From Gammaproteobacteria bacterium (GTDB lineage: Bacteria; Pseudomonadota; Gammaproteobacteria; UBA4575): a stretch of 64,000 nucleotides of DNA. Positions within the stretch are counted from its first letter, which is position 1; every line of letters begins with the position of its first letter. Below, piece after piece: positions 1 to 64,000 of the stretch. Position numbers and translations under genes: made by a program. The notes below the pieces were generated by a model that was not told the origin of the DNA, searched no databases, and saw only the letters and a program-made list of their open reading frames with translations. The DNA lies in the NCBI GenBank assembly GCA_026713925.1, contig JAPONM010000025.1, positions 1 to 64,000 on the forward strand, given 5' to 3'.

Positions 1-468
1 ATGCGCCCCAGCTGAAGAAGAAGGTAGGTGATGATGATTAAGGCAACCCCTATATTGCCTATAACGTCATGCCACTGGTAATCCATACTTGTGATGAAAG
101 CCGCTTATTGGTGGATACGCAAGATCATGAAGAAAATGTTCAGAACACTCGTACTGACAGCCCTGAAGGTATCCATCTACGCCCTGCTACTAGAAGCTAA
201 GCGTACACGCTGGATAGAAGCAAATTTCCTCTTGAGTAGATTTTAGTAAGATACTACGTCATGTTTTGTTTACTCTGTAAACTATTTTTGCAATTTGTCA
301 AATTGTTACAGTCTAATACTTTTAGATTTGTAACCGGATTTAAATCAAATAAGACATGATTTGCTTGCAGTTCAAAACGATACTGCCAAATCCAATGAAG
401 AAATCCAAGGTGTAGCAGCCAAATGGAATACCTGATCACTTCGATTGAATGTCAGATTTCATTTTTGT
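1..468. other. Left-edge region without a convincing gene
   Basis: No supported gene lies in the first 468 bases. A 50-codon open frame at 94-246 on the plus strand encodes a cationic peptide (N-terminus MKAAYWWIRK) but has no clear Shine-Dalgarno sequence and no family I recognise. It could be the decayed tail of a gene or chance. An AT-rich open frame on the minus strand (254-439) also lacks recognisable features. Confidence 0.4.
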
Positions 469-1143
469 ATGCCTAAGTTATCAATCATCATTCCAGTGCT
501 GAATGAAGAGCAGTACTTAATTAGAAATCAAAAGATGATTACCCGCTTGTTAGAAGATGGTCATGAAATTCTTATTGTAGATGGAGGCAGCCAAGACAAC
601 TCTTTAAATACTGCTTGTAAACTTGGCTGCAAGGTCTTTTCTACCAGAGCTTCGCGTGGCCATCAGTTGCATTACGGCGCCGAACGCAGCAAGCATGAAC
701 TGCTTTTGTTCCTGCACGCTGATACATTGTTGCCTCCTAATGTTGCGCAAGCAATCGTACAAACGCTTTCTATGCCTAATCAACACTGGGGGCGATTCAA
801 TGTACGGTTTTCCAACTCAAAGCTGATTTTTCGTATTATCGCGTGGCTTATGAACAAGCGTAGCTGCCTGACCAGAATTGTCACAGGCGACCATGCCATG
901 TTTATTCGACGAGAATGTTATTTTAATTGTGGCGGATATTCGGATATTCCAATTATGGAAGATGTGGAGTTTTGCTTGCGACTCAAAAAAAATAAGGCCC
1001 CAGCTTGCTTGTCCGATGAGGTCATCACCTCCAGCCGAAAATGGGAACAGAATGGTATATGTTGTACGGTGCTTATGATGTGGAAATTACGATTGATGTT
1101 TTTCTTTGGCGTGTCGCCTGAAAAGCTTGCCAAGCTTTACTAA
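469..1143 (+). CDS. Family 2 glycosyltransferase, rSAM/selenodomain-associated type (TIGR04283-like)
   Basis: This is a GT-A fold glycosyltransferase of about 224 residues, the usual length for the family. Seen: an N-terminal nucleotide-binding strand (SIIIPVLNEE, residues 5-14), IVDGGSQD at 36-43, the metal-binding region FLHADT at 81-86, GDHAMF at 140-145 and the acceptor-side motif IMEDVEF near 162-168. The ATG at 469 is preferred over an upstream in-frame TTG at 445 because it places the core motif at the usual distance from the N-terminus. The next gene starts 3 bases after the stop and belongs to the partner family, so the two are surely co-transcribed. Known from the family: the pair accompanies radical-SAM/selenodomain or arsenosugar-type gene sets. 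The acceptor is unknown and no radical SAM partner is visible nearby. Confidence 0.85.
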   Translation: MPKLSIIIPVLNEEQYLIRNQKMITRLLEDGHEILIVDGGSQDNSLNTACKLGCKVFSTRASRGHQLHYGAERSKHELLLFLHADTLLPPNVAQAIVQTLSMPNQHWGRFNVRFSNSKLIFRIIAWLMNKRSCLTRIVTGDHAMFIRRECYFNCGGYSDIPIMEDVEFCLRLKKNKAPACLSDEVITSSRKWEQNGICCTVLMMWKLRLMFFFGVSPEKLAKLY

Positions 1144-1146
1144 AAA

Positions 1147-1803
1147 ATGCCACCAGGAAAAGCTGTCCTGTGCTTTTGCAAATATCCGGAACCGGGTAAA
1201 ACCAAGTCGCGCCTAGCATCAAGTTTGGGCGAGGAACTAGCTGCAATGATTTCTAAAGTGCTGCTTGAGCATACTGTACAAGTAATCTGTGCAAGCAGGT
1301 TCAAGCGCGCCTTATATTGTTATCCTGATATTCAGCATGACTTTTTCAAGTATTGCTGCAGCAGATACCATATTTCCTTATATAATCAGGAGGGGCATGA
1401 CCTAGGCACCCGAATGTACAATTCGATCCACTTTCACTTGAGTGATAACCGGTATGTCGTTTTAGTGGGCTCCGATTGCCCGGAGCTGGAACCGGCTTAT
1501 ATAGACAAGGCATTCTGCTTGCTGGAAGAAGGAAATGATATTGTGCTGGGTCCCACACGTGATGGTGGCTATGCCTTAATCGGTGCAAAAAATATCAATA
1601 GATCAATATTTGACAATATTGCCTGGGGTACATGTGAAGTGTTGCACCAAACACAGAGAAATATTCGAAGTCTACATTGGAAATCTGCTTGTTTGCCGCA
1701 AGTGTGCGACATAGATACTCTATCAGACTACCGCTATTTTCTTGAGCATGAGCGTTATAAACATTTATTTTCTTCTATTAGCAACTTCACGCTAGCCAAA
1801 TAA
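1147..1803 (+). CDS. TIGR04282-like nucleotidyl/glycosyltransferase (DUF2064)
   Basis: This protein of 218 residues resembles CofC/MobA-type nucleotidyltransferases. Visible are the N-terminal P-loop-like stretch PGKTKSRL (16-23), GSDCPEL (108-114), which holds the expected metal-binding Asp, and GPTRDGGYALIG (135-146). All are typical of the rSAM/selenodomain-associated transferase 1 family. It starts 3 bases after the upstream glycosyltransferase. Family knowledge suggests that it prepares an activated sugar or cofactor for its partner, but the substrate has not been established and cannot be read from sequence. The product may be an arsenosugar-like compound, which is inference only. Confidence 0.85.
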   Translation: MPPGKAVLCFCKYPEPGKTKSRLASSLGEELAAMISKVLLEHTVQVICASRFKRALYCYPDIQHDFFKYCCSRYHISLYNQEGHDLGTRMYNSIHFHLSDNRYVVLVGSDCPELEPAYIDKAFCLLEEGNDIVLGPTRDGGYALIGAKNINRSIFDNIAWGTCEVLHQTQRNIRSLHWKSACLPQVCDIDTLSDYRYFLEHERYKHLFSSISNFTLAK

Positions 1804-1869
1804 CAATAGCCAGCGGTACGGTAACCTTGAAAAATGTCCGAACCGGACCAGCACCTAGGCTAGCTGGCG

Positions 1870-2847
1870 TTAATCATGTGCTAGCAGGCTTTCCGCTTCA
1901 CAAACAACCTCGAGACCTGCACCTTTTTTGCTACTGTATTCACTCAAAAGCCTCCTCCATGCTCTAGCACCTGATATACCATTGAATAAGCCGGATACAT
2001 GACGGGTCAATATTCTCAAGGGCACACCTTCGTCCAATTGCAGCTGTATATAGCGTTTATATTCACTCAGCACATCATGTCGGGAAAGGGTTTCAGAATT
2101 AAACAGCATGGCATCCACATCAGCCATAAAACATGGATTTTCATAAGCTTCCCTTCCAATCATGACACCATCAACTTGCCCTAGGTGACTGAGTATTGTT
2201 GTTTTGTGATTTAACCTACCGTTCAAAACAAATCTCAGCTCTGGAAAATCCCTTTTTAGCCGATATACATACTCATAACGCAAGGCTGGCACTGTTCTGT
2301 TTTTTTTAGGGCTTAAACCGGACAAGAAAGCTTTGCGGGCATGTACAATGAAAGTGGTACAGCCTGAAGAGGCGACTGTTTCTACAAAATTATGTAATTC
2401 CTGGTAGCTGTCATGATTGTCTACCCCGATCCTTGTCTTTACTGTGGCTTCTATGTTGGTTGCAGCCTTTATAGCTCGAATACAGTCTGCAACTACCTGA
2501 GGCTCTAGCATCAAACATGCCCCAAACTTACCGGCCTGTACCCGGTTACTCGGACACCCTACATTAATATTGATTTCATCATATTCGTATTCAGCTGCGT
2601 ATTCGGCACATATCTCCATTTCAGCTACACTGCTCCCTCCTAACTGCAGGGCAACAGGGTGCTCAATTGGGTCTATTTTTAACAGCTTTCTATGGTTGCC
2701 ATGAACCAATGCACCAGTAGCAATCATTTCTGTGTAGAGCACACTGTGTTTTGATAGCAGGCGTGCAAGGTAGCGAAAGTGGCGGTCCGTGCATTGCATC
2801 ATGGGTGCAATACACAGGAGGTGTGAATGTTTACTTGGACTACTCAT
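1870..2847 (-). CDS. dusA: tRNA-dihydrouridine(20/20a) synthase DusA
   Basis: This is an FMN-dependent enzyme that reduces uridine 20/20a in the tRNA D-loop. Seen: the TIM-barrel start IAPMMQCTDRHFR (13-25) typical of DusA, the catalytic Cys98 in NVGCPS, KTRIG (about 137-141), HARKA (169-173) and the FMN phosphate-binding MIGREAYENP segment. Length of about 325 residues fits DusA rather than the longer DusB/DusC. The ATG at 2847 (MSSPSK) is preferred; a GTG at 2859 is also in frame. It lies downstream of the M17 aminopeptidase on the same strand, with a gap of about 18 bases, and is probably in one transcript with it. Confidence 0.95.
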   Translation of the reverse strand: MSSPSKHSHLLCIAPMMQCTDRHFRYLARLLSKHSVLYTEMIATGALVHGNHRKLLKIDPIEHPVALQLGGSSVAEMEICAEYAAEYEYDEININVGCPSNRVQAGKFGACLMLEPQVVADCIRAIKAATNIEATVKTRIGVDNHDSYQELHNFVETVASSGCTTFIVHARKAFLSGLSPKKNRTVPALRYEYVYRLKRDFPELRFVLNGRLNHKTTILSHLGQVDGVMIGREAYENPCFMADVDAMLFNSETLSRHDVLSEYKRYIQLQLDEGVPLRILTRHVSGLFNGISGARAWRRLLSEYSSKKGAGLEVVCEAESLLAHD

Positions 2848-2865
2848 GTAAAGGCTCACAAAATC

Positions 2866-4239
2866 TTAGGAGTATCGCTGTTGCAGAAATTTTATTACTG
2901 TGCGAAGCCCCATTGCTTCACCGCCCTTGGGGCGCCCTGCCCTGTTTCGAGTGTTCCAAGCCATAATATCAAAATGCAGCCAACGCACAGAATCGGGAAC
3001 AAATTCGTCCAGAAATAATGCAGCCGTTATGGCACCGCCAAACCCGCTTCTTGAGCAGTTTGAAATATCAGCGATATTACTGTCCAGCAAATAACGATAC
3101 GGCTTATGTAATGGTAATTGCCAGACTGGATCATCTACATTGGCTGCTGCAGTTGTTAAACTTTCAGCAACAGCTGCATCATTCGTAAAAAATACCGGCA
3201 CTTCAGTTCCTAGAGCCACTCTCGCAGCACCCGTCAATGTTGCAAAATCTATTATTATATCTGGGCTGCTTTCTGCAGCTTTGGAAACAGCATCACACAA
3301 TATTAAACGCCCCTCTGCATCAGTATCTTCGATTTCAATTGTTTTGCCGCATCTCGATGTCAATACATCGCCAGGCCGATAGGCATTGCCAGATATCGCG
3401 TTTTCTGCAGCCGGTATCATCACTTGCAACTGCACGGGCAGCCCGAGTTTCATCACTGCTATGGCAATACCTATAGCATGGGCAGCTCCACCCATGTCTT
3501 TCTTCATCAAACGCATTCCTTGTGCACTCTTGATATCCAGCCCACCAGTGTCAAAAGTTACGCCTTTCCCGATTAAAACGACCTTGGGGTGATTATTGTT
3601 ACCCCAGTTCCATTCAATAAAGCTGGGGGGATGAATGCTTGCTCTGCCTACTGCATGAGTAAGCGGGTAATTTTCTTCCAGAAGCTTTATACCTGAAACA
3701 TCTTTCAATTCAATTTCAAACTCTTTAGTGACAGCTTGTATATACTCGTACAGGAGTTGGGGGGACATGTCTGATGCGGGGGTGTTGACAAGGTCACGTA
3801 CTGAAATCACTGCATCTAGCAAGGCCTCAATTTGCACTCTGTCTTTCACACAATCTATGGATAATCTACAGGTTTTATGATCATCTTTTTTATATCCTGT
3901 AAATTTATAAGCACCCATTCCCCATCCAAGCAGACATGGATCCTTATCCAAGAGGTCGGCAGTGTCCCCTATATGATAGCGGCCAGCTGGCAAAATATGC
4001 GGGCAGTTACCAAGTGTCCAGATTATATTTTCCTGCTCGGCGATTACCAGTACACTGTGCAAGTTGCCAGTTGAATCAGGAATGCATAAAGGATAGTTTA
4101 GCTCAGCTTTGAAACAGGTTGCTTGCAGCCAGTTTTGTACAAATTTGGCCTGACTACTCTTCCATTTTTCGTAATCAGGGCGAAACAGGATGTGAATAGG
4201 GGTGCTATCCGGGTCCTCTCCTGTATAAAAGCATTTCAT
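2866..4239 (-). CDS. Leucyl aminopeptidase family (M17) peptidase
   Basis: This is a cytosolic dizinc aminopeptidase that removes N-terminal residues from peptides. The C-terminal catalytic domain contains the M17 motifs: GKGVTFDTGG (224-233), with the Lys and Asp metal and substrate ligands, a further conserved Lys in KKDMGG (246-251), and the signature DTDAEGRL (305-312). The N-terminal domain is short and divergent, and at about 457 residues the protein resembles the shorter PepB/proteobacterial M17 group more than PepA (about 500). It starts at ATG 4239 or a GTG at 4254; neither has a strong ribosome binding site. It is divergent from the ABC exporter and followed by dusA. Confidence 0.92.
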   Translation of the reverse strand: MKCFYTGEDPDSTPIHILFRPDYEKWKSSQAKFVQNWLQATCFKAELNYPLCIPDSTGNLHSVLVIAEQENIIWTLGNCPHILPAGRYHIGDTADLLDKDPCLLGWGMGAYKFTGYKKDDHKTCRLSIDCVKDRVQIEALLDAVISVRDLVNTPASDMSPQLLYEYIQAVTKEFEIELKDVSGIKLLEENYPLTHAVGRASIHPPSFIEWNWGNNNHPKVVLIGKGVTFDTGGLDIKSAQGMRLMKKDMGGAAHAIGIAIAVMKLGLPVQLQVMIPAAENAISGNAYRPGDVLTSRCGKTIEIEDTDAEGRLILCDAVSKAAESSPDIIIDFATLTGAARVALGTEVPVFFTNDAAVAESLTTAAANVDDPVWQLPLHKPYRYLLDSNIADISNCSRSGFGGAITAALFLDEFVPDSVRWLHFDIMAWNTRNRAGRPKGGEAMGLRTVIKFLQQRYS

Positions 4240-4316
4240 CGAATTTATATTCACTGCCTAGTCCTTCACGGTTTCAGGTTTTAGTTAAGATTGTAAAGGT
4301 CCGTACATTGTAAATC

Positions 4317-5240
4317 ATGACTGAATATGCCTTATCAATACATAGTCTTTGCAAGACTTATCGCAATGGTGTAGTTGCCCTGGATGACGTGGAGCTGGAA
4401 GTGAAGAAAGGTGATTTCTTTGCTTTGCTTGGTCCCAATGGTGCAGGCAAGTCTACCCTGATAGGAATCATCACATCGCTTGTCAGCAAATCTGCAGGCA
4501 AAGTCCATGTGATGGGATACGATATTGATTCTCAATTTTCTCAGGCAAAAAGCAAGATTGGAGTAGTTCCCCAAGACTTCAATTTTAATAAATTTGAGCC
4601 CATTTTAGAGATTCTCAAAAACCAAGCTGGCTATTTTGGAATGAATAGACGTGCAGCCCTGCTAGCTGCAGAAGAATGCCTAGACAAGCTGAGCCTATGG
4701 GAAAAACGCAAACACACTCCGAGAGAACTCTCTGGCGGCATGAATCGCAGGCTGCTAATTGCGCGTGCGCTTGTGCATGACCCTGAGCTGCTTATACTAG
4801 ATGAGCCGACTGCAGGAGTTGATATTGAGATTCGCAGATCGATATGGAAATTAATGCGCAAGAACAACGAAGATGGAAGAACAATAATCTTGACCACTCA
4901 TTACCTTGAAGAAGCGGAAAATCTGTGCCGCAGCATCGGGATAATAGACCGCGGCAAAATTATTGTGAACACGTCCATGCGCAAGCTGTTGGAAAAACTG
5001 AAAGAAGAAAGCTTTATCCTTTACTTGCAACACCCAATCACCCAACCCCTAGACCTTGAAGATTACAGTTATAAGGTCATTGACAGCAAAACACTTGAAG
5101 TCGCATTGTCACAAAACAAAACACTTCACAGACTGTTTAATATCCTGAGCCGGCAAGCTGTCACAGTTTTGAGCATCCGTAACAAGGCGAACCGCCTGGA
5201 AGAGTTGTTTCTTACCATGACAGGGCAGAGCTCAGAATAA
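4317..5240 (+). CDS. yadG: ABC exporter ATP-binding protein, YadG-like
   Basis: This is an ATPase subunit with Walker A GPNGAGKST (39-47), Q-loop VVPQDFNF (about 83-90), signature LSGGMNRRL (138-146), Walker B LLILDEPTAGVD (158-169) and H-loop TTHYLEE. The C-terminal extension of about 80 residues resembles that of DrrA/YadG-type subunits. The permease gene follows 7 bases downstream, so the two form one export system. The substrate is unknown: YadGH of E. coli is itself poorly characterised. The signature reads LSGGMNRR rather than the common LSGGQxQR, which is usual in the ABC-2 group. Confidence 0.93.
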   Translation: MTEYALSIHSLCKTYRNGVVALDDVELEVKKGDFFALLGPNGAGKSTLIGIITSLVSKSAGKVHVMGYDIDSQFSQAKSKIGVVPQDFNFNKFEPILEILKNQAGYFGMNRRAALLAAEECLDKLSLWEKRKHTPRELSGGMNRRLLIARALVHDPELLILDEPTAGVDIEIRRSIWKLMRKNNEDGRTIILTTHYLEEAENLCRSIGIIDRGKIIVNTSMRKLLEKLKEESFILYLQHPITQPLDLEDYSYKVIDSKTLEVALSQNKTLHRLFNILSRQAVTVLSIRNKANRLEELFLTMTGQSSE

Positions 5241-5247
5241 GTCCAAC

Positions 5248-6021
5248 ATGAAGCCATCACATCAACTTGTTGCTTTGCATACTATCCTAGCAAAGGAAAT
5301 ACGCCGGTTTGCAAGAATATGGATGCAGACAATCTTGCCATCAGCTATCACTGTAGCCTTGTATTTTTTAATTATGGGAAAGTTTATCGGGTCACGGATT
5401 GGCAATGTAGATGGGTATACCTACATTGAATTTATTGCTCCAGGACTGATCATGATGGGCATTATTTCCAACTCCTACGCAAACTCCGTTTCTTCTTTCT
5501 ACAGCTCAAAATTTCAACGGCATATAGAGGAAATGCTAGTATCTCCCATGCCAAACTACATCATCGTCCTAGGGTTCGTTCTGGGTGGAATGGCACGAGG
5601 GCTTATTGTGGGTGTGGCTGTGACTCTGACTGCATTGTTTTTCACGCGGCTTGAAATTCAAAGCGTCACTTTGGTTGTTGTAACTTCCATACTCACTGCG
5701 GCGTTGTTTTCAACGGCAGGTCTGATAAACGGGATTTTTGCAAAAAGCTTTGACGATACTTCAATTGTCCCGACTTTTGTGCTTACTCCTCTTACGTATC
5801 TTGGTGGAATCTTCTTCAGTATCAGCATGCTACCCGACTTTTGGTACAAAGCATCCCAGCTCAACCCTATTCTTTACATGGTCAACAGTTTCAGAATGGG
5901 CATACTGGGTGTTTCAGATGTTGACCTAACCGTTGCAATGTCTGTGATAATCGGACTTTTAGCAGCACTATTCATGACATCTCTTTATCTCCTGAACAAG
6001 GGCATAGGGATTCGTAATTAA
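5248..6021 (+). CDS. yadH: ABC-2 type permease, YadH-like
   Basis: This is an inner-membrane permease of 257 residues with about six hydrophobic segments. It starts with a cytoplasmic amphipathic stretch, and the conserved ABC-2 region in the C-terminal half contains LTYLGGIFFS and LNPILYMVNSFR. Length and motifs match YadH/NodJ-type permeases. It follows its ATPase by 7 bases, which makes an exporter of the two genes likely. The transported compound is not known. Confidence 0.92.
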   Translation: MKPSHQLVALHTILAKEIRRFARIWMQTILPSAITVALYFLIMGKFIGSRIGNVDGYTYIEFIAPGLIMMGIISNSYANSVSSFYSSKFQRHIEEMLVSPMPNYIIVLGFVLGGMARGLIVGVAVTLTALFFTRLEIQSVTLVVVTSILTAALFSTAGLINGIFAKSFDDTSIVPTFVLTPLTYLGGIFFSISMLPDFWYKASQLNPILYMVNSFRMGILGVSDVDLTVAMSVIIGLLAALFMTSLYLLNKGIGIRN

Positions 6022-6048
6022 TTGAAGATAAGTTGAAGGTTCTATAAA

Positions 6049-6109
6049 CAATGTGCTTAGCTGAGTTGGAGTGAACGCATCCAAGTGTTCTGACCCCCAC
6101 TGCACATTG
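6049..6109. terminator. 8-bp inverted repeat between convergent genes
   Basis: CAATGTGC at 6049-6056 and GCACATTG at 6102-6109 are perfect inverted repeats about 45 bases apart, lying between the stop of the permease gene and the stop of the convergent P450 gene. No U-tract follows on either strand, so this is at best a weak or factor-assisted bidirectional end signal. Confidence 0.3.
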
Positions 6110-6117
6110 CTAACGCC

Positions 6118-7476
6118 TCAAGCTGGCAGACGGTTCACATTCATTTTCATCCCGTATTTTGGGCGCATGGTCGTTGCTGCTTGCGGCTCTACGACATGCC
6201 CTGGTACAAGAGACAGCCTATATCGTTGTGCAATCAATGCAACCACTAGCTTACTTTGCATTACCGCCATATAGGAACCTATACAATTTCTATGTCCAGC
6301 TGCAAAAGGAATATATGCAAACCGTGACCGGCCTACAGTGCGCTCTTTATCAAATCGGTTTGGATCAAATCGGTCCGGGTCTTCCCAGTGCTGTGCAAGG
6401 CGATGCGTAACATAGGAAGATATGATGACAGTCGTATCTTTAGGAACCCTATAGCCACCAACAATGTGGTCCTTCAGGGCAACTCGCGAAAACGAGTGCA
6501 CCGATGAATACAAACGTAACGATTCCTTGATGACTTTCTCCGTATATTCAAGTTTATTAAGCAGTTCGGGTGTGGGTGCCTGCTTACCCAAGACTGCATC
6601 GACTTCATCATAAATTCGCTGCTTGACTTCAGAATATTTGTCGATCACGTACATCGTCCAACACAATGAAGTCGCTGTTGTTTCAAATGCAGTAACAAAC
6701 AGAGTCAGCATCTGATCTCTAAGGCTACGCCGGTTATGCTTGATCAGTGCTCTCGGATCTCCTTCTGCAAGAAGATGTTTCAGGAAGCCAACATCTGCTT
6801 GCATGATTTCCGGATATTCATTTAGCAGACCGTAAACACACTGGTTCAAACGATATAAGGCACGTCTGAAATAGAATGCTTTTTTCAGGTTTTTCAAGTT
6901 CAGGAGGCTGCCTTTGAGATCCGTCATTTCAGGCCAGTTCATACGAATATCATTGTATATAGCTGCCACTGTGCTAGCACGTTGCTGAAAGCCACCACCC
7001 ATAACCCAAACCCCTGCAAGCAACTGGGTTAGCAAATTAAACTGGTACTCAAGCTCGATTATTTCGCCAGCTTCTGCAGGTTTCTTCCATGTTTCAAGGA
7101 ACTCAGCTGCTAGCGCCGAAACCCAAGTCAACTGGGCATCCAAAGATTTTGCTGTAAATTTTGGCTGAGCGAAGGTACGCTGTTGCTTCCAGACATCTCC
7201 CTCACTGAGGAGCATGCCCTCTCCTATCACCATACGTACCTGCTTATAGCGAGTGTTTTTCTTGTACATATCATAATTATCTACAAGTACTTCCTTGATA
7301 AGCTTGGGTTCTGAGACTAGGTAGGAATAATATGCACCCATATTGATACGTGCGATCCCTCCATATTCCTGGGCAACGTTTTCCAGAAATTTCATTGGGT
7401 TTTGGCGCATCTCGGGCAGACAGCCCAGCTTGCCTGTGCCTGTTGGACCAGGTGGAAAGGTAGTAGGATCAGGCAT
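6118..7476 (-). CDS. Cytochrome P450
   Basis: This heme-thiolate monooxygenase has 452 residues. Seen: C-helix WKQQR (96-100), I-helix oxygen-activation segment AFETT (263-267), ExxR motif ESLR (318-321), PERF-like DRFDPNRF (368-375) and the heme loop FAAGHRNCIG with Cys398 as thiolate ligand. The proline-rich N-terminus PPGPTG is typical, and there is no membrane anchor, so it should be soluble. Overall it resembles the CYP4/CYP102-like class seen in bacteria, but the substrate cannot be assigned. It lies downstream of fur on the same strand, separated by a 9-bp-stem hairpin; no ferredoxin reductase is adjacent. A [2Fe-2S] ferredoxin is encoded about 36 kb away. Confidence 0.95.
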   Translation of the reverse strand: MPDPTTFPPGPTGTGKLGCLPEMRQNPMKFLENVAQEYGGIARINMGAYYSYLVSEPKLIKEVLVDNYDMYKKNTRYKQVRMVIGEGMLLSEGDVWKQQRTFAQPKFTAKSLDAQLTWVSALAAEFLETWKKPAEAGEIIELEYQFNLLTQLLAGVWVMGGGFQQRASTVAAIYNDIRMNWPEMTDLKGSLLNLKNLKKAFYFRRALYRLNQCVYGLLNEYPEIMQADVGFLKHLLAEGDPRALIKHNRRSLRDQMLTLFVTAFETTATSLCWTMYVIDKYSEVKQRIYDEVDAVLGKQAPTPELLNKLEYTEKVIKESLRLYSSVHSFSRVALKDHIVGGYRVPKDTTVIISSYVTHRLAQHWEDPDRFDPNRFDKERTVGRSRFAYIPFAAGHRNCIGSYMAVMQSKLVVALIAQRYRLSLVPGHVVEPQAATTMRPKYGMKMNVNRLPA

Positions 7477-7498
7477 TCGAAACTTTGGCTTTAAACTA

Positions 7499-7528
7499 TT
7501 TCCTGAGACAAGCTTCGGACTCAGGAAA
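7499..7528 (-). terminator. Hairpin directly after fur
   Basis: TTTCCTGAG (7499-7507) and CTCAGGAAA (7520-7528) form a perfect 9-bp stem with a 12-base loop, beginning one base after the fur stop. Read on the minus strand it is followed by TAGTTTAAAG, a poor U-tract. It probably ends or attenuates the fur transcript before the P450 gene. Confidence 0.6.
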
Positions 7529-7963
7529 CTAGCTGCTCAGTCTATCTTGTTGCTGGCAATTTTTGTTATTGCATATCCCATAAATGACCAAGGAATGATC
7601 GGATATCTGAAAGCCTTTTTCTTCTGCGATTTCTTTTTGCTTAGTTTCAATTGAAGCATCAACGAACTCGACAATTTTCCCGCACTTCACGCAAATAAGG
7701 TGATCATGATGGCTGCCCCGTTCCAGTTCAAATACTGCTTGCCCTGTTTCAAAATGGTGACGAATCACCAACCCCGCTCCCTCAAATTGCGTAAGCACCC
7801 TGTAAATCGTTGCGAGGCCAATCTCTTCTCCTACTTCAAGCAAAGCCTTATAAATATCTTCAGCACTCAGGTGTCGCTTTTCGGAATTCTCCAAGAGTTC
7901 CAGAATTTTCATTCTAGAAAATGTGACTTTAAGCCCGGCACGCCTGAGATCTTGATTTTCCAT
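7529..7963 (-). CDS. fur: Ferric uptake regulator Fur
   Basis: This is a DNA-binding repressor that uses Fe(II) as co-repressor, 144 residues long. It has an N-terminal winged helix with ATIYRVL (51-57) as recognition helix, the metal-site motif HHDH (85-88), and CxxC at 91-94 with a second Cys pair at 131 and 136 for structural zinc. Start ATG 7963 has a GAGGG Shine-Dalgarno sequence 5 bases upstream. Fur is more likely than Zur or PerR from overall similarity and the position of the HHDH motif. The leader upstream contains a strong minus-strand terminator hairpin about 90 bases before the start codon (see findings). Confidence 0.93.
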   Translation of the reverse strand: MENQDLRRAGLKVTFSRMKILELLENSEKRHLSAEDIYKALLEVGEEIGLATIYRVLTQFEGAGLVIRHHFETGQAVFELERGSHHDHLICVKCGKIVEFVDASIETKQKEIAEEKGFQISDHSLVIYGICNNKNCQQQDRLSS

Positions 7964-8789
7964 TAACGCCCTCTACTGTTTGCGAGATTCCCCTTCGTGA
8001 AGAATAAGTTGTTAATTTGTGCCCTTTGCAGTGACAGACGTAGTGTACATTCTAAAAACAAAACCCGCCACGATGGACGGGTTGATAGCTGCCATTCTTT
8101 GCGCATCCACTTTAGCTTCTTGTTTTCATTTATAACCCAACTAGAGGAGAAAGGGTTTGCTAAATGTTTCATACGCTGGCTGGTGGTCGGTTACAGAAGT
8201 AATTTAGATTTATGTTGTTATTGCTCCTTCTGAACTCTCTAGCTTGCTTCTCAGTGCTTCAGAGATTCACGAAACCACCGCACATAAGATATCACATTCC
8301 CAAAAAGAGATACACTGCAAATGCAGCAAAATTCTAGACCGTGATTGTTCCAGGAGAAAAAACCAATAATATTCCATATAATCAGTTAGTTATGAAATAT
8401 TTATCTGATCCTGTGACACATATGGCTAATGTGGCACCGTTTCAAAGACCACTTGCAGATTCAAAAATCCTCTTGAGCCCTAAAGTTATACTTTTGCACT
8501 GCTCCACATCCAGCATTAGCAGGCATTTTAAATCTATACAGAATCTGACTGCTGCTTCAAAAAATACAACTCATAGATACTGGCAATCGGCGTTCTAGCA
8601 AATTATTGAAGCTGAAAAAGCAGCGAGCATGATCAACATGAAAATATATTAAGTTACCGGTAAATCCTGTATCGGAAATTGAAAGCAGCAATTAGTCAGA
8701 TTATGATTGAATTTGAAGACTAGCTTGACACCAATGTCTAACAGGTTTGTTACGCAGAGTCATTTGCTTGACTCGATAAGGAGGGCATC
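7964..8789. other. 826-base intergenic region between fur and norB
   Basis: No convincing protein gene was found. The fur-proximal 200 bases contain a terminator and overlapping alternative stems on the minus strand. The norB-proximal end has TTGACA at 8725-8730 without a good -10 partner. An 85-codon open frame at 8341-8598 has no recognisable domain and poor coding character, and could be a decayed gene. Confidence 0.5.
8051..8157 (-). promoter_or_regulatory. Terminator with alternative pairing upstream of fur (attenuator-like)
   Basis: On the minus strand, AACCCG (8083-8078) pairs with CGGGTT (8067-8062), extended by two G-C pairs past a bulge, and is followed by TTTGTTTTT: a good intrinsic terminator. 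Upstream, AACCC (8157-8153) can pair with GGGTT (8138-8134), and that same GGGTT could instead pair with the terminator 5' arm. A 69-codon frame (8172-7963) with several Trp codons overlaps the structure. The terminator is directly seen. The regulatory reading is inference; it could equally be the 3' end of a small RNA. Confidence 0.5.
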
Positions 8790-11081
8790 TTGAACTACCG
8801 TGAGTTTTTCAGCTTCACTCGGCTCTGGACGATGTTCGCAGTCTTGCTTGTTGTCATGTTCGGTATCCTGCTGCTGGTTGGTGGTCGGACATTCCAGCTA
8901 GCACCTCCTGTCCCTAAGGAGGTAGTCGAAATTGACGGTGACAGATCTTCCGTATTGTTCACGCGTGATGACATTCACCATGGCCGTGATGTCTGGCGAC
9001 GACTTGGCGGGATGGAACTGGGTTCGGTTTGGGGTCATGGAAGCTATTTGGCACCAGACTGGACTGCCGACCTGCTGCATCGTGAGGCAACGGCAATACT
9101 TGATGCTGATGGAGGCTTTGACACACTTTCTGAGCCGGAACAGGCTGCAAGAATTGCCACACTTGCTACAAGCATACGCATCAACACCTATAATCCCGAG
9201 ACTGGTCAGATCCTCGTCTCTGGCACGCGTGCTGATGCTATAGACGCTGTCACCTCGCATTACACGGCGCTCTTTGGGGGCACTGGGGATGGACCTGATG
9301 CTGAAAATCTGCGTGAGGCGTACGCGATCCCTAACCAGCCACTCGGTGAAGAGCCAGATGAAGATATACGGGCGCTTGTAGCATGGTGGTGGTGGACTTC
9401 ATGGGCTGCTTCGACATTACGGCCCGACGATACAGTCACCTACACAAACAACTGGCCACATGAACCGCTTGTCGGTAACCGGCCAAGCGGCTCGACATTT
9501 ATCTGGTCCTTCATATCCGTAGTGCTACTGATTGCCGGTATTGGTGCGCTGTGCTGGTTTTTTCTGCGCGAACGTGACGAATGGCAAAGGGACATCGAAC
9601 CTCTTGATGGCTATCCAGGCAACAACCCCATGGATGAAGTACAAGCAACGTCCTCAATGAAAGGTGTCATCAAATACATCTGGATTGTAGGTATATTGCT
9701 TGGCCTTCAAATTGTTTTAGGCGCAGTGACTGCTCATTATGCTGTGGAGGGGCATGATTTCTATGGGATTCCATTGTCCGAATTTGCACCCTATGCACTC
9801 ACCAGAACCTGGCATGTACAGCTTGCTGTTCTCTGGATTGCCACGGCCTGGCTAGGAGCAGGTCTGTACCTCGCCCCTATGATAGCCGGAACTGAACCGC
9901 CATTGCAGCGCCTTGGCGTGGATGTCCTCTGGATTGCCCTGGTGATTGCAGTCCTTGGCTCGCTTGCTGGCGAATGGCTTACCCTAACCGGGCGAATGAC
10001 TGATCCTTCTTTGGTCTACTGGTTTGGTCACCAGGGTTATGAGTTCCTTGACATGGGACGCTTCTGGCAGGTACTGATCTTTGCAGGCCTGCTTATTTGG
10101 CTGATTTTAATGATGCGGTGCCTGCTTCCTGCAATTCGCAGATCGGGGCCGGACAAGCATCTGTTGATACTGCTGCTGTTCTCATCAGCCGGGATTGGCC
10201 TGCTGTTTGGTGCCGGCCTCCTTTACGAGCGTGACACACATCTCACCATAGCCGAGTACTGGCGATGGTGGGTGGTGCATCTCTGGGTTGAGGGAGTGTT
10301 CGAGGTTTTTGCGACTGCCTGGGTAGCTTGGGCATTCGTCCACATGAGATTGCTAAGACCTTCAGCTGCTGCCATTTATGTTATGTTTTCTGCCATGATC
10401 TTTTTAGGTGGTGGAGTACTTGGTACATTCCACCACCTGTACTTTTCAGGTACACCTGAACCTGTCCTCGCGCTTGGCGCCGTGTTTTCGGCGCTTGAGG
10501 TGATTCCGCTAGCACTGATCGCCTTTGAGGCTCACGATCACTGGCGCGCGGAACGACATGCCCCATGGGTGCAACGCTATCACCTGCCACTGATGTTTTT
10601 TCTTGCGGTTGCCTTCTGGAATCTTGTCGGTGCAGGGGTACTCGGTTTTCTGATCAACCCGCCGCTTTCACTTTACTACCTGCAGGGTTTGCTAACCACA
10701 CCGGCCCATGGCCATGCCGCGTTGTTTGGTGTTTACGGCATGCTAGGTATTGGTCTCCTGCTCCTATGCCGTCGCGACCTGCCACAGGCGACAGGCACAT
10801 GGTCCGATCAAACCTTGAAATGGGTATTTTGGCTTTTCAACGGCGGACTTGCCCTCATGGTATTTGGTTCATTGCTGCCACAAGGAATCATTCAAGGACT
10901 GGTTTCGTTTGATCGCAGCTATTGGCATGCGCGTGCGCCCGAACTTCTGCATTCACCCCTCATGGAATCACTGGTCTGGCTGCGAGTACCAGGAGACATA
11001 GTATTTGCACTAGGAGCATTGCTGCTGCTAATTTTTCTGGTGCGGCTTGAAATTGGCTCTCGTACACAAGGGGACTCATAA
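8790..11081 (+). CDS. norB: Quinol-dependent nitric oxide reductase (qNOR)
   Basis: This is an inner-membrane enzyme reducing 2 NO to N2O with electrons from quinol. At 763 residues it has the length of the fused single-subunit qNOR, with an N-terminal transmembrane helix (13-31), a periplasmic cytochrome-c-like domain without CxxCH (40-235), and then the 12-helix heme-copper oxidase core. Ligand candidates are visible: His342 (WHVQL), His497 and Glu501 (HLWVEG), His548/549 (FHHLYF) and His640/642 (HGHAALF). The TTG start is supported by AAGGAGG 5 bases upstream; no ATG fits. It is noticeably more GC-rich than its neighbours and lies next to an IS remnant, which suggests acquisition. No norC, norQ or NO regulator is adjacent, consistent with a detoxification enzyme. 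Confidence 0.96.
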   Translation: MNYREFFSFTRLWTMFAVLLVVMFGILLLVGGRTFQLAPPVPKEVVEIDGDRSSVLFTRDDIHHGRDVWRRLGGMELGSVWGHGSYLAPDWTADLLHREATAILDADGGFDTLSEPEQAARIATLATSIRINTYNPETGQILVSGTRADAIDAVTSHYTALFGGTGDGPDAENLREAYAIPNQPLGEEPDEDIRALVAWWWWTSWAASTLRPDDTVTYTNNWPHEPLVGNRPSGSTFIWSFISVVLLIAGIGALCWFFLRERDEWQRDIEPLDGYPGNNPMDEVQATSSMKGVIKYIWIVGILLGLQIVLGAVTAHYAVEGHDFYGIPLSEFAPYALTRTWHVQLAVLWIATAWLGAGLYLAPMIAGTEPPLQRLGVDVLWIALVIAVLGSLAGEWLTLTGRMTDPSLVYWFGHQGYEFLDMGRFWQVLIFAGLLIWLILMMRCLLPAIRRSGPDKHLLILLLFSSAGIGLLFGAGLLYERDTHLTIAEYWRWWVVHLWVEGVFEVFATAWVAWAFVHMRLLRPSAAAIYVMFSAMIFLGGGVLGTFHHLYFSGTPEPVLALGAVFSALEVIPLALIAFEAHDHWRAERHAPWVQRYHLPLMFFLAVAFWNLVGAGVLGFLINPPLSLYYLQGLLTTPAHGHAALFGVYGMLGIGLLLLCRRDLPQATGTWSDQTLKWVFWLFNGGLALMVFGSLLPQGIIQGLVSFDRSYWHARAPELLHSPLMESLVWLRVPGDIVFALGALLLLIFLVRLEIGSRTQGDS

Positions 11082-11127
11082 ATCATTTGACATTTTCTCT
11101 GGCGTTGTCAGATGGTAATGATGGCAC

Positions 11128-11150
11128 TACAGTACCGGAGTCGTACTGTA
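11128..11150. repeat. 8-bp dyad downstream of norB
   Basis: TACAGTAC (11128-11135) and GTACTGTA (11143-11150) flank a 7-base loop 46 bases after the norB stop. There is no U-tract, so it may be a weak terminator or a protein-binding dyad. The 282-base gap up to the next gene otherwise shows nothing recognisable. Confidence 0.35.
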
Positions 11151-11363
11151 TGTATAACCTACTGTCTTATACGTATCTATAGGTATTATCTTATATATTT
11201 CCTACAAGCTACCCTGCATAGAAGATCAAGCTGAAGTGGTAGTTGCAATAGCAGGAGACAAAGCTAGGAACACACTTGTACTCCGATAATCCTATTACGC
11301 AGTATAGGATACTTTAGACCGGTGAGTGAGCGCAGCCACACTCTTGGATGTATGACCCTGTCT

Positions 11364-11573
11364 TTAAGGATGGGGGCTCGTCAATCTATTTTTAAAATGC
11401 AGAAGCACTGTTTCATACCGCGTTCCATGCATGTTTTGATTATCCAGCCCAAGGATGTCATCAATTTGACTTACTAAGGTGTCGTTCATGTCAAGATTAT
11501 TTGCAATAGTCATTATCATGTCAGCCACAGCATTCATTTCTCCTTCATGACCCTCGTATTCAGACTCACTCAT
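11364..11573 (-). CDS. Small acidic hypothetical protein
   Basis: This is a 69-residue soluble protein rich in Asp and Glu (N-terminus MSESEYEGHEGEMNA), predicted mainly helical, with no Cys and no membrane segment. The start at ATG 11573 is set by GGAGG about 6 bases upstream; a TTG four codons earlier would overlap that site. I do not recognise a family. It lies between norB and the IS3 remnant on the opposite strand. The good ribosome binding site makes a real gene likely. Confidence 0.6.
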   Translation of the reverse strand: MSESEYEGHEGEMNAVADMIMTIANNLDMNDTLVSQIDDILGLDNQNMHGTRYETVLLHFKNRLTSPHP

Positions 11574-11724
11574 ATTGCCCTCCAAACCAATTTGTAACTA
11601 TTAGGATTTCTTGATCAGTTTGATTTCAAGGCAATAATAATATCATGCATCTGAGGATCTTCCCATAAACCAGTCCAAAGCGTTTGCGAAACTGGAAAAA
11701 TCTCTGGTATGGGGAGAAAAAATC

Positions 11725-12400
11725 ATGGCGCGCAAGCGTTATTCGGTGGAGCAGATTGTTGCTGCAGTCAAGGTCCATGAGAATGGCACATCGATCGGCG
11801 AGATATGTCCCAAGATGGGGACTCGGAAGCTACTTTTTACCGATGGAAGAAGGATAACGGAGGACTCGAGCCGAACTCGGTTAGAGAACTCAAGCCGCTA
11901 GTGAGGAGAATGAGCGCCTGAAGAAGCGGGTAGCGGGATGGAGCCTGGACTAGGCGAGGTTGCAAAACCTCATGCGCTGGACGTGGTGATCGACTCGCAG
12001 CAGGTTTCTGCTGCGCGATCTTCAGTGCTCATACCGGTTCAGTGAGCGACATGCATGCCGGGTGTTGCGGTGATCGAGGACGACGTGCAGGTAGGTCAGT
12101 TACAAGCCTGGTCAGGAAGCATTGCACCGTCGGGAAGGGCTCCATATGAACCCCAAGCGGGTCTACCTACTGTAGTGACCCTGATGTTCAGTCGATCTGG
12201 CAGGCCTACGGACGATGCATAGATCGAGTTGCTTACCCGTAACTTCCGGGATGAGTGTTTTGAACCTGTACGGGTGCTTGCCATGGGAGGATGCACAGGA
12301 GAAGATCAAGGCTTGGAGGCAGGAGTATAATGAGAGCCAGCCTCACAGAGCTTTCAACAACCTGTCATCCAATGGGAACGCAGTATTGAAGGTCGCATGA
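11725..12400 (+). pseudogene. Degenerate IS3-family transposase (orfA plus fragments of orfB)
   Basis: Translation from ATG 11725 gives MARKRYSVEQIVAAVKVHEN, the typical helix-turn-helix start of IS3-group OrfA. In shifted frames follow ATFYRWKKDNGG-like and VRELK residues, then OrfB fragments: HREGLHMNPKRVY near 12127-12170, FRDECF near 12243-12263, and KAWRQEYNESQPHRAFNNLS near 12310-12369 (the DDE-domain C-terminus, normally W-R-x-Y-N-x-x-R-P-H). Several frameshifts and stops are present, and the middle of orfB is missing or unrecognisable, so it cannot make a working transposase. I could not identify terminal inverted repeats. GC content is higher than in flanking DNA. Confidence 0.85.
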
Positions 12401-12432
12401 CCCGCCAGCTTCACTTTCGGGATGGTATCAAT

Positions 12433-12462
12433 GATGCGAGTTATCAAATGATAACTCGCATC
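12433..12462 (-). terminator. Perfect 13-bp stem hairpin between IS remnant and hydrolase gene
   Basis: GATGCGAGTTATC (12433-12445), loop AAAT, and GATAACTCGCATC (12450-12462) form an uninterrupted 13-bp stem. It lies 18 bases beyond the hydrolase stop on the minus strand. A U-tract is lacking, so termination is plausible but not certain. It may instead belong to the mobile element end. Confidence 0.55.
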
Positions 12463-12480
12463 TTAGAGTCAGACTTAGGG

Positions 12481-13341
12481 TTAAAGGTTTACACCTTTCC
12501 ATTCAGTGACAAAGTCATGAATATACTTTGCGACTTCATCAGGTCGATCTTCCTGCACCCAATGTCCAGCGCGTTCAATATATTGCACTCGCGTAGGGCC
12601 AGAAATTCTTTCTTTTAGCTTCTCTGCAGCAGTTGCAGACATGAAGTTATCTTTCTCACCCCACATCACCATTGTCGGACATGTAATTTTGCTATGATCA
12701 ACATCTGTATCTGATTGTTGCGGGTCAGCTGCAATACGTATTAATGATTTAAAACCTGTCATGCCAGGGCCTCGCCCCCAGAATTGCAAATAATTTTGTT
12801 TGCAATTCTTATCTGTAAAAGGTGCACCATCATAGCTACCCATACGCATCAATGCCGGAAATCCTGCAACTGCCTGCCCCAATGCTTGTTGTAAAACTTC
12901 ATCAGGGGCACCATCCAATCCAGCGAGAGCTTCCACCTCACACACTGGCCATTGGTCAAAGCAAACGGGGTTAATCAGTACTAAACGAGTGATGTAGTCG
13001 CAATACTTTGTAGCAAACACCTGAGCTACGCCGCCTCCATGGTCGTGCGCGACTAGAATGACGTTTCCTTTTAAACCAAGGCCTTCAATTACGCCCTTAA
13101 CTGCTTCCGCTTGATTCATAAAGGAATGCTTAAACTTATTTAATGGCATATCTGATTGTCCATATCCCACCATATCCATAGCTAGTGTACGATACCGATC
13201 TTTTAGAAGTCCCTGTACATGCCTCCATAGTCTAGCGTTCGTTGGAATACCATGAACCATAAGCAGCGTTTCATCACCTGAACCAGATTCTTCTATATTT
13301 ATATTTATATTTATCCCATCGACTGTTACTTCTTGTTTCAT
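12481..13341 (-). CDS. Alpha/beta hydrolase with Asp nucleophile (haloalkane dehalogenase/epoxide hydrolase type)
   Basis: This 286-residue alpha/beta hydrolase has the oxyanion region MVHGIPTN (28-35), a nucleophile elbow AHDHGGG with Asp100 instead of Ser, a conserved acidic residue near 231 (WGEKDNF) and catalytic His260 (RAGHWVQED). An Asp nucleophile in HDxGG is the hallmark of haloalkane/fluoroacetate dehalogenases and epoxide hydrolases. Which reaction it carries out cannot be decided: halide-stabilising Trp or epoxide-activating Tyr residues would need alignment. The ATG at 13341 is preferred because AAGGAGA lies just upstream; seven more codons upstream are in frame. It stands as a single gene flanked by the hairpin and the tRNA pair. 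Confidence 0.88.
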   Translation of the reverse strand: MKQEVTVDGINININIEESGSGDETLLMVHGIPTNARLWRHVQGLLKDRYRTLAMDMVGYGQSDMPLNKFKHSFMNQAEAVKGVIEGLGLKGNVILVAHDHGGGVAQVFATKYCDYITRLVLINPVCFDQWPVCEVEALAGLDGAPDEVLQQALGQAVAGFPALMRMGSYDGAPFTDKNCKQNYLQFWGRGPGMTGFKSLIRIAADPQQSDTDVDHSKITCPTMVMWGEKDNFMSATAAEKLKERISGPTRVQYIERAGHWVQEDRPDEVAKYIHDFVTEWKGVNL

Positions 13342-13581
13342 ACTATTTTCTCCTTTACGCATAAATATTTTTGTTCTCGATCGACAAGGCTATTATGAAA
13401 TAATACCTTAAAATGACTTTTATAAAGTTGGTATTAGTTTATGGAAATCAGTCTTCAATGAAGCCTGTTGAACCTGCAGAATATGGACTGGTACGATAAA
13501 TTGGTTTAGGAATAAAGTACTGTTATTACTATATTTTATAGACCTTATTAGATTTTCTCGGATATTATAGGATGGTTCAAT

Positions 13582-13669
13582 TGGTGCCCGGGGCCGGAGT
13601 CGAACCGGCACGCCCGATACGGGCGAGGGATTTTAAGTCCCTTGCGTCTACCTATTCCGCCACCCGGGC
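13582..13669 (-). tRNA. tRNA-Leu (UAA)
   Basis: The cloverleaf starts GCCCGGGTGGCGG at 13669. It has a long variable arm as expected for Leu, anticodon TAA within GGGACTTAAAATCCC, T-arm GGTTCGACTCC and an encoded CCA at 13584-13582. It is 5 bases downstream of tRNA-Cys on the same strand. It corresponds to leuZ of E. coli. Confidence 0.97.
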
Positions 13670-13674
13670 TAGAT

Positions 13675-13748
13675 TGGAGGCTAGGACCGGAATCGAACCG
13701 GTATTGACGGCTTTGCAGGCCGCTGCATCACCACTCTGCCACCTAGCC
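13675..13748 (-). tRNA. tRNA-Cys (GCA)
   Basis: Acceptor GGCTAGG pairs with CCTAGCC, anticodon GCA lies within CGGCCTGCAAAGCCG, T-arm is GGTTCGATTCC, and CCA is encoded. It is transcribed with tRNA-Leu. In E. coli glyW-cysT-leuZ lie together beside pgsA; here this pair is separate from tRNA-Gly. Confidence 0.97.
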
Positions 13749-13831
13749 CTGTAAGTTAGCAAGAATCAAAAGCGTTGCTGCTCATAGTATGCGCAGATAC
13801 TTTAAGATTACACATCGAAACAATCCTGTGC

Positions 13832-14854
13832 TTAGCCACCAATATATGACATTTCTACTTTTGGTAGCAAAGCTGTTTCCGATGTGCGAATTTCTGAGTA
13901 ACGGTCAGCGCGTTTTGCCCATACGGACCCTATCACATCTGCAATATACTTATCATCGGCACCTTCACGCAACAGATGCCGCAAATCACGCCCCTGTGTT
14001 GCAAACAAACAGGTATACAGCTTCCCTTCAGCAGACAATCTTGCCCGCGTGCAGTTTTGGCAAAATGGCTGCGTTACAGATGAAATTACGCCGATCTCCC
14101 CTCCTCCATCCTGATACCGCCAACGCTTTGCAACTTCTCCTTGATAGTTAGCGTCAACTGGAGTCAAGTCAAACTCCTTGCGGATTTCACGGATAATATC
14201 TGCCGCAGAAAACACTTCATCCATCTTCCAGTGATTGGTGTGGCCTACATCCATGTATTCGATAAAGCGAAGAATTTTCCCGCTTCCATGAAAATATCTG
14301 GCCATGGGCAAAATTGAACTCTCATTGATGCCATTTTTAACAACGGTATTGATTTTTACAGGAGTGAGTCCCGCCGATTCTGCATGTCCGATCGCTTGGA
14401 GCACCTGCTCTACATTAACATCTACATCACTGATTAGTCTGAAGGTTGCATCATCGAGTGTATCCAAACTAATGGTAACCCGTTTTAAACCGGCTTCTTT
14501 AAGTTCTACCGCTAGCACTTCAGAAAGCAGGACGCCATTCGTTGTCAAACTGATATCTTCTATTGAATCTATATTTGCTAATTGCCGAACCAGTGTAGGC
14601 AAATTTTTACGTAATAGGGGTTCCCCTCCTGTCAACCGTATTTTTCTAACACCTAAAGAGGCAAATATTTTCGAAACCCGGGTGATTTCTTCAAAACTTA
14701 GCAACTGTTCCCTGTGTAAAAATTTATAATCTGCGTTAAACACTTCTTTCGGCATGCAATAGGTACAACGAAAATTACACCGGTCTGTGACCGAAATCCG
14801 AAGATCTTTTATCGGGCGTGAAAGGGTATCAAGAGTTAGTGTGGTATTTTCCAT
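13832..14854 (-). CDS. moaA: GTP 3',8-cyclase MoaA
   Basis: This radical SAM enzyme carries out the first step of molybdopterin synthesis (GTP to 3',8-cyclo-H2GTP). The N-terminal 4Fe-4S site is CNFRCTYC (Cys26, Cys30, Cys33), followed by LTGGEPLLR. The C-terminal second cluster site has Cys265, Cys268 and Cys282, and the protein ends with the characteristic Gly-Gly tail (YIGG). It is 340 residues from ATG 14854; a GTG ten codons upstream (14884) is the alternative. Other Moco genes in the window are moeB, mobA and mobB; no molybdoenzyme is seen. Confidence 0.96.
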
Positions 14855-14933
14855 AATTGAAAGGCAATCCAGTCCAGCCAGCACTTTATTTCATGTAAGC
14901 ACTTAAATAATAACAAAGTTTCCCCACCTAAAT

Positions 14934-16463
14934 ATGAAAACAGGCCATTATAAGCTTATCTGCCTAATTGCCGGGCCTGTATTTTCACTGATTATCTACC
15001 TTTTGCTTCCTGAACAGTATCTAGGAAGCAATGGAGAAATGATGGGGCTCGGTTATTCGGCAAAGGCCACACTTGCAATGCTGGTGTGGATGGCTACATG
15101 GTGGCTAACCGAAGCTACCGATATTCGCGTGACAGCACTGCTGCCAATTGTACTGTTTCCGATATTCGAGGTGAGTTCGATCAAGGATGCTGCGGCACCA
15201 TATGCATCGCATATTATTTTTCTATTGCTAGGTGGTTTCGTTATTGCCATGGCTATTCAACGTTGGGGCCTGGATAAAAGGATGGCCCTTGGGATATTAA
15301 GCAAGGTAGGAAGTACTCCATCTCGCATTGTTGGCGGATTCATGCTTGCCACAGCACTCTTAAGCGCATTTATTTCGAATACCGCTACTACAGCCATGAT
15401 GCTACCTATCGGATTAAGTGTAATTGGCCTGGTTGTCCTCAATGAAGGTAATACAAATGATGACCAACGAGGCCAAGCATTCGCAACCTGCATTATGTTA
15501 AGCATTGCCTATGCTGCATCCATAGGCGGGGTTTCGACTGTAATAGGGACTATGCCCAATTCATTTGCTGTATCTTTTATTCGTGATGCGATTGACACAC
15601 CATACCAGCAGGATATCAGCTTCTTTGAATGGTCACAGATTGGTGTGCCTGTAGTTTTAGTGTTATTGCCTGTTAGCTGGTGGCTGCTGACTAAGATCAT
15701 CTACAAGATTGACAAAATCAAGCTGTGCGATTCTGCAACATCTCTGAGAAGAAAAAAACTTGCACTGGGTGCAATGAGCTATGAAGAAAAAGCCGTGCTT
15801 AGTGTTTTTAGCTTTACTGCGCTGATGTGGCTGGGTCGTACCAATCTACAAGCTATCGAAATTTCACTGAATGGAAATATCCTGACCCCACTTGCCGGGC
15901 TAACAGATTCAGGAATAGCCATGTTGGGGGCTGTCTTGCTTTTTATTATTCCCGCTAAAAACACTGCTGGTAGATTTATCTTGCAATGGGAAGACCTGAA
16001 AAACCTGCCTTGGGGTATCTTGCTGCTACTCGGTGGCGGGTTAAGCCTTGCAACGGCTGTCAAAGCCAACGGAGTCGCGGAGTTTATCGGTGCACAGGCA
16101 ACTGCCTTGTCATCTTTACCATTGTTTCTGGTTTTACTGATAATTGTCGGTGCAGTCGTTTTTCTTACTGAATTGACCTCGAATACCGCAACGACTGCTA
16201 CACTGGTGCCAATTCTTGCAGCAATTGCCCCCGCATTAAATGTTCACCCCTATACTCTAGTGATCCCAGCATCCATTGCTGCAAGTTGTGCATTCATGCT
16301 ACCCATTGCTACACCACCCAACGCGATAGTATTTGGCTCAGGACATATTACCTCGCGTCAGATGCGTAAAACCGGATTCTGGCTAAACCTTATCTGCTTG
16401 ACAATCATTACCCTGCTCGCATTTACGCTGAGCAGTTTTATGGTCAAACTGATCACAGAATAA
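14934..16463 (+). CDS. SLC13/DASS family anion:sodium symporter
   Basis: This is an inner-membrane carrier of 509 residues with about 11-12 hydrophobic segments and the two signature SNTATT repeats (residues 148-153 and about 411-416) that bind Na+ and the carboxylate or sulfate substrate. The sequence most resembles bacterial dicarboxylate/citrate carriers of the DASS group. Sulfate is an alternative substrate that sequence alone does not exclude. It is divergent from moaA and ends 8 bases from the convergent lyase gene. The hydrophilic loop around residues 255-290 is the usual cytoplasmic connector. Confidence 0.9.
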   Translation: MKTGHYKLICLIAGPVFSLIIYLLLPEQYLGSNGEMMGLGYSAKATLAMLVWMATWWLTEATDIRVTALLPIVLFPIFEVSSIKDAAAPYASHIIFLLLGGFVIAMAIQRWGLDKRMALGILSKVGSTPSRIVGGFMLATALLSAFISNTATTAMMLPIGLSVIGLVVLNEGNTNDDQRGQAFATCIMLSIAYAASIGGVSTVIGTMPNSFAVSFIRDAIDTPYQQDISFFEWSQIGVPVVLVLLPVSWWLLTKIIYKIDKIKLCDSATSLRRKKLALGAMSYEEKAVLSVFSFTALMWLGRTNLQAIEISLNGNILTPLAGLTDSGIAMLGAVLLFIIPAKNTAGRFILQWEDLKNLPWGILLLLGGGLSLATAVKANGVAEFIGAQATALSSLPLFLVLLIIVGAVVFLTELTSNTATTATLVPILAAIAPALNVHPYTLVIPASIAASCAFMLPIATPPNAIVFGSGHITSRQMRKTGFWLNLICLTIITLLAFTLSSFMVKLITE

Positions 16464-16471
16464 ATACTCAG

Positions 16472-17332
16472 CTATTCCCCATATTTCTCAGATAGCCTGT
16501 ACTTTTCTTCTACACCAATCAGTTCATTGAACTCGGAGAAACTGAACAGATCACCCTCCATTTCAAGTGTTGTACCTTTCTGATACAAAAGCGAGTAAGA
16601 ATTACGAAGTGCATGGCTAGCTGCAAACAACCCTGTCAACGGGTACAGGATAAGCTCAAAACCAAGTGCCTCTAGCCGCTCTTTTGGCAACACAGGGGTT
16701 TTCCCTCCTTCAATCATATTGGCAACAAGGGGCTTTGGAGCCTGCAGGCCAATTTTTTCAAGCTGCCTAATTGAGCCAGGAGCTTCAACAAAGCCTGCGT
16801 CGGCTCCTAACTCGCGCGCTTTGGTCACACGTGCAATCGCCTCATCTAGCCCGTAAACGGCCTCTGCGTCCGTACGTGCCACGATGAAGAAATCATGTTC
16901 CCCTCGTGCATCTACTGCAGCTTGAATTTTTTGCAGGTAATCCTTTCGTGCAATGACTTTCTTGTTGCGCATGTGGCCGCATTTTTTAGGCCATACTTGA
17001 TCTTCCAGAAAACAGCCTGCAGCACCGGCATTTATCAAAAGTTCAACCGTTCTGTACACATTAAGCGGATTTCCGTACCCAGTATCTGCATCGACGATGA
17101 CTGGAAACGAAACACTGCTACAAATTGCACGCGCCCGCTCAATGACTTCAGTCTGTGTCAGTAGACCAAAATCCGGCTCGCCAATTGTGGCAGCAGCAAG
17201 CGAATACCCGGAAATGAATCCCATAGGAAATCCAGCTTGCTCTGCAAGCTTTGCAGATAAGGTGTCATAAATGCCAGGAAAAGCCAGCGCACCAACCTGA
17301 TTCAGGATTTCTCGAACACTGCATGCTGCCAT
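16472..17332 (-). CDS. Isocitrate lyase/PEP mutase superfamily protein
   Basis: This is a TIM-barrel enzyme of 286 residues with DADTGYG (81-87) and Glu-Asp at 110-111 for Mg binding, and the KKCGH loop (116-120) that carries the catalytic Cys of lyases. These features fit (methyl)isocitrate lyase, 2,3-dimethylmalate lyase or oxaloacetate decarboxylase-like members. No prpC, prpD or glyoxylate-shunt gene is adjacent, so the exact substrate is left open. It is convergent with the carboxylate carrier, which hints at use of imported di- or tricarboxylates. Confidence 0.85.
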   Translation of the reverse strand: MAACSVREILNQVGALAFPGIYDTLSAKLAEQAGFPMGFISGYSLAAATIGEPDFGLLTQTEVIERARAICSSVSFPVIVDADTGYGNPLNVYRTVELLINAGAAGCFLEDQVWPKKCGHMRNKKVIARKDYLQKIQAAVDARGEHDFFIVARTDAEAVYGLDEAIARVTKARELGADAGFVEAPGSIRQLEKIGLQAPKPLVANMIEGGKTPVLPKERLEALGFELILYPLTGLFAASHALRNSYSLLYQKGTTLEMEGDLFSFSEFNELIGVEEKYRLSEKYGE

Positions 17333-17451
17333 GAATATTCTCCATATCTTGTAAACAGTGGGAAATTGCAGGTAGCTTATGTACCATTAGGTGTAAACAA
17401 GCCTCAGAAGCATCAACAGACCAATTTACACCCTTTGCAAGTATACCCCGT

Positions 17452-17949
17452 GTGCTAAAGATTAAACGATTATTTTACTTCCTTGTCCTGCTGCTTTTCC
17501 TGTGCAGCAGTGTTGTCTGTGCATCAGGCTGGACAGAAGTCAGAACACTAGAAGGAAAAATCACGACACTTTCACAGCATTTTGAAAAAGGCAAATGGAC
17601 ACTGGTAATGCTGTGGTCAGCTGATTGCAGCGTCTGTGTCCGGGAGTATCCTGCAATATCCGACTTTCATACTCGTCACAGGAATATTGATGCAAAAGTA
17701 ATTGGTGTATCGCTTGATGGCTATTCCGAATTGGAGAAAATTACTCGACATATTGATGAAATGCCTATGTCATTTAACAACCTAGTAGGCGAATCGCTCG
17801 TCGTCGCCTTCCAGTACAAGACTGCAACTGCTAAGTCACTTCAGGGAACTCCTACGTACTTGATATTCAATCCCCAAGGGCAGCTTGCAGGTCATCATGT
17901 TGGGCCAGTAAACCCAGAGGTTTTGGAAAAGTTTATTCTCCTCTATTAG
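17452..17949 (+). CDS. TlpA/ResA-like periplasmic thioredoxin-fold protein
   Basis: It has a signal peptide or membrane anchor at residues 5-25 (ends VVCAS), followed by a thioredoxin fold with redox motif CSVC (Cys59-Cys62) in LWSADCSVC, and the cis-Pro region QGTPTY. It is 165 residues, the usual length for TlpA-like disulfide reductases acting on cytochrome c maturation or on oxidised periplasmic proteins. The GTG start is the only one that keeps the signal peptide. No cytochrome maturation genes are adjacent. Confidence 0.87.
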   Translation: MLKIKRLFYFLVLLLFLCSSVVCASGWTEVRTLEGKITTLSQHFEKGKWTLVMLWSADCSVCVREYPAISDFHTRHRNIDAKVIGVSLDGYSELEKITRHIDEMPMSFNNLVGESLVVAFQYKTATAKSLQGTPTYLIFNPQGQLAGHHVGPVNPEVLEKFILLY

Positions 17950-18059
17950 TGACCAGGTCGTTTGGCCTTATAAAATTTGGATTCCATAGCAGTGAGTTTA
18001 GTTTTGCCAATGCAAATTCAGCAAGCATTTCCGATCAATATCAAACTCATCGGTCTCGC

Positions 18060-18091
18060 ACCTGCAATTTCGATAGAATCCTGTTGCAGGT
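18060..18091. terminator. Inverted repeat between convergent genes
   Basis: ACCTGCAA (18060-18067) and TTGCAGGT (18084-18091) form an 8-bp perfect stem with a 16-base loop in the 196-base gap between the converging TlpA-like and EamA genes. A second stem, CTGTCA/TGACAG (18143-18148 and 18157-18162), overlaps the EamA stop. Neither has a strong U-tract. Confidence 0.4.
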
Positions 18092-18145
18092 CTCCACCAT
18101 ATTCTTTTGTATAGTACAGCCTACCTATAGAATACATGTGCCCTG

Positions 18146-19048
18146 TCATAATTTCGTGACAGATGGATTTCCGCGCCCTGCTACCGCTATACTTGCCAAA
18201 ATTATCACTAATGCAAATGATGCACGGATGCTGAAAGGCTCGCCAAGGAAAGCAGTTCCCATGAATACCGCCAAGACAGGGATCAAGTAGTTAATTTGTG
18301 ACAAAAAAGAGGGTCCAGCGCGTGCAATGACTGCAAAGTATATCAGCGTTGCTAAAGCAGTAGGAAATGTACCCAGCAGGACCACCGATAAAAACTCTAT
18401 GCTGGTCACCCTGAATGTCCAATCTCCTTCAGCAACAAACCAGGCTGGCAACATAATCAGGCTGGCAACCGTGAGCACGGATGCTGACATAGCAAACAAG
18501 CTTTCACCTGGCAACCGCTTGGCAAGGATTGAGTTGACCGCATAGCACAAGGCCCCCCCCAAAACTGCCAGCATAGGAAAAAATACGTGGGCACTACCAC
18601 CCAGTTCAGCTATTGCTGCAGGGCCAAGCAATACAAGGACTCCTGCGAACCCTGACAAAAAACCCAGTACTTGTAGTACATTCAGTTTTTCTCCTGGCAC
18701 AAAAAAATGGGCCAATACGATCGTCGTCAAAGGCATCACTGCCATCAGTACCCCTGCAATACCGCTATCTACCGTCTGCTGTCCCCAACTTATCAGATAG
18801 AATGGCAAACAGTTTCCAAATATAGCTAGAGCAATAATCAATGGCCAAGTAGAGCGCAGAAAACTAAAGGACTCTTTCCTTATCAACGCAAATGCCAGCA
18901 GTATGACTGCTGCAATCTCAATTCTTGCTGCAGTGACAATTGCAGGGGGGAATTCTTGGACAGCCAGCTTGATGAGCATGAATGCGCTCCCAAACATTAC
19001 GGTAAGAGCAGCAAGCCCTAACCAGTCCAACGGCTCAACGCGTTGCAT
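18146..19048 (-). CDS. EamA/DMT-family exporter
   Basis: This 300-residue membrane protein has ten hydrophobic segments arranged as two EamA repeats: first repeat from FGSAFMLIKLAV, second from CYAVNSILAKRL. Such drug/metabolite transporters export amino acids, sugars or other small molecules. The substrate cannot be inferred. It has its own start (ATG 19048) and no linked genes on its strand. Confidence 0.92.
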   Translation of the reverse strand: MQRVEPLDWLGLAALTVMFGSAFMLIKLAVQEFPPAIVTAARIEIAAVILLAFALIRKESFSFLRSTWPLIIALAIFGNCLPFYLISWGQQTVDSGIAGVLMAVMPLTTIVLAHFFVPGEKLNVLQVLGFLSGFAGVLVLLGPAAIAELGGSAHVFFPMLAVLGGALCYAVNSILAKRLPGESLFAMSASVLTVASLIMLPAWFVAEGDWTFRVTSIEFLSVVLLGTFPTALATLIYFAVIARAGPSFLSQINYLIPVLAVFMGTAFLGEPFSIRASFALVIILASIAVAGRGNPSVTKL

Positions 19049-19368
19049 AATTTAGATATCCGTTTCAGTTATCATTAGGCGTTCTATTGCAAACATTCTG
19101 ACAATATTTGTCTGCCGTATGTCTTTTAACAGACAAGCCTTAAAAGCCATTTCATACCCAGCCATTCCGTCCAGCATGACCTGATTCTAAACTGCGACAG
19201 TATAGGCATGCTAAGCGCTGCCAACTACCTGCCTTGACTCATGACCTACTTTTACAGATATGTGCCCAGGCAATCCAATATGCAAGATTAGGTTAAACTG
19301 CAACAAATTATCGGGTACATTTCTTAAACTTCTGAATAGAAGCACTGAAGATTCGTGGATAGGAATGC
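19049..19368. other. 320-base gap between divergent EamA and J-domain genes
   Basis: No gene was found. A 7-bp inverted repeat TTGTCTG/CAGACAA (19108-19114, 19130-19136) and TTGACT at 19234-19239 are the only features seen. The region must hold the promoters of both divergent genes, but I cannot define them. Confidence 0.4.
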
Positions 19369-20097
19369 ATGATGATACGTGAAATTGGCCTAATCGCTTT
19401 ACTCATTGGAGCCTGGTTCGGGATTCGCTGGCTGATCAAACAGCCAAGAAATGTACAATGGACATGGGTGGCAGGACTCGCGGTAATCATATTACTAGGT
19501 CTCGCCGTAACCGGGAAACTCCACTGGGCCTTCGCATTGGTTGCTGCGATCATCCCTCTAATTCGGCGTATGCTTGGCCTGATCGGCTATCTCCCCGTTA
19601 TTAGGAGTATTTTACATCGATTCAAAGGACAGCCTTCAGATTTTTCATCGGGACGGCAATCCAGCATTGAAACGCGTTTTTTGAAAGTTGAACTGGACCC
19701 TGCATCTGGGAAATTATTCGGGGAAGTCAAAACGGGACTGCATCAGGGAAAAAAATTGAACGATTTGTCGCTGCACGAACTGTCGGGCCTGCTGCAGGAG
19801 TACTCCAGGAATGATCCGCAATCTGCCCAGCTTCTGATCGCCTACCTGGAGCGGTCCGGGCACACTGGTTGGCGCAGACACTACAGCCGGAATGAATCTG
19901 GTCACCGACATGCCACTGACCATGGAAGCATGTCCAGAAAAGAGGCATATGCGATACTAGGCCTTGGTGAAGGGGCTTCTGAAAGTGAGATTGTCGAAGC
20001 ACACCGCAGATTGATGCAGAAACTTCATCCGGACCGGGGTGGCAACGACTACTTGGCTACAAAAATCAATCAGGCTAAAGCAACACTTCTGACATAA
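19369..20097 (+). CDS. Membrane-anchored J-domain (DnaJ-like) protein
   Basis: It is 242 residues long. The N-terminus has two hydrophobic segments (about 5-20 and 32-65), a central soluble linker (about 85-185) with little similarity to known domains, and a C-terminal J-domain (190-242) with the HPD motif at 220-222 (QKLHPDRGG). Such proteins recruit and stimulate an Hsp70 at the membrane. The C-terminal J-domain resembles the Tim14/DjlA-like subclass. The VWA gene follows 32 bases downstream on the same strand, so the two are probably one operon. Confidence 0.88.
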   Translation: MMIREIGLIALLIGAWFGIRWLIKQPRNVQWTWVAGLAVIILLGLAVTGKLHWAFALVAAIIPLIRRMLGLIGYLPVIRSILHRFKGQPSDFSSGRQSSIETRFLKVELDPASGKLFGEVKTGLHQGKKLNDLSLHELSGLLQEYSRNDPQSAQLLIAYLERSGHTGWRRHYSRNESGHRHATDHGSMSRKEAYAILGLGEGASESEIVEAHRRLMQKLHPDRGGNDYLATKINQAKATLLT

Positions 20098-20129
20098 CCT
20101 ATTCATATCGCAAACTGTTCCAACCCACC

Positions 20130-22382
20130 ATGCTCTGGAGAAAAAAACCAAAAAAAAGCCGCTCTTCCAACAGCAATAAACAAAAAGTAATTCGTTCCTA
20201 CAAAAAGGAAGGCGGGCATATCAAGTCTCTTGAAAGACAAGGTGCACTGACCACCAGTGCCAGCTATGGAGGAATGGGAGTCAGAGAACTGCAGTTGCGC
20301 ATGGAACTGCTAGTTGACCAAGTGATTTCTTCACACCGCAGTGTATTCAAGTCGGCAGAGCAACTTGCTGAATTTGCAAAAGTTGACCAGGACAGGTTTC
20401 TGGGCTCTGTTGAAAAGATTTCCATGACAAGCGTCGAGCTTGCCTATAGCTTTTGTCACTTTGCACCCAGAAGCCTACAGCTCATAGATGAAGCACACTG
20501 GGAAGATTGGATTACACGGTTGCTGGAAGTGTATGACGAAAAAGGTGTCAACGGTGCGATCAGTACCATGAGAGACGTGGACAGCTTTGTCCGTTCTGTG
20601 ACTCACGCTCCAAGCAGTATTCACCTGGAAAAGATTTCCCGTGTTTTGGAAAGCTTTGTAATCGGACTTAGTGGAAGAAAGCTAGAGATTGAACCCAATG
20701 ATATAGCATACACGGATACGCAGACCATACGGCTACCTGCAATGCTAACTAAGTTTGATAAATCTGAAGACAACTTTGCTTTGTACAAGGCAATGGTTGT
20801 GCACCAGTGGGCACAGACGTGGTTTGGCACATGGAAGCTGAATATCGGATCGTACCTAAAGTCTTACAAGGACCCTGCCCGCGCCCTCGAATTGTTCCAC
20901 AAACTCGAAACCATGCGTCTGGATGCATGCATTGAGCGTGAATTACCTGGCATTGCCCGAACCATGAAAGGCTTCAGTACGGAACATAATGAAACTGTTT
21001 TTTCCAGTACCTGGAAGCGTGCGATGAATACATTGCGGAAAACCGAAATGACCGTACTGGATACAATATTTTTCCTGGAAGCTGTATACAAGGATGAAAA
21101 TGTGCCTGAAGACAAAATCTATCAAGGCAGCTTGAATCCGCAAGAAGCTTGGAGTGTACGCCAGGCCAGAATAGAGCGTGAAAAGCACAAGTTGCAACAG
21201 CGGCTTCTAGATCTTCAGCGTGAGCTTGGCAACTACAACACCAAAGCAGAAGAAGTACAGGAGGACGGCAAAACAGGTTTTTCAGTACAGGAAATACCGG
21301 ATGACAGTATGCCAGAGGGCTTTAAGATTGAATTGCAATTTGGGGAGGACATCATAGAACTTTCCGATGACATGCAACAATTACTTGAATCAATTTTGCA
21401 GGACCTCGGCAGGATTCCTGATGAGTATCTGGAAGCAGCCAGACCTGACTATCCTCAGGAAGACAAGACCTCTGCGGAATTGATGGAGACAGACCTTTCA
21501 GATAACAGTCATCCTGCCTGGCTATACGATGAATGGGACCACTCTCGCCAGAAGTATAGAAAGGACTGGTGTCAGCTCAGGGAGTTGGAGGTGCGTCCTG
21601 TGCATGATGGTTTTGTGCAGAAAACACTGAACAAGCACAGGAGTTTGCTAAAGCATCTTCACAGGACATTTGAAGCGCTGCGGGAGGATAACAGGCGCAT
21701 AAAGCGACAGCCATATGGCGACGATGTAGACCTTGATGCAGTCATTGAGGCATATTCCGATACTCAGATCGGCCTTGAAGCCTCACAAAATCTGTTCATC
21801 CGGTCTCGCAAGATGGACCGGAACATTGCAGTTATGTTCATGATCGATATGAGTGGCTCGACTTCGGGCTGGATCAATGAGATGGAAAGGGAAGCACTAA
21901 TCCTGCTTTGCGAATCCCTAGAGATCCTAGGAGACCGCTATGCCATCTATGGGTTCTCGGGTTCAACGCATGAACGTTGCGAACTCTACAAGGTAAAGGA
22001 ATTCGAAGAACAGTATGGAGATGAAGTAAAGGCACGCATTAGTGGAATTCAGGCACAGGATTATACGCGCATGGGCGCTGCAATTCGCCACCTCACAAAA
22101 CTCTTGCACCAGATTGAAGCCCGCACCAAGCTATTAATTACCCTGTCAGACGGCAGACCTGACGACAAGGATGGCTACCGGGGTCCATATGGTATAGAAG
22201 ATACGCGACGTGCATTGATTGAGGCAAAATTTCTAGGTGTTCACCCATTCTGTATTACGATTGACGAGGAAGCCATGGATTATCTGAAGCATATGTACGG
22301 ACCTGTAAACTTTGCAGTGGTTGACCACGTAGACAAGCTGCCTTACAAGGTTTCTGACATTTATCGGCGCATTACAGTCTGA
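20130..22382 (+). CDS. VWA-domain protein of the NorD/CbbO type
   Basis: It has 750 residues. The first 560 are mostly helical and charged with no catalytic motif seen. The C-terminal VWA domain (565-750) has an intact MIDAS: Asp573, Ser575 and Ser577 (MIDMSGSTS), Thr646 (YTRMGAA) and Asp674 (TLSDGRPD). Length and layout resemble CbbO (RuBisCO activase subunit) and NorD (NO reductase activation). Both known relatives work with a MoxR/CbbQ/NorQ AAA+ ATPase, which is absent here. The upstream J-domain gene is the only close partner. The client could be any metalloenzyme; NorB 9 kb away is of the quinol type, which normally needs no NorD. Confidence 0.85.
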   Translation: MLWRKKPKKSRSSNSNKQKVIRSYKKEGGHIKSLERQGALTTSASYGGMGVRELQLRMELLVDQVISSHRSVFKSAEQLAEFAKVDQDRFLGSVEKISMTSVELAYSFCHFAPRSLQLIDEAHWEDWITRLLEVYDEKGVNGAISTMRDVDSFVRSVTHAPSSIHLEKISRVLESFVIGLSGRKLEIEPNDIAYTDTQTIRLPAMLTKFDKSEDNFALYKAMVVHQWAQTWFGTWKLNIGSYLKSYKDPARALELFHKLETMRLDACIERELPGIARTMKGFSTEHNETVFSSTWKRAMNTLRKTEMTVLDTIFFLEAVYKDENVPEDKIYQGSLNPQEAWSVRQARIEREKHKLQQRLLDLQRELGNYNTKAEEVQEDGKTGFSVQEIPDDSMPEGFKIELQFGEDIIELSDDMQQLLESILQDLGRIPDEYLEAARPDYPQEDKTSAELMETDLSDNSHPAWLYDEWDHSRQKYRKDWCQLRELEVRPVHDGFVQKTLNKHRSLLKHLHRTFEALREDNRRIKRQPYGDDVDLDAVIEAYSDTQIGLEASQNLFIRSRKMDRNIAVMFMIDMSGSTSGWINEMEREALILLCESLEILGDRYAIYGFSGSTHERCELYKVKEFEEQYGDEVKARISGIQAQDYTRMGAAIRHLTKLLHQIEARTKLLITLSDGRPDDKDGYRGPYGIEDTRRALIEAKFLGVHPFCITIDEEAMDYLKHMYGPVNFAVVDHVDKLPYKVSDIYRRITV

Positions 22383-22409
22383 TATAGGCTTGTGGTTGAA
22401 AATTGTAGT

Positions 22410-23573
22410 ATGGATAACAGTCGGCGAATGGAGGCTGTGCAAAGCCCGGTCATTCCACTAATTGGCACATGGACGCGAAATAACCCAGGTACTGTATCCT
22501 TCGGGCAAGGAATCGCATTTTACGGGCCACCACCCCAAGCGTTTCGCAGAGTCCAGCAGTGTCTGGCAGACCCCGCGATAAACAGATATGGCCCTGTTGA
22601 AGGGATACCTGAGCTTCGACAGGCGTTAAAACACAAACTTTATGCCCAAAACAGTATCGATATCCACGATGAAAATGCCATCGTTGTGACAGCTGGCTCA
22701 AACATGGCGTTCAATACCGCAATACTGGCCATAACGGATCCAGGAGACGAGGTAATTCTGCCTCTTCCCTATTACTTTAACCACGAAATGTCTCTGACTA
22801 TGGAACGATGTAAGCCCATACCCGTATCCACTGATGAAAATTTTCACTTAAGGATTAAGAAAATTGAAAATGCCATCTCAGATAAGACTAAAGCCATCGT
22901 TACAATCAGCCCCAATAACCCTAGTGGAGCTGTGTATACCAAAGAAGAGCTTGTCGCAGTAAACAGTCTTTGCCAACAATACTGTATCTACCATATCAGC
23001 GATGAAGCATATGAAGATTTTTGTTATGACCACCATAGCCACTACTCAGTTGCCACTGACCAAAATAACTGCAAGCATACAATTTCCCTATTTTCGTTTT
23101 CAAAAGGGTATGGATTTGCTGGCTGGCGCATCGGCTATATGGTAATGCCTCAACATTTGCTGAGTGCCATTAACAAAATCCAAGACACAATCCTGATCTC
23201 ACCACCCATGGTCTCACAGCATGCAGCACTTGGTGCTCTGGAAGCTGGAGCAGAGTTTATTGAGCTGAAACGTCAGGCCATGTCAAGCAAACGCAGTATC
23301 GTACTCGAAATGCTGGCAGATATAGCCTGTTTGAAGAGTGTGCCAACATCAGAAGGCGCATTTTATGTGATGCTTAATATTGATAGCTCCATGAAAGACC
23401 TGCAACTGGTGAAGAGATTGATCACAGAGTTCGGTGTCGCCACCCTTCCGGGTTCAGCATTTGGCATTCATCAGGATTGCCACATACGGTTGTCATATGG
23501 TGCCCTGTCAGACGATGATATCGAAACAGGTATGAGACGCCTCAAGAAAGGCCTGTATGCTACTCTGAACTAG
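22410..23573 (+). CDS. PLP-dependent class I/II aminotransferase
   Basis: This fold-type I aminotransferase has 387 residues from ATG 22410. It shows SPNNPSG (168-174, carboxylate-binding Asn), DEAYEDF (198-204, Asp binding the PLP nitrogen), the Schiff-base Lys232 in SFSKGYGFAG and Arg240 in WRIGY. It resembles aspartate/aromatic or alanine-type aminotransferases of subgroup I; the amino acid specificity is not readable. An in-frame GTG at 22392 is a possible earlier start. It follows the VWA gene by 27 bases, and may be co-transcribed without functional linkage. Confidence 0.9.
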   Translation: MDNSRRMEAVQSPVIPLIGTWTRNNPGTVSFGQGIAFYGPPPQAFRRVQQCLADPAINRYGPVEGIPELRQALKHKLYAQNSIDIHDENAIVVTAGSNMAFNTAILAITDPGDEVILPLPYYFNHEMSLTMERCKPIPVSTDENFHLRIKKIENAISDKTKAIVTISPNNPSGAVYTKEELVAVNSLCQQYCIYHISDEAYEDFCYDHHSHYSVATDQNNCKHTISLFSFSKGYGFAGWRIGYMVMPQHLLSAINKIQDTILISPPMVSQHAALGALEAGAEFIELKRQAMSSKRSIVLEMLADIACLKSVPTSEGAFYVMLNIDSSMKDLQLVKRLITEFGVATLPGSAFGIHQDCHIRLSYGALSDDDIETGMRRLKKGLYATLN

Positions 23574-23576
23574 CTG

Positions 23577-23996
23577 TCAAGGATTGTCTGGAATCAACGA
23601 GGAGTGATGCTCAACGATCCTGTAGCCAACCTTTTCATCGTAGCCAACTACAAAAGTGAAACGTGCAGGTAACGTAACGAGTACTTTATCCATATAGGAA
23701 AACTCGTATGTACCTGAATACAGGCTAGTACCGCCATAAACCCGTGTACGAATTAGGCTGAAGTGAACCCTCAGTCGGTCCTTATCAAATAGTTCCTCGA
23801 AGTATTTCTCGATGAGGTAGGTATTATCACGAATGACTTCTGAAAATGTACCCCACAATATTGCCTCATCCGAGTAGAGCTTGACAATATTCGCAAGATC
23901 ACCACTATTCAGGCACTGTTCCCATTTTTTTATTATCTGATCAGCGTCCATGTTTGTTGTATCGTTTGATGCGTAGTATCTGTAGACAAGACACAT
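23577..23996 (-). CDS. SnoaL/NTF2-like (CaMKII-association-domain type) protein
   Basis: This 139-residue single-domain protein has the cone-shaped NTF2-like pattern: helix IIKKWEQCLNSGDLANIVKLYSDEAILWGTF, then a beta-rich C-terminal half ending VEHHSSL. Families annotated SgcJ/EcaC or DUF4440 show this pattern. The ligand is unknown. It is convergent with the aminotransferase gene with a 3-base gap. The start may be ATG 23996 or ATG 23951. Confidence 0.8.
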   Translation of the reverse strand: MCLVYRYYASNDTTNMDADQIIKKWEQCLNSGDLANIVKLYSDEAILWGTFSEVIRDNTYLIEKYFEELFDKDRLRVHFSLIRTRVYGGTSLYSGTYEFSYMDKVLVTLPARFTFVVGYDEKVGYRIVEHHSSLIPDNP

Positions 23997-24179
23997 AAAG
24001 CTTGACTTTTACTTGCAAAAGGATACACCTATATACTTTTCCTCTACTACTATGCCAAGGTTGTAACTGAAATTCCTTCTCTTAATCAAGTCAATACAAT
24101 TATATATATGATCGACAGGCACAAACATGACTCTCAAACTTCAAACATATATAACGGCAATTGGTACACAGAATATTCT

Positions 24180-26264
24180 ATGTCACGATCCAAGTTAATC
24201 GGCTTATCCTGCCGCCAACTATTTACCTTAGCACTGCTGGTCATATTGCTTAGTGCACCGAATACTTGGGCCGATTCGGTACTTGTTCCGCAAGACAATC
24301 ACGGCAAGGTAACTCAAATTATTACTCAGCTTCTGAAAAAATATCACTATAAAGACTTCAGCATCAACGATGCTCTGTCAGAGAAAATCCTGAATTCATA
24401 CATCGCATCTCTGGATCCTAACCGGAGTTATTTTTATCAAAACGATGTCAACAAATTCGAAGCGTTCAGATTTAGCCTGGATGATGCCTTGAACCACCAA
24501 AACCTGGACGTTCCATTTGAAATGTTTCGCCTGTACCAGGTACGAGTAGATGAACGCATCACCTATGCTCTGAGCCTTCTTAGTACAGAGTTTGATTTCA
24601 ATGTTCAAGAAGAATTTATTGTGGACCGTTCAGAATCAGATTGGCCAGCAGATTCGAATACCTTAAATGAAATCTGGAGAAAGCGTGTAAAGAACGATGT
24701 GCTCAGTCTGAAACTTGCTGATCAGACACCTGATGAGATCAGAAAAACACTTGAGAAACGCTACCAAAGCATTGCCAAGCGAAGCCAGCTTGATGCCGAA
24801 GATGTATACCAGGTTTTTATTAATTCGTTTACGCGAACACTGGAGCCTCATACCAGCTACCTGTCACCAAGAACTTCAGAAAATTTTGCTATCCGAATGA
24901 GCCTTTCTCTGGAAGGTATTGGTGCATTACTACGTGTTGATGGTGAGTACACACTGGTCGAAAAAATCATCCCTGGCGGGCCTGCTGATAAAAGTGGCTT
25001 GCTACATGCATCTGATCGGATTGTTGGTATAGCCCAGCAAAGTGAAAATGAATTCAAGGATGTTGTTGGCTGGCGCCTGGAAGAAGTCGTCGACCTGATA
25101 CGTGGCACCAAAGGCACGGCTGTTAGGCTTCAGATTCTGCCTGGTGAAGAAGGCCTTGCTGCCAAGATTAGGGAAATACAAATCATTCGCGATAAGATAA
25201 AACTGGAAGAACAAGCAGTAAAAAGTGAAATAATCAATATTCAGAATGATGCCCAGACAAGCAAAATTGGAGTGATTGATGTACCAGCATTCTACATTGA
25301 TATATCCGCATACCAGCGTGGTGAAGCTGGCTATCGTAGTACTACCCGGGATGTAGACCGTTTAATTTCGGAGCTAAAGCTTGAGGGCATTGACGCCCTA
25401 GTTTTAGACTTGCGTGGTAACGGTGGCGGATCACTAACCGAGGCTACACAGCTTGCCGGTCTGTTTTTAGATGAGGGTCCCATAGTGCAGGTTCAGAATT
25501 CGAGCGGTCATGTACGCGTGCATCGAGATCATGATCCAAAGGTTTCTTACAGAGGCCCTCTAATCGTCCTAGTCGACCGGTTCAGCGCCTCTGCTTCTGA
25601 AATCGTTGCAAGCATGATTCAGGATTATCGATACGGCGTGATAGTAGGCGAAACAACATTTGGTAAAGGTACTGTGCAACAGCTTATCGACCTGAACAGC
25701 TTTCGCCTAGGCCGTAAAGCCAAATTTGGACAACTGAAAGCTACTATTGCACAGTATTTCAGAGTCAGCGGAGCAAGTACGCAGCACAAAGGTGTAGTTC
25801 CTGACATTGATTTTGAAACAATTTTTACGGATGAACACGGCGAGCGTTCACTGAAAAACGCTTTACCATGGAGCTCTATTTCAGCAATTAATCACCACTA
25901 CGGCGCAGTAACCCAGCAGGTATTGTTAGCTGTAATGAATATGCACAAATCACGCATCCTGAATAACAAAAAATATAAGTCTTTGATGAATATGCTGCAA
26001 CACGATTCAGAATTGAGGAATAAAAAATCTATTTCATTGTTTGAATCTACAAGAAAAAAAGAATATGAAAAGAACGAAGCGGCACGTTTGGCCAATCAAG
26101 ATCTGCTGAAAAAATTACAAGAGAGCTCCAGCAGGCTCGATAATGAAGAATTTGTCGATGTATTGCTTATTGAAGCTGCACATATCGCAGCAGACTTGGC
26201 AATACTTCTCAAATCACATCAGTCCAGAGCTTTTGGCAGCCGTATTACGCAACCGTCAGGTTAA
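24180..26264 (+). CDS. prc: Tail-specific protease Prc (C-terminal processing peptidase)
   Basis: This periplasmic serine protease (S41A family) degrades proteins with non-polar C-termini and processes cell-wall enzymes. Numbered from ATG 24180 it has 694 residues: signal peptide 1-31 (ends NTWA), PDZ domain at about 235-320, and a catalytic core with Ser471 in DRFSASASE and Lys496 in TFGKGTVQQ. The 25-residue spacing equals that of Ser452/Lys477 in E. coli Prc. A C-terminal helical domain follows. ATG 24180 is chosen because the signal peptide begins there; 24 in-frame codons upstream are ignored. Its 3' end overlaps the convergent TraB-type gene by 9 bases. Confidence 0.96.
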   Translation: MSRSKLIGLSCRQLFTLALLVILLSAPNTWADSVLVPQDNHGKVTQIITQLLKKYHYKDFSINDALSEKILNSYIASLDPNRSYFYQNDVNKFEAFRFSLDDALNHQNLDVPFEMFRLYQVRVDERITYALSLLSTEFDFNVQEEFIVDRSESDWPADSNTLNEIWRKRVKNDVLSLKLADQTPDEIRKTLEKRYQSIAKRSQLDAEDVYQVFINSFTRTLEPHTSYLSPRTSENFAIRMSLSLEGIGALLRVDGEYTLVEKIIPGGPADKSGLLHASDRIVGIAQQSENEFKDVVGWRLEEVVDLIRGTKGTAVRLQILPGEEGLAAKIREIQIIRDKIKLEEQAVKSEIINIQNDAQTSKIGVIDVPAFYIDISAYQRGEAGYRSTTRDVDRLISELKLEGIDALVLDLRGNGGGSLTEATQLAGLFLDEGPIVQVQNSSGHVRVHRDHDPKVSYRGPLIVLVDRFSASASEIVASMIQDYRYGVIVGETTFGKGTVQQLIDLNSFRLGRKAKFGQLKATIAQYFRVSGASTQHKGVVPDIDFETIFTDEHGERSLKNALPWSSISAINHHYGAVTQQVLLAVMNMHKSRILNNKKYKSLMNMLQHDSELRNKKSISLFESTRKKEYEKNEAARLANQDLLKKLQESSSRLDNEEFVDVLLIEAAHIAADLAILLKSHQSRAFGSRITQPSG

Positions 26265-27437
26265 TTGTTCAAAGATCCTGAAACCAGCCACATACGTACC
26301 TACTGCAGAACCTAGAGAGCTTAAAAAGAAAATAAGCAGTGTTTTGGCTACGGAGTTCTTGCGCCAACCTGAAACAGTGGTAGTGTCCATACGTAGTTCC
26401 CGAAAATCCTTGACAGTGGGTTTTCGGATAATAAGCTCTACCGCAGCAGTTACCATGCCTGACCCGACGGTAGGATTTAAAGAAGTAATCGGTGCTGCAA
26501 CGAAAGCTGTAATAACTGTAATCAGGTGAGCACCTGCAATGGCAGCACCTAGGGCAGACAAGCTGCCGTTTATAATGATCCATTGCCAGACCAGCCTCCA
26601 GCCTAGATCAGGACTTTCCCTGAAGCCCAAGTAAAAACCAGCCGCGATCAATGCAACAACTAACCAAGGCACGACTTTCCACCAGGACCTTTTAAGTGAA
26701 ACAGTCTCTAAGTTTTTTATAACAGCTTGTGGGCGACTGCTTGGATGTCCTAAATGATTCGCCATTCCTCTTACATGACCTGCCCCAACAACGACAAGGA
26801 TCCTTTTCTTGCTGTGCAATTCAATGGTCTGTAGAATTTTTGCTGACATGTACTGATCCCGTTCATCAATCAGGGAAACAGATAACTCCTTGGCCTGCTC
26901 CGAAAATCTTGCAAAGGCAGTTTCCAAAACATCGCCATTCTTCAGTTTCTCTATCTCTTCTTCAGTAACTTTTTCTCGAGAGAGTACGGTGGCAAATAAG
27001 CCAGCAACCAAGAAGATTCGTTTCCAAAATGGCGTATTTCTGTATGCCCGCCGAAGGGTTATGCCAATTTCTCGATCAATTAGAACAACAGGCAGTCCAA
27101 GCGCAGAAGCTTCAGTGATTGCTGTCTTCATCTCAATGCCAGGCTTGACACCCAGCTGATCGGCCATTCTTTGCTGGTAGGCACCCAATGCCAAATGGGC
27201 AGCTACCATGCTTGCCTTACCCTGACGAATGACGGCAAACAGGTCCATTTCAGCTAACTGATCTGCATGCATCATAGAGTTATAGCGACTTTGGCATAAC
27301 TCAATGCAAACGACATCAAATTTGCCGGAGCGAATCTTGCTTCGAACAGTGTCTGCACTCGTGCGGGACACATGTGCAGTACCAAGAAGTGTTATGGTGC
27401 TTTCTTGAATAAGCAGCGATTGCTGTGGTTCGGGCAC
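26256..27437 (-). CDS. TraB/PrgY-family membrane protein
   Basis: It is 393 residues long. The N-terminal TraB domain starts TLLGTAHVSRTS with later VCIELCQSRY and a GAGHVRGM motif near 220; its conserved His and Glu residues suggest a metal-dependent hydrolase related to Tiki/EreA. The C-terminal 140 residues hold about four hydrophobic segments. PrgY/TraB of enterococci inhibits a peptide pheromone; the function of proteobacterial homologues is not known. The GTG start 27437 has GAGGT about 5 bases upstream. Its last codons overlap the end of prc. Confidence 0.88.
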   Translation of the reverse strand: MPEPQQSLLIQESTITLLGTAHVSRTSADTVRSKIRSGKFDVVCIELCQSRYNSMMHADQLAEMDLFAVIRQGKASMVAAHLALGAYQQRMADQLGVKPGIEMKTAITEASALGLPVVLIDREIGITLRRAYRNTPFWKRIFLVAGLFATVLSREKVTEEEIEKLKNGDVLETAFARFSEQAKELSVSLIDERDQYMSAKILQTIELHSKKRILVVVGAGHVRGMANHLGHPSSRPQAVIKNLETVSLKRSWWKVVPWLVVALIAAGFYLGFRESPDLGWRLVWQWIIINGSLSALGAAIAGAHLITVITAFVAAPITSLNPTVGSGMVTAAVELIIRKPTVKDFRELRMDTTTVSGWRKNSVAKTLLIFFLSSLGSAVGTYVAGFRIFEQLT

Positions 27438-27505
27438 AATTACCTCATACGCTAGGATTATTAAGAAGCCGCTTACTAGATCAAAAAAATGAAATAAACA
27501 AGCAA

Positions 27506-27862
27506 TTATTTGTATTCATTATATTTTTTTGAGCTTCCCTTCACCTTGTCGGCAGGATAGCGTTGCTCGTTAAGCTTGATCTTACGCTGTGTAACTTCCA
27601 TCAAGTCAATCCCCAACTGGTCTGACAAACGAAGCAGAAAAATAAATATATCTGCCATCTCAAAGGCAACTGCTGCATGTTTTTTCGGGTCAAGCTGAGT
27701 ACTTTGCTCTTCTGTAACCCACTGAAAATGTTCAACCAGTTCTGCAACTTCCACTGACAACGCCATAGAGAGGTTTTTAGGGCTGTGAAATTGCTCCCAA
27801 TCCCTGATTTTTGCAAATTCCTTCAACTTTAACTTGAGGCCGTCAATGTCTCGGTCATTCAT
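27506..27862 (-). CDS. MazG-like nucleotide pyrophosphohydrolase (dCTPP1/RS21-C6 type)
   Basis: This all-alpha NTP pyrophosphohydrolase has about 118 residues. It contains FAKIRDWEQFHSPKNLSMAL and the metal-binding EVAELVEHFQW (ExxE) followed by a second acidic helix EMADIFIFLLRL (ExxD). This is the dimeric dCTPase/house-cleaning family that removes aberrant dNTPs such as methyl-dCTP. The ATG at 27862 has GGAAG about 8 bases upstream, preferred over TTG 27883. Confidence 0.93.
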   Translation of the reverse strand: MNDRDIDGLKLKLKEFAKIRDWEQFHSPKNLSMALSVEVAELVEHFQWVTEEQSTQLDPKKHAAVAFEMADIFIFLLRLSDQLGIDLMEVTQRKIKLNEQRYPADKVKGSSKKYNEYK

Positions 27863-27941
27863 ATCAAATTCTTCCCATGGCAACCAGAAATTGTTGGTGA
27901 TTCATGGCCTAGTCTGATGGGTTGGTTAGCAATATCCAAAG

Positions 27942-28733
27942 TCATGCATGGTTGTTTGAATTTGCGCACACTGCACATTTAGGATCCCTGTTTATCTTGA
28001 CACCGTGCCATTCCATATTTAACGCATCAACAAGCAACATTTTATTGGAAAGCGTTTCACCTATCTGAAGCAAGAGTTTGATTGCCTCGGTCGCCTGAAT
28101 ACAGCCTACCAGCCCTGCTACAGAACCAAGAATGCCAGTTTGTGTACAACGTTCCTCAAGATCTCCCTGATCAGGATACAGACATTGATAGCATGCGCTT
28201 TCATCCCGCATGGTAAATACGATCACCTGCCCCTCAAACCTGATTGCAGCACCAACTACAAGTGGAGTGCGAGTTTCCACACAGGCCACGTTAATTGCGA
28301 AACGGGCGCTAAAGTTATCCGTTGCATCTACCACAAGATTGGCATTAGCTACCTCATTTCTGAGTTCAGATCCAGTTAGCCGTGAATTGATAGTGCGCAC
28401 TGTTACCCGTTCATTTAAAGCTGCAAGAACCTGTTTTGCAGAACTCACCTTCTCATCTCCAATTTGGTCGCTTCGAAATATGACTTGCCTTTGCAGATTG
28501 GACAAGTCCACCCGGTCCGGGTCTACTATAGTGATTTTTCCAATACCACTCGTCACAAGGTACATAGCAACTAGGGAACCTAGTCCACCTACACCAAACA
28601 GCAGCACATGCGATGCAAGGAGTTTTTGCTGTCCTGCCATATCAATCTGCGGCAACATAATCTGTCGACTGTAACGCAATAATTCCTGATCACTTAATTC
28701 AGTATCCTCAACCGTTCTATTCATCACAAACAT
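27942..28733 (-). CDS. moeB: Molybdopterin-synthase adenylyltransferase MoeB (HesA/ThiF family)
   Basis: This E1-like enzyme adenylates the C-terminal Gly of MoaD; ThiF activity in thiamine synthesis is the main alternative. Motifs counted from the second Met (28724): nucleotide-binding GVGGLGS (44-50), DLSNLQRQ (73-80), DATDNF (133-138), zinc pairs CYQC (178-181) and CAVC (250-253), and Cys193 in ERCTQTG. Start ATG 28733 has AGGG just upstream. MoeB is favoured over ThiF by similarity and by the neighbouring mobA-mobB. Confidence 0.9.
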   Translation of the reverse strand: MFVMNRTVEDTELSDQELLRYSRQIMLPQIDMAGQQKLLASHVLLFGVGGLGSLVAMYLVTSGIGKITIVDPDRVDLSNLQRQVIFRSDQIGDEKVSSAKQVLAALNERVTVRTINSRLTGSELRNEVANANLVVDATDNFSARFAINVACVETRTPLVVGAAIRFEGQVIVFTMRDESACYQCLYPDQGDLEERCTQTGILGSVAGLVGCIQATEAIKLLLQIGETLSNKMLLVDALNMEWHGVKINRDPKCAVCANSNNHA

Positions 28734-28748
28734 TAATCCCTAGTATGC

Positions 28749-29066
28749 CTATCCGTCTTCACGACGTATTTTGCCTTCAGCAAAGGCTTTTTGCTGTTCT
28801 GGGGTCGCTTCTCTCTGGTATTTGGCTTTCCATTCTGCATAGGACATACCGTACACAATTTCTCTGGCTTGCTCATATTCTATTTCAATCCCCCTATTCT
28901 CAGCTGCTGACACATACCATTTGGACAGGCAATTTCGGCAAAAATCTGCAAGATTCATCAGGTCGATGTTTTGCACTTCTGTTTTCTCACGCAAATGTTC
29001 TACTAGCTTCCTGTACACCGCTGCTTCAATTTCGAGGCGGTCCTGGCTACTGATTGGATTACTCAT
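28749..29066 (-). CDS. DUF1244 family protein
   Basis: This 105-residue helical protein contains LMNLADFCRNCLSKWY and YGMSYAEWKAKYQ, which are the diagnostic segments of DUF1244, a small proteobacterial family of unknown function. AGGAGG lies close upstream of ATG 29066, so translation should be strong. It is followed by moeB after 15 bases and divergent from mobA. The two conserved Cys (FCRNC) could bind a metal, which is inference. Confidence 0.93.
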   Translation of the reverse strand: MSNPISSQDRLEIEAAVYRKLVEHLREKTEVQNIDLMNLADFCRNCLSKWYVSAAENRGIEIEYEQAREIVYGMSYAEWKAKYQREATPEQQKAFAEGKIRREDG

Positions 29067-29273
29067 ATTACCTCCTAAACGTCTAACGATTGCTAGCAGT
29101 TAAGCTTGCTATACTAGCAGTCTCACGACGGCTGATTTTTTGTCTGATCGCCCTTTTATCAAATATGTACCGATGTCTACAACTGTCTGAAACTAAACCA
29201 ACCGGATCATTAAACACTCATGCGCACATATCAATTATTTTTAAGATTTCCCTAAGGTCCTCCAGGGTCCATC

Positions 29274-29867
29274 ATGGTTAAAGAAGATATTACAGGTGTC
29301 ATACTAGCAGGGGGACAAGCAACCCGCATGGGTGGACAGGATAAGGGACTTCTTCAAATCAACGACCAGCCCATGATTGTACATGTGATCAATGCTTTGA
29401 AACCTCAGGTTGCAGAAATTCTGATTAATGCCAACCGCAACAAAAATATATACGGAAAGTTCGGCTATCCGGTCATAGCAGATGATTTAACTGGGTTTCA
29501 AGGTCCGCTTGCTGGAATGGCTGCTGCAATGAATCATACATCCACTGACTATATCTTCACCTGCCCCTGTGACGGGCCCTTGCTTCCGACTGGTATCGTA
29601 GCACGGCTGCATACAGTCCTGAGTAGGCAAGAAGCAGAAATTTGTGTAGTTCACGATGGCAAAAGAATGCAATCTGTGTATGCGCTGATAGACTGTCAAT
29701 TGCAGGACAGCCTACGGGAATTTCTTGCATGTGGGGGACGTAAAATTGAGCACTGGTATGAACAGCACAACCTCGCTCAGGCTGATTTCAGTGAAATGCA
29801 GGATAATTTTTTAAATGTAAATGAGCAAAGAGACCTTGCAGTAGTATCCGTGCACTTTACAGATTAA
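29274..29867 (+). CDS. mobA: Molybdenum cofactor guanylyltransferase MobA
   Basis: It transfers GMP from GTP to molybdopterin to make the MGD cofactor used by DMSO-reductase family enzymes. The 197 residues start with the nucleotide-binding LAGGQATRMGGQDKGL (11-26), and the metal-binding CPCDGPLLP lies near residue 97. The first motif is the family signature. mobB follows 8 bases downstream. The presence of both genes implies that the cell makes a bis-MGD enzyme. Confidence 0.96.
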   Translation: MVKEDITGVILAGGQATRMGGQDKGLLQINDQPMIVHVINALKPQVAEILINANRNKNIYGKFGYPVIADDLTGFQGPLAGMAAAMNHTSTDYIFTCPCDGPLLPTGIVARLHTVLSRQEAEICVVHDGKRMQSVYALIDCQLQDSLREFLACGGRKIEHWYEQHNLAQADFSEMQDNFLNVNEQRDLAVVSVHFTD

Positions 29868-29875
29868 CAAATAGC

Positions 29876-30412
29876 ATGAGTCGCAGTTTATTTGAAAAAC
29901 CTGTCATTGGGTTGTGCGCGTACAGCGGTTCTGGCAAAACAACTTTGCTGGAGAAGCTCATACCAGTTTTAAATTTGCGTAATCTGAATGTAGCAGTCAT
30001 CAAACATGCACACCATTTATTTGATATCGATCATCCTGAAAAAGACAGTTATAAAATCAGAAAGGCAGGAGCCCAGCAAGTCCTGATCTCTTCACAGAGG
30101 CGCTGGGCGCTCATTCATGAACATGCATCAGGTGAAGCTGAGTTATCGCTTCAGGAAGCCCTAGTACATATTGATCCTAAGCCGATTGATTTCGTCATCG
30201 TAGAAGGTTTTAAAACTGCGCCCATATCCAAGATCGAGATCCACAGACCTGCCCTGGGCAAACCACTCATGGCATCCGATGATCCCTACGTGATTGCAAT
30301 TGCAACCGATCAGCCAATACAAGTAAGCACTTCATTGCCTGTACTGACCTTGAATGACCCTGAGCAAATTGCAGAATTTATTGAACAGCATATAAAAAGC
30401 AACAAAAAATAA
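29876..30412 (+). CDS. mobB: MGD biosynthesis GTPase adapter MobB
   Basis: This 178-residue P-loop protein has Walker A YSGSGKTT (16-23), HAHHLFDIDHPEKDSY (the conserved His-rich loop of MobB) and FVIVEGFK (about 103-110). It binds GTP and assists MobA. It lies directly downstream of mobA. Confidence 0.96.
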   Translation: MSRSLFEKPVIGLCAYSGSGKTTLLEKLIPVLNLRNLNVAVIKHAHHLFDIDHPEKDSYKIRKAGAQQVLISSQRRWALIHEHASGEAELSLQEALVHIDPKPIDFVIVEGFKTAPISKIEIHRPALGKPLMASDDPYVIAIATDQPIQVSTSLPVLTLNDPEQIAEFIEQHIKSNKK

Positions 30413-30446
30413 AACAGAAATCTCATTCTGCACTGCGAATTATAAA

Positions 30447-30455
30447 TGTTATAAT
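30447..30455 (+). promoter_or_regulatory. Extended -10 promoter for gltA
   Basis: TGTTATAAT is a perfect TGnTATAAT element. No good -35 is seen 16-18 bases upstream, as is typical for extended -10 promoters. Transcription should begin near 30462, giving a leader of about 205 bases before the gltA start. Confidence 0.65.
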
Positions 30456-30461
30456 CAGTAC

Positions 30462-30667
30462 TTATAAGAACAGGCTGGTGCTTGCCATACGAGCAAGGTC
30501 CCACGACTAACCGTATTAAATACAATACGTTATAGCCGGTCAGACATAATCTGATTCAGTATCGTCAGACACAGGACAGTTTCCCGTTCAATACGGGAGA
30601 CAGCCATCTCGGCTGACTGACAGCCTGAATGGAAATATTTTTTGCACAAGACCAGGAGTTGATTTAC
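30462..30667 (+). promoter_or_regulatory. Structured leader RNA upstream of gltA
   Basis: The leader has at least four perfect short stems: CTTGC/GCAAG (30481-30485, 30493-30497), CGTATT/AATACG (30512-30517, 30524-30529), TCCCGT/ACGGGA (30582-30587, 30593-30598) and CAGCC/GGCTG (30601-30605, 30611-30615). The GGCTG arm can also pair with CAGCC at 30621-30625. GTCAGAC is repeated at 30539 and 30564. I recognise no known riboswitch class. Confidence 0.5.
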
Positions 30668-31975
30668 ATGGCAGATAGAACCGTCACAGTGACAGATATT
30701 GCGACAGGCAAATCAGTCGACCTACCTGTACTGGATGGTACAAATGGGCCCAGCACCATTGATATAGGAACACTATACAAGAAGCTCGGCTATTTCACCT
30801 ATGACCCTGGCTTTGTGTCCACGGCCAGTTGTGAGAGCAAAATTACTTTTATTGATGGTGACCTTGGCCTACTGCGTTATCGAGGCTATCCAATCGAGCA
30901 ACTTGCTGAACACAGCACATTCCTTGAAGTCTGTTATCTGCTTTTAAACGGTGAGCTTCCGGACAAACAAACTTTCGAAACATTTGAGAGCCGGCTGAAA
31001 ATGCATTCCCTGCTGGATGAAAAAATGCGCCGGTTCTACCTAGGGTTTCATAACAACTCACATCCTATGGCAATGATGGTGGCAACCGTAGGTGCGATGT
31101 CTGCATTTTATCATGACCAGATTGACGTCCACGATGCCGAGTCCAGAGAGATCGCAGCAAAACGTCTAATCGCCAAAGTCCCAACCATGGCAGCCTGGGT
31201 ATACAAATATACTGTAGGTCAGCCTTTTGTGTATCCGAATAACAAGCTGGATTATGTCTCAAACTTCCTGTACATGATGTTCGGGCTACCTACCACGGAC
31301 TATCAGCCCAGTCCTGCTTTTGTTCGTGCGATGGACCTGATTCTAATTTTGCATGCCGACCATGAACAAAATGCCTCCACCTCTACAGTGCGACTAGCCG
31401 GAAGTTCAGGAGCCAATCCGTATGCAGCATTATCTGCAGGCATCAGTTCACTCTGGGGACCTGCACATGGTGGGGCCAACGAGGCAGTAATCAACATGCT
31501 TGAAGACATCGTGCAATCAGGCAAGAGTGTCAACTACTATATTGAACGAGCCAAAGACAAGGACTCCCAGTTTCGCCTGATGGGCTTTGGCCATCGTGTG
31601 TACAAGAACTATGACCCACGTGCAAAAATTATTCGCAAAGTCTGTCACCAGTTGCTTGATGAATTGGGCGAAAACAATCCTCATCAGCGTCTACTTGATA
31701 CTGCCATGGAACTTGAGCGAATTGCCCTAGAAGATGATTACTTTATACAACGCAAACTGTATCCGAATGTCGATTTTTATTCTGGCATCATTTTGCGTGC
31801 AATGGGCCTCCCTCTGAATATGTTCACTGTGATCTTTGCACTGGCCCGTACGGTAGGCTGGATATCTCACTGGAAAGAACACATGAGTGATCCTCAGGCA
31901 CGAATTGGCCGACCTCGCCAGCTGTATACCGGTGCAGACCAACGAGATTATGTACGCATTGATGAACGCAGCTAG
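30668..31975 (+). CDS. gltA: Citrate synthase (type II)
   Basis: It condenses acetyl-CoA and oxaloacetate at the entry of the TCA cycle. At 435 residues it is the large hexameric Gram-negative form, with the N-terminal beta domain and the catalytic residues in [10 protein letters not shown] (His), [13 protein letters not shown] (His, Arg) and YPNVDFYSG (Asp). ATG 30668 (MADRTV) matches the usual N-terminus and has AGGAG 11 bases upstream; 13 in-frame codons upstream are not expected to be translated. Its last bases overlap the stop of the convergent metX. Confidence 0.97.
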
Positions 31976-33126
31976 CTGATCTCTGAAAAGAACTTGCTCA
32001 TTGCTGGTGCGAAATTCTCTTCGTCTATCAGGAATGAGTCATGACCTTTTATTGAAGGCAAGCGTATAAACTCGACATTTCGGCCAGCTTTACCTATTCC
32101 ATTGAATATTTCTTCCTGCTGTGTAACAGGAAACAGTATGTCTGTCTCAACCCCTATGACCAGGGTTTTCCTAGAGTGTATTTTGGCTAGCCCTGCATTG
32201 ACGGACCCACCATGCTCAGCCACATCAAACCAGTCCATTGCCCTAGATAAATAGAGATAACTGTTGGCATCAAAAGCATCTACAAATTTGTGAGCATTGT
32301 AATCAAGATAAGATTCAACTTCGAACTCGATACCAAACTTGCTCCTACCTTTGAATTTCGGGCTGACACGTGCACGATTGAATCGCTGGTTCCATTCTTC
32401 TCCCGCACGGTAGGATATTAGCCCTATCTTGCGAGCCAGCGTCATGCCGTTTTTAGGCTCTTCACTTGGCTCATAGAGGCCGTCTTTCCAGTCCGGATCG
32501 CAACGCACAATCTCCCGCTGTATTGACCGCATGGCAACTGCTAATGGTAAAGAGCGGCAGGCCGAAGAAATTGTGACAAGATAATCCACCTCGTCTGGAT
32601 ACTGGAGCGCATATGCCAAAGACGACATGCCACCCATAGAAGCCCCAACTACTGCACAAAGATGATCCACACCCAGTTCCTGCATGGCATGGTGGCCAGC
32701 CTTGGCTATGTCTTCGATCGTGAGGTCAGGGAAATCCACACAATACCGTTTGCCGGTTTTAGAGTTGATTGAACTTGGGCCTGTTGTACCAAAGCAACTC
32801 CCCAGGGAGTTCACGCACACCACATAAAATCGGTCTGTATCAATAGGCTTACCTGGACCTATCATATATTCCCACCAGCCTGGTGAAGGGTCCTCGTGAG
32901 AAGAACAGGCATGTGCAGAGGGTGACAGACCTGTAAATACAAGCACTGCATTATCGTGCATTTGCGAAAGCCTGCCCCAGGACTCATAAGCTACTACTAC
33001 TTTTGGCAATGAACCACCACGACGCATGATAAAATCAGTAGTACCATAATCCCCATGCAGTTCTACAAGCCGGGTCGCAGGCGGAATCCAGCTGGGTACG
33101 GAATGTATATCTTTGGCAGTATTCAT
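31972..33126 (-). CDS. metX: Homoserine O-acyltransferase MetX
   Basis: This alpha/beta-hydrolase-fold acyltransferase activates homoserine for methionine synthesis. It has 384 residues with nucleophile Ser163 in GASMGGM, Asp near 332 (VETDILFP) and His near 363 (KGHDSF). MetX sequences of gammaproteobacteria can use succinyl-CoA instead of acetyl-CoA, so the acyl donor is not certain. The usual partner metW is not next to it: the gene runs straight into the end of gltA, overlapping it by 4 bases on the opposite strand. Confidence 0.94.
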
Positions 33127-33241
33127 GCTTTCTTCTACTTCCTATGACAAAGACGTGTGCTCCCGATATTCCTCATACTCACAATGTACAATGCTCTATA
33201 CCTGATTGGATAAAAAAAGGAAAGGACTCTGTAATGACCTG

Positions 33242-33739
33242 CTAGGCATGCTTCCAGGCAGTAACAGCCTGGATTAAGGATAACAGCATCAGTCCCGTGA
33301 ACAATATAAGCGTCTGCTCGGGAATCGTGAGCCCGGCAAATGTCCAGTCCACTTCAGCACATGAGCCCGAGCCGGCAAATACTTTACGAATGACATCAAA
33401 GACTGGCAGGGTTTCAAGCATATAATACAAGTCCGGCCCACATTCCGGCACCTTGTCTGCCGGTAGACTTTGCAGCCATATATGTCTTGAAGCCAACCCA
33501 ATTCCAGCTGTACTGAGGGCAATAGAAAGCAGACTATAGATTTTTGAGAATACTGATCCCGGGAAGCTAATCAGGGCTAGGAAGAAAATGAGTCCCATTA
33601 CAGCAAGTACAACCCGATCCAGTATGCACAAAGGACAAGGATCAAGATACAAGGTCTTTTCAAGATAAAAAACTGCAAACACAACTGATGTCACACAGAA
33701 AAACAACCCTATAGCATTCAGCATGCGGTAACTAGACAT
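33242..33739 (-). CDS. dsbB: Disulfide bond formation protein DsbB
   Basis: This inner-membrane protein has four transmembrane segments (about 8-26, 40-58, 66-84, 140-160) and re-oxidises DsbA with ubiquinone. The first periplasmic Cys pair is Cys35-Cys38 (DPCPLC). The second is Cys100 and Cys127 in the larger loop, and all four are present. It is 165 residues long. It lies upstream of metX on the same strand, with a gap of 115 bases. Confidence 0.95.
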   Translation of the reverse strand: MSSYRMLNAIGLFFCVTSVVFAVFYLEKTLYLDPCPLCILDRVVLAVMGLIFFLALISFPGSVFSKIYSLLSIALSTAGIGLASRHIWLQSLPADKVPECGPDLYYMLETLPVFDVIRKVFAGSGSCAEVDWTFAGLTIPEQTLILFTGLMLLSLIQAVTAWKHA

Positions 33740-34185
33740 CCGAAATTCCTTACAGCATTCATACGAGAGACTTCATTGAATGTCTCCTGTCTCTCTATTC
33801 CAAATTCAAAATATCCTCTTGGTAGACCCTGCAGTTGGTCACCTACAAGCATTTTAGCTTTAATGTTCGCCAGTTCGAAGCAAATTCTACACTCTCAAAA
33901 TACTCAATTTTGATTGAAAATACGCAAATTTTATGCTGGTCAATATTTGCAGCTTCAAATCTATCACCCTAGCGGATATTTTTTCATGCCCCTGGCTGTA
34001 ATTGCCTTCCTGGCATTCATCCAAAGCCTGCAACTGCACTTGCTTTGACCGTATTTCAACTTAAATAATCCGTAGGCAACACCTAAAGATCAGCACAAGA
34101 GAACTCGTAGCTAAACAAAACTAAACGCATACACAGACCTGTCACAGTTGTAATGCATTCTATACAGCACAATCACTACAAGTTA
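33740..34185. other. 446-base gap without a gene
   Basis: There is no coding frame of note. An imperfect hairpin GAGAC/GTCTC (33767-33771, 33782-33786) lies in the dsbB leader; otherwise nothing recognisable was found. Confidence 0.4.
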
Positions 34186-34743
34186 TCAGGTAGGCGAGTA
34201 TACCCGAGGTGATTCACTGTCCAGCATTTCAGCCAGTTTTTCATACCATTCTGTAATTTCGTGCAACGTAAACACCGCATTTGCAGGACTAGGGTTGGGA
34301 GTTACAAAAACAGCTGAGTGCTTGATCTGAAAAGATAACCTGCCCCACTCTACCGTGGTATTACAGTGTTCGGCATATTTAAAATAATTCTGTGCGGCCA
34401 TCTTGCCATGAAACCAGCAGACACTGGGTGCATACTTTTCAATTTTCATTTTCAGCGTAGGAGCCCATTTCTTATAGTCTGCAGCTTTCAGAGATTTTCC
34501 CATTGAAGAATGCTTCTTTACAACATCGGTAAACCCAATTCCGTATTGCCTGAATATTTTTTCTTGGGATTGTATGCATGGCATGATTTCCTCAGGTATC
34601 AGCCCACTAGCATTCAGGGCTTTCCAAAACCGATTTCGAGGATTTGCAAAATAGAAACCTTTCTCAACGGAAATAGTGGAAGGGTTCAAGCCAATTGATA
34701 ATACATGTAGTCCATAATCAATGTAATCTGGAAGTGTGTCCAC
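34186..34743 (-). CDS. mug: Mismatch-specific uracil/thymine-DNA glycosylase (Mug/TDG family)
   Basis: This family 2 uracil-DNA glycosylase removes U or T (and ethenocytosine) opposite G. Motif A SIGLNPS (16-22) with the catalytic-site Asn and motif B NPSPAN (about residue 155) are both present, and the FANPRNRFWKAL segment is diagnostic. It is 185 residues. The GTG start (34743) is the only one that keeps motif A at the normal distance. It lies divergent from the MBL hydrolase gene. Confidence 0.93.
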   Translation of the reverse strand: MDTLPDYIDYGLHVLSIGLNPSTISVEKGFYFANPRNRFWKALNASGLIPEEIMPCIQSQEKIFRQYGIGFTDVVKKHSSMGKSLKAADYKKWAPTLKMKIEKYAPSVCWFHGKMAAQNYFKYAEHCNTTVEWGRLSFQIKHSAVFVTPNPSPANAVFTLHEITEWYEKLAEMLDSESPRVYSPT

Positions 34744-34831
34744 GCTATGTTGCCTGCATTTCCATTGTGATACGGTAGTTCATCCTATACTCTATGCTGT
34801 GAAATCCACATCGATGCAACAGGAACCTTTA

Positions 34832-35557
34832 ATGCCAACGTCGAGCAATATAAAAACTTATTCCATAGATGCCATGCAGCTGGGACCCATGGAAAATTTA
34901 ATATATTTACTCATAGACCATTCGACCCAGACTGCAGCCGTTGTCGACCCTGCATGGGATGTGCCGGCAATTATAAATCGAGCAAAATCTTTGGACATAA
35001 CCATTACAGACATTTTGTTGACCCACAGCCACCATGACCACATCAACGGAATTGATCAACTATTAGGCAAGTATGATGCTGAAGTTCATCTGTTGAAAAG
35101 TGAGGCGTCATTCTGGGGTGGCGACCTCATTCAGCCCAGTCTACATCATGGTGGAGATAGCATAACCATTGGAAAAACCGAGATTGAAGTTCTGCACACT
35201 CCCGGACATACGCCTGGCTCAGCCTGCTATAGAGCCGGCAATGATCTCATTACAGGAGATACCCTGTTCGTATTCGGCTGCGGACGTTGCGACTTACGCG
35301 GCGGTGACCCAGAGCAGATGCACACTACCCTTAAGAGGTTTCGCGATGAGCTTCCTGATTCCATTGTCATTCACCCTGGTCACCACTATGCAGAAAAAGC
35401 TACATCAACACTTGCAGAAGAGCTGGAGGGCAATCCGTTTATGCATTTCACCAAGGTTGATCAATTTATCCGTTATCGCATGAAAATCCACGACCAAGTC
35501 AGAAGCTCTCCGTATACACCGGTTACCAGAGAGGGCATTGAGGCCTTTTGCACGTAA
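34832..35557 (+). CDS. MBL-fold hydrolase, glyoxalase II-like
   Basis: This 241-residue metallo-beta-lactamase fold protein has THSHHDH (His65, His67, Asp69, His70), a further His in TPGHTPG (about 122), the bridging Asp in GDTLF (about 146) and His in HPGHHY. It resembles hydroxyacylglutathione hydrolases and the related GRCDLRGGD group. Both glyoxalase II and a persulfide-related role are possible. ATG 34832 has AGGA 8 bases upstream; longer in-frame extensions reach 34736. Confidence 0.87.
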   Translation: MPTSSNIKTYSIDAMQLGPMENLIYLLIDHSTQTAAVVDPAWDVPAIINRAKSLDITITDILLTHSHHDHINGIDQLLGKYDAEVHLLKSEASFWGGDLIQPSLHHGGDSITIGKTEIEVLHTPGHTPGSACYRAGNDLITGDTLFVFGCGRCDLRGGDPEQMHTTLKRFRDELPDSIVIHPGHHYAEKATSTLAEELEGNPFMHFTKVDQFIRYRMKIHDQVRSSPYTPVTREGIEAFCT

Positions 35558-35598
35558 GAAATTTCTATGCCAAGTATCACTGCGACCAAGCAGTATAA

Positions 35599-35967
35599 TC
35601 ATGTAGCGCGTCGACTGAGGGATACTAAAATTTTACCGATCTCTTTAGCAGCACCAAGGTAAGGTGCCATTTGAAGCTGTACCTGTGGGTTGTTCTTCTT
35701 TACATTCTCCAGTTCAGCAGGAATGTCTACGGTTACATGATGACCAGAAGAAAGAAAATAAGGAAGCACAGTGATATGTGTAGCACCCTTTCGTGAACAG
35801 ATAGATATTCCCTCGGTAATTGACGGCTCTGTGAATTCCAGAAATGCACACTCGACCTGGTCAAATCCATGAGTAGCATCTTGCGCGAGCCTTCTCGTCA
35901 GATCCCTAATCTCATCGTTGGACACCCTTTTCCGGCTGCCGTGTGCGACTAATAGCAGTGCATTCAT
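35599..35967 (-). CDS. CbiX/SirB-like chelatase
   Basis: This single-domain chelatase of 122 residues belongs to the short CbiX form. Metal-binding His residues appear in LLLVAHGSRK (His9) and FLSSGHHVTVD (about 74-75), with a conserved Glu in AFLEFTEPS. Such proteins insert Fe or Co into sirohydrochlorin for siroheme or cobalamin. No other tetrapyrrole gene is adjacent. Confidence 0.92.
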   Translation of the reverse strand: MNALLLVAHGSRKRVSNDEIRDLTRRLAQDATHGFDQVECAFLEFTEPSITEGISICSRKGATHITVLPYFLSSGHHVTVDIPAELENVKKNNPQVQLQMAPYLGAAKEIGKILVSLSRRAT

Positions 35968-36013
35968 ACCAAATACTTACTCAGCACATGCTGAAGCCTG
36001 AGTATTGAACTCC

Positions 36014-36322
36014 CTATTTTCGCCGCATGGCAAATGTTTTGAATTCCTGCCAACTGGGTCCTAAAGCAGAAATTTTTTCAGGCTCATTTTTGTACTTGTT
36101 GAGCATAAATCGATATGTGATATGGGGAATTTTAAATGTAAATGCAGCCAGCCCAATAAACATCACGCCAACAATGCTTGCAGCATTGCCTTGTACTTCT
36201 ATTCCTGCCCACCACATTACGACTGCAAGAATGCAAACCAGAACAATGGTTATATGAGTTAGTCTACGATTCAGAAGAGTAAACTCCAGCTTCAGCATAT
36301 CAGATAGTTCACTTCTGCTCAT
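36014..36322 (-). CDS. Hypothetical membrane protein with two transmembrane segments
   Basis: This 102-residue protein has hydrophobic stretches at about 24-41 and 46-64, a charged N-terminus (SDMLKLEFTLLNRR) and a basic C-terminal tail. AGAAG lies before ATG 36322. I do not recognise the family. Confidence 0.7.
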   Translation of the reverse strand: MSRSELSDMLKLEFTLLNRRLTHITIVLVCILAVVMWWAGIEVQGNAASIVGVMFIGLAAFTFKIPHITYRFMLNKYKNEPEKISALGPSWQEFKTFAMRRK

Positions 36323-36597
36323 TCTTCTAACAACATGTTATATATAGAAATACATTCAGAATATACTTGAAAGTTTACTCCATGGAAATTTTAAATACGA
36401 CCACTTGCATGCACCTCTGCGTATTGCATTTTGTGGTTCAAGCTTCCTAGCGTCGCTAAGATACATCATTTGCAAGCATTATATTATAAAATCTCCACAG
36501 GATTAGATTGTATTCTGTGTGAAGGTCTAAACTCTTGCATATCTGTAAACTACAATACTTGCAGGGAATTCAATCCAAGATCCTAGGGTTATGAGTT

Positions 36598-37095
36598 ATG
36601 AATAGAAGGGCATTTATATTCACTGCGGTAACAGGATTGGCTTTGTTTACGGTATTGCAGTTCAAGTCCAGCCACAACAAAATCAATATTAAAGCTGCAG
36701 CAAGTATAAAAAAATTGGAATACAGCGATGATTTCTGGCGCAACGCCCTGTCGTCCAACCAATATGCCATTTTACGAAAAGGTGCTACAGAACCCCGCTA
36801 TTCAAGCAAGTACACCGAGTTCAATGAAGCAGGAAGTTATCATTGCATTGGCTGCAATCTGGAACTGTTTACTTCGGATATGAAGTACGATAGTAAGACA
36901 GGCTGGCCCAGTTTCATGGACCACCTCAGAGGACATCTGGAAGTTTACACAGATTTCAGGACAATTTTACCCAGTATGGCCTATTCTTGCGCTCAATGCG
37001 GAGGGCATCACGGTCACCTGATCATGGATGGTCCGCTACCTACTGGACAACGCTGGTGTAGTAACGGCCAGACCCTGGAATTCAGGCCTGCATGA
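36598..37095 (+). CDS. msrB: Peptide-methionine (R)-S-oxide reductase MsrB with N-terminal membrane/Tat-like anchor
   Basis: It reduces the R epimer of methionine sulfoxide in proteins. It is 165 residues: N-terminal NRRAFIFTAVTGLALF (2-17), with twin Arg and a hydrophobic stretch, pointing to export or anchoring. The MsrB domain follows, with zinc Cys83/86 and Cys131/134, GWPSF (102-106) and catalytic Cys154 in QRWCSNG. Trp replaces the more common Tyr/Phe before the catalytic Cys. The position of MsrB outside the cytoplasm would fit periplasmic protein repair. The next gene overlaps its stop codon (ATGA). Confidence 0.93.
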   Translation: MNRRAFIFTAVTGLALFTVLQFKSSHNKINIKAAASIKKLEYSDDFWRNALSSNQYAILRKGATEPRYSSKYTEFNEAGSYHCIGCNLELFTSDMKYDSKTGWPSFMDHLRGHLEVYTDFRTILPSMAYSCAQCGGHHGHLIMDGPLPTGQRWCSNGQTLEFRPA

Positions 37096-37463
37096 TGGTC
37101 TCTGAAAAGCATAAATTTAAATCAACGGGTATTCATGGGGACTCGAAAATTCCGTCGCTGGAACAGGCCTACAGCAGAAACTATTCACACGAAGACAAGA
37201 TAGCCGAACTGGCGAAATTTGTTCAACAGATTAGTTCACATTTCCCTGAAATATTGAATTCAGACCGTGACAGAACTGCTTCAAATATACATATAGCAAA
37301 TATTGAAGAACAGCTTAATCGCCCCAAGCAAGATATGCAGGTCATTCAGAACTCTCTACAGGGACTGCTGAAAATAGGCGACAAAAAACAAGATGATATG
37401 CTGGCATGTGCTCTGCTCGACTATATCGATGAAATGATAGAAATGATCAGCACAAAGCAGTAA
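37092..37463 (+). CDS. Hypothetical protein translationally coupled to msrB
   Basis: This is a 123-residue hydrophilic protein, largely helical after residue 35, with no Cys in a motif and no membrane segment. Its ATG overlaps the msrB stop (ATGA), the best evidence that it is translated. I recognise no domain; the C-terminal ALLDYIDEMIEMI looks like an amphipathic helix. Confidence 0.55.
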   Translation: MMVSEKHKFKSTGIHGDSKIPSLEQAYSRNYSHEDKIAELAKFVQQISSHFPEILNSDRDRTASNIHIANIEEQLNRPKQDMQVIQNSLQGLLKIGDKKQDDMLACALLDYIDEMIEMISTKQ

Positions 37464-37541
37464 GTCGTACCCTACCAAGGTATAGCCTAGGCTGTACTAG
37501 TGCAGAGCAATTATGGATATGGTGTAACAGGAATTCCTCTC

Positions 37542-37976
37542 ATGAAAGAAATTACATTAAAACAAGCGAATGAAATCATCAATGCCGCCCATCGTGAGGG
37601 ACAGGAGCGGAAATTAGCTCCACTTACAATAGTTGTGCTGGATACCGGAGGTCATATCAGGGCACTATCAAGAGCTGATGGAGCCAGCTTCATGCGCTCA
37701 AAAATCGCCATGGCAAAGGCGTGGGGTGCAATTGGAATGGGATTGCCATCCAGCGCTCTAGATGAGATGGGCAAGCAAAGACCCATGTTCATGAATGCCC
37801 TGATTCATATCGCAGACCAGGGGCTTATGCCAGTGGCGGGTGGTGTTCTGGTACGGGACCACAACAATACTGTGATTGGCTCAGTAGGAATCTCCGGTGA
37901 CCTTTCTGATCAGGATGAGCACTGCGCCATTGTCGGCATCAAGGCCGCAGGATTCAGTACAGATTCAATAAAATAA
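37542..37976 (+). CDS. GlcG/HbpS-family protein (DUF336)
   Basis: This 144-residue single-domain protein begins ITLKQANEIINAAHREG, followed by VVLDTGGHIRALSRADGAS and PVAGGVLVRD, all diagnostic of the GlcG/HbpS fold. Members bind heme or corrinoids, or accompany glycolate oxidase; the function here is open. ATG 37542 has AGGA 8 bases upstream; the frame extends upstream to a GTG at 37500. Confidence 0.93.
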   Translation: MKEITLKQANEIINAAHREGQERKLAPLTIVVLDTGGHIRALSRADGASFMRSKIAMAKAWGAIGMGLPSSALDEMGKQRPMFMNALIHIADQGLMPVAGGVLVRDHNNTVIGSVGISGDLSDQDEHCAIVGIKAAGFSTDSIK

Positions 37977-38160
37977 TGCAAGATAGTTGATTGCTCAGTC
38001 AGACCTCATCATCGGTTTCTTCTGAGAACAAACTAGCTAATACCTATATCAAGACAATAAAGTAGCAAGCTTGTCGTTTTCATACTGAAATGTGTGGCCA
38101 AGCAACTCAGTCTTCGTATCAAAATTATTCTACTTTTAACTGCACATTTTGGGAGTGAAA

Positions 38161-39345
38161 ATGATCAAGCCTCATGGGTCGGATGTCCTAAAACCTTTAT
38201 ATGTAGCGGATGAAGTGCAACGCAAGCAGCTTGAGCAGGAAGCACAAAACCTGCCCCAAGTGCTATTAAATTCTGCAGCAGCCTGCAATGTCGTTATGCT
38301 TGCTGCAGGATATTTTACACCCCTGCAAGGGTTCATGAATGCCACAGATTCAATTTCCGTTGCCGAATCCATGCATACCAGTAGTGGTCTGTTCTGGCCA
38401 GTTCCAATACTAAACCTTGTACATGATGCCCCGCTTATTGAACCTGGTTCACGCATCGCATTGAAAGATCCCAACGTCACGGGCTGTCCTGTCATCGCCA
38501 TCCAGAAAGTCGAAGCTGTGGAAGAGCTCAGCCAGGAGCAAGTTAAGGTCATAATAGAAAATACTTACCGCACCACAGACCATGAGCACCCAGGTGTAGC
38601 TACTTTCCTGTCTCTAGGAAATGTAGTTATTTCAGGCCCTATACAGGCTTTGAATTACAGTTATTTCAGGGATGAATTCCCAAACACATTTCGTACGGCA
38701 GTGGAGATAAGAAATGAAATAGCCGAACACGGCTGGCAGGTCGTTGTCGGTTTTCAGACACGAAATCCCATGCACCGTGCACATGAAGAGTTATGCAAAA
38801 TGGCACAACAAGACACAGGCGCTGAAGGGATACTCATTCATATGCTGCTGGGCAAGCTAAAGCCAGGTGATATCCCGGCACCTGTACGGGATGATGCAAT
38901 TCGCAAAATGGTGGAGCTATATTTTCCTCCCAATAGTGTAATGATTACCGGCTACGGATTTGACATGCTGTATGCTGGTCCACGTGAAGCTGTTTTACAT
39001 GCTGTATTCCGCCAAAACTGTGGTTGCACTCATTTTATAATAGGCCGCGATCATGCAGGCGTGGGCGATTACTATGGTGCTTTTGATGCGCAAACAATTT
39101 TCGATGAGGAAATTCCACCTGGCACACTTGACATCCAGATATTTCATGCCGATCACACAGCCTACTCCAAAAAGTTAAACAAGGTCGTGATGATGCGCGA
39201 TGTGCCAGATCATAAAAAAGAGGATTTCGTGCTGCTGTCTGGAACAAAGGTGCGAGCTATGCTTGCCGCTGGTGAGGAATTGCCTAAAGAATTTGCAAGG
39301 CCAGAGGTTGCAAAGATCCTTATGGACTATTACCAAAGCTTGTAA
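38161..39345 (+). CDS. sat: Sulfate adenylyltransferase (ATP sulfurylase, Sat type)
   Basis: This homo-oligomeric ATP sulfurylase interconverts sulfate plus ATP with APS plus pyrophosphate. It has 394 residues with the active-site QTRNPMHRAH (199-208) and GRDHAG (about 298), lacks a C-terminal APS-kinase domain, and is unrelated to CysDN. In sulfur oxidisers this type works in reverse with AprAB to yield ATP. Those genes are not in the window, so an assimilatory role remains possible. ATG 38161 has GGGAG about 6 bases upstream. Confidence 0.95.
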   Translation: MIKPHGSDVLKPLYVADEVQRKQLEQEAQNLPQVLLNSAAACNVVMLAAGYFTPLQGFMNATDSISVAESMHTSSGLFWPVPILNLVHDAPLIEPGSRIALKDPNVTGCPVIAIQKVEAVEELSQEQVKVIIENTYRTTDHEHPGVATFLSLGNVVISGPIQALNYSYFRDEFPNTFRTAVEIRNEIAEHGWQVVVGFQTRNPMHRAHEELCKMAQQDTGAEGILIHMLLGKLKPGDIPAPVRDDAIRKMVELYFPPNSVMITGYGFDMLYAGPREAVLHAVFRQNCGCTHFIIGRDHAGVGDYYGAFDAQTIFDEEIPPGTLDIQIFHADHTAYSKKLNKVVMMRDVPDHKKEDFVLLSGTKVRAMLAAGEELPKEFARPEVAKILMDYYQSL

Positions 39346-39385
39346 ACCAGCTTGTATATGTGCATTGTTGTGAATGCATGAAAAT

Positions 39386-40216
39386 CTACTTGCCTGAGGG
39401 CATTTCACCCATGATCAGGCCTGGGTCCAGACGTTGTTGGTGCCAGTTCATGCGCCAGTCCAGATGCGGGCCTGTTACACGGCCCGTCGCCCCTACCAGT
39501 GCAATAGGCTGGCCTTGCTCTACCCGGTCTCCGACATTTACCAGAATCTTGTGCAGATGGAGAAAAGAGGACGACAGATTCTGGCCATGGTCTATCACCA
39601 AGGTGTCCCCTGAAAAGTACATATCCTCAGCGTAGGTCACTAACCCGGGAGCAGGCGCCACAACAGGAGTACCTACCGGTGCGGCAATGTCAATGCCAAA
39701 ATGAGGTTGCCTCGGAAACCCATTCAGGATTCTTTGACTGCCGTATATGCCTGATATCTGGCCATGTACAGGCCAGATAAAACCGGATCTGAAATCCATG
39801 CGATCTTCGTTCACGCTACGTGCTTCTGCAATACTTGCACTCTCCTCGCGGATTCTCTGCATGACCTCCGGGCCAGGATTGACCTGCCTGTCCGGCAGCC
39901 CGTCAATGCGCTGAACGTCGTACTTTCGTGACGCGATTGCAAGAACATGGGTTTCATGCGAACCGTCTTTTGCATATACCGTCAAGTTTGCTTTAGCAGG
40001 ATAGTCACGCCCAAACCCGACAATGAATTCCCCCTCGGCGGAGACACGCACCCAGTGGCCATTGACCTGCACCCTTGAACTAGGCTCAACCTGCCCAAAA
40101 GCCAGGCCACCCTGAACCAGATTTCCCGTGAGAGCCAGTGTATCCTGCTGTGTCCCTGCAGGCAGGGAAATCACCAACAGACAGAAGAAACAAACGGCTT
40201 TGGTCCGGAGATACAT
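39386..40216 (-). CDS. M23-family murein endopeptidase (LytM domain)
   Basis: It has a signal peptide (1-22), an N-terminal beta-rich domain (about 25-95), then a C-terminal LytM domain (145-260). Ligand candidates are His172 and Asp176 (PHFGIDIAAP), His220 and His222 (FLHLHK) and GPHLDW, where the usual HxH is His251 and Asp253. Asp could still bind zinc, and I believe the HLDWR form recurs in close relatives, so activity is not excluded. It is 276 residues, probably periplasmic, cutting peptide cross-links. The gene lies downstream of the four-Cys secreted protein. Confidence 0.92.
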   Translation of the reverse strand: MYLRTKAVCFFCLLVISLPAGTQQDTLALTGNLVQGGLAFGQVEPSSRVQVNGHWVRVSAEGEFIVGFGRDYPAKANLTVYAKDGSHETHVLAIASRKYDVQRIDGLPDRQVNPGPEVMQRIREESASIAEARSVNEDRMDFRSGFIWPVHGQISGIYGSQRILNGFPRQPHFGIDIAAPVGTPVVAPAPGLVTYAEDMYFSGDTLVIDHGQNLSSSFLHLHKILVNVGDRVEQGQPIALVGATGRVTGPHLDWRMNWHQQRLDPGLIMGEMPSGK

Positions 40217-40292
40217 TTATTTGGCCACCAGGAAAAAAAGGATTTCAGCGTTATCTTGTCACAGTTCGATGGATGCGTTAAACACAAGGAAG

Positions 40293-40314
40293 CCGAGGTC
40301 CGGCACTTCCTCGG
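40293..40314 (-). terminator. Terminator after the secreted four-Cys protein
   Basis: On the minus strand CCGAGG and CCTCGG (40314-40309, 40298-40293) form a 6-bp GC stem followed by CTTCCTTGTGTTT. It lies between the stop at 40326 and the start of the M23 gene at 40216. Confidence 0.5.
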
Positions 40315-40325
40315 ACAACCAGGAC

Positions 40326-40739
40326 TCACATGGTTTCCATTACACACTTGTCACGGGCAGTACGGGCCAGGTCAATCGAGTGTTTGTAATATTCACTGAG
40401 ACGATCATAGTTGAGTTCTTCCCTGGTTTTCGAGACGGCTACCACATAGTTGGCAAATTCCTGATCGGAAGGCATATTCTCGCTGATACAATGACAGAAT
40501 TCCTCGTGGCCAATGGCCTTAACACAAGCCATTTTCTTATGCTGGATATGAAGGTTAAACTGCTCCATCACCGTCTTTGGCGTGACCTGGCCGCTGGTTG
40601 CATGCTTGTCCACCAAATGGTCAGCTTCATACCCCTCCAGCGCATCCAGCATTCGCGGCAGATGTTCATCGCCGGCCGCAGTCAAGGATGCAAACACAAG
40701 CAAAGTCATCAATGCGCACAGGAATAGTCTGGGGTACAT
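40326..40739 (-). CDS. Hypothetical secreted protein with four cysteines
   Basis: It has 137 residues. A clear signal peptide (1-22, cleavage near LTAAG) is followed by a helical charged domain with Cys72, Cys82, Cys84 and Cys132, which could form two disulfides or a metal site. The segment CVKAIGHEEFCHCI is the most distinctive. I do not recognise the family. The local DNA is somewhat more GC-rich than the surroundings. Confidence 0.75.
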   Translation of the reverse strand: MYPRLFLCALMTLLVFASLTAAGDEHLPRMLDALEGYEADHLVDKHATSGQVTPKTVMEQFNLHIQHKKMACVKAIGHEEFCHCISENMPSDQEFANYVVAVSKTREELNYDRLSEYYKHSIDLARTARDKCVMETM

Positions 40740-40882
40740 GGGCTACCTTCTGAGAGATGCCCGGATAGCTGTGTTACAGCGGTGAACCGGCCGGGTGTGG
40801 CAAAATGCATCCTGGCAGAAGAGCAGTTTCAACCGCGAACTCAATGAAAACATGACTCCGGGCCATATCTTTTGTACGATAT

Positions 40883-40898
40883 ATGTATTCAGATACAT
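40883..40898. promoter_or_regulatory. Palindrome upstream of the DUF2892 gene
   Basis: ATGTAT (40883-40888), spacer TCAG and ATACAT (40893-40898) form a perfect 6-4-6 dyad about 52 bases before the DUF2892 start. It may be an operator; the cognate regulator is unknown. Confidence 0.3.
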
Positions 40899-40950
40899 GG
40901 TACCTGTTCCGGCTGTGTGATCAAGACATCAACGAATGAGGTAATGAGCG

Positions 40951-41133
40951 ATGACTATAAATATGGGCGACACTGAACGCATGTTTCGAATCCTGATCGG
41001 CCTTCTGTTTATTGGCCTAGCCTTCGCATTGGGCGGAGGATGGTGGTTCGGTTTACTGGGGGCTATACCAGTCCTCACAGGGCTTGTAGGATCATGCCCT
41101 GTTTACATGCCCTTTAGAATATCAACCAATTAA
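40951..41133 (+). CDS. DUF2892 small membrane protein
   Basis: It is 60 residues with two hydrophobic segments (13-28, 31-47) and the motif GLVGSCPVY near the C-terminus, both typical of DUF2892, the YgaP-type membrane domain found alone or fused to rhodanese. It contains the usual N-terminal NMGDTERMFRILIG. GAGG lies upstream of ATG 40951. It may help handle thiosulfate, cyanide or metal, as suggested for YgaP, but evidence is thin. Confidence 0.88.
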   Translation: MTINMGDTERMFRILIGLLFIGLAFALGGGWWFGLLGAIPVLTGLVGSCPVYMPFRISTN

Positions 41134-41201
41134 AACCCCGGGTTCTTCTTGGATACGACCTAGGTATTCGACAAGCTTACTGAAAACTGGCTGCAACCGT
41201 G

Positions 41202-41223
41202 CACTCCCCCAAGCGGGGGAGTG
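41202..41223 (-). terminator. 9-bp GC-rich hairpin
   Basis: CACTCCCCC (41202-41210), loop AAGC and GGGGGAGTG (41215-41223) form a perfect stem 18 bases beyond the stop of the DUF1326 gene. It probably acts as a terminator for that gene on the minus strand and may serve the DUF2892 gene on the other. The following U-tract is weak (TTTT 17 bases on). Confidence 0.55.
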
Positions 41224-41241
41224 TGTGATTTACTTCCCGTG

Positions 41242-41847
41242 TTACGGCCCGTATTGAAATGGAGAGGCCAAACCTGCTTTACCTGACTCGCTCCACTCTA
41301 TGCCGTTATCATTGTAGCTGGCACTCTTGGACTCATGGACGATGACTGGATTGCCGGGTGCCACTGCAAGTGGGTGGTTAGCCACGATCACTGGCTTTCC
41401 ATCTTCCCCTTCCATGGGATACATCTCGTTTTCACCGATACCTTCGATCACCAGGTGTTTCTTGGCATCGGTACTTTCAAAAGAGATTTTTGCCTTCTTT
41501 GCGCTCATTACTTCGCCTACCAGGCTTGCGATTACACTTAAATGGCCACCCCCTTCACCACTCCATAGTGAGCAAATGGCATCAAACTGTGCATCACTGG
41601 CTTCCTCGTCAACATAAAGTGCAAGCCTCCAGTTTCCTTCGGTGAGGTGGCCTGGTGCATGTAACCACACCCCAACCTTGATTCCATCCAAGCTCACATC
41701 ACCACAGTGGCCCTTTTCAATGTGCCAACCAACTATAGCTTCGCAATAACCCTTAGTAGGGTTTTTCAGTAAAATACATGGGCACAAATTATCACATGTA
41801 CAAGACTCGAAATAGTTGCCCTCAACACCCCAGTCCGTTATAGCCAT
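41242..41847 (-). CDS. DUF1326 domain protein
   Basis: It is 201 residues, predicted cytosolic, with an N-terminal Cys cluster: Cys16, Cys18, Cys22 and Cys24 (SCTCDNLCPC), plus Cys35 and Cys48 and nearby His residues. This could bind a soft metal. The family has no established function. In many genomes it is adjacent to DUF2182 membrane proteins; here the DUF2182 gene is divergent, 239 bases away. ATG 41847 has GGGAGG about 7 bases upstream. Confidence 0.92.
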   Translation of the reverse strand: MAITDWGVEGNYFESCTCDNLCPCILLKNPTKGYCEAIVGWHIEKGHCGDVSLDGIKVGVWLHAPGHLTEGNWRLALYVDEEASDAQFDAICSLWSGEGGGHLSVIASLVGEVMSAKKAKISFESTDAKKHLVIEGIGENEMYPMEGEDGKPVIVANHPLAVAPGNPVIVHESKSASYNDNGIEWSESGKAGLASPFQYGP

Positions 41848-41996
41848 TGCATACCTCCCAAGGATGGATATATTAGGTTTGTAAAAACGATAGAATACAC
41901 ATAGTTGCGACTATAGCTCAAAATGGCTATTCTTTAAACACCTACAGGCAGTAAGGCTTGAATACAAACTACGTATAACTTTCCCACTTGTAGAGG

Positions 41997-42018
41997 TTGA
42001 CCTGCTCTAAATTGTCAA
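41997..42018. promoter_or_regulatory. Inverted repeat in the DUF1326/DUF2182 divergent promoter region
   Basis: TTGAC (41997-42001) and GTCAA (42014-42018) are separated by 12 bases, between the divergent genes. Spacing resembles a dimeric regulator site. A TATATT at 42032-42037 might be a -10 for the DUF2182 gene, but the -35 is not convincing. Confidence 0.25.
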
Positions 42019-42086
42019 TCGGTGAAATCTGTATATTTTTAATATTCACAAATTCTGACCATTTGACCTTTCAGGCCTGAATATCC

Positions 42087-42884
42087 ATGAATTCATCTGG
42101 GCTATCTATCTCTGCACTACCCTCCAAAGACAGAGCAATTGTCCTATCCGGGCTAGCTATGGTCGCCGCTATTGGCTGGCTGTACATGTTTTACATGGCT
42201 TGGGCCATGGACAATATGCACTTGGTCGATATGTGGATGCCTCCTCAAGGTGGTACGCGTGCTTGGACATCATGGGACCTTTTCATGCTTTTTATTATGT
42301 GGTTTACCATGATGCTTGCCATGATGACACCTACTGTTGTCCCTATGGTACTGATGTTTACAACAGTTAATAGGCAAAAAAAGCTTAAAGGACAGCCCTA
42401 TGCACCCACATTCGCGTTTTTGTCTGGATACCTAGTGGCCTGGGGCATGTTCAGCCTGTTGGCCAGTGCAGCCCAATGGCTACTGCATGAATATGGCCTG
42501 CTAAACCCGATGATGAATAGTACCAGTTATCTATTGAGTGGCGCAGTCCTCATCCTAGCAGGGGTTTACCAGTGGACCCCTATGAAAGATGCATGTTTAC
42601 ACCAGTGCCGAACTCCACTTGGATTCTTGATGGCAGCATGGAAAGACGGCAGGTTCGGGGCTTTCCAGATGGGTATGCATCATGGTTTGTTCTGTGTGGG
42701 CTGCTGCTGGGCTCTAATGGCTGTTTTGTTTTCCGTAGGTGTCATGAATATACTCTGGGTTGTGTTGATTACGATATTTGTACTGCTTGAAAAAGCATTG
42801 CCATATTCTGCTACCATCACACGAACGATAACCGGAACTGGGTTGATTGTATGGGGGGTTTGCTGGTTAATGCTTTATCCCTGA
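42087..42884 (+). CDS. DUF2182 predicted metal-binding membrane protein
   Basis: It has 265 residues and about six to seven hydrophobic segments. It is Met-rich in the first half (MFYMAWAMDNMHLVDMWM, FMLFIMWFTMMLAMM), with HHGLFCVGCCW (about residues 195-205) carrying His and Cys, and PMKDACLHQCR (about 163-173) with two further Cys. The pattern of Met, His and Cys in membrane segments resembles copper-handling proteins, but no function is established for DUF2182. Its partner DUF1326 is divergent. Confidence 0.92.
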   Translation: MNSSGLSISALPSKDRAIVLSGLAMVAAIGWLYMFYMAWAMDNMHLVDMWMPPQGGTRAWTSWDLFMLFIMWFTMMLAMMTPTVVPMVLMFTTVNRQKKLKGQPYAPTFAFLSGYLVAWGMFSLLASAAQWLLHEYGLLNPMMNSTSYLLSGAVLILAGVYQWTPMKDACLHQCRTPLGFLMAAWKDGRFGAFQMGMHHGLFCVGCCWALMAVLFSVGVMNILWVVLITIFVLLEKALPYSATITRTITGTGLIVWGVCWLMLYP

Positions 42885-42968
42885 TAAACCACTTAGGCCT
42901 ATCCACAAAACTAAAGACAGTTGAGTTTCTAACCCTCAATTTCTCATACCCTATTATACTGGCCTGTA

Positions 42969-43361
42969 ATGTACAAAATTGATCGCTGTCATAATTTTTT
43001 TTCGATGTACATGATCGGACCCATGTTTACTGCCTTACATACCATATTTGAACAGCAATACCAGAAACTTGCTCTTGCGGTAGACGAAACTGCTGAGCAA
43101 ATTCGTGCACTTGGGAAATTGGCTCCTGGCTCCTACAGCAGGTTCGCAGAATCCACCCAGATCGATGAAGAGACTGGTGCACCTGATGCGGAAAACATGA
43201 TCCGACAGATGGTTCTAGAGCAGGAAGCTGCAGTACGAACAGCACGCGAGGTCTTTCCGGTAACTGAACAGGCAACCGACGAACCAACTGCCAATTTGCT
43301 CACAAATCGTATGCAGACGCATGAAATAACAGCCCGGGTGCTGAGGGGCTTACTACAATAA
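42969..43361 (+). pseudogene. Truncated Dps-like ferritin gene
   Basis: Residues from GPMFTALHTIFEQQYQKLALAVDE to the end match the C-terminal three quarters of Dps-type proteins (e.g. ALGKLAPGSYSRFAE, RTAREVFP, RMQTHEITARVLRGLL). The N-terminal helix normally preceding GPMF ends in HNFHWNVT, but here the frame reads HNFFSMYMI over a run of eight T, and the expected first 30-40 residues are missing. The HW His that contributes to the ferroxidase site is lost. A frameshift or small rearrangement is the likely cause. Whether a shortened protein is made is unknown. Confidence 0.75.
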
Positions 43362-43468
43362 ACTGGTAATCCATTTGATACCTCATGGATTTGTCACCTG
43401 ATGCGCCATAGTAGACATAGCACGGCACTTCATGAAGTTAACGACCAATTCATTAAGGAGATTACAAT

Positions 43469-43798
43469 ATGTTTGGATTAGGTGGAAAAAACAAAGATTT
43501 CAAGGCAACAGTAAAAAATACAGGCCAGACATTCGATGTCAAGGGTGGTATTAACCTTTTGCAAGCAGCTAAAAATGCGGGAATTGACTGGCCATGCGAT
43601 TGCAAAGTTGGCTCGTGTGGCACCTGTCGAGCCAAGCTGATTACTGGTAAAGTAAAGGCGCTGACAGATTTCGCATACACTCTTGACGGCGATATGCTTA
43701 AAAACAATTACATTCTAGCTTGTCAGTCCAGACTTAAAACAGATGTTGAGATTGAAGTAGACTTCAACCAGACTGCTATTAACCCGGATTACAAATAA
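43469..43798 (+). CDS. [2Fe-2S] ferredoxin
   Basis: This 109-residue ferredoxin has a beta-grasp fold and Cys45, Cys50, Cys53 and Cys85 as probable cluster ligands (CDCKVGSCGTCRAK and ILACQS), the plant-type C-x4-C-x2-C pattern. Cys43 is extra. AAGGAG lies 8 bases upstream of ATG 43469. It could donate electrons to a P450 or to an oxygenase; no reductase is adjacent. The protein is acidic toward the C-terminus, as usual for electron-transfer ferredoxins. Confidence 0.95.
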   Translation: MFGLGGKNKDFKATVKNTGQTFDVKGGINLLQAAKNAGIDWPCDCKVGSCGTCRAKLITGKVKALTDFAYTLDGDMLKNNYILACQSRLKTDVEIEVDFNQTAINPDYK

Positions 43799-43807
43799 GG
43801 ACAGTTT

Positions 43808-43824
43808 GCCATGTCTAGCATGGC
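43808..43824. terminator. Hairpin after ferredoxin gene
   Basis: GCCATG (43808-43813) and CATGGC (43819-43824) form a 6-bp stem 10 bases after the ferredoxin stop, without a following U-tract. Confidence 0.3.
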
Positions 43825-43864
43825 AAGCACGCCTGACATGCTTTAGGCCTCTGGAAAACAAGAG

Positions 43865-44290
43865 TTGTTTTGGAACAACCTGCAAACTTGGAAGCAAAGC
43901 GCCTACAACACAATGTGGTGTTTGATAGGGTGCGCTATAGGTGATTTCGGGACTATTGCTTATTTCCAGTTCTTCACAACAGGCATCAACCCGCTACTCA
44001 TATTGACCTTGGCTGTCGTTAACGGACTCATCACCAGTGTGATACTGGAAACAATAATTCTAATGCGCAAGGGTATGGTGATCAACACGGCTTTCAGAAC
44101 AGCCATGGGCATGAGTTTTATCTCAATGGTTTCCATGGAAGTCACCATGAACATTACTGACTATTTTCTCACTGGTGGTGCAAAACTTGTCTGGTGGGTT
44201 ATACCTGTCATGCTTGTTGTAGGGTTTCTAACCCCATGGCCGTATAATTACTGGCGCTTGGAGAAGCTTGGCGAGTCCTGCTGCCATTGA
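43865..44290 (+). CDS. DUF4396 membrane protein
   Basis: It is 141 residues with four hydrophobic segments (about 15-34, 42-60, 75-95, 110-128). Family-typical motifs are CLIGCAIGDFG (18-28), SMVSMEVTMNITDYFLTGG and a C-terminal Cys-Cys-His. The only plausible start is TTG 43865, weakly supported by GGAAAA upstream. DUF4396 has no known function. It follows the ferredoxin gene and precedes the LplT-like gene by 6 bases. Confidence 0.85.
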   Translation: MFWNNLQTWKQSAYNTMWCLIGCAIGDFGTIAYFQFFTTGINPLLILTLAVVNGLITSVILETIILMRKGMVINTAFRTAMGMSFISMVSMEVTMNITDYFLTGGAKLVWWVIPVMLVVGFLTPWPYNYWRLEKLGESCCH

Positions 44291-44296
44291 AATATC

Positions 44297-45661
44297 TTGT
44301 CTACCGATAATAAACTGAATTCAAAAAATCAGCTTCAACTGCTGAAAGAAAAACGTTTTGGCCCTTTTTTCCTTACCCAGTTCTTTGGCGCCTTCAACGA
44401 TAATGTATTTAAAAATGCACTAATTATACTTGTAGCTTTTCAAAGCAGTTATTCAGGTTCTGAGGCTTCAAACAACATAATCAATCTAGCAGCAATCCTA
44501 TTCATTTTGCCGTTTTTCCTTTTTTCTGCAACTGCCGGTCAAATTGCAGATCGCTTTGAAAAAGCAGCACTGATAAGAAAAATTAAATTGGGTGAAATAG
44601 GCATTATGCTGTTCGCTGCAATAGGGTTTTACCTCAACAATATTCCTTTTCTATTGCTCGTCCTATTCCTTATGGGTTCTCAATCTTCATTCTTCGGCCC
44701 AATCAAGTACTCCATTATCCCAGAACACCTAAAAAAAGAGGAACTGATCGGAGGCAATGCATTGGTAGAATCTGGAACATTCATGGCAATTTTGCTAGGT
44801 ACGATTTTTGGTGGATTTCTGGTGGGAATTTCTTCCGATTCAAGAATATTGGTATCATGCACTGTAATTGCTCTGGCTAGCTTGGGCTATATAAGTTCTC
44901 TAAACATACCCTTATCTTCTGCCGTTGATCCGATGATCAAAATACGGTGGAACCCATTTACCGAAACATTTCGCAACATAAAGTTACTAAGGGAAAATAG
45001 AACTGTTTTTTTCTCCATATTGGGCATTGCATGGTTTTGGTTTCTAGGTGCAACCTATATCACTCAGCTACCGAATTTCACACATCTTGCTCTCGGTGCC
45101 GATGCACAAGTCGTTACTTTATTTCTGGCCTTGTTTTGTATAGGCATTGGGTTGGGCTCACTGCTTTGTGAAAAACTATCCAACCATACAATTGAGTTAG
45201 GCCTAGTACCAATCGGCTCTATGGGCCTTTCTCTTTTTGGTGTTGACGTTTTTTTTGCAGCTACCTTACATACATCCAGCGAACTTCTCAGCCTGCAAGA
45301 GTTTATTCAAATAAAATCAAACTGGCGTCTTTGCATTGACATGTTATTTATAGGTGCATTCGGTGGTATTTACATTGTTCCGTTATACGCACTGATTCAG
45401 GCCCGTACCAATCCGCAAAGGCGCGCACGAGTTATTGCAGGAAATAATATTTTAAATGCAGTAGCAATTGCTGCCGCTTCTATTTACGCTATGGTACTGC
45501 TCAATGCAGACTTGAATATCCCCCAGCTTTTCCTGATAGCAGCAATACTAAATGCAGTCTTCGCACTTTATCTTTTTGTACAAGTCCCTGAGTTTATTAC
45601 GCGTTTCGTTGCTTGGGTCCTGACTCATCTGGCGTACCGTGTAAAAAAAAATACACCTTGA
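44297..45661 (+). CDS. MFS transporter, LplT-like
   Basis: It has 454 residues and 10-12 hydrophobic segments, with the N-terminal FFLTQFFGAFNDNVFKNAL typical of the lysophospholipid transporter LplT and the fused LplT-Aas proteins. No acyltransferase domain follows, so this is the stand-alone form. It may flip lysophospholipids for re-acylation; drug efflux is the alternative. TTG start, 6 bases after the DUF4396 stop. Confidence 0.88.
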   Translation: MSTDNKLNSKNQLQLLKEKRFGPFFLTQFFGAFNDNVFKNALIILVAFQSSYSGSEASNNIINLAAILFILPFFLFSATAGQIADRFEKAALIRKIKLGEIGIMLFAAIGFYLNNIPFLLLVLFLMGSQSSFFGPIKYSIIPEHLKKEELIGGNALVESGTFMAILLGTIFGGFLVGISSDSRILVSCTVIALASLGYISSLNIPLSSAVDPMIKIRWNPFTETFRNIKLLRENRTVFFSILGIAWFWFLGATYITQLPNFTHLALGADAQVVTLFLALFCIGIGLGSLLCEKLSNHTIELGLVPIGSMGLSLFGVDVFFAATLHTSSELLSLQEFIQIKSNWRLCIDMLFIGAFGGIYIVPLYALIQARTNPQRRARVIAGNNILNAVAIAAASIYAMVLLNADLNIPQLFLIAAILNAVFALYLFVQVPEFITRFVAWVLTHLAYRVKKNTP

Positions 45662-45758
45662 AAACATTGGATTGGATACAGCAGACCCTACACTTCTCTA
45701 CGCCCATCCACCATGAATAATTTTCTAGCCATACGTCAGGTGCCATTTCCACATCCTT

Positions 45759-46427
45759 TCACATGTATTTTTGTTCATAAGTTGCAATCTCTTTGGCCAA
45801 ATCAGCCATTTTCTTAAAGATATAGTGGGCACCAGCATCGATAAGCCAGTCCTCATTTATGAAACCTGCATAACCAAACACATTCATACCTGCAGTAATT
45901 CCTCCCTTTACTCCTATTGGACTGTCCTCAATTACGAGGCACTTGCAAGGCTCGGTGTATCCCATATCATGCGCTGCATGAAGAAAGATATCTGGACAAG
46001 GCTTTCTACGAGACACATCAGATGCACTATAGAGCTTCCCTTCAAACGATTCGAGTAGGCCAGTTTTACTCAAGGTGGTGCGCATCTTCTCATGTGACCC
46101 ATCCGATGCAACGCAATACGGAATGGTAATTTCTGCCAAAGCTTGCTTGATACCACATACGGCAGTAACCGAATTTCTTAAAGCTGCTATGATCTCGCTT
46201 TGATACCTAGCTTCCAAATTTGAAGGCGGCTTGCGTCCTATCAACTGTTCAATTATCTTCAGGGACTGCTCAGAAGACTTTCCCAAAAACATTCCCAACA
46301 AGTCATCCATATTGAGTGATAAGCCGCACTCCTCAGACAATATTTTTCCGAATACTTCGGCAGTAATCCGCTCACTATCAACAAGGACGCCATCACAATC
46401 AAATATGATTAGCTCAATTTTATTCAT
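45759..46427 (-). CDS. HAD-superfamily phosphatase (beta-phosphoglucomutase-like subgroup)
   Basis: This Mg-dependent hydrolase of about 222 residues has motif I FDCDGVLVDSE with the nucleophile and acid Asp near residues 10 and 12, motif II VASDGS (about 110), motif III Lys in RRKPCPDIF and motif IV VIEDSPIG. The cap domain is helical, between residues 20 and 85. The subgroup includes sugar-phosphate phosphatases and phosphomutases; the substrate is not readable. ATG 46427 or GTG 46430. Confidence 0.9.
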   Translation of the reverse strand: MNKIELIIFDCDGVLVDSERITAEVFGKILSEECGLSLNMDDLLGMFLGKSSEQSLKIIEQLIGRKPPSNLEARYQSEIIAALRNSVTAVCGIKQALAEITIPYCVASDGSHEKMRTTLSKTGLLESFEGKLYSASDVSRRKPCPDIFLHAAHDMGYTEPCKCLVIEDSPIGVKGGITAGMNVFGYAGFINEDWLIDAGAHYIFKKMADLAKEIATYEQKYM

Positions 46428-46709
46428 CACTTCACAAATGTATTTTCGGAATCATGCATTCATGATTATCGAGGTAGTTTCAGGAAATAAATTCTCGTTA
46501 ATCTGAAAGGATATTGGTATTGTTTTAGCAGGCTAGCTAGTAAGCCTGCACAAACACCAGAAGACCATTCTTTCCACAATGTATAGCCTTCATCAATCAG
46601 ATATAAAACTTGCCTGGGTTCAACTCATTCTGAGACAGGAAATACTTATGATCACAGGCATAGTTCAGCATATGTGGGGAAGACCAGTAAGACTTGCGCG
46701 TCAACCATA

Positions 46710-46785
46710 TGGAGCGGGAAACGAGGCTCGAACTCGCGACCTCAACCTTGGCAAGGTTGCGCTCTACCAACTGAGCTATTCCCGC
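46710..46785 (-). tRNA. tRNA-Gly (GCC)
   Basis: Acceptor GCGGGAA pairs with TTCCCGC, anticodon GCC lies within ACCTTGCCAAGGT, T-arm is GAGTTCGAGCCTC, and CCA is encoded. It lies 60 bases downstream of pgsA on the same strand, the position of glyW in E. coli. Confidence 0.97.
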
Positions 46786-46845
46786 AATATCCAGGGTCCA
46801 GTTTAACGATCAACAGGTATGAGTCAATATATTCCGGCATCTCCT

Positions 46846-47400
46846 TCAGCCAGCAGACATCATTGCACGGCGAATATAGATTACCATTGACCAAAGCGTA
46901 AGAGTCGCTGCAACGTTCAGCAACCATACTCCAATTTCAAAAACAGGTAGACCAAATACTGGATGGTAATAGAGTATCAAAAACAACGCTAACATTTGTA
47001 CAGCGGTTTTGAGCTTGCCAACCATCGAAACTGCTACGGACTCACGACGACCCAGTTCGGACATCCATTCACGGAGACCGGAGACCACAATTTCCCGTGC
47101 AATTATGATCAGTGACGGGATTAGAATGGACAAGTGTCCGTGAGCATCCACTATAACGACAAGTACCGTAACCACAATCAATTTATCTGCAATTGGGTCC
47201 AAAAATGCTCCCAATTTAGATACCTGATTCAGCCTTCGTGCTAAATACCCATCTAACCAATCAGTCAATGACGCAAATCCGAAAAGTACAGCTGCAACTG
47301 GCATACCCCAGTAGTCGGGAGGAAAATAGTAAGCCCACACTAACATGGGTATTATAAAAATCCTGATACAGGTCAATAAGTTAGGAATATAATATATCAT
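46846..47400 (-). CDS. pgsA: CDP-diacylglycerol-glycerol-3-phosphate 3-phosphatidyltransferase PgsA
   Basis: This inner-membrane enzyme makes phosphatidylglycerol phosphate. It is 184 residues with the CDP-alcohol phosphatidyltransferase motif TDWLDGYLARRL...GAFLDPIAD, in which Asp47, Asp50, Asp68 and Asp72 bind two metals. Four to six hydrophobic segments are seen. It starts 11 bases after the uvrC stop and is followed by tRNA-Gly. Confidence 0.96.
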   Translation of the reverse strand: MIYYIPNLLTCIRIFIIPMLVWAYYFPPDYWGMPVAAVLFGFASLTDWLDGYLARRLNQVSKLGAFLDPIADKLIVVTVLVVIVDAHGHLSILIPSLIIIAREIVVSGLREWMSELGRRESVAVSMVGKLKTAVQMLALFLILYYHPVFGLPVFEIGVWLLNVAATLTLWSMVIYIRRAMMSAG

Positions 47401-47411
47401 GTAAGGTTAAT

Positions 47412-49226
47412 TCAAAAAGTATGCACCTTCTGGTAGATGGCTTCTGCAAGATTCTTGCCTATGCCAGGCACCTTGGCTAGTTCTTCCACTCCTGCACGAG
47501 AAATTCCACGCATACCTCCAAAGTGCTTCAATAGATTTTGTCTGCGTTTAGGTCCCAAGCCAGGTATGCTCTCCAAAGGTGATGTAGTCCTGCTTCTAGT
47601 TCTACGCTTTCTGTGGCTTGTAATTGCAAACCGATGCGCCTCATCCCGAATTTGCTGAATCAAATGAAATGCGAGCGAATGCCTAGCGAGGCGAACTGTT
47701 TTTCCTGCATCAGCAAGTATGAGGGTTTCATCGCCTGCTCGCCTGCCCGCAGCCTTAGCTACGCCGATTAAAGCGACTCCCTCAACCTGCAGTTCATTAA
47801 GCACTGCTTTCGCCTTTTCAACATGTCCCCTGCCACCATCAATCACGAGCACATCCGGCACCCTACCCTCATCTTTTTTAAGCCTTGTATAGCGCCGCAT
47901 CAGAGCCTGATGCATAGCGGCATAGTCATCACCAGGCCTAATCCCTCTAATATTGAAGTGACGATATTCCGTCTTACGAGGTCCGTCATGATCAAAAACT
48001 ACACATGAGGCAACAGTAGCCTCTCCTTTTGTATGGCTGACATCAAAACATTCAATACGCATGGGCAAACAGTCAAAGCCAAGTTCGTCCTGCATCGCTT
48101 CAAAGCGTTGCAAAAATCCGGCTTTTGAAGCTATCTTGCCCTGCATAGTGGCAACAGCATTTTTCCTAGCAATGTCCAGCCACCGAGCCCGCTCACTGCG
48201 AGGATAACAAGTTATTGATACCTTCTTTCCTAGTTTATTACTCAGCATCTCCTGTAGAGGCCTGATTCCATCTGGGCGATGACTCAGAATGATTTCTTGT
48301 GGAACACTGTGAGCAATATAATACTGGCCAAGAAAAGCAGTAATTACTTTCTTCTCGCTCATGGCCTCAGGTAGCTTCGGGAAGTAACTTTTATTTCCTA
48401 GATTTACACCTGCACGAATATTGAATACCTGGACACAGGCTATCTCTCCTTCTGATGCAACTGCGACTATATCAACATCACCTCTTTGCGAGCTTACATA
48501 TTGCTGTTCTGACACAGAGCGTAGTAACTCAATTCTGTCACGGAACTGTGCAGCCTTCTCATAGTCTAGGTCAGCTGATGCCTGGTCCATGTCACAGATG
48601 TAACGCGTGATCAGCTCGTAGCTGTTCCCCTCAAGAAACTTGACTGCTGATTCAACTTCTTTACGGTAGCTGTCCACATCTATAAACCCTACGCAGGGCG
48701 CACTGCAGCGGGAAATTTGATACTGAAGGCATGGCCTGTTCCGGTGGCTGAAAAAATAGTCATCACATTGTCGAACCTTGAAAACTTTTTGCAAGAGATT
48801 TAATGCATCTCTTGCTGCACCTGCGTTTGCATAAGGTCCAAAATATTTGCCTTTTTGACTGCGACTGCCACGATAGAATGAAATCTGCGGAAATGTATGT
48901 TTGGAAGATATGAAAATATAAGGATAGCTTTTATCATCTTTCAACAAGATGTTATAGCGTGGGCGATGCTGCTTAATCAGGTTGCTTTCCAACAACAACG
49001 CCTCTGACTCAGTGTTAGTGATGGTGATCTCAATGTTTGCGGTCTGGGAAACCATCCTTGCTATTCTCAAGCTTCTTTCATTTTTCGAGAAATAGGCTGC
49101 TACTCTTTTCTTTAAATTTTTTGCTTTACCTACATACAGCAATCTTCCCTGTGTATCGAGCATGCGATACACGCCTGGGCTCGAGGTAAGTGTGTGGATG
49201 AATTGCTTGTGATCAAATTGGCTCAT
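47412..49226 (-). CDS. uvrC: Excinuclease ABC subunit C
   Basis: This nucleotide excision repair nuclease has about 604 residues. It has an N-terminal GIY-YIG domain (PGVYRMLD...LLYVGKAKNLKKRV), a central Cys-rich region (RPCLQYQISRCSAPC), a UvrB-binding UVR segment (about 200-235), an RNase H-like C-terminal nuclease with CFDVSHTKGE and VIDGGRGH, and two helix-hairpin-helix motifs at the end (IPGLGPKRRQ, VPGIGKNLA). ATG 49226; the frame starts at TTG 49235. Confidence 0.97.
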   Translation of the reverse strand: MSQFDHKQFIHTLTSSPGVYRMLDTQGRLLYVGKAKNLKKRVAAYFSKNERSLRIARMVSQTANIEITITNTESEALLLESNLIKQHRPRYNILLKDDKSYPYIFISSKHTFPQISFYRGSRSQKGKYFGPYANAGAARDALNLLQKVFKVRQCDDYFFSHRNRPCLQYQISRCSAPCVGFIDVDSYRKEVESAVKFLEGNSYELITRYICDMDQASADLDYEKAAQFRDRIELLRSVSEQQYVSSQRGDVDIVAVASEGEIACVQVFNIRAGVNLGNKSYFPKLPEAMSEKKVITAFLGQYYIAHSVPQEIILSHRPDGIRPLQEMLSNKLGKKVSITCYPRSERARWLDIARKNAVATMQGKIASKAGFLQRFEAMQDELGFDCLPMRIECFDVSHTKGEATVASCVVFDHDGPRKTEYRHFNIRGIRPGDDYAAMHQALMRRYTRLKKDEGRVPDVLVIDGGRGHVEKAKAVLNELQVEGVALIGVAKAAGRRAGDETLILADAGKTVRLARHSLAFHLIQQIRDEAHRFAITSHRKRRTRSRTTSPLESIPGLGPKRRQNLLKHFGGMRGISRAGVEELAKVPGIGKNLAEAIYQKVHTF

Positions 49227-49247
49227 ATCACGCAAATATTTAAAGGA

Positions 49248-49898
49248 TCATCTGCTTTCAAGAATGGAGACCACCTTAATGAAAATTGCTTCAAACATCT
49301 CTTGTGTAAGTCGTCTGGTTTGTATGTTATAGCGGCTACAGTGATATGAATCCAGTAAGCAAAGCTGGCAATCCAACTCGTATATTTCCCCATGCGCAAA
49401 TGGAAGCTTCCGCGGGTTCAAGTCCAGAGCACTCAATACTGCATGATGAGCGATCCTGCCTAAAGCAAGCACTATGCCTTTCGGATTCAGGAGATGGAGC
49501 TCATTACGTAAATAGGTATTGCAGTTTCTAACCTCTTGTGCGGTAGGTCTGTTTGCTGGGGGTAAACATTTGACTGCATTGGTTATTCTACAATTTTTTA
49601 ACTGGAGGGAATCGTGGCTGCTACTGGAAACAGGTTGCGATGCAAAACCGAACTGGTGAAGTGTTCGATATAAAACGTCACCTGCATGATCGCCAGTAAA
49701 AGGCCTGCCTGTTGCATTGGCACCATGTAGTCCTGGAGCCAGACCTACAATCAGGAGCTGTGCATTAGTATTCCCGAACGCGGCGACTGGTTTACAGTGG
49801 TACGTCGCGTATTTTTTCTTAGAGGATGCTAGATAGCTTACGAGACGGGAACATTTTTTGCAGCCTTCCCTGTAAGTCAATGAGTGTGCGGTAACCAC
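49248..49898 (-). CDS. Family 5 (UDGb-type) uracil-DNA glycosylase
   Basis: This 216-residue protein has four Cys for a 4Fe-4S cluster (Cys13, Cys16, Cys111, Cys126), motif A GLAPGLHGAN (52-61), TGRPFTGD (63-70) and motif B YHCSRYNIQTRRLT. The absence of Asp in motif A and the GLHGAN sequence place it in family 5. It removes uracil and other deaminated bases. It is translated from a GTG. It lies between fabH and uvrC on one strand; a second uracil glycosylase (Mug type) lies 15 kb away. Confidence 0.92.
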   Translation of the reverse strand: MVTAHSLTYREGCKKCSRLVSYLASSKKKYATYHCKPVAAFGNTNAQLLIVGLAPGLHGANATGRPFTGDHAGDVLYRTLHQFGFASQPVSSSSHDSLQLKNCRITNAVKCLPPANRPTAQEVRNCNTYLRNELHLLNPKGIVLALGRIAHHAVLSALDLNPRKLPFAHGEIYELDCQLCLLDSYHCSRYNIQTRRLTQEMFEAIFIKVVSILESR

Positions 49899-49922
49899 CT
49901 ATACAAGCAGGACTTTGGTTGC

Positions 49923-50891
49923 TCAGAATTTTAAAAGTGCAGAACCCCATGTAAATCCACTACCAAAAGCTTCTAACATTAATGTTTGCCCTTTCTTAAT
50001 TCTGCCATCACGTACGGCTACATCCAGCGCCAAGGGTATAGATGCCGCTGAGGTGTTGCCGTGCTGGGCTACAGTAACTACGACACGCTCCAACGACATT
50101 TTCAGCTTGCGTGCAGTAGCTTCTATAATACGGCTATTGGCCTGATGAGGAACCAGCCAGTCTATATCGCTTTTGCCGATTCTATTTGCTTCAAGGGCCT
50201 CATCTACTATCTGACCTAATGTATTAACTGCCATCTTGAATACGGCATTACCCTCCATGTACACATAAGCTTCTCCAGCCTTAAGCTGTTCATATCCAAT
50301 TGATATACCATGAGGTACATGTAATAGGTGCTCATAGCTGCCATCTGCATGCAGATGCGTTGACATGATCCCAGGTTCTGCAGCTGCTTCAAGCACCACA
50401 GCACCTGCTCCGTCACCAAACAGGACACAGGTACTGCGATCATTCCAATCCAAGATTCGGGACAGGGTTTCTGACCCTACCACCAATGCACACTGGGTCT
50501 CACCCGCGCGAATAAACTTGTCTGCGATACTCAGAGCATACACAAAGCCTGTACAAACCGCCTGTACGTCAAAAGCTGGACAGCCGTGGACATCCAGTTT
50601 TTTTTGCAGCAGGCAGGCAGTGCCAGGAAAAATCTTGTCTGCAGTTGTAGTCGCTAGAATCACCATATCAATGTCAGCATTTGATATCCCTGACATTTCA
50701 ATCGCACGACGTGATGCATGTAACGCAAGGTCGCAAGTGGTCTCACCTTCAGCAGCGACATGACGTTCCTTAATACCAGTTCTTTCCTGTATCCATTTGT
50801 CAGAAGTATCGACCAGTTTTTCCAAGTCCTTGTTTGTGAGCACTTTCTCCGGCAAATAGCTTCCAGTACCAGTAATTTTTGAATAAATCAT
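49923..50891 (-). CDS. fabH: Beta-ketoacyl-ACP synthase III
   Basis: This starter condensing enzyme of fatty acid synthesis condenses acetyl-CoA with malonyl-ACP. It has 322 residues with catalytic Cys113 in QAVCTGF, His in VPHQANSRI (about 249) and Asn in [12 protein letters not shown] (about 279). Its ATG overlaps the plsX stop (ATGA). The next genes in most gammaproteobacteria (fabD, fabG, acpP) are absent here. Confidence 0.97.
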
Positions 50892-51913
50892 AATGCGCTG
50901 CTGTGCTCTAGGTACTCCACGATACGGGTATCAATCTGCTGTGGTACCTGTTTAACGGCTTCCACACGTGCAATATCGATTGCATGTTGAAATGAATAGG
51001 CGTCTGCACTTCCATGGCTCTTGATCACAACACCACGTAACCCCAACAGGCTGGCACCATTATAGCACCGCGGATCAATGCGCTGGCTGAATGATTTCAA
51101 TACAGGTAAAGCTAGCAAGCCACTTAACCTGGTAAGCAGATTCCGGTCAAATTCCTGTTTAATATAATGTGAGATGGTTCTTGCAACACCTTCGCTGGCT
51201 TTCAATGAAACGTTGCCAGCAAATCCATCGCAAACTACAACATTGACATCTCCGCAATATACGTCATCGCCCTCTACATAGCCGATGTAATTTAACCCGC
51301 TTTGACGCAACATCTCGTTGGCCTGTTTTACCTGCTCGTTACCCTTTATTTCCTCTTCACCAATATTCAATAAACCCACTTTGGGATTTTCAATTTCATC
51401 GATAGCTGATGCCAGCACAGAACCCATCACAGCGAACTGCAACAAATGTTCACTAGTACAACCCACATTGGCACCCAAGTCCAGCATGTAGGTGTGACCA
51501 TGTATTGATGGAATCGTACTAATGATCGCTGGTCGGTCAATTCCAGACAGTGTCTTCAGTACATAGCGAGCTGTTGCCACCAGCGCACCAGTGTTACCGG
51601 CACTGACACAGGCGTGCGCAATTCCTTCCTTTACCAGATTAACTGCCACCCGCATTGATGAGTCCTTTTTGGTGCGTAATGCACTCGAGGGTGATTCATT
51701 CATCTCGACCTGCTGGCTGGTATGATGAATTTTCAGTCGTTCGCAGGGCTTTACATTGATTTTGTTGAACTCAACTGCAATTTCTTGCTGGTCCCCGACC
51801 AGAATTAAGGAAGTATCACGATTGAACTCCAAATACTTAGCAGCTGCCCTGACAACCACGGCCACACCAAAGTCACCACCCATTGCATCCAGTGAAACTG
51901 TATAAGTTTCCAC
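50888..51913 (-). CDS. plsX: Phosphate acyltransferase PlsX
   Basis: It makes acyl-phosphate from acyl-ACP for phospholipid synthesis. It is 341 residues and starts with [11 protein letters not shown], the family hallmark, with later [24 protein letters not shown] and [14 protein letters not shown]. The GTG start is needed to keep this N-terminus. The order yceD-rpmF-plsX-fabH is as in E. coli. Confidence 0.96.
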
Positions 51914-52007
51914 GTTTTATCGATGACTCATAAAACCCGTAGGCAGATCAAGCAAATCAGCTTCAAAGATAAATTAAGCAATTGCAAAAAAGCCGGTTCG
52001 GATATGG

Positions 52008-52205
52008 CTATCCTTCGTCTTCTTCATATTCGTCAGGCTTTATAATAACCTGTCTCCCACGATAGTAGCCGTCAGGTGTTACGTGGTGGCGCAAATGGGT
52101 TTCGCCAGTAGTGTGATCAATAGATAGCGTAGCGGGGGTAAGTGCATCGTGCGCTCTGCGCATGTCTCTTTTTGAACGAGTCTTCCTGTTTTTCTGTACT
52201 GCCAT
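52008..52205 (-). CDS. rpmF: 50S ribosomal protein L32
   Basis: It is 65 residues and starts [20 protein letters not shown]. The four zinc-binding Cys found in many L32 proteins are missing; the two CxxC positions carry no Cys (the C-terminal part is rich in Glu and Asp). GGAG lies 7 bases upstream of ATG 52205. It is 18 bases downstream of yceD. A hairpin overlapping the stop with TTTTTT beyond (51985-52009) may be a weak terminator. Confidence 0.95.
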
Positions 52206-52223
52206 ATAGTTCTCCAACCTTGA

Positions 52224-52745
52224 CTAGCATTTCAATATAGCAAAAGGGGTTTCCTTGTTGTTGCCTGGTTCTCTACCAGAAGCGAGCCAAGCTACCATAT
52301 CTGAGTTACATAGTGAAATATCTTTGTGTTTAAGAGCTATGGGAAGGGTCAATAACAACTCATCTTCTACCAGATTCGACAGCTCAAGACCATTGCCCGA
52401 ATATTCATACAAATCATATTCCCCAATTTTCTCTGTAATGTTCTCAAATTCTGGTTTCATGATGAGTTTAACGATAGGATTCAAAATAGCCTCAACCTCG
52501 CCAAGGCACCGCTCACAACGTAACCTCAAGGTACACATCATATCCCCATCCACCGTACAATATACGAAGTTCTCCCGTGAAAAATGCAAATGAACCGTGA
52601 CAGCAGGCTGCATTGAAATTACTGCATTTCTTATGCGTGGCATAGTATATGTGGGCACTAGCCCAACCAGATCAAGCTTACGGTCAGCCATGTATAGAGG
52701 ATCAAAATTTGGCGACAACGTGTGATTTTCAGCATTCGTTTTCAT
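52224..52745 (-). CDS. yceD: YceD/DUF177 family protein
   Basis: This 173-residue protein with LRCERCLGEVEA, the metal-binding CxxC of DUF177, lies directly upstream of rpmF as in nearly all proteobacteria. YceD homologues are implicated in 23S rRNA or ribosome assembly. The start is uncertain: ATG 52745 is chosen, and ATG 52784 or 52691 are alternatives. Confidence 0.9.
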   Translation of the reverse strand: MKTNAENHTLSPNFDPLYMADRKLDLVGLVPTYTMPRIRNAVISMQPAVTVHLHFSRENFVYCTVDGDMMCTLRLRCERCLGEVEAILNPIVKLIMKPEFENITEKIGEYDLYEYSGNGLELSNLVEDELLLTLPIALKHKDISLCNSDMVAWLASGREPGNNKETPFAILKC

Positions 52746-52786
52746 GTTTCTTGGACAGTGTCTATTTATATAATAGACATCCAAGA

Positions 52787-53770
52787 CTACCGAAGCGCGA
52801 GTTGCCCTAATGTTTCGCGAATCGGGGACATGAATGCATTACCTAGTTTCCTAGCAAACTTCTGCAAAACATCTTCCCTATACGTGTAATCGTGTATTTC
52901 TTCAACTCCCACTACTTCACGAGCCACATAGCTTGTACCGCCAAACCCATCGACTAACCCAATTTCAAGAGCCTGCTCACCCGTCCAAACCAAACCGCTG
53001 AATACCTCAGCATCGCTTACAAGCCGGTCTCCTCTGCCTTCTTTTACAACACTGATAAACTGCTGATGGATTTCATCCAGTAGCCTTTGTACATGCTCTT
53101 TTTCAAATGGTCCTTCTGGAGAAAAAGGATCCAGAAGACCCTTATGCTCACCTGCGATCATAAGCCTCCGCTCTATACCAAGCTTTTTCATCGCCTCAAC
53201 AAAGCCAAAGCCGTCCATACGTACACCGATAGAGCCTACAATGCTTGCTTTGTCAGCATAAATTTTGTCGGCGGCTACTGCTGCAAATACCCCTCCAGAA
53301 GTACAGACATCAGCAACCACTGCATACAGTGGTTTTTCGGGGTAAAGCCCACGCAAGCGCGTAATTTCACGATTGATATAACTAGCCTGAACCGGGCTTC
53401 CACCTGGGCTGTTAATCTTCAATATTACTGCTGCTGACCTTTCGTTCTCAAATGCTGCACGCAACCCCGAAACAACATTATCAGCACTGGCATTTTCACC
53501 GTCAGCAATAACGCCGACTAATTCAACCAATGCGGTATGCCTACCCCCTGTAAACAAACTGGAAAATTCCCAGCCCATCATACTGACTAAGAAGATGCCT
53601 ACATAGGCAAAACCCAGGAGTTTAAAAAAGATTCCCCAGCGGCGGGCTCGCTTTTGTTCTTTAAGACCCGCTGTAGCAAGTTTTAATATCGCTTCCTGCT
53701 CCCAGGAAGCTGCAGGACGCGCAAAACGCTTGGTGTCCGAAGGCTGATCCAAATTGATTTCAGGTTCCAT
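52787..53770 (-). CDS. sppA: Signal peptide peptidase-like S49 protease
   Basis: This membrane protease has 327 residues: a cytoplasmic N-terminal segment, one transmembrane helix (about 48-65), then the S49 catalytic domain with Ser158 in VCTSGG and Lys210 in GEHKGLLDP, the two catalytic residues. It is the short SppA form with one protease domain. It is placed between rluC and yceD on the same strand; in E. coli sppA lies elsewhere and maf occupies this position. Confidence 0.94.
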   Translation of the reverse strand: MEPEINLDQPSDTKRFARPAASWEQEAILKLATAGLKEQKRARRWGIFFKLLGFAYVGIFLVSMMGWEFSSLFTGGRHTALVELVGVIADGENASADNVVSGLRAAFENERSAAVILKINSPGGSPVQASYINREITRLRGLYPEKPLYAVVADVCTSGGVFAAVAADKIYADKASIVGSIGVRMDGFGFVEAMKKLGIERRLMIAGEHKGLLDPFSPEGPFEKEHVQRLLDEIHQQFISVVKEGRGDRLVSDAEVFSGLVWTGEQALEIGLVDGFGGTSYVAREVVGVEEIHDYTYREDVLQKFARKLGNAFMSPIRETLGQLALR

Positions 53771-53827
53771 ACTCGGCTTCGACTCAAAATCCTCGAATAA
53801 TTCGATCTGTTTTTTTTAAGCTTTTGA

Positions 53828-54757
53828 TTAATCAAATAGAACTGAAAGAAAACTTTTCAATTCTAAATCTATAGGTGCTGTTATAGCATAATTCACACCA
53901 TTGCTTCGACATCGGAATGCAATCATTGCTGAATGCAAGAACATTCGTTTCAATCCTTTTTTCTTGCACGCCCGGTTAAAGGCAAAATCGCCATATTTCC
54001 GATCGCCTGCAACAGGATGCCCCAGCTGCGCGGCATGGATACGAATCTGATGAGTCCGTCCTGTACTGATGTAGATATTCAGCAAAGAATACTCCTCGCA
54101 AATCTTATTTGGCGAGAACTTGGTAACCGCAGTCTTGTATCTGTTGTCCGTACTTGTTCCAGCTAACTCTTCAGGTCCTCGCCGGTGTGCCTTTAAAGGC
54201 ACAAGGATTGTTTTCTCACCCAGCTTCCATTGACCTTTTACTAGTGCAAGATATTCTTTTTCTACTTCGCGTGCCCTAAACAAGTCATGCAATTCATTTA
54301 GCATAATTTTGTTTTTTGCAACTAGCAGGCATCCACTTGTATGGCGGTCCAGCCTGTGTACCAGTTCTAGGAAAGGCGCCTCAGGGCGTAATGCACGTAA
54401 CACCTCGATTACACCAAAAGATACTCGGCTACCTGGGTGAACTGCAATCCCTGCTGGTTTGTTGATTACAAGAATAGATTCGTCTTCAAACAGAATTGAA
54501 GACTTAATGAGCAACTGAAGGTCATCAGCAATCACCGGAGTCAGCTTATGCGAGACGCGCAGTGCTGGAACCGAAATTTCATCTGCCTCCACAAGTCGGT
54601 AGGTTTGCTTTACGCGCTTGCCATTTACCTTGATTTTGCCTGTACGCAGCAATCTATAGATATGGCTCCGAGGTACACCTTTCAGACAAGTAAGTAGAAA
54701 ATTATCGATTCTTTGGCCGTTTCTGATGGAATCGATAGTGTATATGGAACCCTTCAT
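53828..54757 (-). CDS. rluC: 23S rRNA pseudouridine synthase RluC
   Basis: It modifies uridines 955, 2504 and 2580 of 23S rRNA. It has an N-terminal S4 domain (GQRIDNFLLTCLKGVPRSHIYRLLRTGKI) and a catalytic domain with VHRLDRHTSG, the Asp being the nucleophile (about residue 139). It is 309 residues. Divergent from rne, as in E. coli, so the assignment to RluC rather than RluD is well supported. Confidence 0.95.
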   Translation of the reverse strand: MKGSIYTIDSIRNGQRIDNFLLTCLKGVPRSHIYRLLRTGKIKVNGKRVKQTYRLVEADEISVPALRVSHKLTPVIADDLQLLIKSSILFEDESILVINKPAGIAVHPGSRVSFGVIEVLRALRPEAPFLELVHRLDRHTSGCLLVAKNKIMLNELHDLFRAREVEKEYLALVKGQWKLGEKTILVPLKAHRRGPEELAGTSTDNRYKTAVTKFSPNKICEEYSLLNIYISTGRTHQIRIHAAQLGHPVAGDRKYGDFAFNRACKKKGLKRMFLHSAMIAFRCRSNGVNYAITAPIDLELKSFLSVLFD

Positions 54758-55189
54758 ATCAGGCAGACAGCCTGCACCGTTGAATGAGAAATATTAAGTT
54801 TTTTGGAAATAGCAAGGGTCGAAATAGTACAACTTGTTAATTTTAGAATAGTTACGTAACATTACACCATTGGTGCATAGCACCATCGGCGAAGTGTGTT
54901 TTTGTTTATCGCCCTTTGAATTTCTGCTTCCATAGCTTATGGCACTTCAGAAATGCTATGAAAGCAACTGTGGCAACATCTGCCGGTTTGCTCTGGTTAC
55001 TCTTGAATTAAAGTCAGAGTGCTTCATTGCATAAAATGAATAGTTTAACAAGTATTACATACCATTTCTTCCGTAGTCTTTTCTCCACAGGCCTCGTACG
55101 GCTAGCGTATCTAAACCATGCTGGAGAAATAATGGAACAACACATTCCGCATATGGCTCGGGGAAGATGGACACTAAATAGAGTTAAGT
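54758..55189 (+). promoter_or_regulatory. Long structured leader of rne
   Basis: This 432-base gap between rluC and rne contains a TGGTGC/GCACCA hairpin (54871-54876, 54880-54885), GGCGA/TCGCC (54888-54892, 54909-54913) and an 11-bp stem with one mismatch: GCTTCCATAGC (54926-54936) with GCTATGAAAGC (54955-54965), which competes with TTTCTG/CAGAAA inside. RNase E of E. coli limits its own mRNA through a 361-base leader; a similar role here is inference. The rne start codon has only a weak ribosome binding site. Confidence 0.5.
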
Positions 55190-57151
55190 ATGAAAAGAAT
55201 TTTGATCAATGCTACACAGCAAGAGGAATTGCGAGTCGGGATGGTCGATGGACAACGACTATACGACCTCGACATCGAGCTACCCTCGCGAAGCCAGAAG
55301 AAAGGCAACATTTACAAGGGTGTTATCACCCGCATTCAACCAAGTCTGGAAGCCGCTTTTGTCAACTACGGTGCTGAACGACACGGATTCTTACCCTTCA
55401 AGGAAATTGCGCGTGATTTCCTGAGTAGTTCGCCAAACAATAATGGTGAACGGGTACCCATCAGAAACCTTATTTCTGAAGGGCAGGAGATTGTCGTGCA
55501 GGTTGAGCGTGAAGAGCGTGGAAATAAAGGAGCAGCTCTCACGACCTTTATCAGCCTAGCAGGCCGTTACTTGGTACTAATGCCAAATAACCCCCGTGCA
55601 AGTGGAGTTTCTCGTCGTATAGAAGGCGGGGAACGTGATGAAATACGGGGTATTTTATCTCAACTCAAAGCCCCCAAAGGAATGGGAGTAATTGCACGTA
55701 CAGCAGGTGTTGGGCACTCCGCAGAAGAGCTTCAATGGGACCTAAGCTACCTGCAGCAGGTTTACACGGCGATCAAGTCTGCTGCTGATTCCAAAAACAA
55801 ACCATTCCTGATTTACCAAGAAAGTAACGTCATCATTCGCGCACTTCGTGATCACTTGAGGGATGACATCAGCGAAATCATTATAGATGACCTCAACGTG
55901 TTTAATGATGCAAAAAAATTCGTTGAGCAAGTCATGCCACATAATCTCAAAAAGCTGAAGCATTATGAAGATCATGTTCCCCTGTTCAATCGCTACCAGA
56001 TCGAGACTCAAATAGAGTCGGCATTCGAGCGCGAAGTCACCCTGCCCTCAGGAGGCTCGATGGTCATTGACCATACAGAAGCAATGATTTGTATCGATAT
56101 CAACTCGGCTAAAGCAACCAAAGGCGGTGATATTGAGGAGACTGCATTCAATACCAATCTTGAAGCTTCTGATGAGGTGGCTAGACAACTCCGTTTACGC
56201 GACTTGGGAGGGCTTATCATCATAGACTTCATTGACATGGTATCAGACAAGAACCGGCGTGAAGTTGAAAAACGCTTGCATGAAGCACTCAAGATCGATC
56301 GTGCTCGCGTACAACTGGGCCGCATATCACAATTCGGGCTACTTGAGATGTCACGCCAAAGGCTACGCCCCTCACTGGAAGAGTCTAGCCAGATTGTATG
56401 TCCTCGCTGTACTGGTCACGGGACGATCCGGAGCATCGAGTCACTTGCATTGGCTGTTTTGCGCCTTATTGAAGAAGAGGCAATGAAAGAAAAAACCGGC
56501 AAAGTAATTGCCAAGCTTCCTGTTGAAGTCACAAGCTTTTTGTTAAACGAGAAACGTAGCGGGATCAGTGAAATAGAGGCCCGCCATGCCGTACAACTGG
56601 TAATTGTTCCTGACCCGAATCTGGAAACCCCGCATTTTTCTGTAGAAAGGACCCGTGATCAAGGAAAAAATACTGGCCAAATACCAAGCTACGAACATAT
56701 TCCACAAGAAGAACCAAGTCTCAATCTAGTCAGGCATACACCTGTAATCACAGAGCAACCAGCGGTAAAATCCATGCATGCTTCAACGCCTGCACCCTTT
56801 CCACAAACACAACTCTCTTCGGATTCCCCAAGTCCCAATATCCTGAATAGCATTCTTGACTGGCTTACGGGAAATAGCAACAAAAGGTCAAGTCAGGCAG
56901 CAAAAAACCCCCAGACAAGACCAGATTCCCAAAACGATAAAATCAACACAGTCCGTCCCGCTAGTACGCAAAAAAGACGTGGGCCACGTAATCGCTCCCG
57001 GAGCAACAGCAGACGTAATGAAAGTTCGCCAAGAAATTTTAGTGGTGACAAAACGAGCGGACGGCAAAATAACCGAAATAGCCGGCTACCCGAGCAGCCG
57101 GGTAACACGGTCATGGAAAAACCTGCCGCCAATAAGCCTGAGCTTGACTAG
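55190..57151 (+). CDS. rne: Ribonuclease E
   Basis: This endoribonuclease initiates mRNA decay and matures 5S rRNA and tRNA. It is 653 residues: N-terminal S1 domain (about 38-120), 5' sensor and DNase I-like region, and the Zn-link CPRC (Cys403, Cys406) which joins the dimer and matches Cys404/Cys407 of E. coli. The C-terminal part after about residue 500 is short, basic and low-complexity (Arg/Ser/Asn rich), much shorter than the 1,061-residue E. coli protein. Degradosome-scaffold elements seem reduced; an RNA-binding tail is retained. Confidence 0.95.
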
Positions 57152-57194
57152 AAAAACTACGCCATAAAGATACCTAGTGCAACCTAGTAATATA

Positions 57195-57716
57195 TTACGC
57201 TGTTGTCACCAGTGAATGATGTTCTCTAACATAGTCGAGCAGACCTTGACTTGCGTTTTCTATCAAATCAAGCACAATTTCGAATCCAGTCTGCTTTCCA
57301 TAATAAGGATCGGGCACTTCAGTAGTGCCTGGGTCCCAGGCAAAATCCAAGAATAACTGGACCTTGCTTTTTTGGTTTTCTGTGCAAATTGCCTGCAAGT
57401 CTTGCAGGTTTTCATTGTCCATCGCTAAAATATAATCAAATGTTGAAAAGTCGGAAGCTTCGATTTTTCTAGCTCTCATACTTTCTAGGTCATAACCGCG
57501 TTTGGCCGCTGCAGACCTCGCCCTAAAGTCAGGTTGTTGCCCTGTATGATACGAGTGAGTACCTGCAGAATCTACTCCGATAATTTGTTGTAATGACTGC
57601 TCCTCTACAAGCTTCTGAAAGACCCCATGTGCTGTTGGCGAACGACAAATATTACCCATACACACAAACAAAACATTGATTTTTTTGAGGCTGCTTGGGC
57701 TGCGCAAGAATTTCAA
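57195..57716 (-). CDS. Low-molecular-weight protein-tyrosine phosphatase
   Basis: It is about 173 residues with the P-loop VCMGNICRSP (Cys19, Arg25) and the acid DPYYG near residue 137. The DPYYG tyrosine pair fits eukaryote-like and bacterial LMW-PTPs. An arsenate reductase role is less likely, as the fold is similar but additional Cys residues are lacking. It starts at TTG 57716 or, with better spacing from AAAGGA, TTG 57707. Confidence 0.9.
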   Translation of the reverse strand: MKFLRSPSSLKKINVLFVCMGNICRSPTAHGVFQKLVEEQSLQQIIGVDSAGTHSYHTGQQPDFRARSAAAKRGYDLESMRARKIEASDFSTFDYILAMDNENLQDLQAICTENQKSKVQLFLDFAWDPGTTEVPDPYYGKQTGFEIVLDLIENASQGLLDYVREHHSLVTTA

Positions 57717-57731
57717 GTCCTTTCTGCCTAC

Positions 57732-57977
57732 TTAACGAGTACGTTTATTTTTAAGCAAGGCCTTAAGCATGAGCCTTCCACATGTAAGGCCTAGGAACCA
57801 CGTAAAAACAATTTTCCAAGCATCAGAAAACTTCATTTCCATTGCATTATGGTAGTACGTTTTAATTTCTTCACCTGGAGCCTTCTCTAAATACAACAAG
57901 TCTGCCGGTACCAAAACAAATGCGATGATCAGGGCCACGCCTAGAAATATCAAATGAATGATGAAAAGACGTTGCAT
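57732..57977 (-). CDS. Small membrane protein, two transmembrane segments
   Basis: It is 81 residues with hydrophobic segments at about 4-26 and 55-72. The intervening loop has acidic and Tyr residues (GEEIKTYYHNAMEMKFSDA). It sits between dihydroorotase and the phosphatase genes, on the same strand with short gaps, and is probably co-transcribed. Family unknown. Confidence 0.65.
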   Translation of the reverse strand: MQRLFIIHLIFLGVALIIAFVLVPADLLYLEKAPGEEIKTYYHNAMEMKFSDAWKIVFTWFLGLTCGRLMLKALLKNKRTR

Positions 57978-57993
57978 GTGATTTCAAAAGCCC

Positions 57994-59331
57994 TTAACGA
58001 TCAAAAGCCAGCTGTTCACCATAGAAAGGAGCTTCTGAAAACTGACCTTTTTCATACACAACCTGGCCATTCAAAACAGTTGTATCAATCATTGAACGGA
58101 ACGTGTAGCCAGTAAATGGTGACCATCCACATTTGTATAAAATAGTGTCTTCAGTGACAGTGAAAGGTCTGTGAGTATCAATCAATACCAAGTCTGCGAA
58201 ATAACCCTCATATATAAACCCTCGATCAACAACTGAAAATCGTCTTGCAACATTGTGGCTAGTTTTCTCAACGATTTTCTCAATGCTGAGGGTGCCATTA
58301 TGGTAATGCTCCAGCAGGCTTAACAATGCATGCTGTACCAGCGGGATTCCTGCCGGGGACGTAATATAGCTTCCACACTTTTCTTCCAGCAAATGCGGCG
58401 CATGATCGGTTGCAATAATATCAATTCGATCTTCCATAACACCCCGCAAGAGCCCTTCTTGATCATGAACTGTTTTGATGGCCGGATTACATTTAATGAG
58501 CGCGCCCTGGATAGCATAATCTGAAGCATTAAAGAATAAATGGTGTACACACACTTCTGCAGTAATGGATTTATTTCGTACATCGCCTCGTGCAAACAGT
58601 TCCAACTCCTTAGCTGTTGAAATATGCAGAACATGTAACTGAGCATCATGCTTTTTTGCCAGGTTGACCGCTTTCATGGAAGATTTGAAGCAGGCTTCCT
58701 CAGAACGAATCACTGGATGAAACTCCACGGGAATATCGTCCCCGTATTCCTGTTGAAACTTTTTGAGGTTGCGCTCAATTAAAGGTGAATCTTCACAATG
58801 TGTGATGATCGGGACAGGTGAATACTTGAATATGCTCTCCAAGGCTTCTTCACTATCAACCAGCATGTTGCCTGTCGAGGCTCCCATAAACACCTTGACC
58901 CCGCATGCCAAGCTCCTGGGCACCCGCCTTATCTCCTCCAGATTATCATTGCTTGTACCCATGTAAAATGCATAGTTAGCTTGAGCGCGTTGCGTAGCAG
59001 CTTTGTATTTTGCATACAGCATCTCAACAGTTAGCGTAGGAGGCTTTACATTTGGCATGTCCATAAAACTTGTAATGCCGCCGGCAATGGCCGCATGTGA
59101 TTCAGTTGCGATATCTGCTTTGTGAGTAAGCCCGGGTTCACGAAAATGCACCTGGTCATCAATCATTCCAGGGATCAAATACTTCCCTTTTGCATCGATG
59201 ACTCGCTTAGCCTGTTGATGCTGCAAATCCCTGCCAATTTGCATAATCCGTTTACCTTTGATCAACACATCCTGCTCAGAGACAACATGATCATTGACAA
59301 CGTTTGAATTTATGACTAAGAGATCGTACAT
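57994..59331 (-). CDS. pyrC: Dihydroorotase (class I-like, altered metal motif)
   Basis: This 445-residue amidohydrolase-fold enzyme is expected to cyclise carbamoyl-aspartate in pyrimidine synthesis. Metal and catalytic candidates are His62 (DDQVHFREPG), the carboxylated Lys in GVKVFMG, His in ITHCED, His in LHVLHIS and Asp in IIATDHAPH. The canonical DxHxH is DDQVH here: the first His position is Gln. Close relatives annotated as dihydroorotase seem to share this, so it may still be active. It could instead be a non-catalytic PyrC-like partner, as is known in some bacteria. Confidence 0.85.
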   Translation of the reverse strand: MYDLLVINSNVVNDHVVSEQDVLIKGKRIMQIGRDLQHQQAKRVIDAKGKYLIPGMIDDQVHFREPGLTHKADIATESHAAIAGGITSFMDMPNVKPPTLTVEMLYAKYKAATQRAQANYAFYMGTSNDNLEEIRRVPRSLACGVKVFMGASTGNMLVDSEEALESIFKYSPVPIITHCEDSPLIERNLKKFQQEYGDDIPVEFHPVIRSEEACFKSSMKAVNLAKKHDAQLHVLHISTAKELELFARGDVRNKSITAEVCVHHLFFNASDYAIQGALIKCNPAIKTVHDQEGLLRGVMEDRIDIIATDHAPHLLEEKCGSYITSPAGIPLVQHALLSLLEHYHNGTLSIEKIVEKTSHNVARRFSVVDRGFIYEGYFADLVLIDTHRPFTVTEDTILYKCGWSPFTGYTFRSMIDTTVLNGQVVYEKGQFSEAPFYGEQLAFDR

Positions 59332-59442
59332 AGAACCACTGCTTTAGATTTTCCTAACTCAGAACAGACACAACTGACGGCTGATATGAAGTGGGATATT
59401 TTTAAATTAAATACTATAGGGTTCCATGAAGTATGCCTTATT

Positions 59443-59646
59443 CTACTGCAGTCTGCTCACCAGCCGATACACGGCAGCTAGTATTCCAAATCCTACATAG
59501 ATCCCTAGTAAGCAAATCAGCATCAGCAGCCCTACTTCTGCCTTTACAGCCCCTGATCTAACCAAAGCAAAAACCCCTGCTACCACGCAGATGAACACAG
59601 AAATTATACCTGCTACTGCCAGTAATCCTTTATTTTTCATGAACAT
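59443..59646 (-). CDS. Small membrane protein
   Basis: It is 67 residues, almost entirely two hydrophobic segments (about 8-30, 39-60), with a basic N-terminus (MFMKNKG). Two ATG codons are available (59646, 59640). No family is recognised. The AT content is high. Confidence 0.5.
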   Translation of the reverse strand: MFMKNKGLLAVAGIISVFICVVAGVFALVRSGAVKAEVGLLMLICLLGIYVGFGILAAVYRLVSRLQ

Positions 59647-59989
59647 CTATGCGCATATTTGCGCCTGTAGACTAAAAACATTCGCAGAGTTTTCATAATT
59701 TTCAGCCCCTGATCTGCCCATGCGTTAATTCGAGCTGAATACCCGGGAAGTTATAGTTAACAGGAAAAGAAGGAGCCAAATCCCATATCGTCTTATAAGC
59801 ACTCAGTGGTACTGCTTTGAAAACCTGACGGGATATAAGCACTCAAGAAGATTATGCTGCACAACTTAAGCTATGCAAAGTCCCAAAAAGACCAGACTTT
59901 TTAGGTGGGCCAATTGATATTTGCAGGCTTAAAATTTGGCGTCAATATTTTCTTGTTGAAATTTACCAGGTTAATGAACTGTTTATGAG
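59647..59989. other. 343-base gap with a 12-base direct repeat
   Basis: TATAAGCACTCA occurs at 59794-59805 and 59833-59844, 39 bases apart start to start. No gene was found. The repeat may be coincidental or a remnant. Confidence 0.4.
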
Positions 59990-60253
59990 CTATGGATTTA
60001 AATCCAGTACTTCTTCCACTGTTTCAAATGGCAATGATGCCTCTTCATTAACTTTTTTCACCGTCTCGGCATCATCTGCTTCGAACAGGCAAGTACACCG
60101 GGAATCCCCTGGATAAAAATTACTTCGAATATATTTTACTGAAGCGCCCTCAGCAGTAACTTTGATACTAGTATCTATAGCAGCTTTCTGTGCACCTGCT
60201 AATCCATCCATCGTGATTCCTGGCAACTTTCGTTGGACTGCATAAATTGGCAT
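59990..60253 (-). CDS. DUF4242 protein (SCO4226 nickel-binding-like)
   Basis: This 87-residue ferredoxin-like fold protein begins MPIYAVQRKLPG, with YIRSNFYPGDSRCTCLFEA in the centre, matching DUF4242, whose Streptomyces member SCO4226 binds nickel. Cys in RCTCLF may be ligands here. A double GGAGG stands upstream of ATG 60253, indicating strong translation. Confidence 0.88.
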   Translation of the reverse strand: MPIYAVQRKLPGITMDGLAGAQKAAIDTSIKVTAEGASVKYIRSNFYPGDSRCTCLFEADDAETVKKVNEEASLPFETVEEVLDLNP

Positions 60254-60497
60254 GTTAAACCTCCTCCGTCATAATAGGGAAATTGGCCTTCCACTAATAG
60301 GCTAACCTAGTATATCAGGAATTGACCTATGCAGATGACCGGTTCAAAACCCAAAACCAAGATGCAGCGTTATAGTTGTTAGTAAAATTCTAGTGAACAT
60401 TACTGATGAAATGCAGTTAAAGTACGCAATTCGCGTAGCTTACTTTTTCTACTGCATAAAACTACAGGTCTTGCTACAACCTTAGATAGTGACAAGT

Positions 60498-60680
60498 ATG
60501 CAATTAGTCTTAGGTGTAATTTCCATATCCTTTATGATTTTGGGAGTTGGCTTAATCCATTTAGAAATAATTGAAATAAAGAAAAATGGCTATAGCTTGG
60601 CAAGTATCGGGTTTATCTTTTTTGGAATTCTGTGGACAGCAGGATGGGTAGTTATGGCATTAGAGTATCTATTTAGCTAA
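60498..60680 (+). CDS. Possible small membrane protein
   Basis: About 60 residues with two hydrophobic segments (8-22, 35-55). ATG 60498 or GTG 60489; no good ribosome binding site. The pattern is typical of real small membrane proteins but is weakly supported. Confidence 0.4.
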   Translation: MQLVLGVISISFMILGVGLIHLEIIEIKKNGYSLASIGFIFFGILWTAGWVVMALEYLFS

Positions 60681-61528
60681 TAGTGATGCTGTCGAATATA
60701 TTGCCCTGATTACTTGGTTACCCGAAAATATCAGTTTCTCACAGCATCGATTTAGTGACTCTCCAGTGAATTCCTTAGTACCCCATATAACCAAAACCAG
60801 CCATCATCAACTATGGGAATGAGGAAGCAAAGCCAGAAAGACGGCAGTGCTGAAATAACTGCAATAAATCTGCATAGAGCAACAATTGTAAATGATTCTG
60901 AAGTCTTTTGAGTTCTCTAGAATTTGATTGAGCCCCACCACCTAATCTCCATGAAACAAGCAGGTAACCAACTTGCTTGAACCGCGTATCTGTTTTACAT
61001 AATTAATTAGGTCCAGACCCTGGGTGGGGAAAGTGCAGTTTGAATAATGGGTTACGCAGTTACTTGTCGGGATCAGCCTTCGACACAGAACAATGCCAGA
61101 TGAAACTCCTACCCGCAATAGCCATCTCTTACTAACCTAATTCATGGTCAAATTAGCTTATGCTTGGTGTGACAAAAAGGCATTTTCACATGCGCACACT
61201 ACTGAGTCTTATTTAACCAAGGAGTTAGTGGTTTAACAGAATCAAGATCTGTTTGAAAATCCAAAACTGAACATAACAAATATTAATCAGGGGAAACACT
61301 TCCTTCTATAGACTGAGAACAAAATTTCTCATAGTGTAAAAACTATTCAATTTATTTTTGCTTGTGAAGCTAAGTCCTATTGTCTCACTTAGCATGACGG
61401 TTCCATTTACATTTAAGCTGACACTGGTAGAATTCCAAAACAATCTAAATAAGCATGGTCGCGAATAAAAGTATAATTAAGGGGTAGTCGAGGAAGGAGA
61501 ATTTTAACTCTGATAAGAGGACACTATA
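60681..61528. other. 848-base region without a recognisable gene
   Basis: No frame with coding character, RNA gene or repeat is evident. A TATAAT at 61472-61477 could be the -10 of the downstream USP gene, but its -35 is unconvincing. The region may be a decayed gene that is no longer recognisable. Confidence 0.4.
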
Positions 61529-62341
61529 GTGTACAGAAGTATCGTTGTTTTATTAGAAGATAAGGCAGATCATGTCAGCTTGATCAGGGCTGCGACAAAC
61601 TTGGCTCAAGTTAGTGATGGTCACATTTCAGCAGTTTACGTAGTGCCACTGACCTCAACAATGTTCAGTATGCCAGATGTCGTAAATGTAGAGTCTTTTC
61701 GAAATAGAGCTAATGAAGTTCATGAGTACTTTGAATCCGCTCTGAAAGCAGCAAATGTAAAAGGGAGTTGGAATTATACGGAAGGCGGTGATGCAGTTGC
61801 TGAAGTAGCTCAACAAAGCCTCTATGCAGATATAGTTCTGCTTCGTCGAAACAAACTCAATCATAAGATGATTGATAAAGTTCTACTGACAGCTAGCTGC
61901 CCAGCATTGCTGTTACCACCTGCAGAAATTCCAAGTACAAGTTTTGATCGCATATTAGTTGCATGGAAAAGTACCCGAGAAGCAGCACGAGCATTACATG
62001 ATACGCTCCCAATTTTACACCAGGCGAATGACATTGTGATTGCTGCACTTGGAGAGCTAAGTGATCATGAAAAACAATCACTAACCACATACCTAGCTGC
62101 ACACGGTATCGATGCGAAAATAGAGCAGCATCCAATTGAAGACCCATTCGCAGAACCCAGCCTATTTCGTGATATTGAAAAATCGACTGGCCGCAGGCTC
62201 CTTGCACTGGCAAAACAAGAGAACAGAGACTTGATAATAATGGGTGCTTTCGGACATTCGCGGCTAAGTGAAGCCATATTGAGTGGGGTTACTAATCTTG
62301 TATCACAAATGGCTGAGATTCCTGTTCTGATGTCACACTAG
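61529..62341 (+). CDS. Universal stress protein, tandem USP domains
   Basis: It is 270 residues with two alpha/beta USP domains (about 1-130 and 140-270). The second carries the ATP-binding pattern MGAFGHSRLSEAILSG (G-x2-G-x9-G) near 240; the first lacks it. Tandem USPs act in stress tolerance, with unknown detailed function. GTG start with AAGAGG 8 bases upstream. A single gene with long flanking gaps. Confidence 0.9.
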   Translation: MYRSIVVLLEDKADHVSLIRAATNLAQVSDGHISAVYVVPLTSTMFSMPDVVNVESFRNRANEVHEYFESALKAANVKGSWNYTEGGDAVAEVAQQSLYADIVLLRRNKLNHKMIDKVLLTASCPALLLPPAEIPSTSFDRILVAWKSTREAARALHDTLPILHQANDIVIAALGELSDHEKQSLTTYLAAHGIDAKIEQHPIEDPFAEPSLFRDIEKSTGRRLLALAKQENRDLIIMGAFGHSRLSEAILSGVTNLVSQMAEIPVLMSH

Positions 62342-62489
62342 CCAGGTGCTCTCATTCGTCTATATAACAAAGTATTTACCTGAATCTGGGAGTTGTTTAA
62401 TAAATACGCAACAACCTGACTTTACTAATTCGTTATTCAAATATTATTTCTATATGCAGATATATAAATATTATAAGCTTCATTAGCCA

Positions 62490-62517
62490 TTGACAATTTT
62501 ATGACCTAATATATACG
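62490..62517 (+). promoter_or_regulatory. Possible sigma-70 promoter of the lipoprotein gene
   Basis: TTGACA (62490-62495), 16-base spacer and TATACG (62512-62517). It lies about 30 bases before the lipoprotein start codon and its AAGGA ribosome binding site. Confidence 0.4.
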
Positions 62518-62547
62518 TATAGTACAAATTACTTAAGGAACCCAGCC

Positions 62548-62898
62548 ATGTTACGAGCACGTATATTTAAGTATTCTGCAATTTTTTTGCTTTTGACTAT
62601 CATATCCGGATGCGACATTCTTGGCAGAACTCTAGAACAAGAAGACATGAATGTATATTTCTATAAACCGGATGGAGAAGAGCTTTATTTAGGAGTCGTA
62701 CGTGGAATTACTCTGTGCAGGTCTACAGTTTTAGAAAGAGCCAAGTTGCTTAGCCTTGACGGCAATGGTGGTATGCCAGCTAATCCAGGAAAAAATGAAA
62801 AAATTGCTGCAGATGAATCAAACACAAGTGGCGCAGGCTGGACTTATCATTGTTGCTGGAAAACAGTAACCCAAACATGCAAAGAAAAACTCAAATAG
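62548..62898 (+). CDS. Small lipoprotein
   Basis: It is 116 residues with a signal peptide ending in lipobox IISGC (Cys22). The mature domain has Cys at about 57 and 95, 96 and 111, with a CCWK motif near the C-terminus. I recognise no domain. AAGGA lies about 9 bases upstream of ATG 62548. Confidence 0.75.
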   Translation: MLRARIFKYSAIFLLLTIISGCDILGRTLEQEDMNVYFYKPDGEELYLGVVRGITLCRSTVLERAKLLSLDGNGGMPANPGKNEKIAADESNTSGAGWTYHCCWKTVTQTCKEKLK

Positions 62899-64000
62899 AA
62901 CAGCAGACCCTTACTTAAATAAAAAAATAAGGAGAAATTTGTCTTCATAAACTTTGCCTTTATGCGATTTATTGCAAAGAATTTTCAAAGTACACAGTAC
63001 TCATACCAAACCCCGATACTACACATAAGCTCCACTACTGCATTACTTGGCATAATGCTAGCAGCACACTAATGCGAAGCTGCTTGATGGTACTGTAAAT
63101 TCTAGTATTCAGGCAGTGTTGGTGCGTTGCGATAAGTTCGATCAATCAATGTGGACTATCATGCGGAACTTGGCTTATCTAGACCACGCCACATAATCTG
63201 AAGAACTGAAATTCTGGTCTGTCTACAAATCAACCGCCAAATGAAACCAACATAACTCAGCAGCACATTTACCCAGTCACATTCAATACCCTTGAGGTAG
63301 TTGCGGCTAAACAAGCCATCAGACTTGAAATGACTGATCATCAGATCGATAACCTGCAGACACCAAGCTATTCCTGAACCTTCCAATTTGGGTGCCTCAG
63401 CTTTGACCGGACAAACATGTCGTCACTCGTACTGCTAGGCCCTAATACTCTTTGGTTTAAAAATGCTACTTCGATACCTGGCAGGCTAAATATCGAGCTT
63501 GCTTCAGGGTATCCACTAAAGTGTACCCTTGCCACATCCAAGATCACAAAGTTGCATCTGATTGTAGTGGCTGTATACAGTTTGACACCGAACACACAGC
63601 TCCTATGCACTTTGCCCTTTTGATGTATTCCGCTTCCACTGTTCCCGGAGATTTCAAAACTAATTTGCCATTTGAGGAAAATTTAGCCTTAGCCTTCCCT
63701 AAGGTACAGTTTTGCTCTGAAATTGAAAGAAACGCATCAACTATTATGTACAATTTAGTTATTCTAGGGTTATGGACACCAAAATTTTAATTCCGTAAAT
63801 TCAATGAGTAAAAAGCTATTCCGCCAGTATTTTAGTTCGAATACTTCAGATCAACGAACTACTCAATATAGTAATCCCCTTTACCTGAAAATGATTATTT
63901 GCTTTATTTATCCGTAAAACTATTGGAAAGTTGCCTGAACACGGTATACACTCTGAGATACGGCTAGTTATTACCATTGGGTGGCTCACAATCACCACAT
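62899..64000. other. 1.1-kb right-edge region, possibly a decayed gene
   Basis: Open frames on the minus strand (63159-63386, 63368-63610, 63544-63753) lie end to end in different phases, and the segments read like parts of a protein interrupted by frameshifts, but no family is recognisable. Plus-strand frames in the same span are equally poor. No RNA gene was found. Confidence 0.35.

Follow-up and report, generated by a model that had tools for sequence, protein, structure and literature searches.

Small, poorly characterised genes with cysteine-rich or membrane products fill 4 kb around a DUF1326-DUF2182 gene pair in a gammaproteobacterial genome. Do they form a single metal/redox system, as the first-pass annotation proposed, or is the unit smaller, and what might it do? 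The window, i.e., the whole stretch of DNA analysed, is 64 kb long and lies on the 226-kb contig C25 of a 2.0-Mb draft genome. The loci most similar to it (L003 to L006) come from metagenome-assembled gammaproteobacterial genomes. Open reading frame and Pfam analyses recovered all the genes that had been listed (Table 1), together with the motifs picked out in them: CxCxxxCxC in DUF1326, HHGLFCVGCCW in DUF2182, and the Cys-Cys-His end of DUF4396. The supposed dps remnant is a true one, lacking the first helix, by comparison with the intact 161-aa gene at the same position in L004 and L005.

Table 1. Features of the DUF1326-DUF2182 locus (window positions)
Feature	Position	Strand	Family or basis
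Secreted protein, four Cys after signal peptide	40326-40739	-	No family in Pfam or NCBIfam
DUF2892, in Pfam now 'YgaP-like_TM'	40951-41133	+	Pfam
DUF1326 protein of 201 aa, without a visible signal peptide	41242-41847	-	Pfam PF07040, 170 bits
Fifth conserved Cys codon (C35) of DUF1326	41743-41745	-	Conservation
C-x-C-x3-C-P-C, codons 16-24 of DUF1326	41776-41802	-	Conservation
Divergent DUF1326/DUF2182 intergenic region, 239 bp	41848-42086	.	
DUF2182, 265 aa, seven-helix membrane protein	42087-42884	+	Pfam PF09948 (COG5486), 222 bits
Met-rich stretch across the TM1 end and the predicted periplasmic loop, residues 34-51	42186-42239	+	
TM2 methionine ladder, residues 71-82, MWFTMMLAMMTP	42297-42332	+	
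CxxxC of predicted cytoplasmic loop, C170 and C174	42594-42608	+	
TM5 ladder H199-x3-C203-x2-C206-C207-x3-M211	42681-42719	+	
Partial Dps/ferritin fragment	42969-43361	+	Pfam
[2Fe-2S] ferredoxin, Fer2	43469-43798	+	Pfam
DUF4396, C-terminus SCCH	43865-44290	+	Pfam

DUF1326 and DUF2182 had been said, from family knowledge, to occur together often, and they do so far above chance. Across 369 gammaproteobacterial genomes, 37 carried DUF1326, 40 carried DUF2182, and 36 carried both (Fisher P = 3e-44); among 398 genomes of the phylum, DUF2182 was present in 52, including all 44 with DUF1326. Where both genes lie on one stretch they are adjacent in nearly every case, divergently transcribed in the window's lineage (gap of 72 to 361 bp) and co-directional elsewhere, sometimes with an overlap. 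All the genes around about 100 DUF1326/DUF2182 loci were clustered, and no other neighbour from the window was associated with the pair beyond L003 to L005. The survey thus upholds the pair but not the four-Cys protein, DUF2892, the ferredoxin, or DUF4396 as conserved parts of the neighbourhood, and the functional unit is DUF1326 plus DUF2182 only. In the intergenic region between the two genes, no operator or copper-regulator site was conserved past the close relatives, and promoter and terminator scans remained at chance level.

The DUF2182 protein scores 222.3 bits against a curated PF09948 cut-off of 28.7, and its AlphaFold2 model (mean pLDDT, 93.6) consists of seven long helices. It has all five residues of a membrane core, M75, M79, M80, C203, and C207, which is kept in 84 of 88 DUF2182 proteins paired with DUF1326 and in 16 of 17 unpaired ones. 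In an alignment of 53 family members, the invariant positions include W31, W72, M79, M80, C203, C207, and E235, while conservation is at least 90% at M75, P82, C170, C174, C206, and M211. Loop 38-61 averages 3.7 Met and less than one Lys plus Arg per sequence in the same 53 homologues, and the Lys plus Arg count is highest in loop 163-187. By the positive-inside pattern, the Met-rich loop is predicted to face outward and the loop with the CxxxC motif inward. Comparison with solved structures returned no PDB relative by sequence and, by fold, nothing below E = 0.4. A 973-aa DUF2182 "fusion" at locus L083 was set aside, as its extra length seems to come from a spurious open frame upstream. PF09948, earlier DUF2182, is at present named "PpoB2, Copper chaperone" in Pfam.

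DUF1326 is likewise a clear family member (170 bits versus a curated Pfam cut-off of 25), with a CxCxxxCPC...C motif in the arrangement C16-x-C18-x3-C22-P-C24-x10-C35. Among 57 aligned proteins, C16, C18, and C35 never vary, while C22, P23, and C24 reach at least 90% conservation; in a second comparison, all five cysteines were kept in 40 of 40 sequences. The conserved histidines are only partially so. The cysteines and methionines of the two proteins are among their most conserved positions. The AlphaFold2 model (mean pLDDT, 97.1) is beta-rich, with the five cysteines around the first hairpin. A sequence search found no PDB relative, and a fold search gave weak matches only (acetoacetate decarboxylase, TM 0.35).

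To our knowledge, a single DUF2182 protein has been studied. This is PpoB2 of Marinomonas mediterranea, the founder of the named family (COG5486), which has a part in passing copper to the tyrosinase PpoB1, though not to the laccase PpoA (PMC2855505). The window protein resembles it in belonging to the same Pfam family and in being a Met-rich, Cys-containing membrane protein. The operon with a tyrosinase (ppoB1-ppoB2), in contrast, is a feature of the founder and not of the family, the partner of the window's DUF2182 being the divergent DUF1326. Literature searches under the DUF, COG, and Pfam names of both families, covering few subscription journals and no bioRxiv, returned the PpoB2 review only and, for DUF1326, no open-access paper; one paper names DUF4396 as flanking an Acidihalobacter heavy-metal cluster. 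While a copper role is already attached to the family through PpoB2, these searches turned up neither its pairing with DUF1326 nor the CxxxC pattern or the methanethiol/dimethylsulfoniopropionate (DMSP) context described below, and we take them as new.

Copper also recurs in the surroundings of DUF2182 relatives. Unpaired copies lie next to a tyrosinase, about 10 bp apart or overlapping, at four loci (L084, L085, L203, and L204) and 3 bp from a multicopper oxidase at L161, and Paracoccus seriniphilus has the gene order SBP56-ferredoxin-DUF2182 with no adjoining DUF1326. Other DUF2182 copies belong to clusters of CopA/CsoR/MerR/CueR genes. In Caballeronia, a tyrosinase lies 2.1 kb from the pair. 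The pair thus very probably handles copper. The first-pass suggestion that it captures and passes on a soft metal such as copper is borne out to the extent that PpoB2 (PMC2855505) and the copper neighbourhoods of relatives point to that metal, although for the DUF2182 family this had already been assigned in outline through PpoB2. Neither a tyrosinase nor a relative of a known neighbouring multicopper oxidase was evident in the window's genome: the Pfam scan found none adjoining its DUF2182, a PF00264 search of the genome found none and was also empty for its controls, and a search with the M. avium multicopper oxidase as the query, run without a positive control, found no relative.

We favour the reading that the two proteins constitute a copper relay, with DUF2182 as a membrane Cu(I) protein and DUF1326 as a cytosolic five-Cys acceptor, and give it a probability of about 0.5. 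In this scheme, the Met-rich periplasmic loop of DUF2182 would collect Cu(I), the TM2 Met ladder and the TM5 His/Cys/Met ladder would move it through the inner membrane, and the cytoplasmic C170 and C174 would pass it to the five-Cys cluster of DUF1326, which in turn might give copper to a copper enzyme or buffer it. Copper importers of the Ctr1 type have a Met ladder and a Met-rich external segment, and DUF2182 shares the transmembrane ladder and the Met-rich outer segment with them, but differs in its seven predicted helices and in matching no PDB entry by sequence or fold. CopZ/Atox1-type chaperones are cytosolic Cys-based Cu(I) acceptors, the role proposed here for DUF1326, whose fold is, however, larger and different and whose Cys pattern is CxCxxxCPC...C.

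The direction of transport is a more tentative element. The tyrosinases and SBP56 proteins adjacent to DUF2182 have no evident signal peptide when inspected by eye and would therefore be cytosolic clients, hence suggesting an inward copper path. This does not fit every client because TAT export seems likely for the multicopper oxidase of L161, and the N-terminus of the methanethiol oxidase (MtoX) in the window's genome resembles a signal peptide. We give inward transport somewhat less than even odds.

If DUF2182 hands copper to DUF1326, the loop cysteines might be expected to track the partner. Of 88 DUF2182 proteins encoded next to DUF1326, 87 have both C170 and C174, versus 8 of 17 that are not next to it (P = 7e-8), and three of the eight unpaired carriers (L045, L048, and L081) belong to genomes with DUF1326 elsewhere. 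A docking or hand-off site for DUF1326 would be predicted to give such a distribution. It is nevertheless confounded by ancestry, and it is a lead, not proof, because independent losses of the motif are few: an ancestry-corrected test on the tree had two supported independent contrasts, was not significant, and was underpowered.

Which enzyme might receive the copper? The commonest context in Rhodobacterales is GntR-DUF2182-DUF1326-(DinB)-dmdA-acuI, in which the DMSP demethylase DmdA scores 680 bits versus a cut-off of 410, and in two Gammaproteobacteria the pair, or DUF1326 alone, sits beside DmdA-like genes that fall slightly short of it, at 356 and 374 bits. In Marinovum algicola, the cluster also includes SBP56. 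SBP56/MtoX is a copper-dependent methanethiol oxidase (PMC5739008). Genes were counted as MtoX-type if they fell in the low-scoring PF05694 branch that includes the bona fide MtoX of the window's genome; they were present in 20 of 36 genomes with the pair versus 18 of 333 others (P = 2e-13, with no unrelated control family compared) and, counted by family, in 16 of 26 versus 10 of 155 (P = 5e-10). The classical SBP56 branch showed no clear excess in this 369-genome sample (3 of 36 versus 9 of 333; P = 0.10). In a second sample, any SBP56 was found in 22 of 42 pair genomes versus 0 of 38 others, the negatives being unmatched for size or taxon; almost all these matches belonged to the classical branch and not to MtoX, so that the branch differs between the samples. 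The association of MtoX with the pair is strong, but a common lifestyle, genome size, or shared descent may lie behind it.

In the window's genome, MtoX (762 bits versus 650) is encoded together with SCO1 and a MauG-like di-haem protein at 184 to 188 kb of contig C25, about 145 kb from the pair, which is thus not adjacent to mtoX. There is no clear DmdA, the best of three matches scoring 142.7 bits versus 410. SCO1/SenC beside mtoX has itself been proposed to supply copper to methanethiol oxidase (Eyice et al., PMC5739008), a likeness to the role considered here; it belongs to an unrelated family, PF02630. MtoX would still seem the best client candidate in this genome, though it is apparently exported and has an SCO1 of its own. 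That MtoX/SBP56 is a main client of the pair is possible but, on these data, doubtful.

Few bacterial copper enzymes are cytosolic, and we know of no general copper importer that serves them. The strongest form of the proposal, i.e., a relay that imports Cu(I) and delivers it specifically to cytosolic copper enzymes, chiefly of methanethiol/DMSP metabolism, with DUF1326 as a new class of cytosolic copper carrier or as a new copper enzyme, is one that we regard as rather unlikely in full. Still, the pair hints at a way in which bacteria might supply copper to enzymes retained in the cytosol. Linking two orphan families to copper as well as to methanethiol oxidase and DMSP demethylation gives them a role in the marine sulfur cycle that can be tested.

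The same gene contexts could be read with DUF1326 as the client itself, i.e., a copper protein or enzyme that acts in the cytosol on thiols, methanethiol or others, and is loaded by DUF2182 as tyrosinase is by PpoB2. DUF1326 takes the place beside DUF2182 that elsewhere a likely client (tyrosinase, multicopper oxidase, or SBP56) occupies, the pair is found within dmdA operons, and the confident fold has no close match among solved structures. Cys-only ligands, however, are closer to Cu(I) storage or transfer sites than to catalytic copper sites, and the partial conservation of histidine also argues against an enzyme. This reading is unlikely.

A copper-tolerance device, sequestering or exporting the metal with no dedicated enzyme client, would account for the DUF2182 genes in CopA/CsoR/MerR/CueR clusters of Mycobacterium avium and Sulfitobacter plasmids and for the CusA-type RND genes near the DUF2182 of L152. 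These cases mostly concern unpaired DUF2182, whereas the paired form rarely lies near resistance genes and has catabolic operons as its commonest conserved context; PpoB2, moreover, supplies copper to an enzyme (PMC2855505). We consider tolerance quite unlikely as the main function.

A role in thiol or methylated-sulfur metabolism with no copper involved, the cysteines binding zinc, forming a disulfide, or holding an Fe-S cluster, would be compatible with the strong link to methylated sulfur (DmdA in Rhodobacterales operons, DmdA-like proteins in two Gammaproteobacteria), and copper binding by DUF1326 is something that we infer. It appears improbable given that the Met-rich membrane helix and loop of DUF2182 fit Cu(I), that its homologue PpoB2 acts on copper, and that unpaired relatives sit with copper enzymes.

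A single system spanning the whole 4 kb (four-Cys protein, DUF2892, the pair, Dps, ferredoxin, and DUF4396), as first annotated, was rejected as highly improbable: the genes are neighbours in this lineage, and the ferredoxin keeps its position beside the pair in L003 to L005 only, but conservation outside close relatives was nil in the survey, Dps is decayed, and DUF4396, absent beside the pair from every locus examined, stands alone here with an in-frame stop after an upstream ATG. L003 is the only other locus with DUF2892 and the four-Cys gene, and at the site that they occupy there and in the window, L004 and L005 have a second copy of DUF1326.

Comparison with three of the closest related loci, L003 to L005 (all from metagenome-assembled gammaproteobacterial genomes), identified the dps gene of the window as 5′-truncated. 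L004 and L005 carry an intact 161-aa dps in the position equivalent to this remnant, and in L003 the gene is split into two short frames. The downstream MFS transporter also differs in length, 612 to 619 aa in L003 and L005 versus 454 aa in the window, the window copy being without the C-terminal acyltransferase domain (PF01553) of the L003 protein. The open frame of DUF4396 in the window begins at TTG 43865, its Pfam domain nonetheless being complete, consistent with either a non-ATG start or decay.

L004 and L005 have a second DUF1326 copy, absent from the window and L003. In the window, a strong terminator-like hairpin (41198-41227; 13-bp stem, CCCCC/GGGGG) lies between DUF2892 and the DUF1326 3′ end.

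At L197, a locus of the window's own genome, the methanethiol oxidase cluster adjoins apparent formylmethanofuran/formyltransferase C1-oxidation genes and folD. L197 also encodes a secreted peptide resembling the precursors of copper-binding bufferins (MNIO RiPPs); a Pfam search with it returned zero matches and no maturase was seen adjoining it. On a Phaeobacter inhibens plasmid (L217), the SBP56 gene belongs to what looks like an operon for methylated-sulfur degradation, without DUF2182.

Features in the window and related loci
Feature	Locus	Coordinates	Remarks
MsrB-like protein	window	36598-37095	signal-peptide-like start
HbpS-like haem-degrading protein	window	37500-37976	
dps	window	42969-43361	5′-truncated
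DUF4396 frame	window	43811-44290	ATG at 43811; in-frame TAG 43844-43846
MFS transporter	window	44297-45661	
Second DUF1326 copy	L004; L005	3751-4452; 8983-9684	tandem, longer (233 aa)
mtoX-SCO1-mauG	L197	8298-11870	own genome C25:184-188 kb
Secreted peptide	L197	14485-14817 (-)	110 aa, EGKCGEGKCG repeated
SBP56 - 2Fe-2S - CoA-binding - rhodanese - MBL hydrolase - enoyl-CoA hydratase - acyl-CoA synthetase - GcvT-like gene	L217	4998-11350	

The HbpS-like and MsrB-like genes of the window lie close upstream of a sulfate adenylyltransferase gene.
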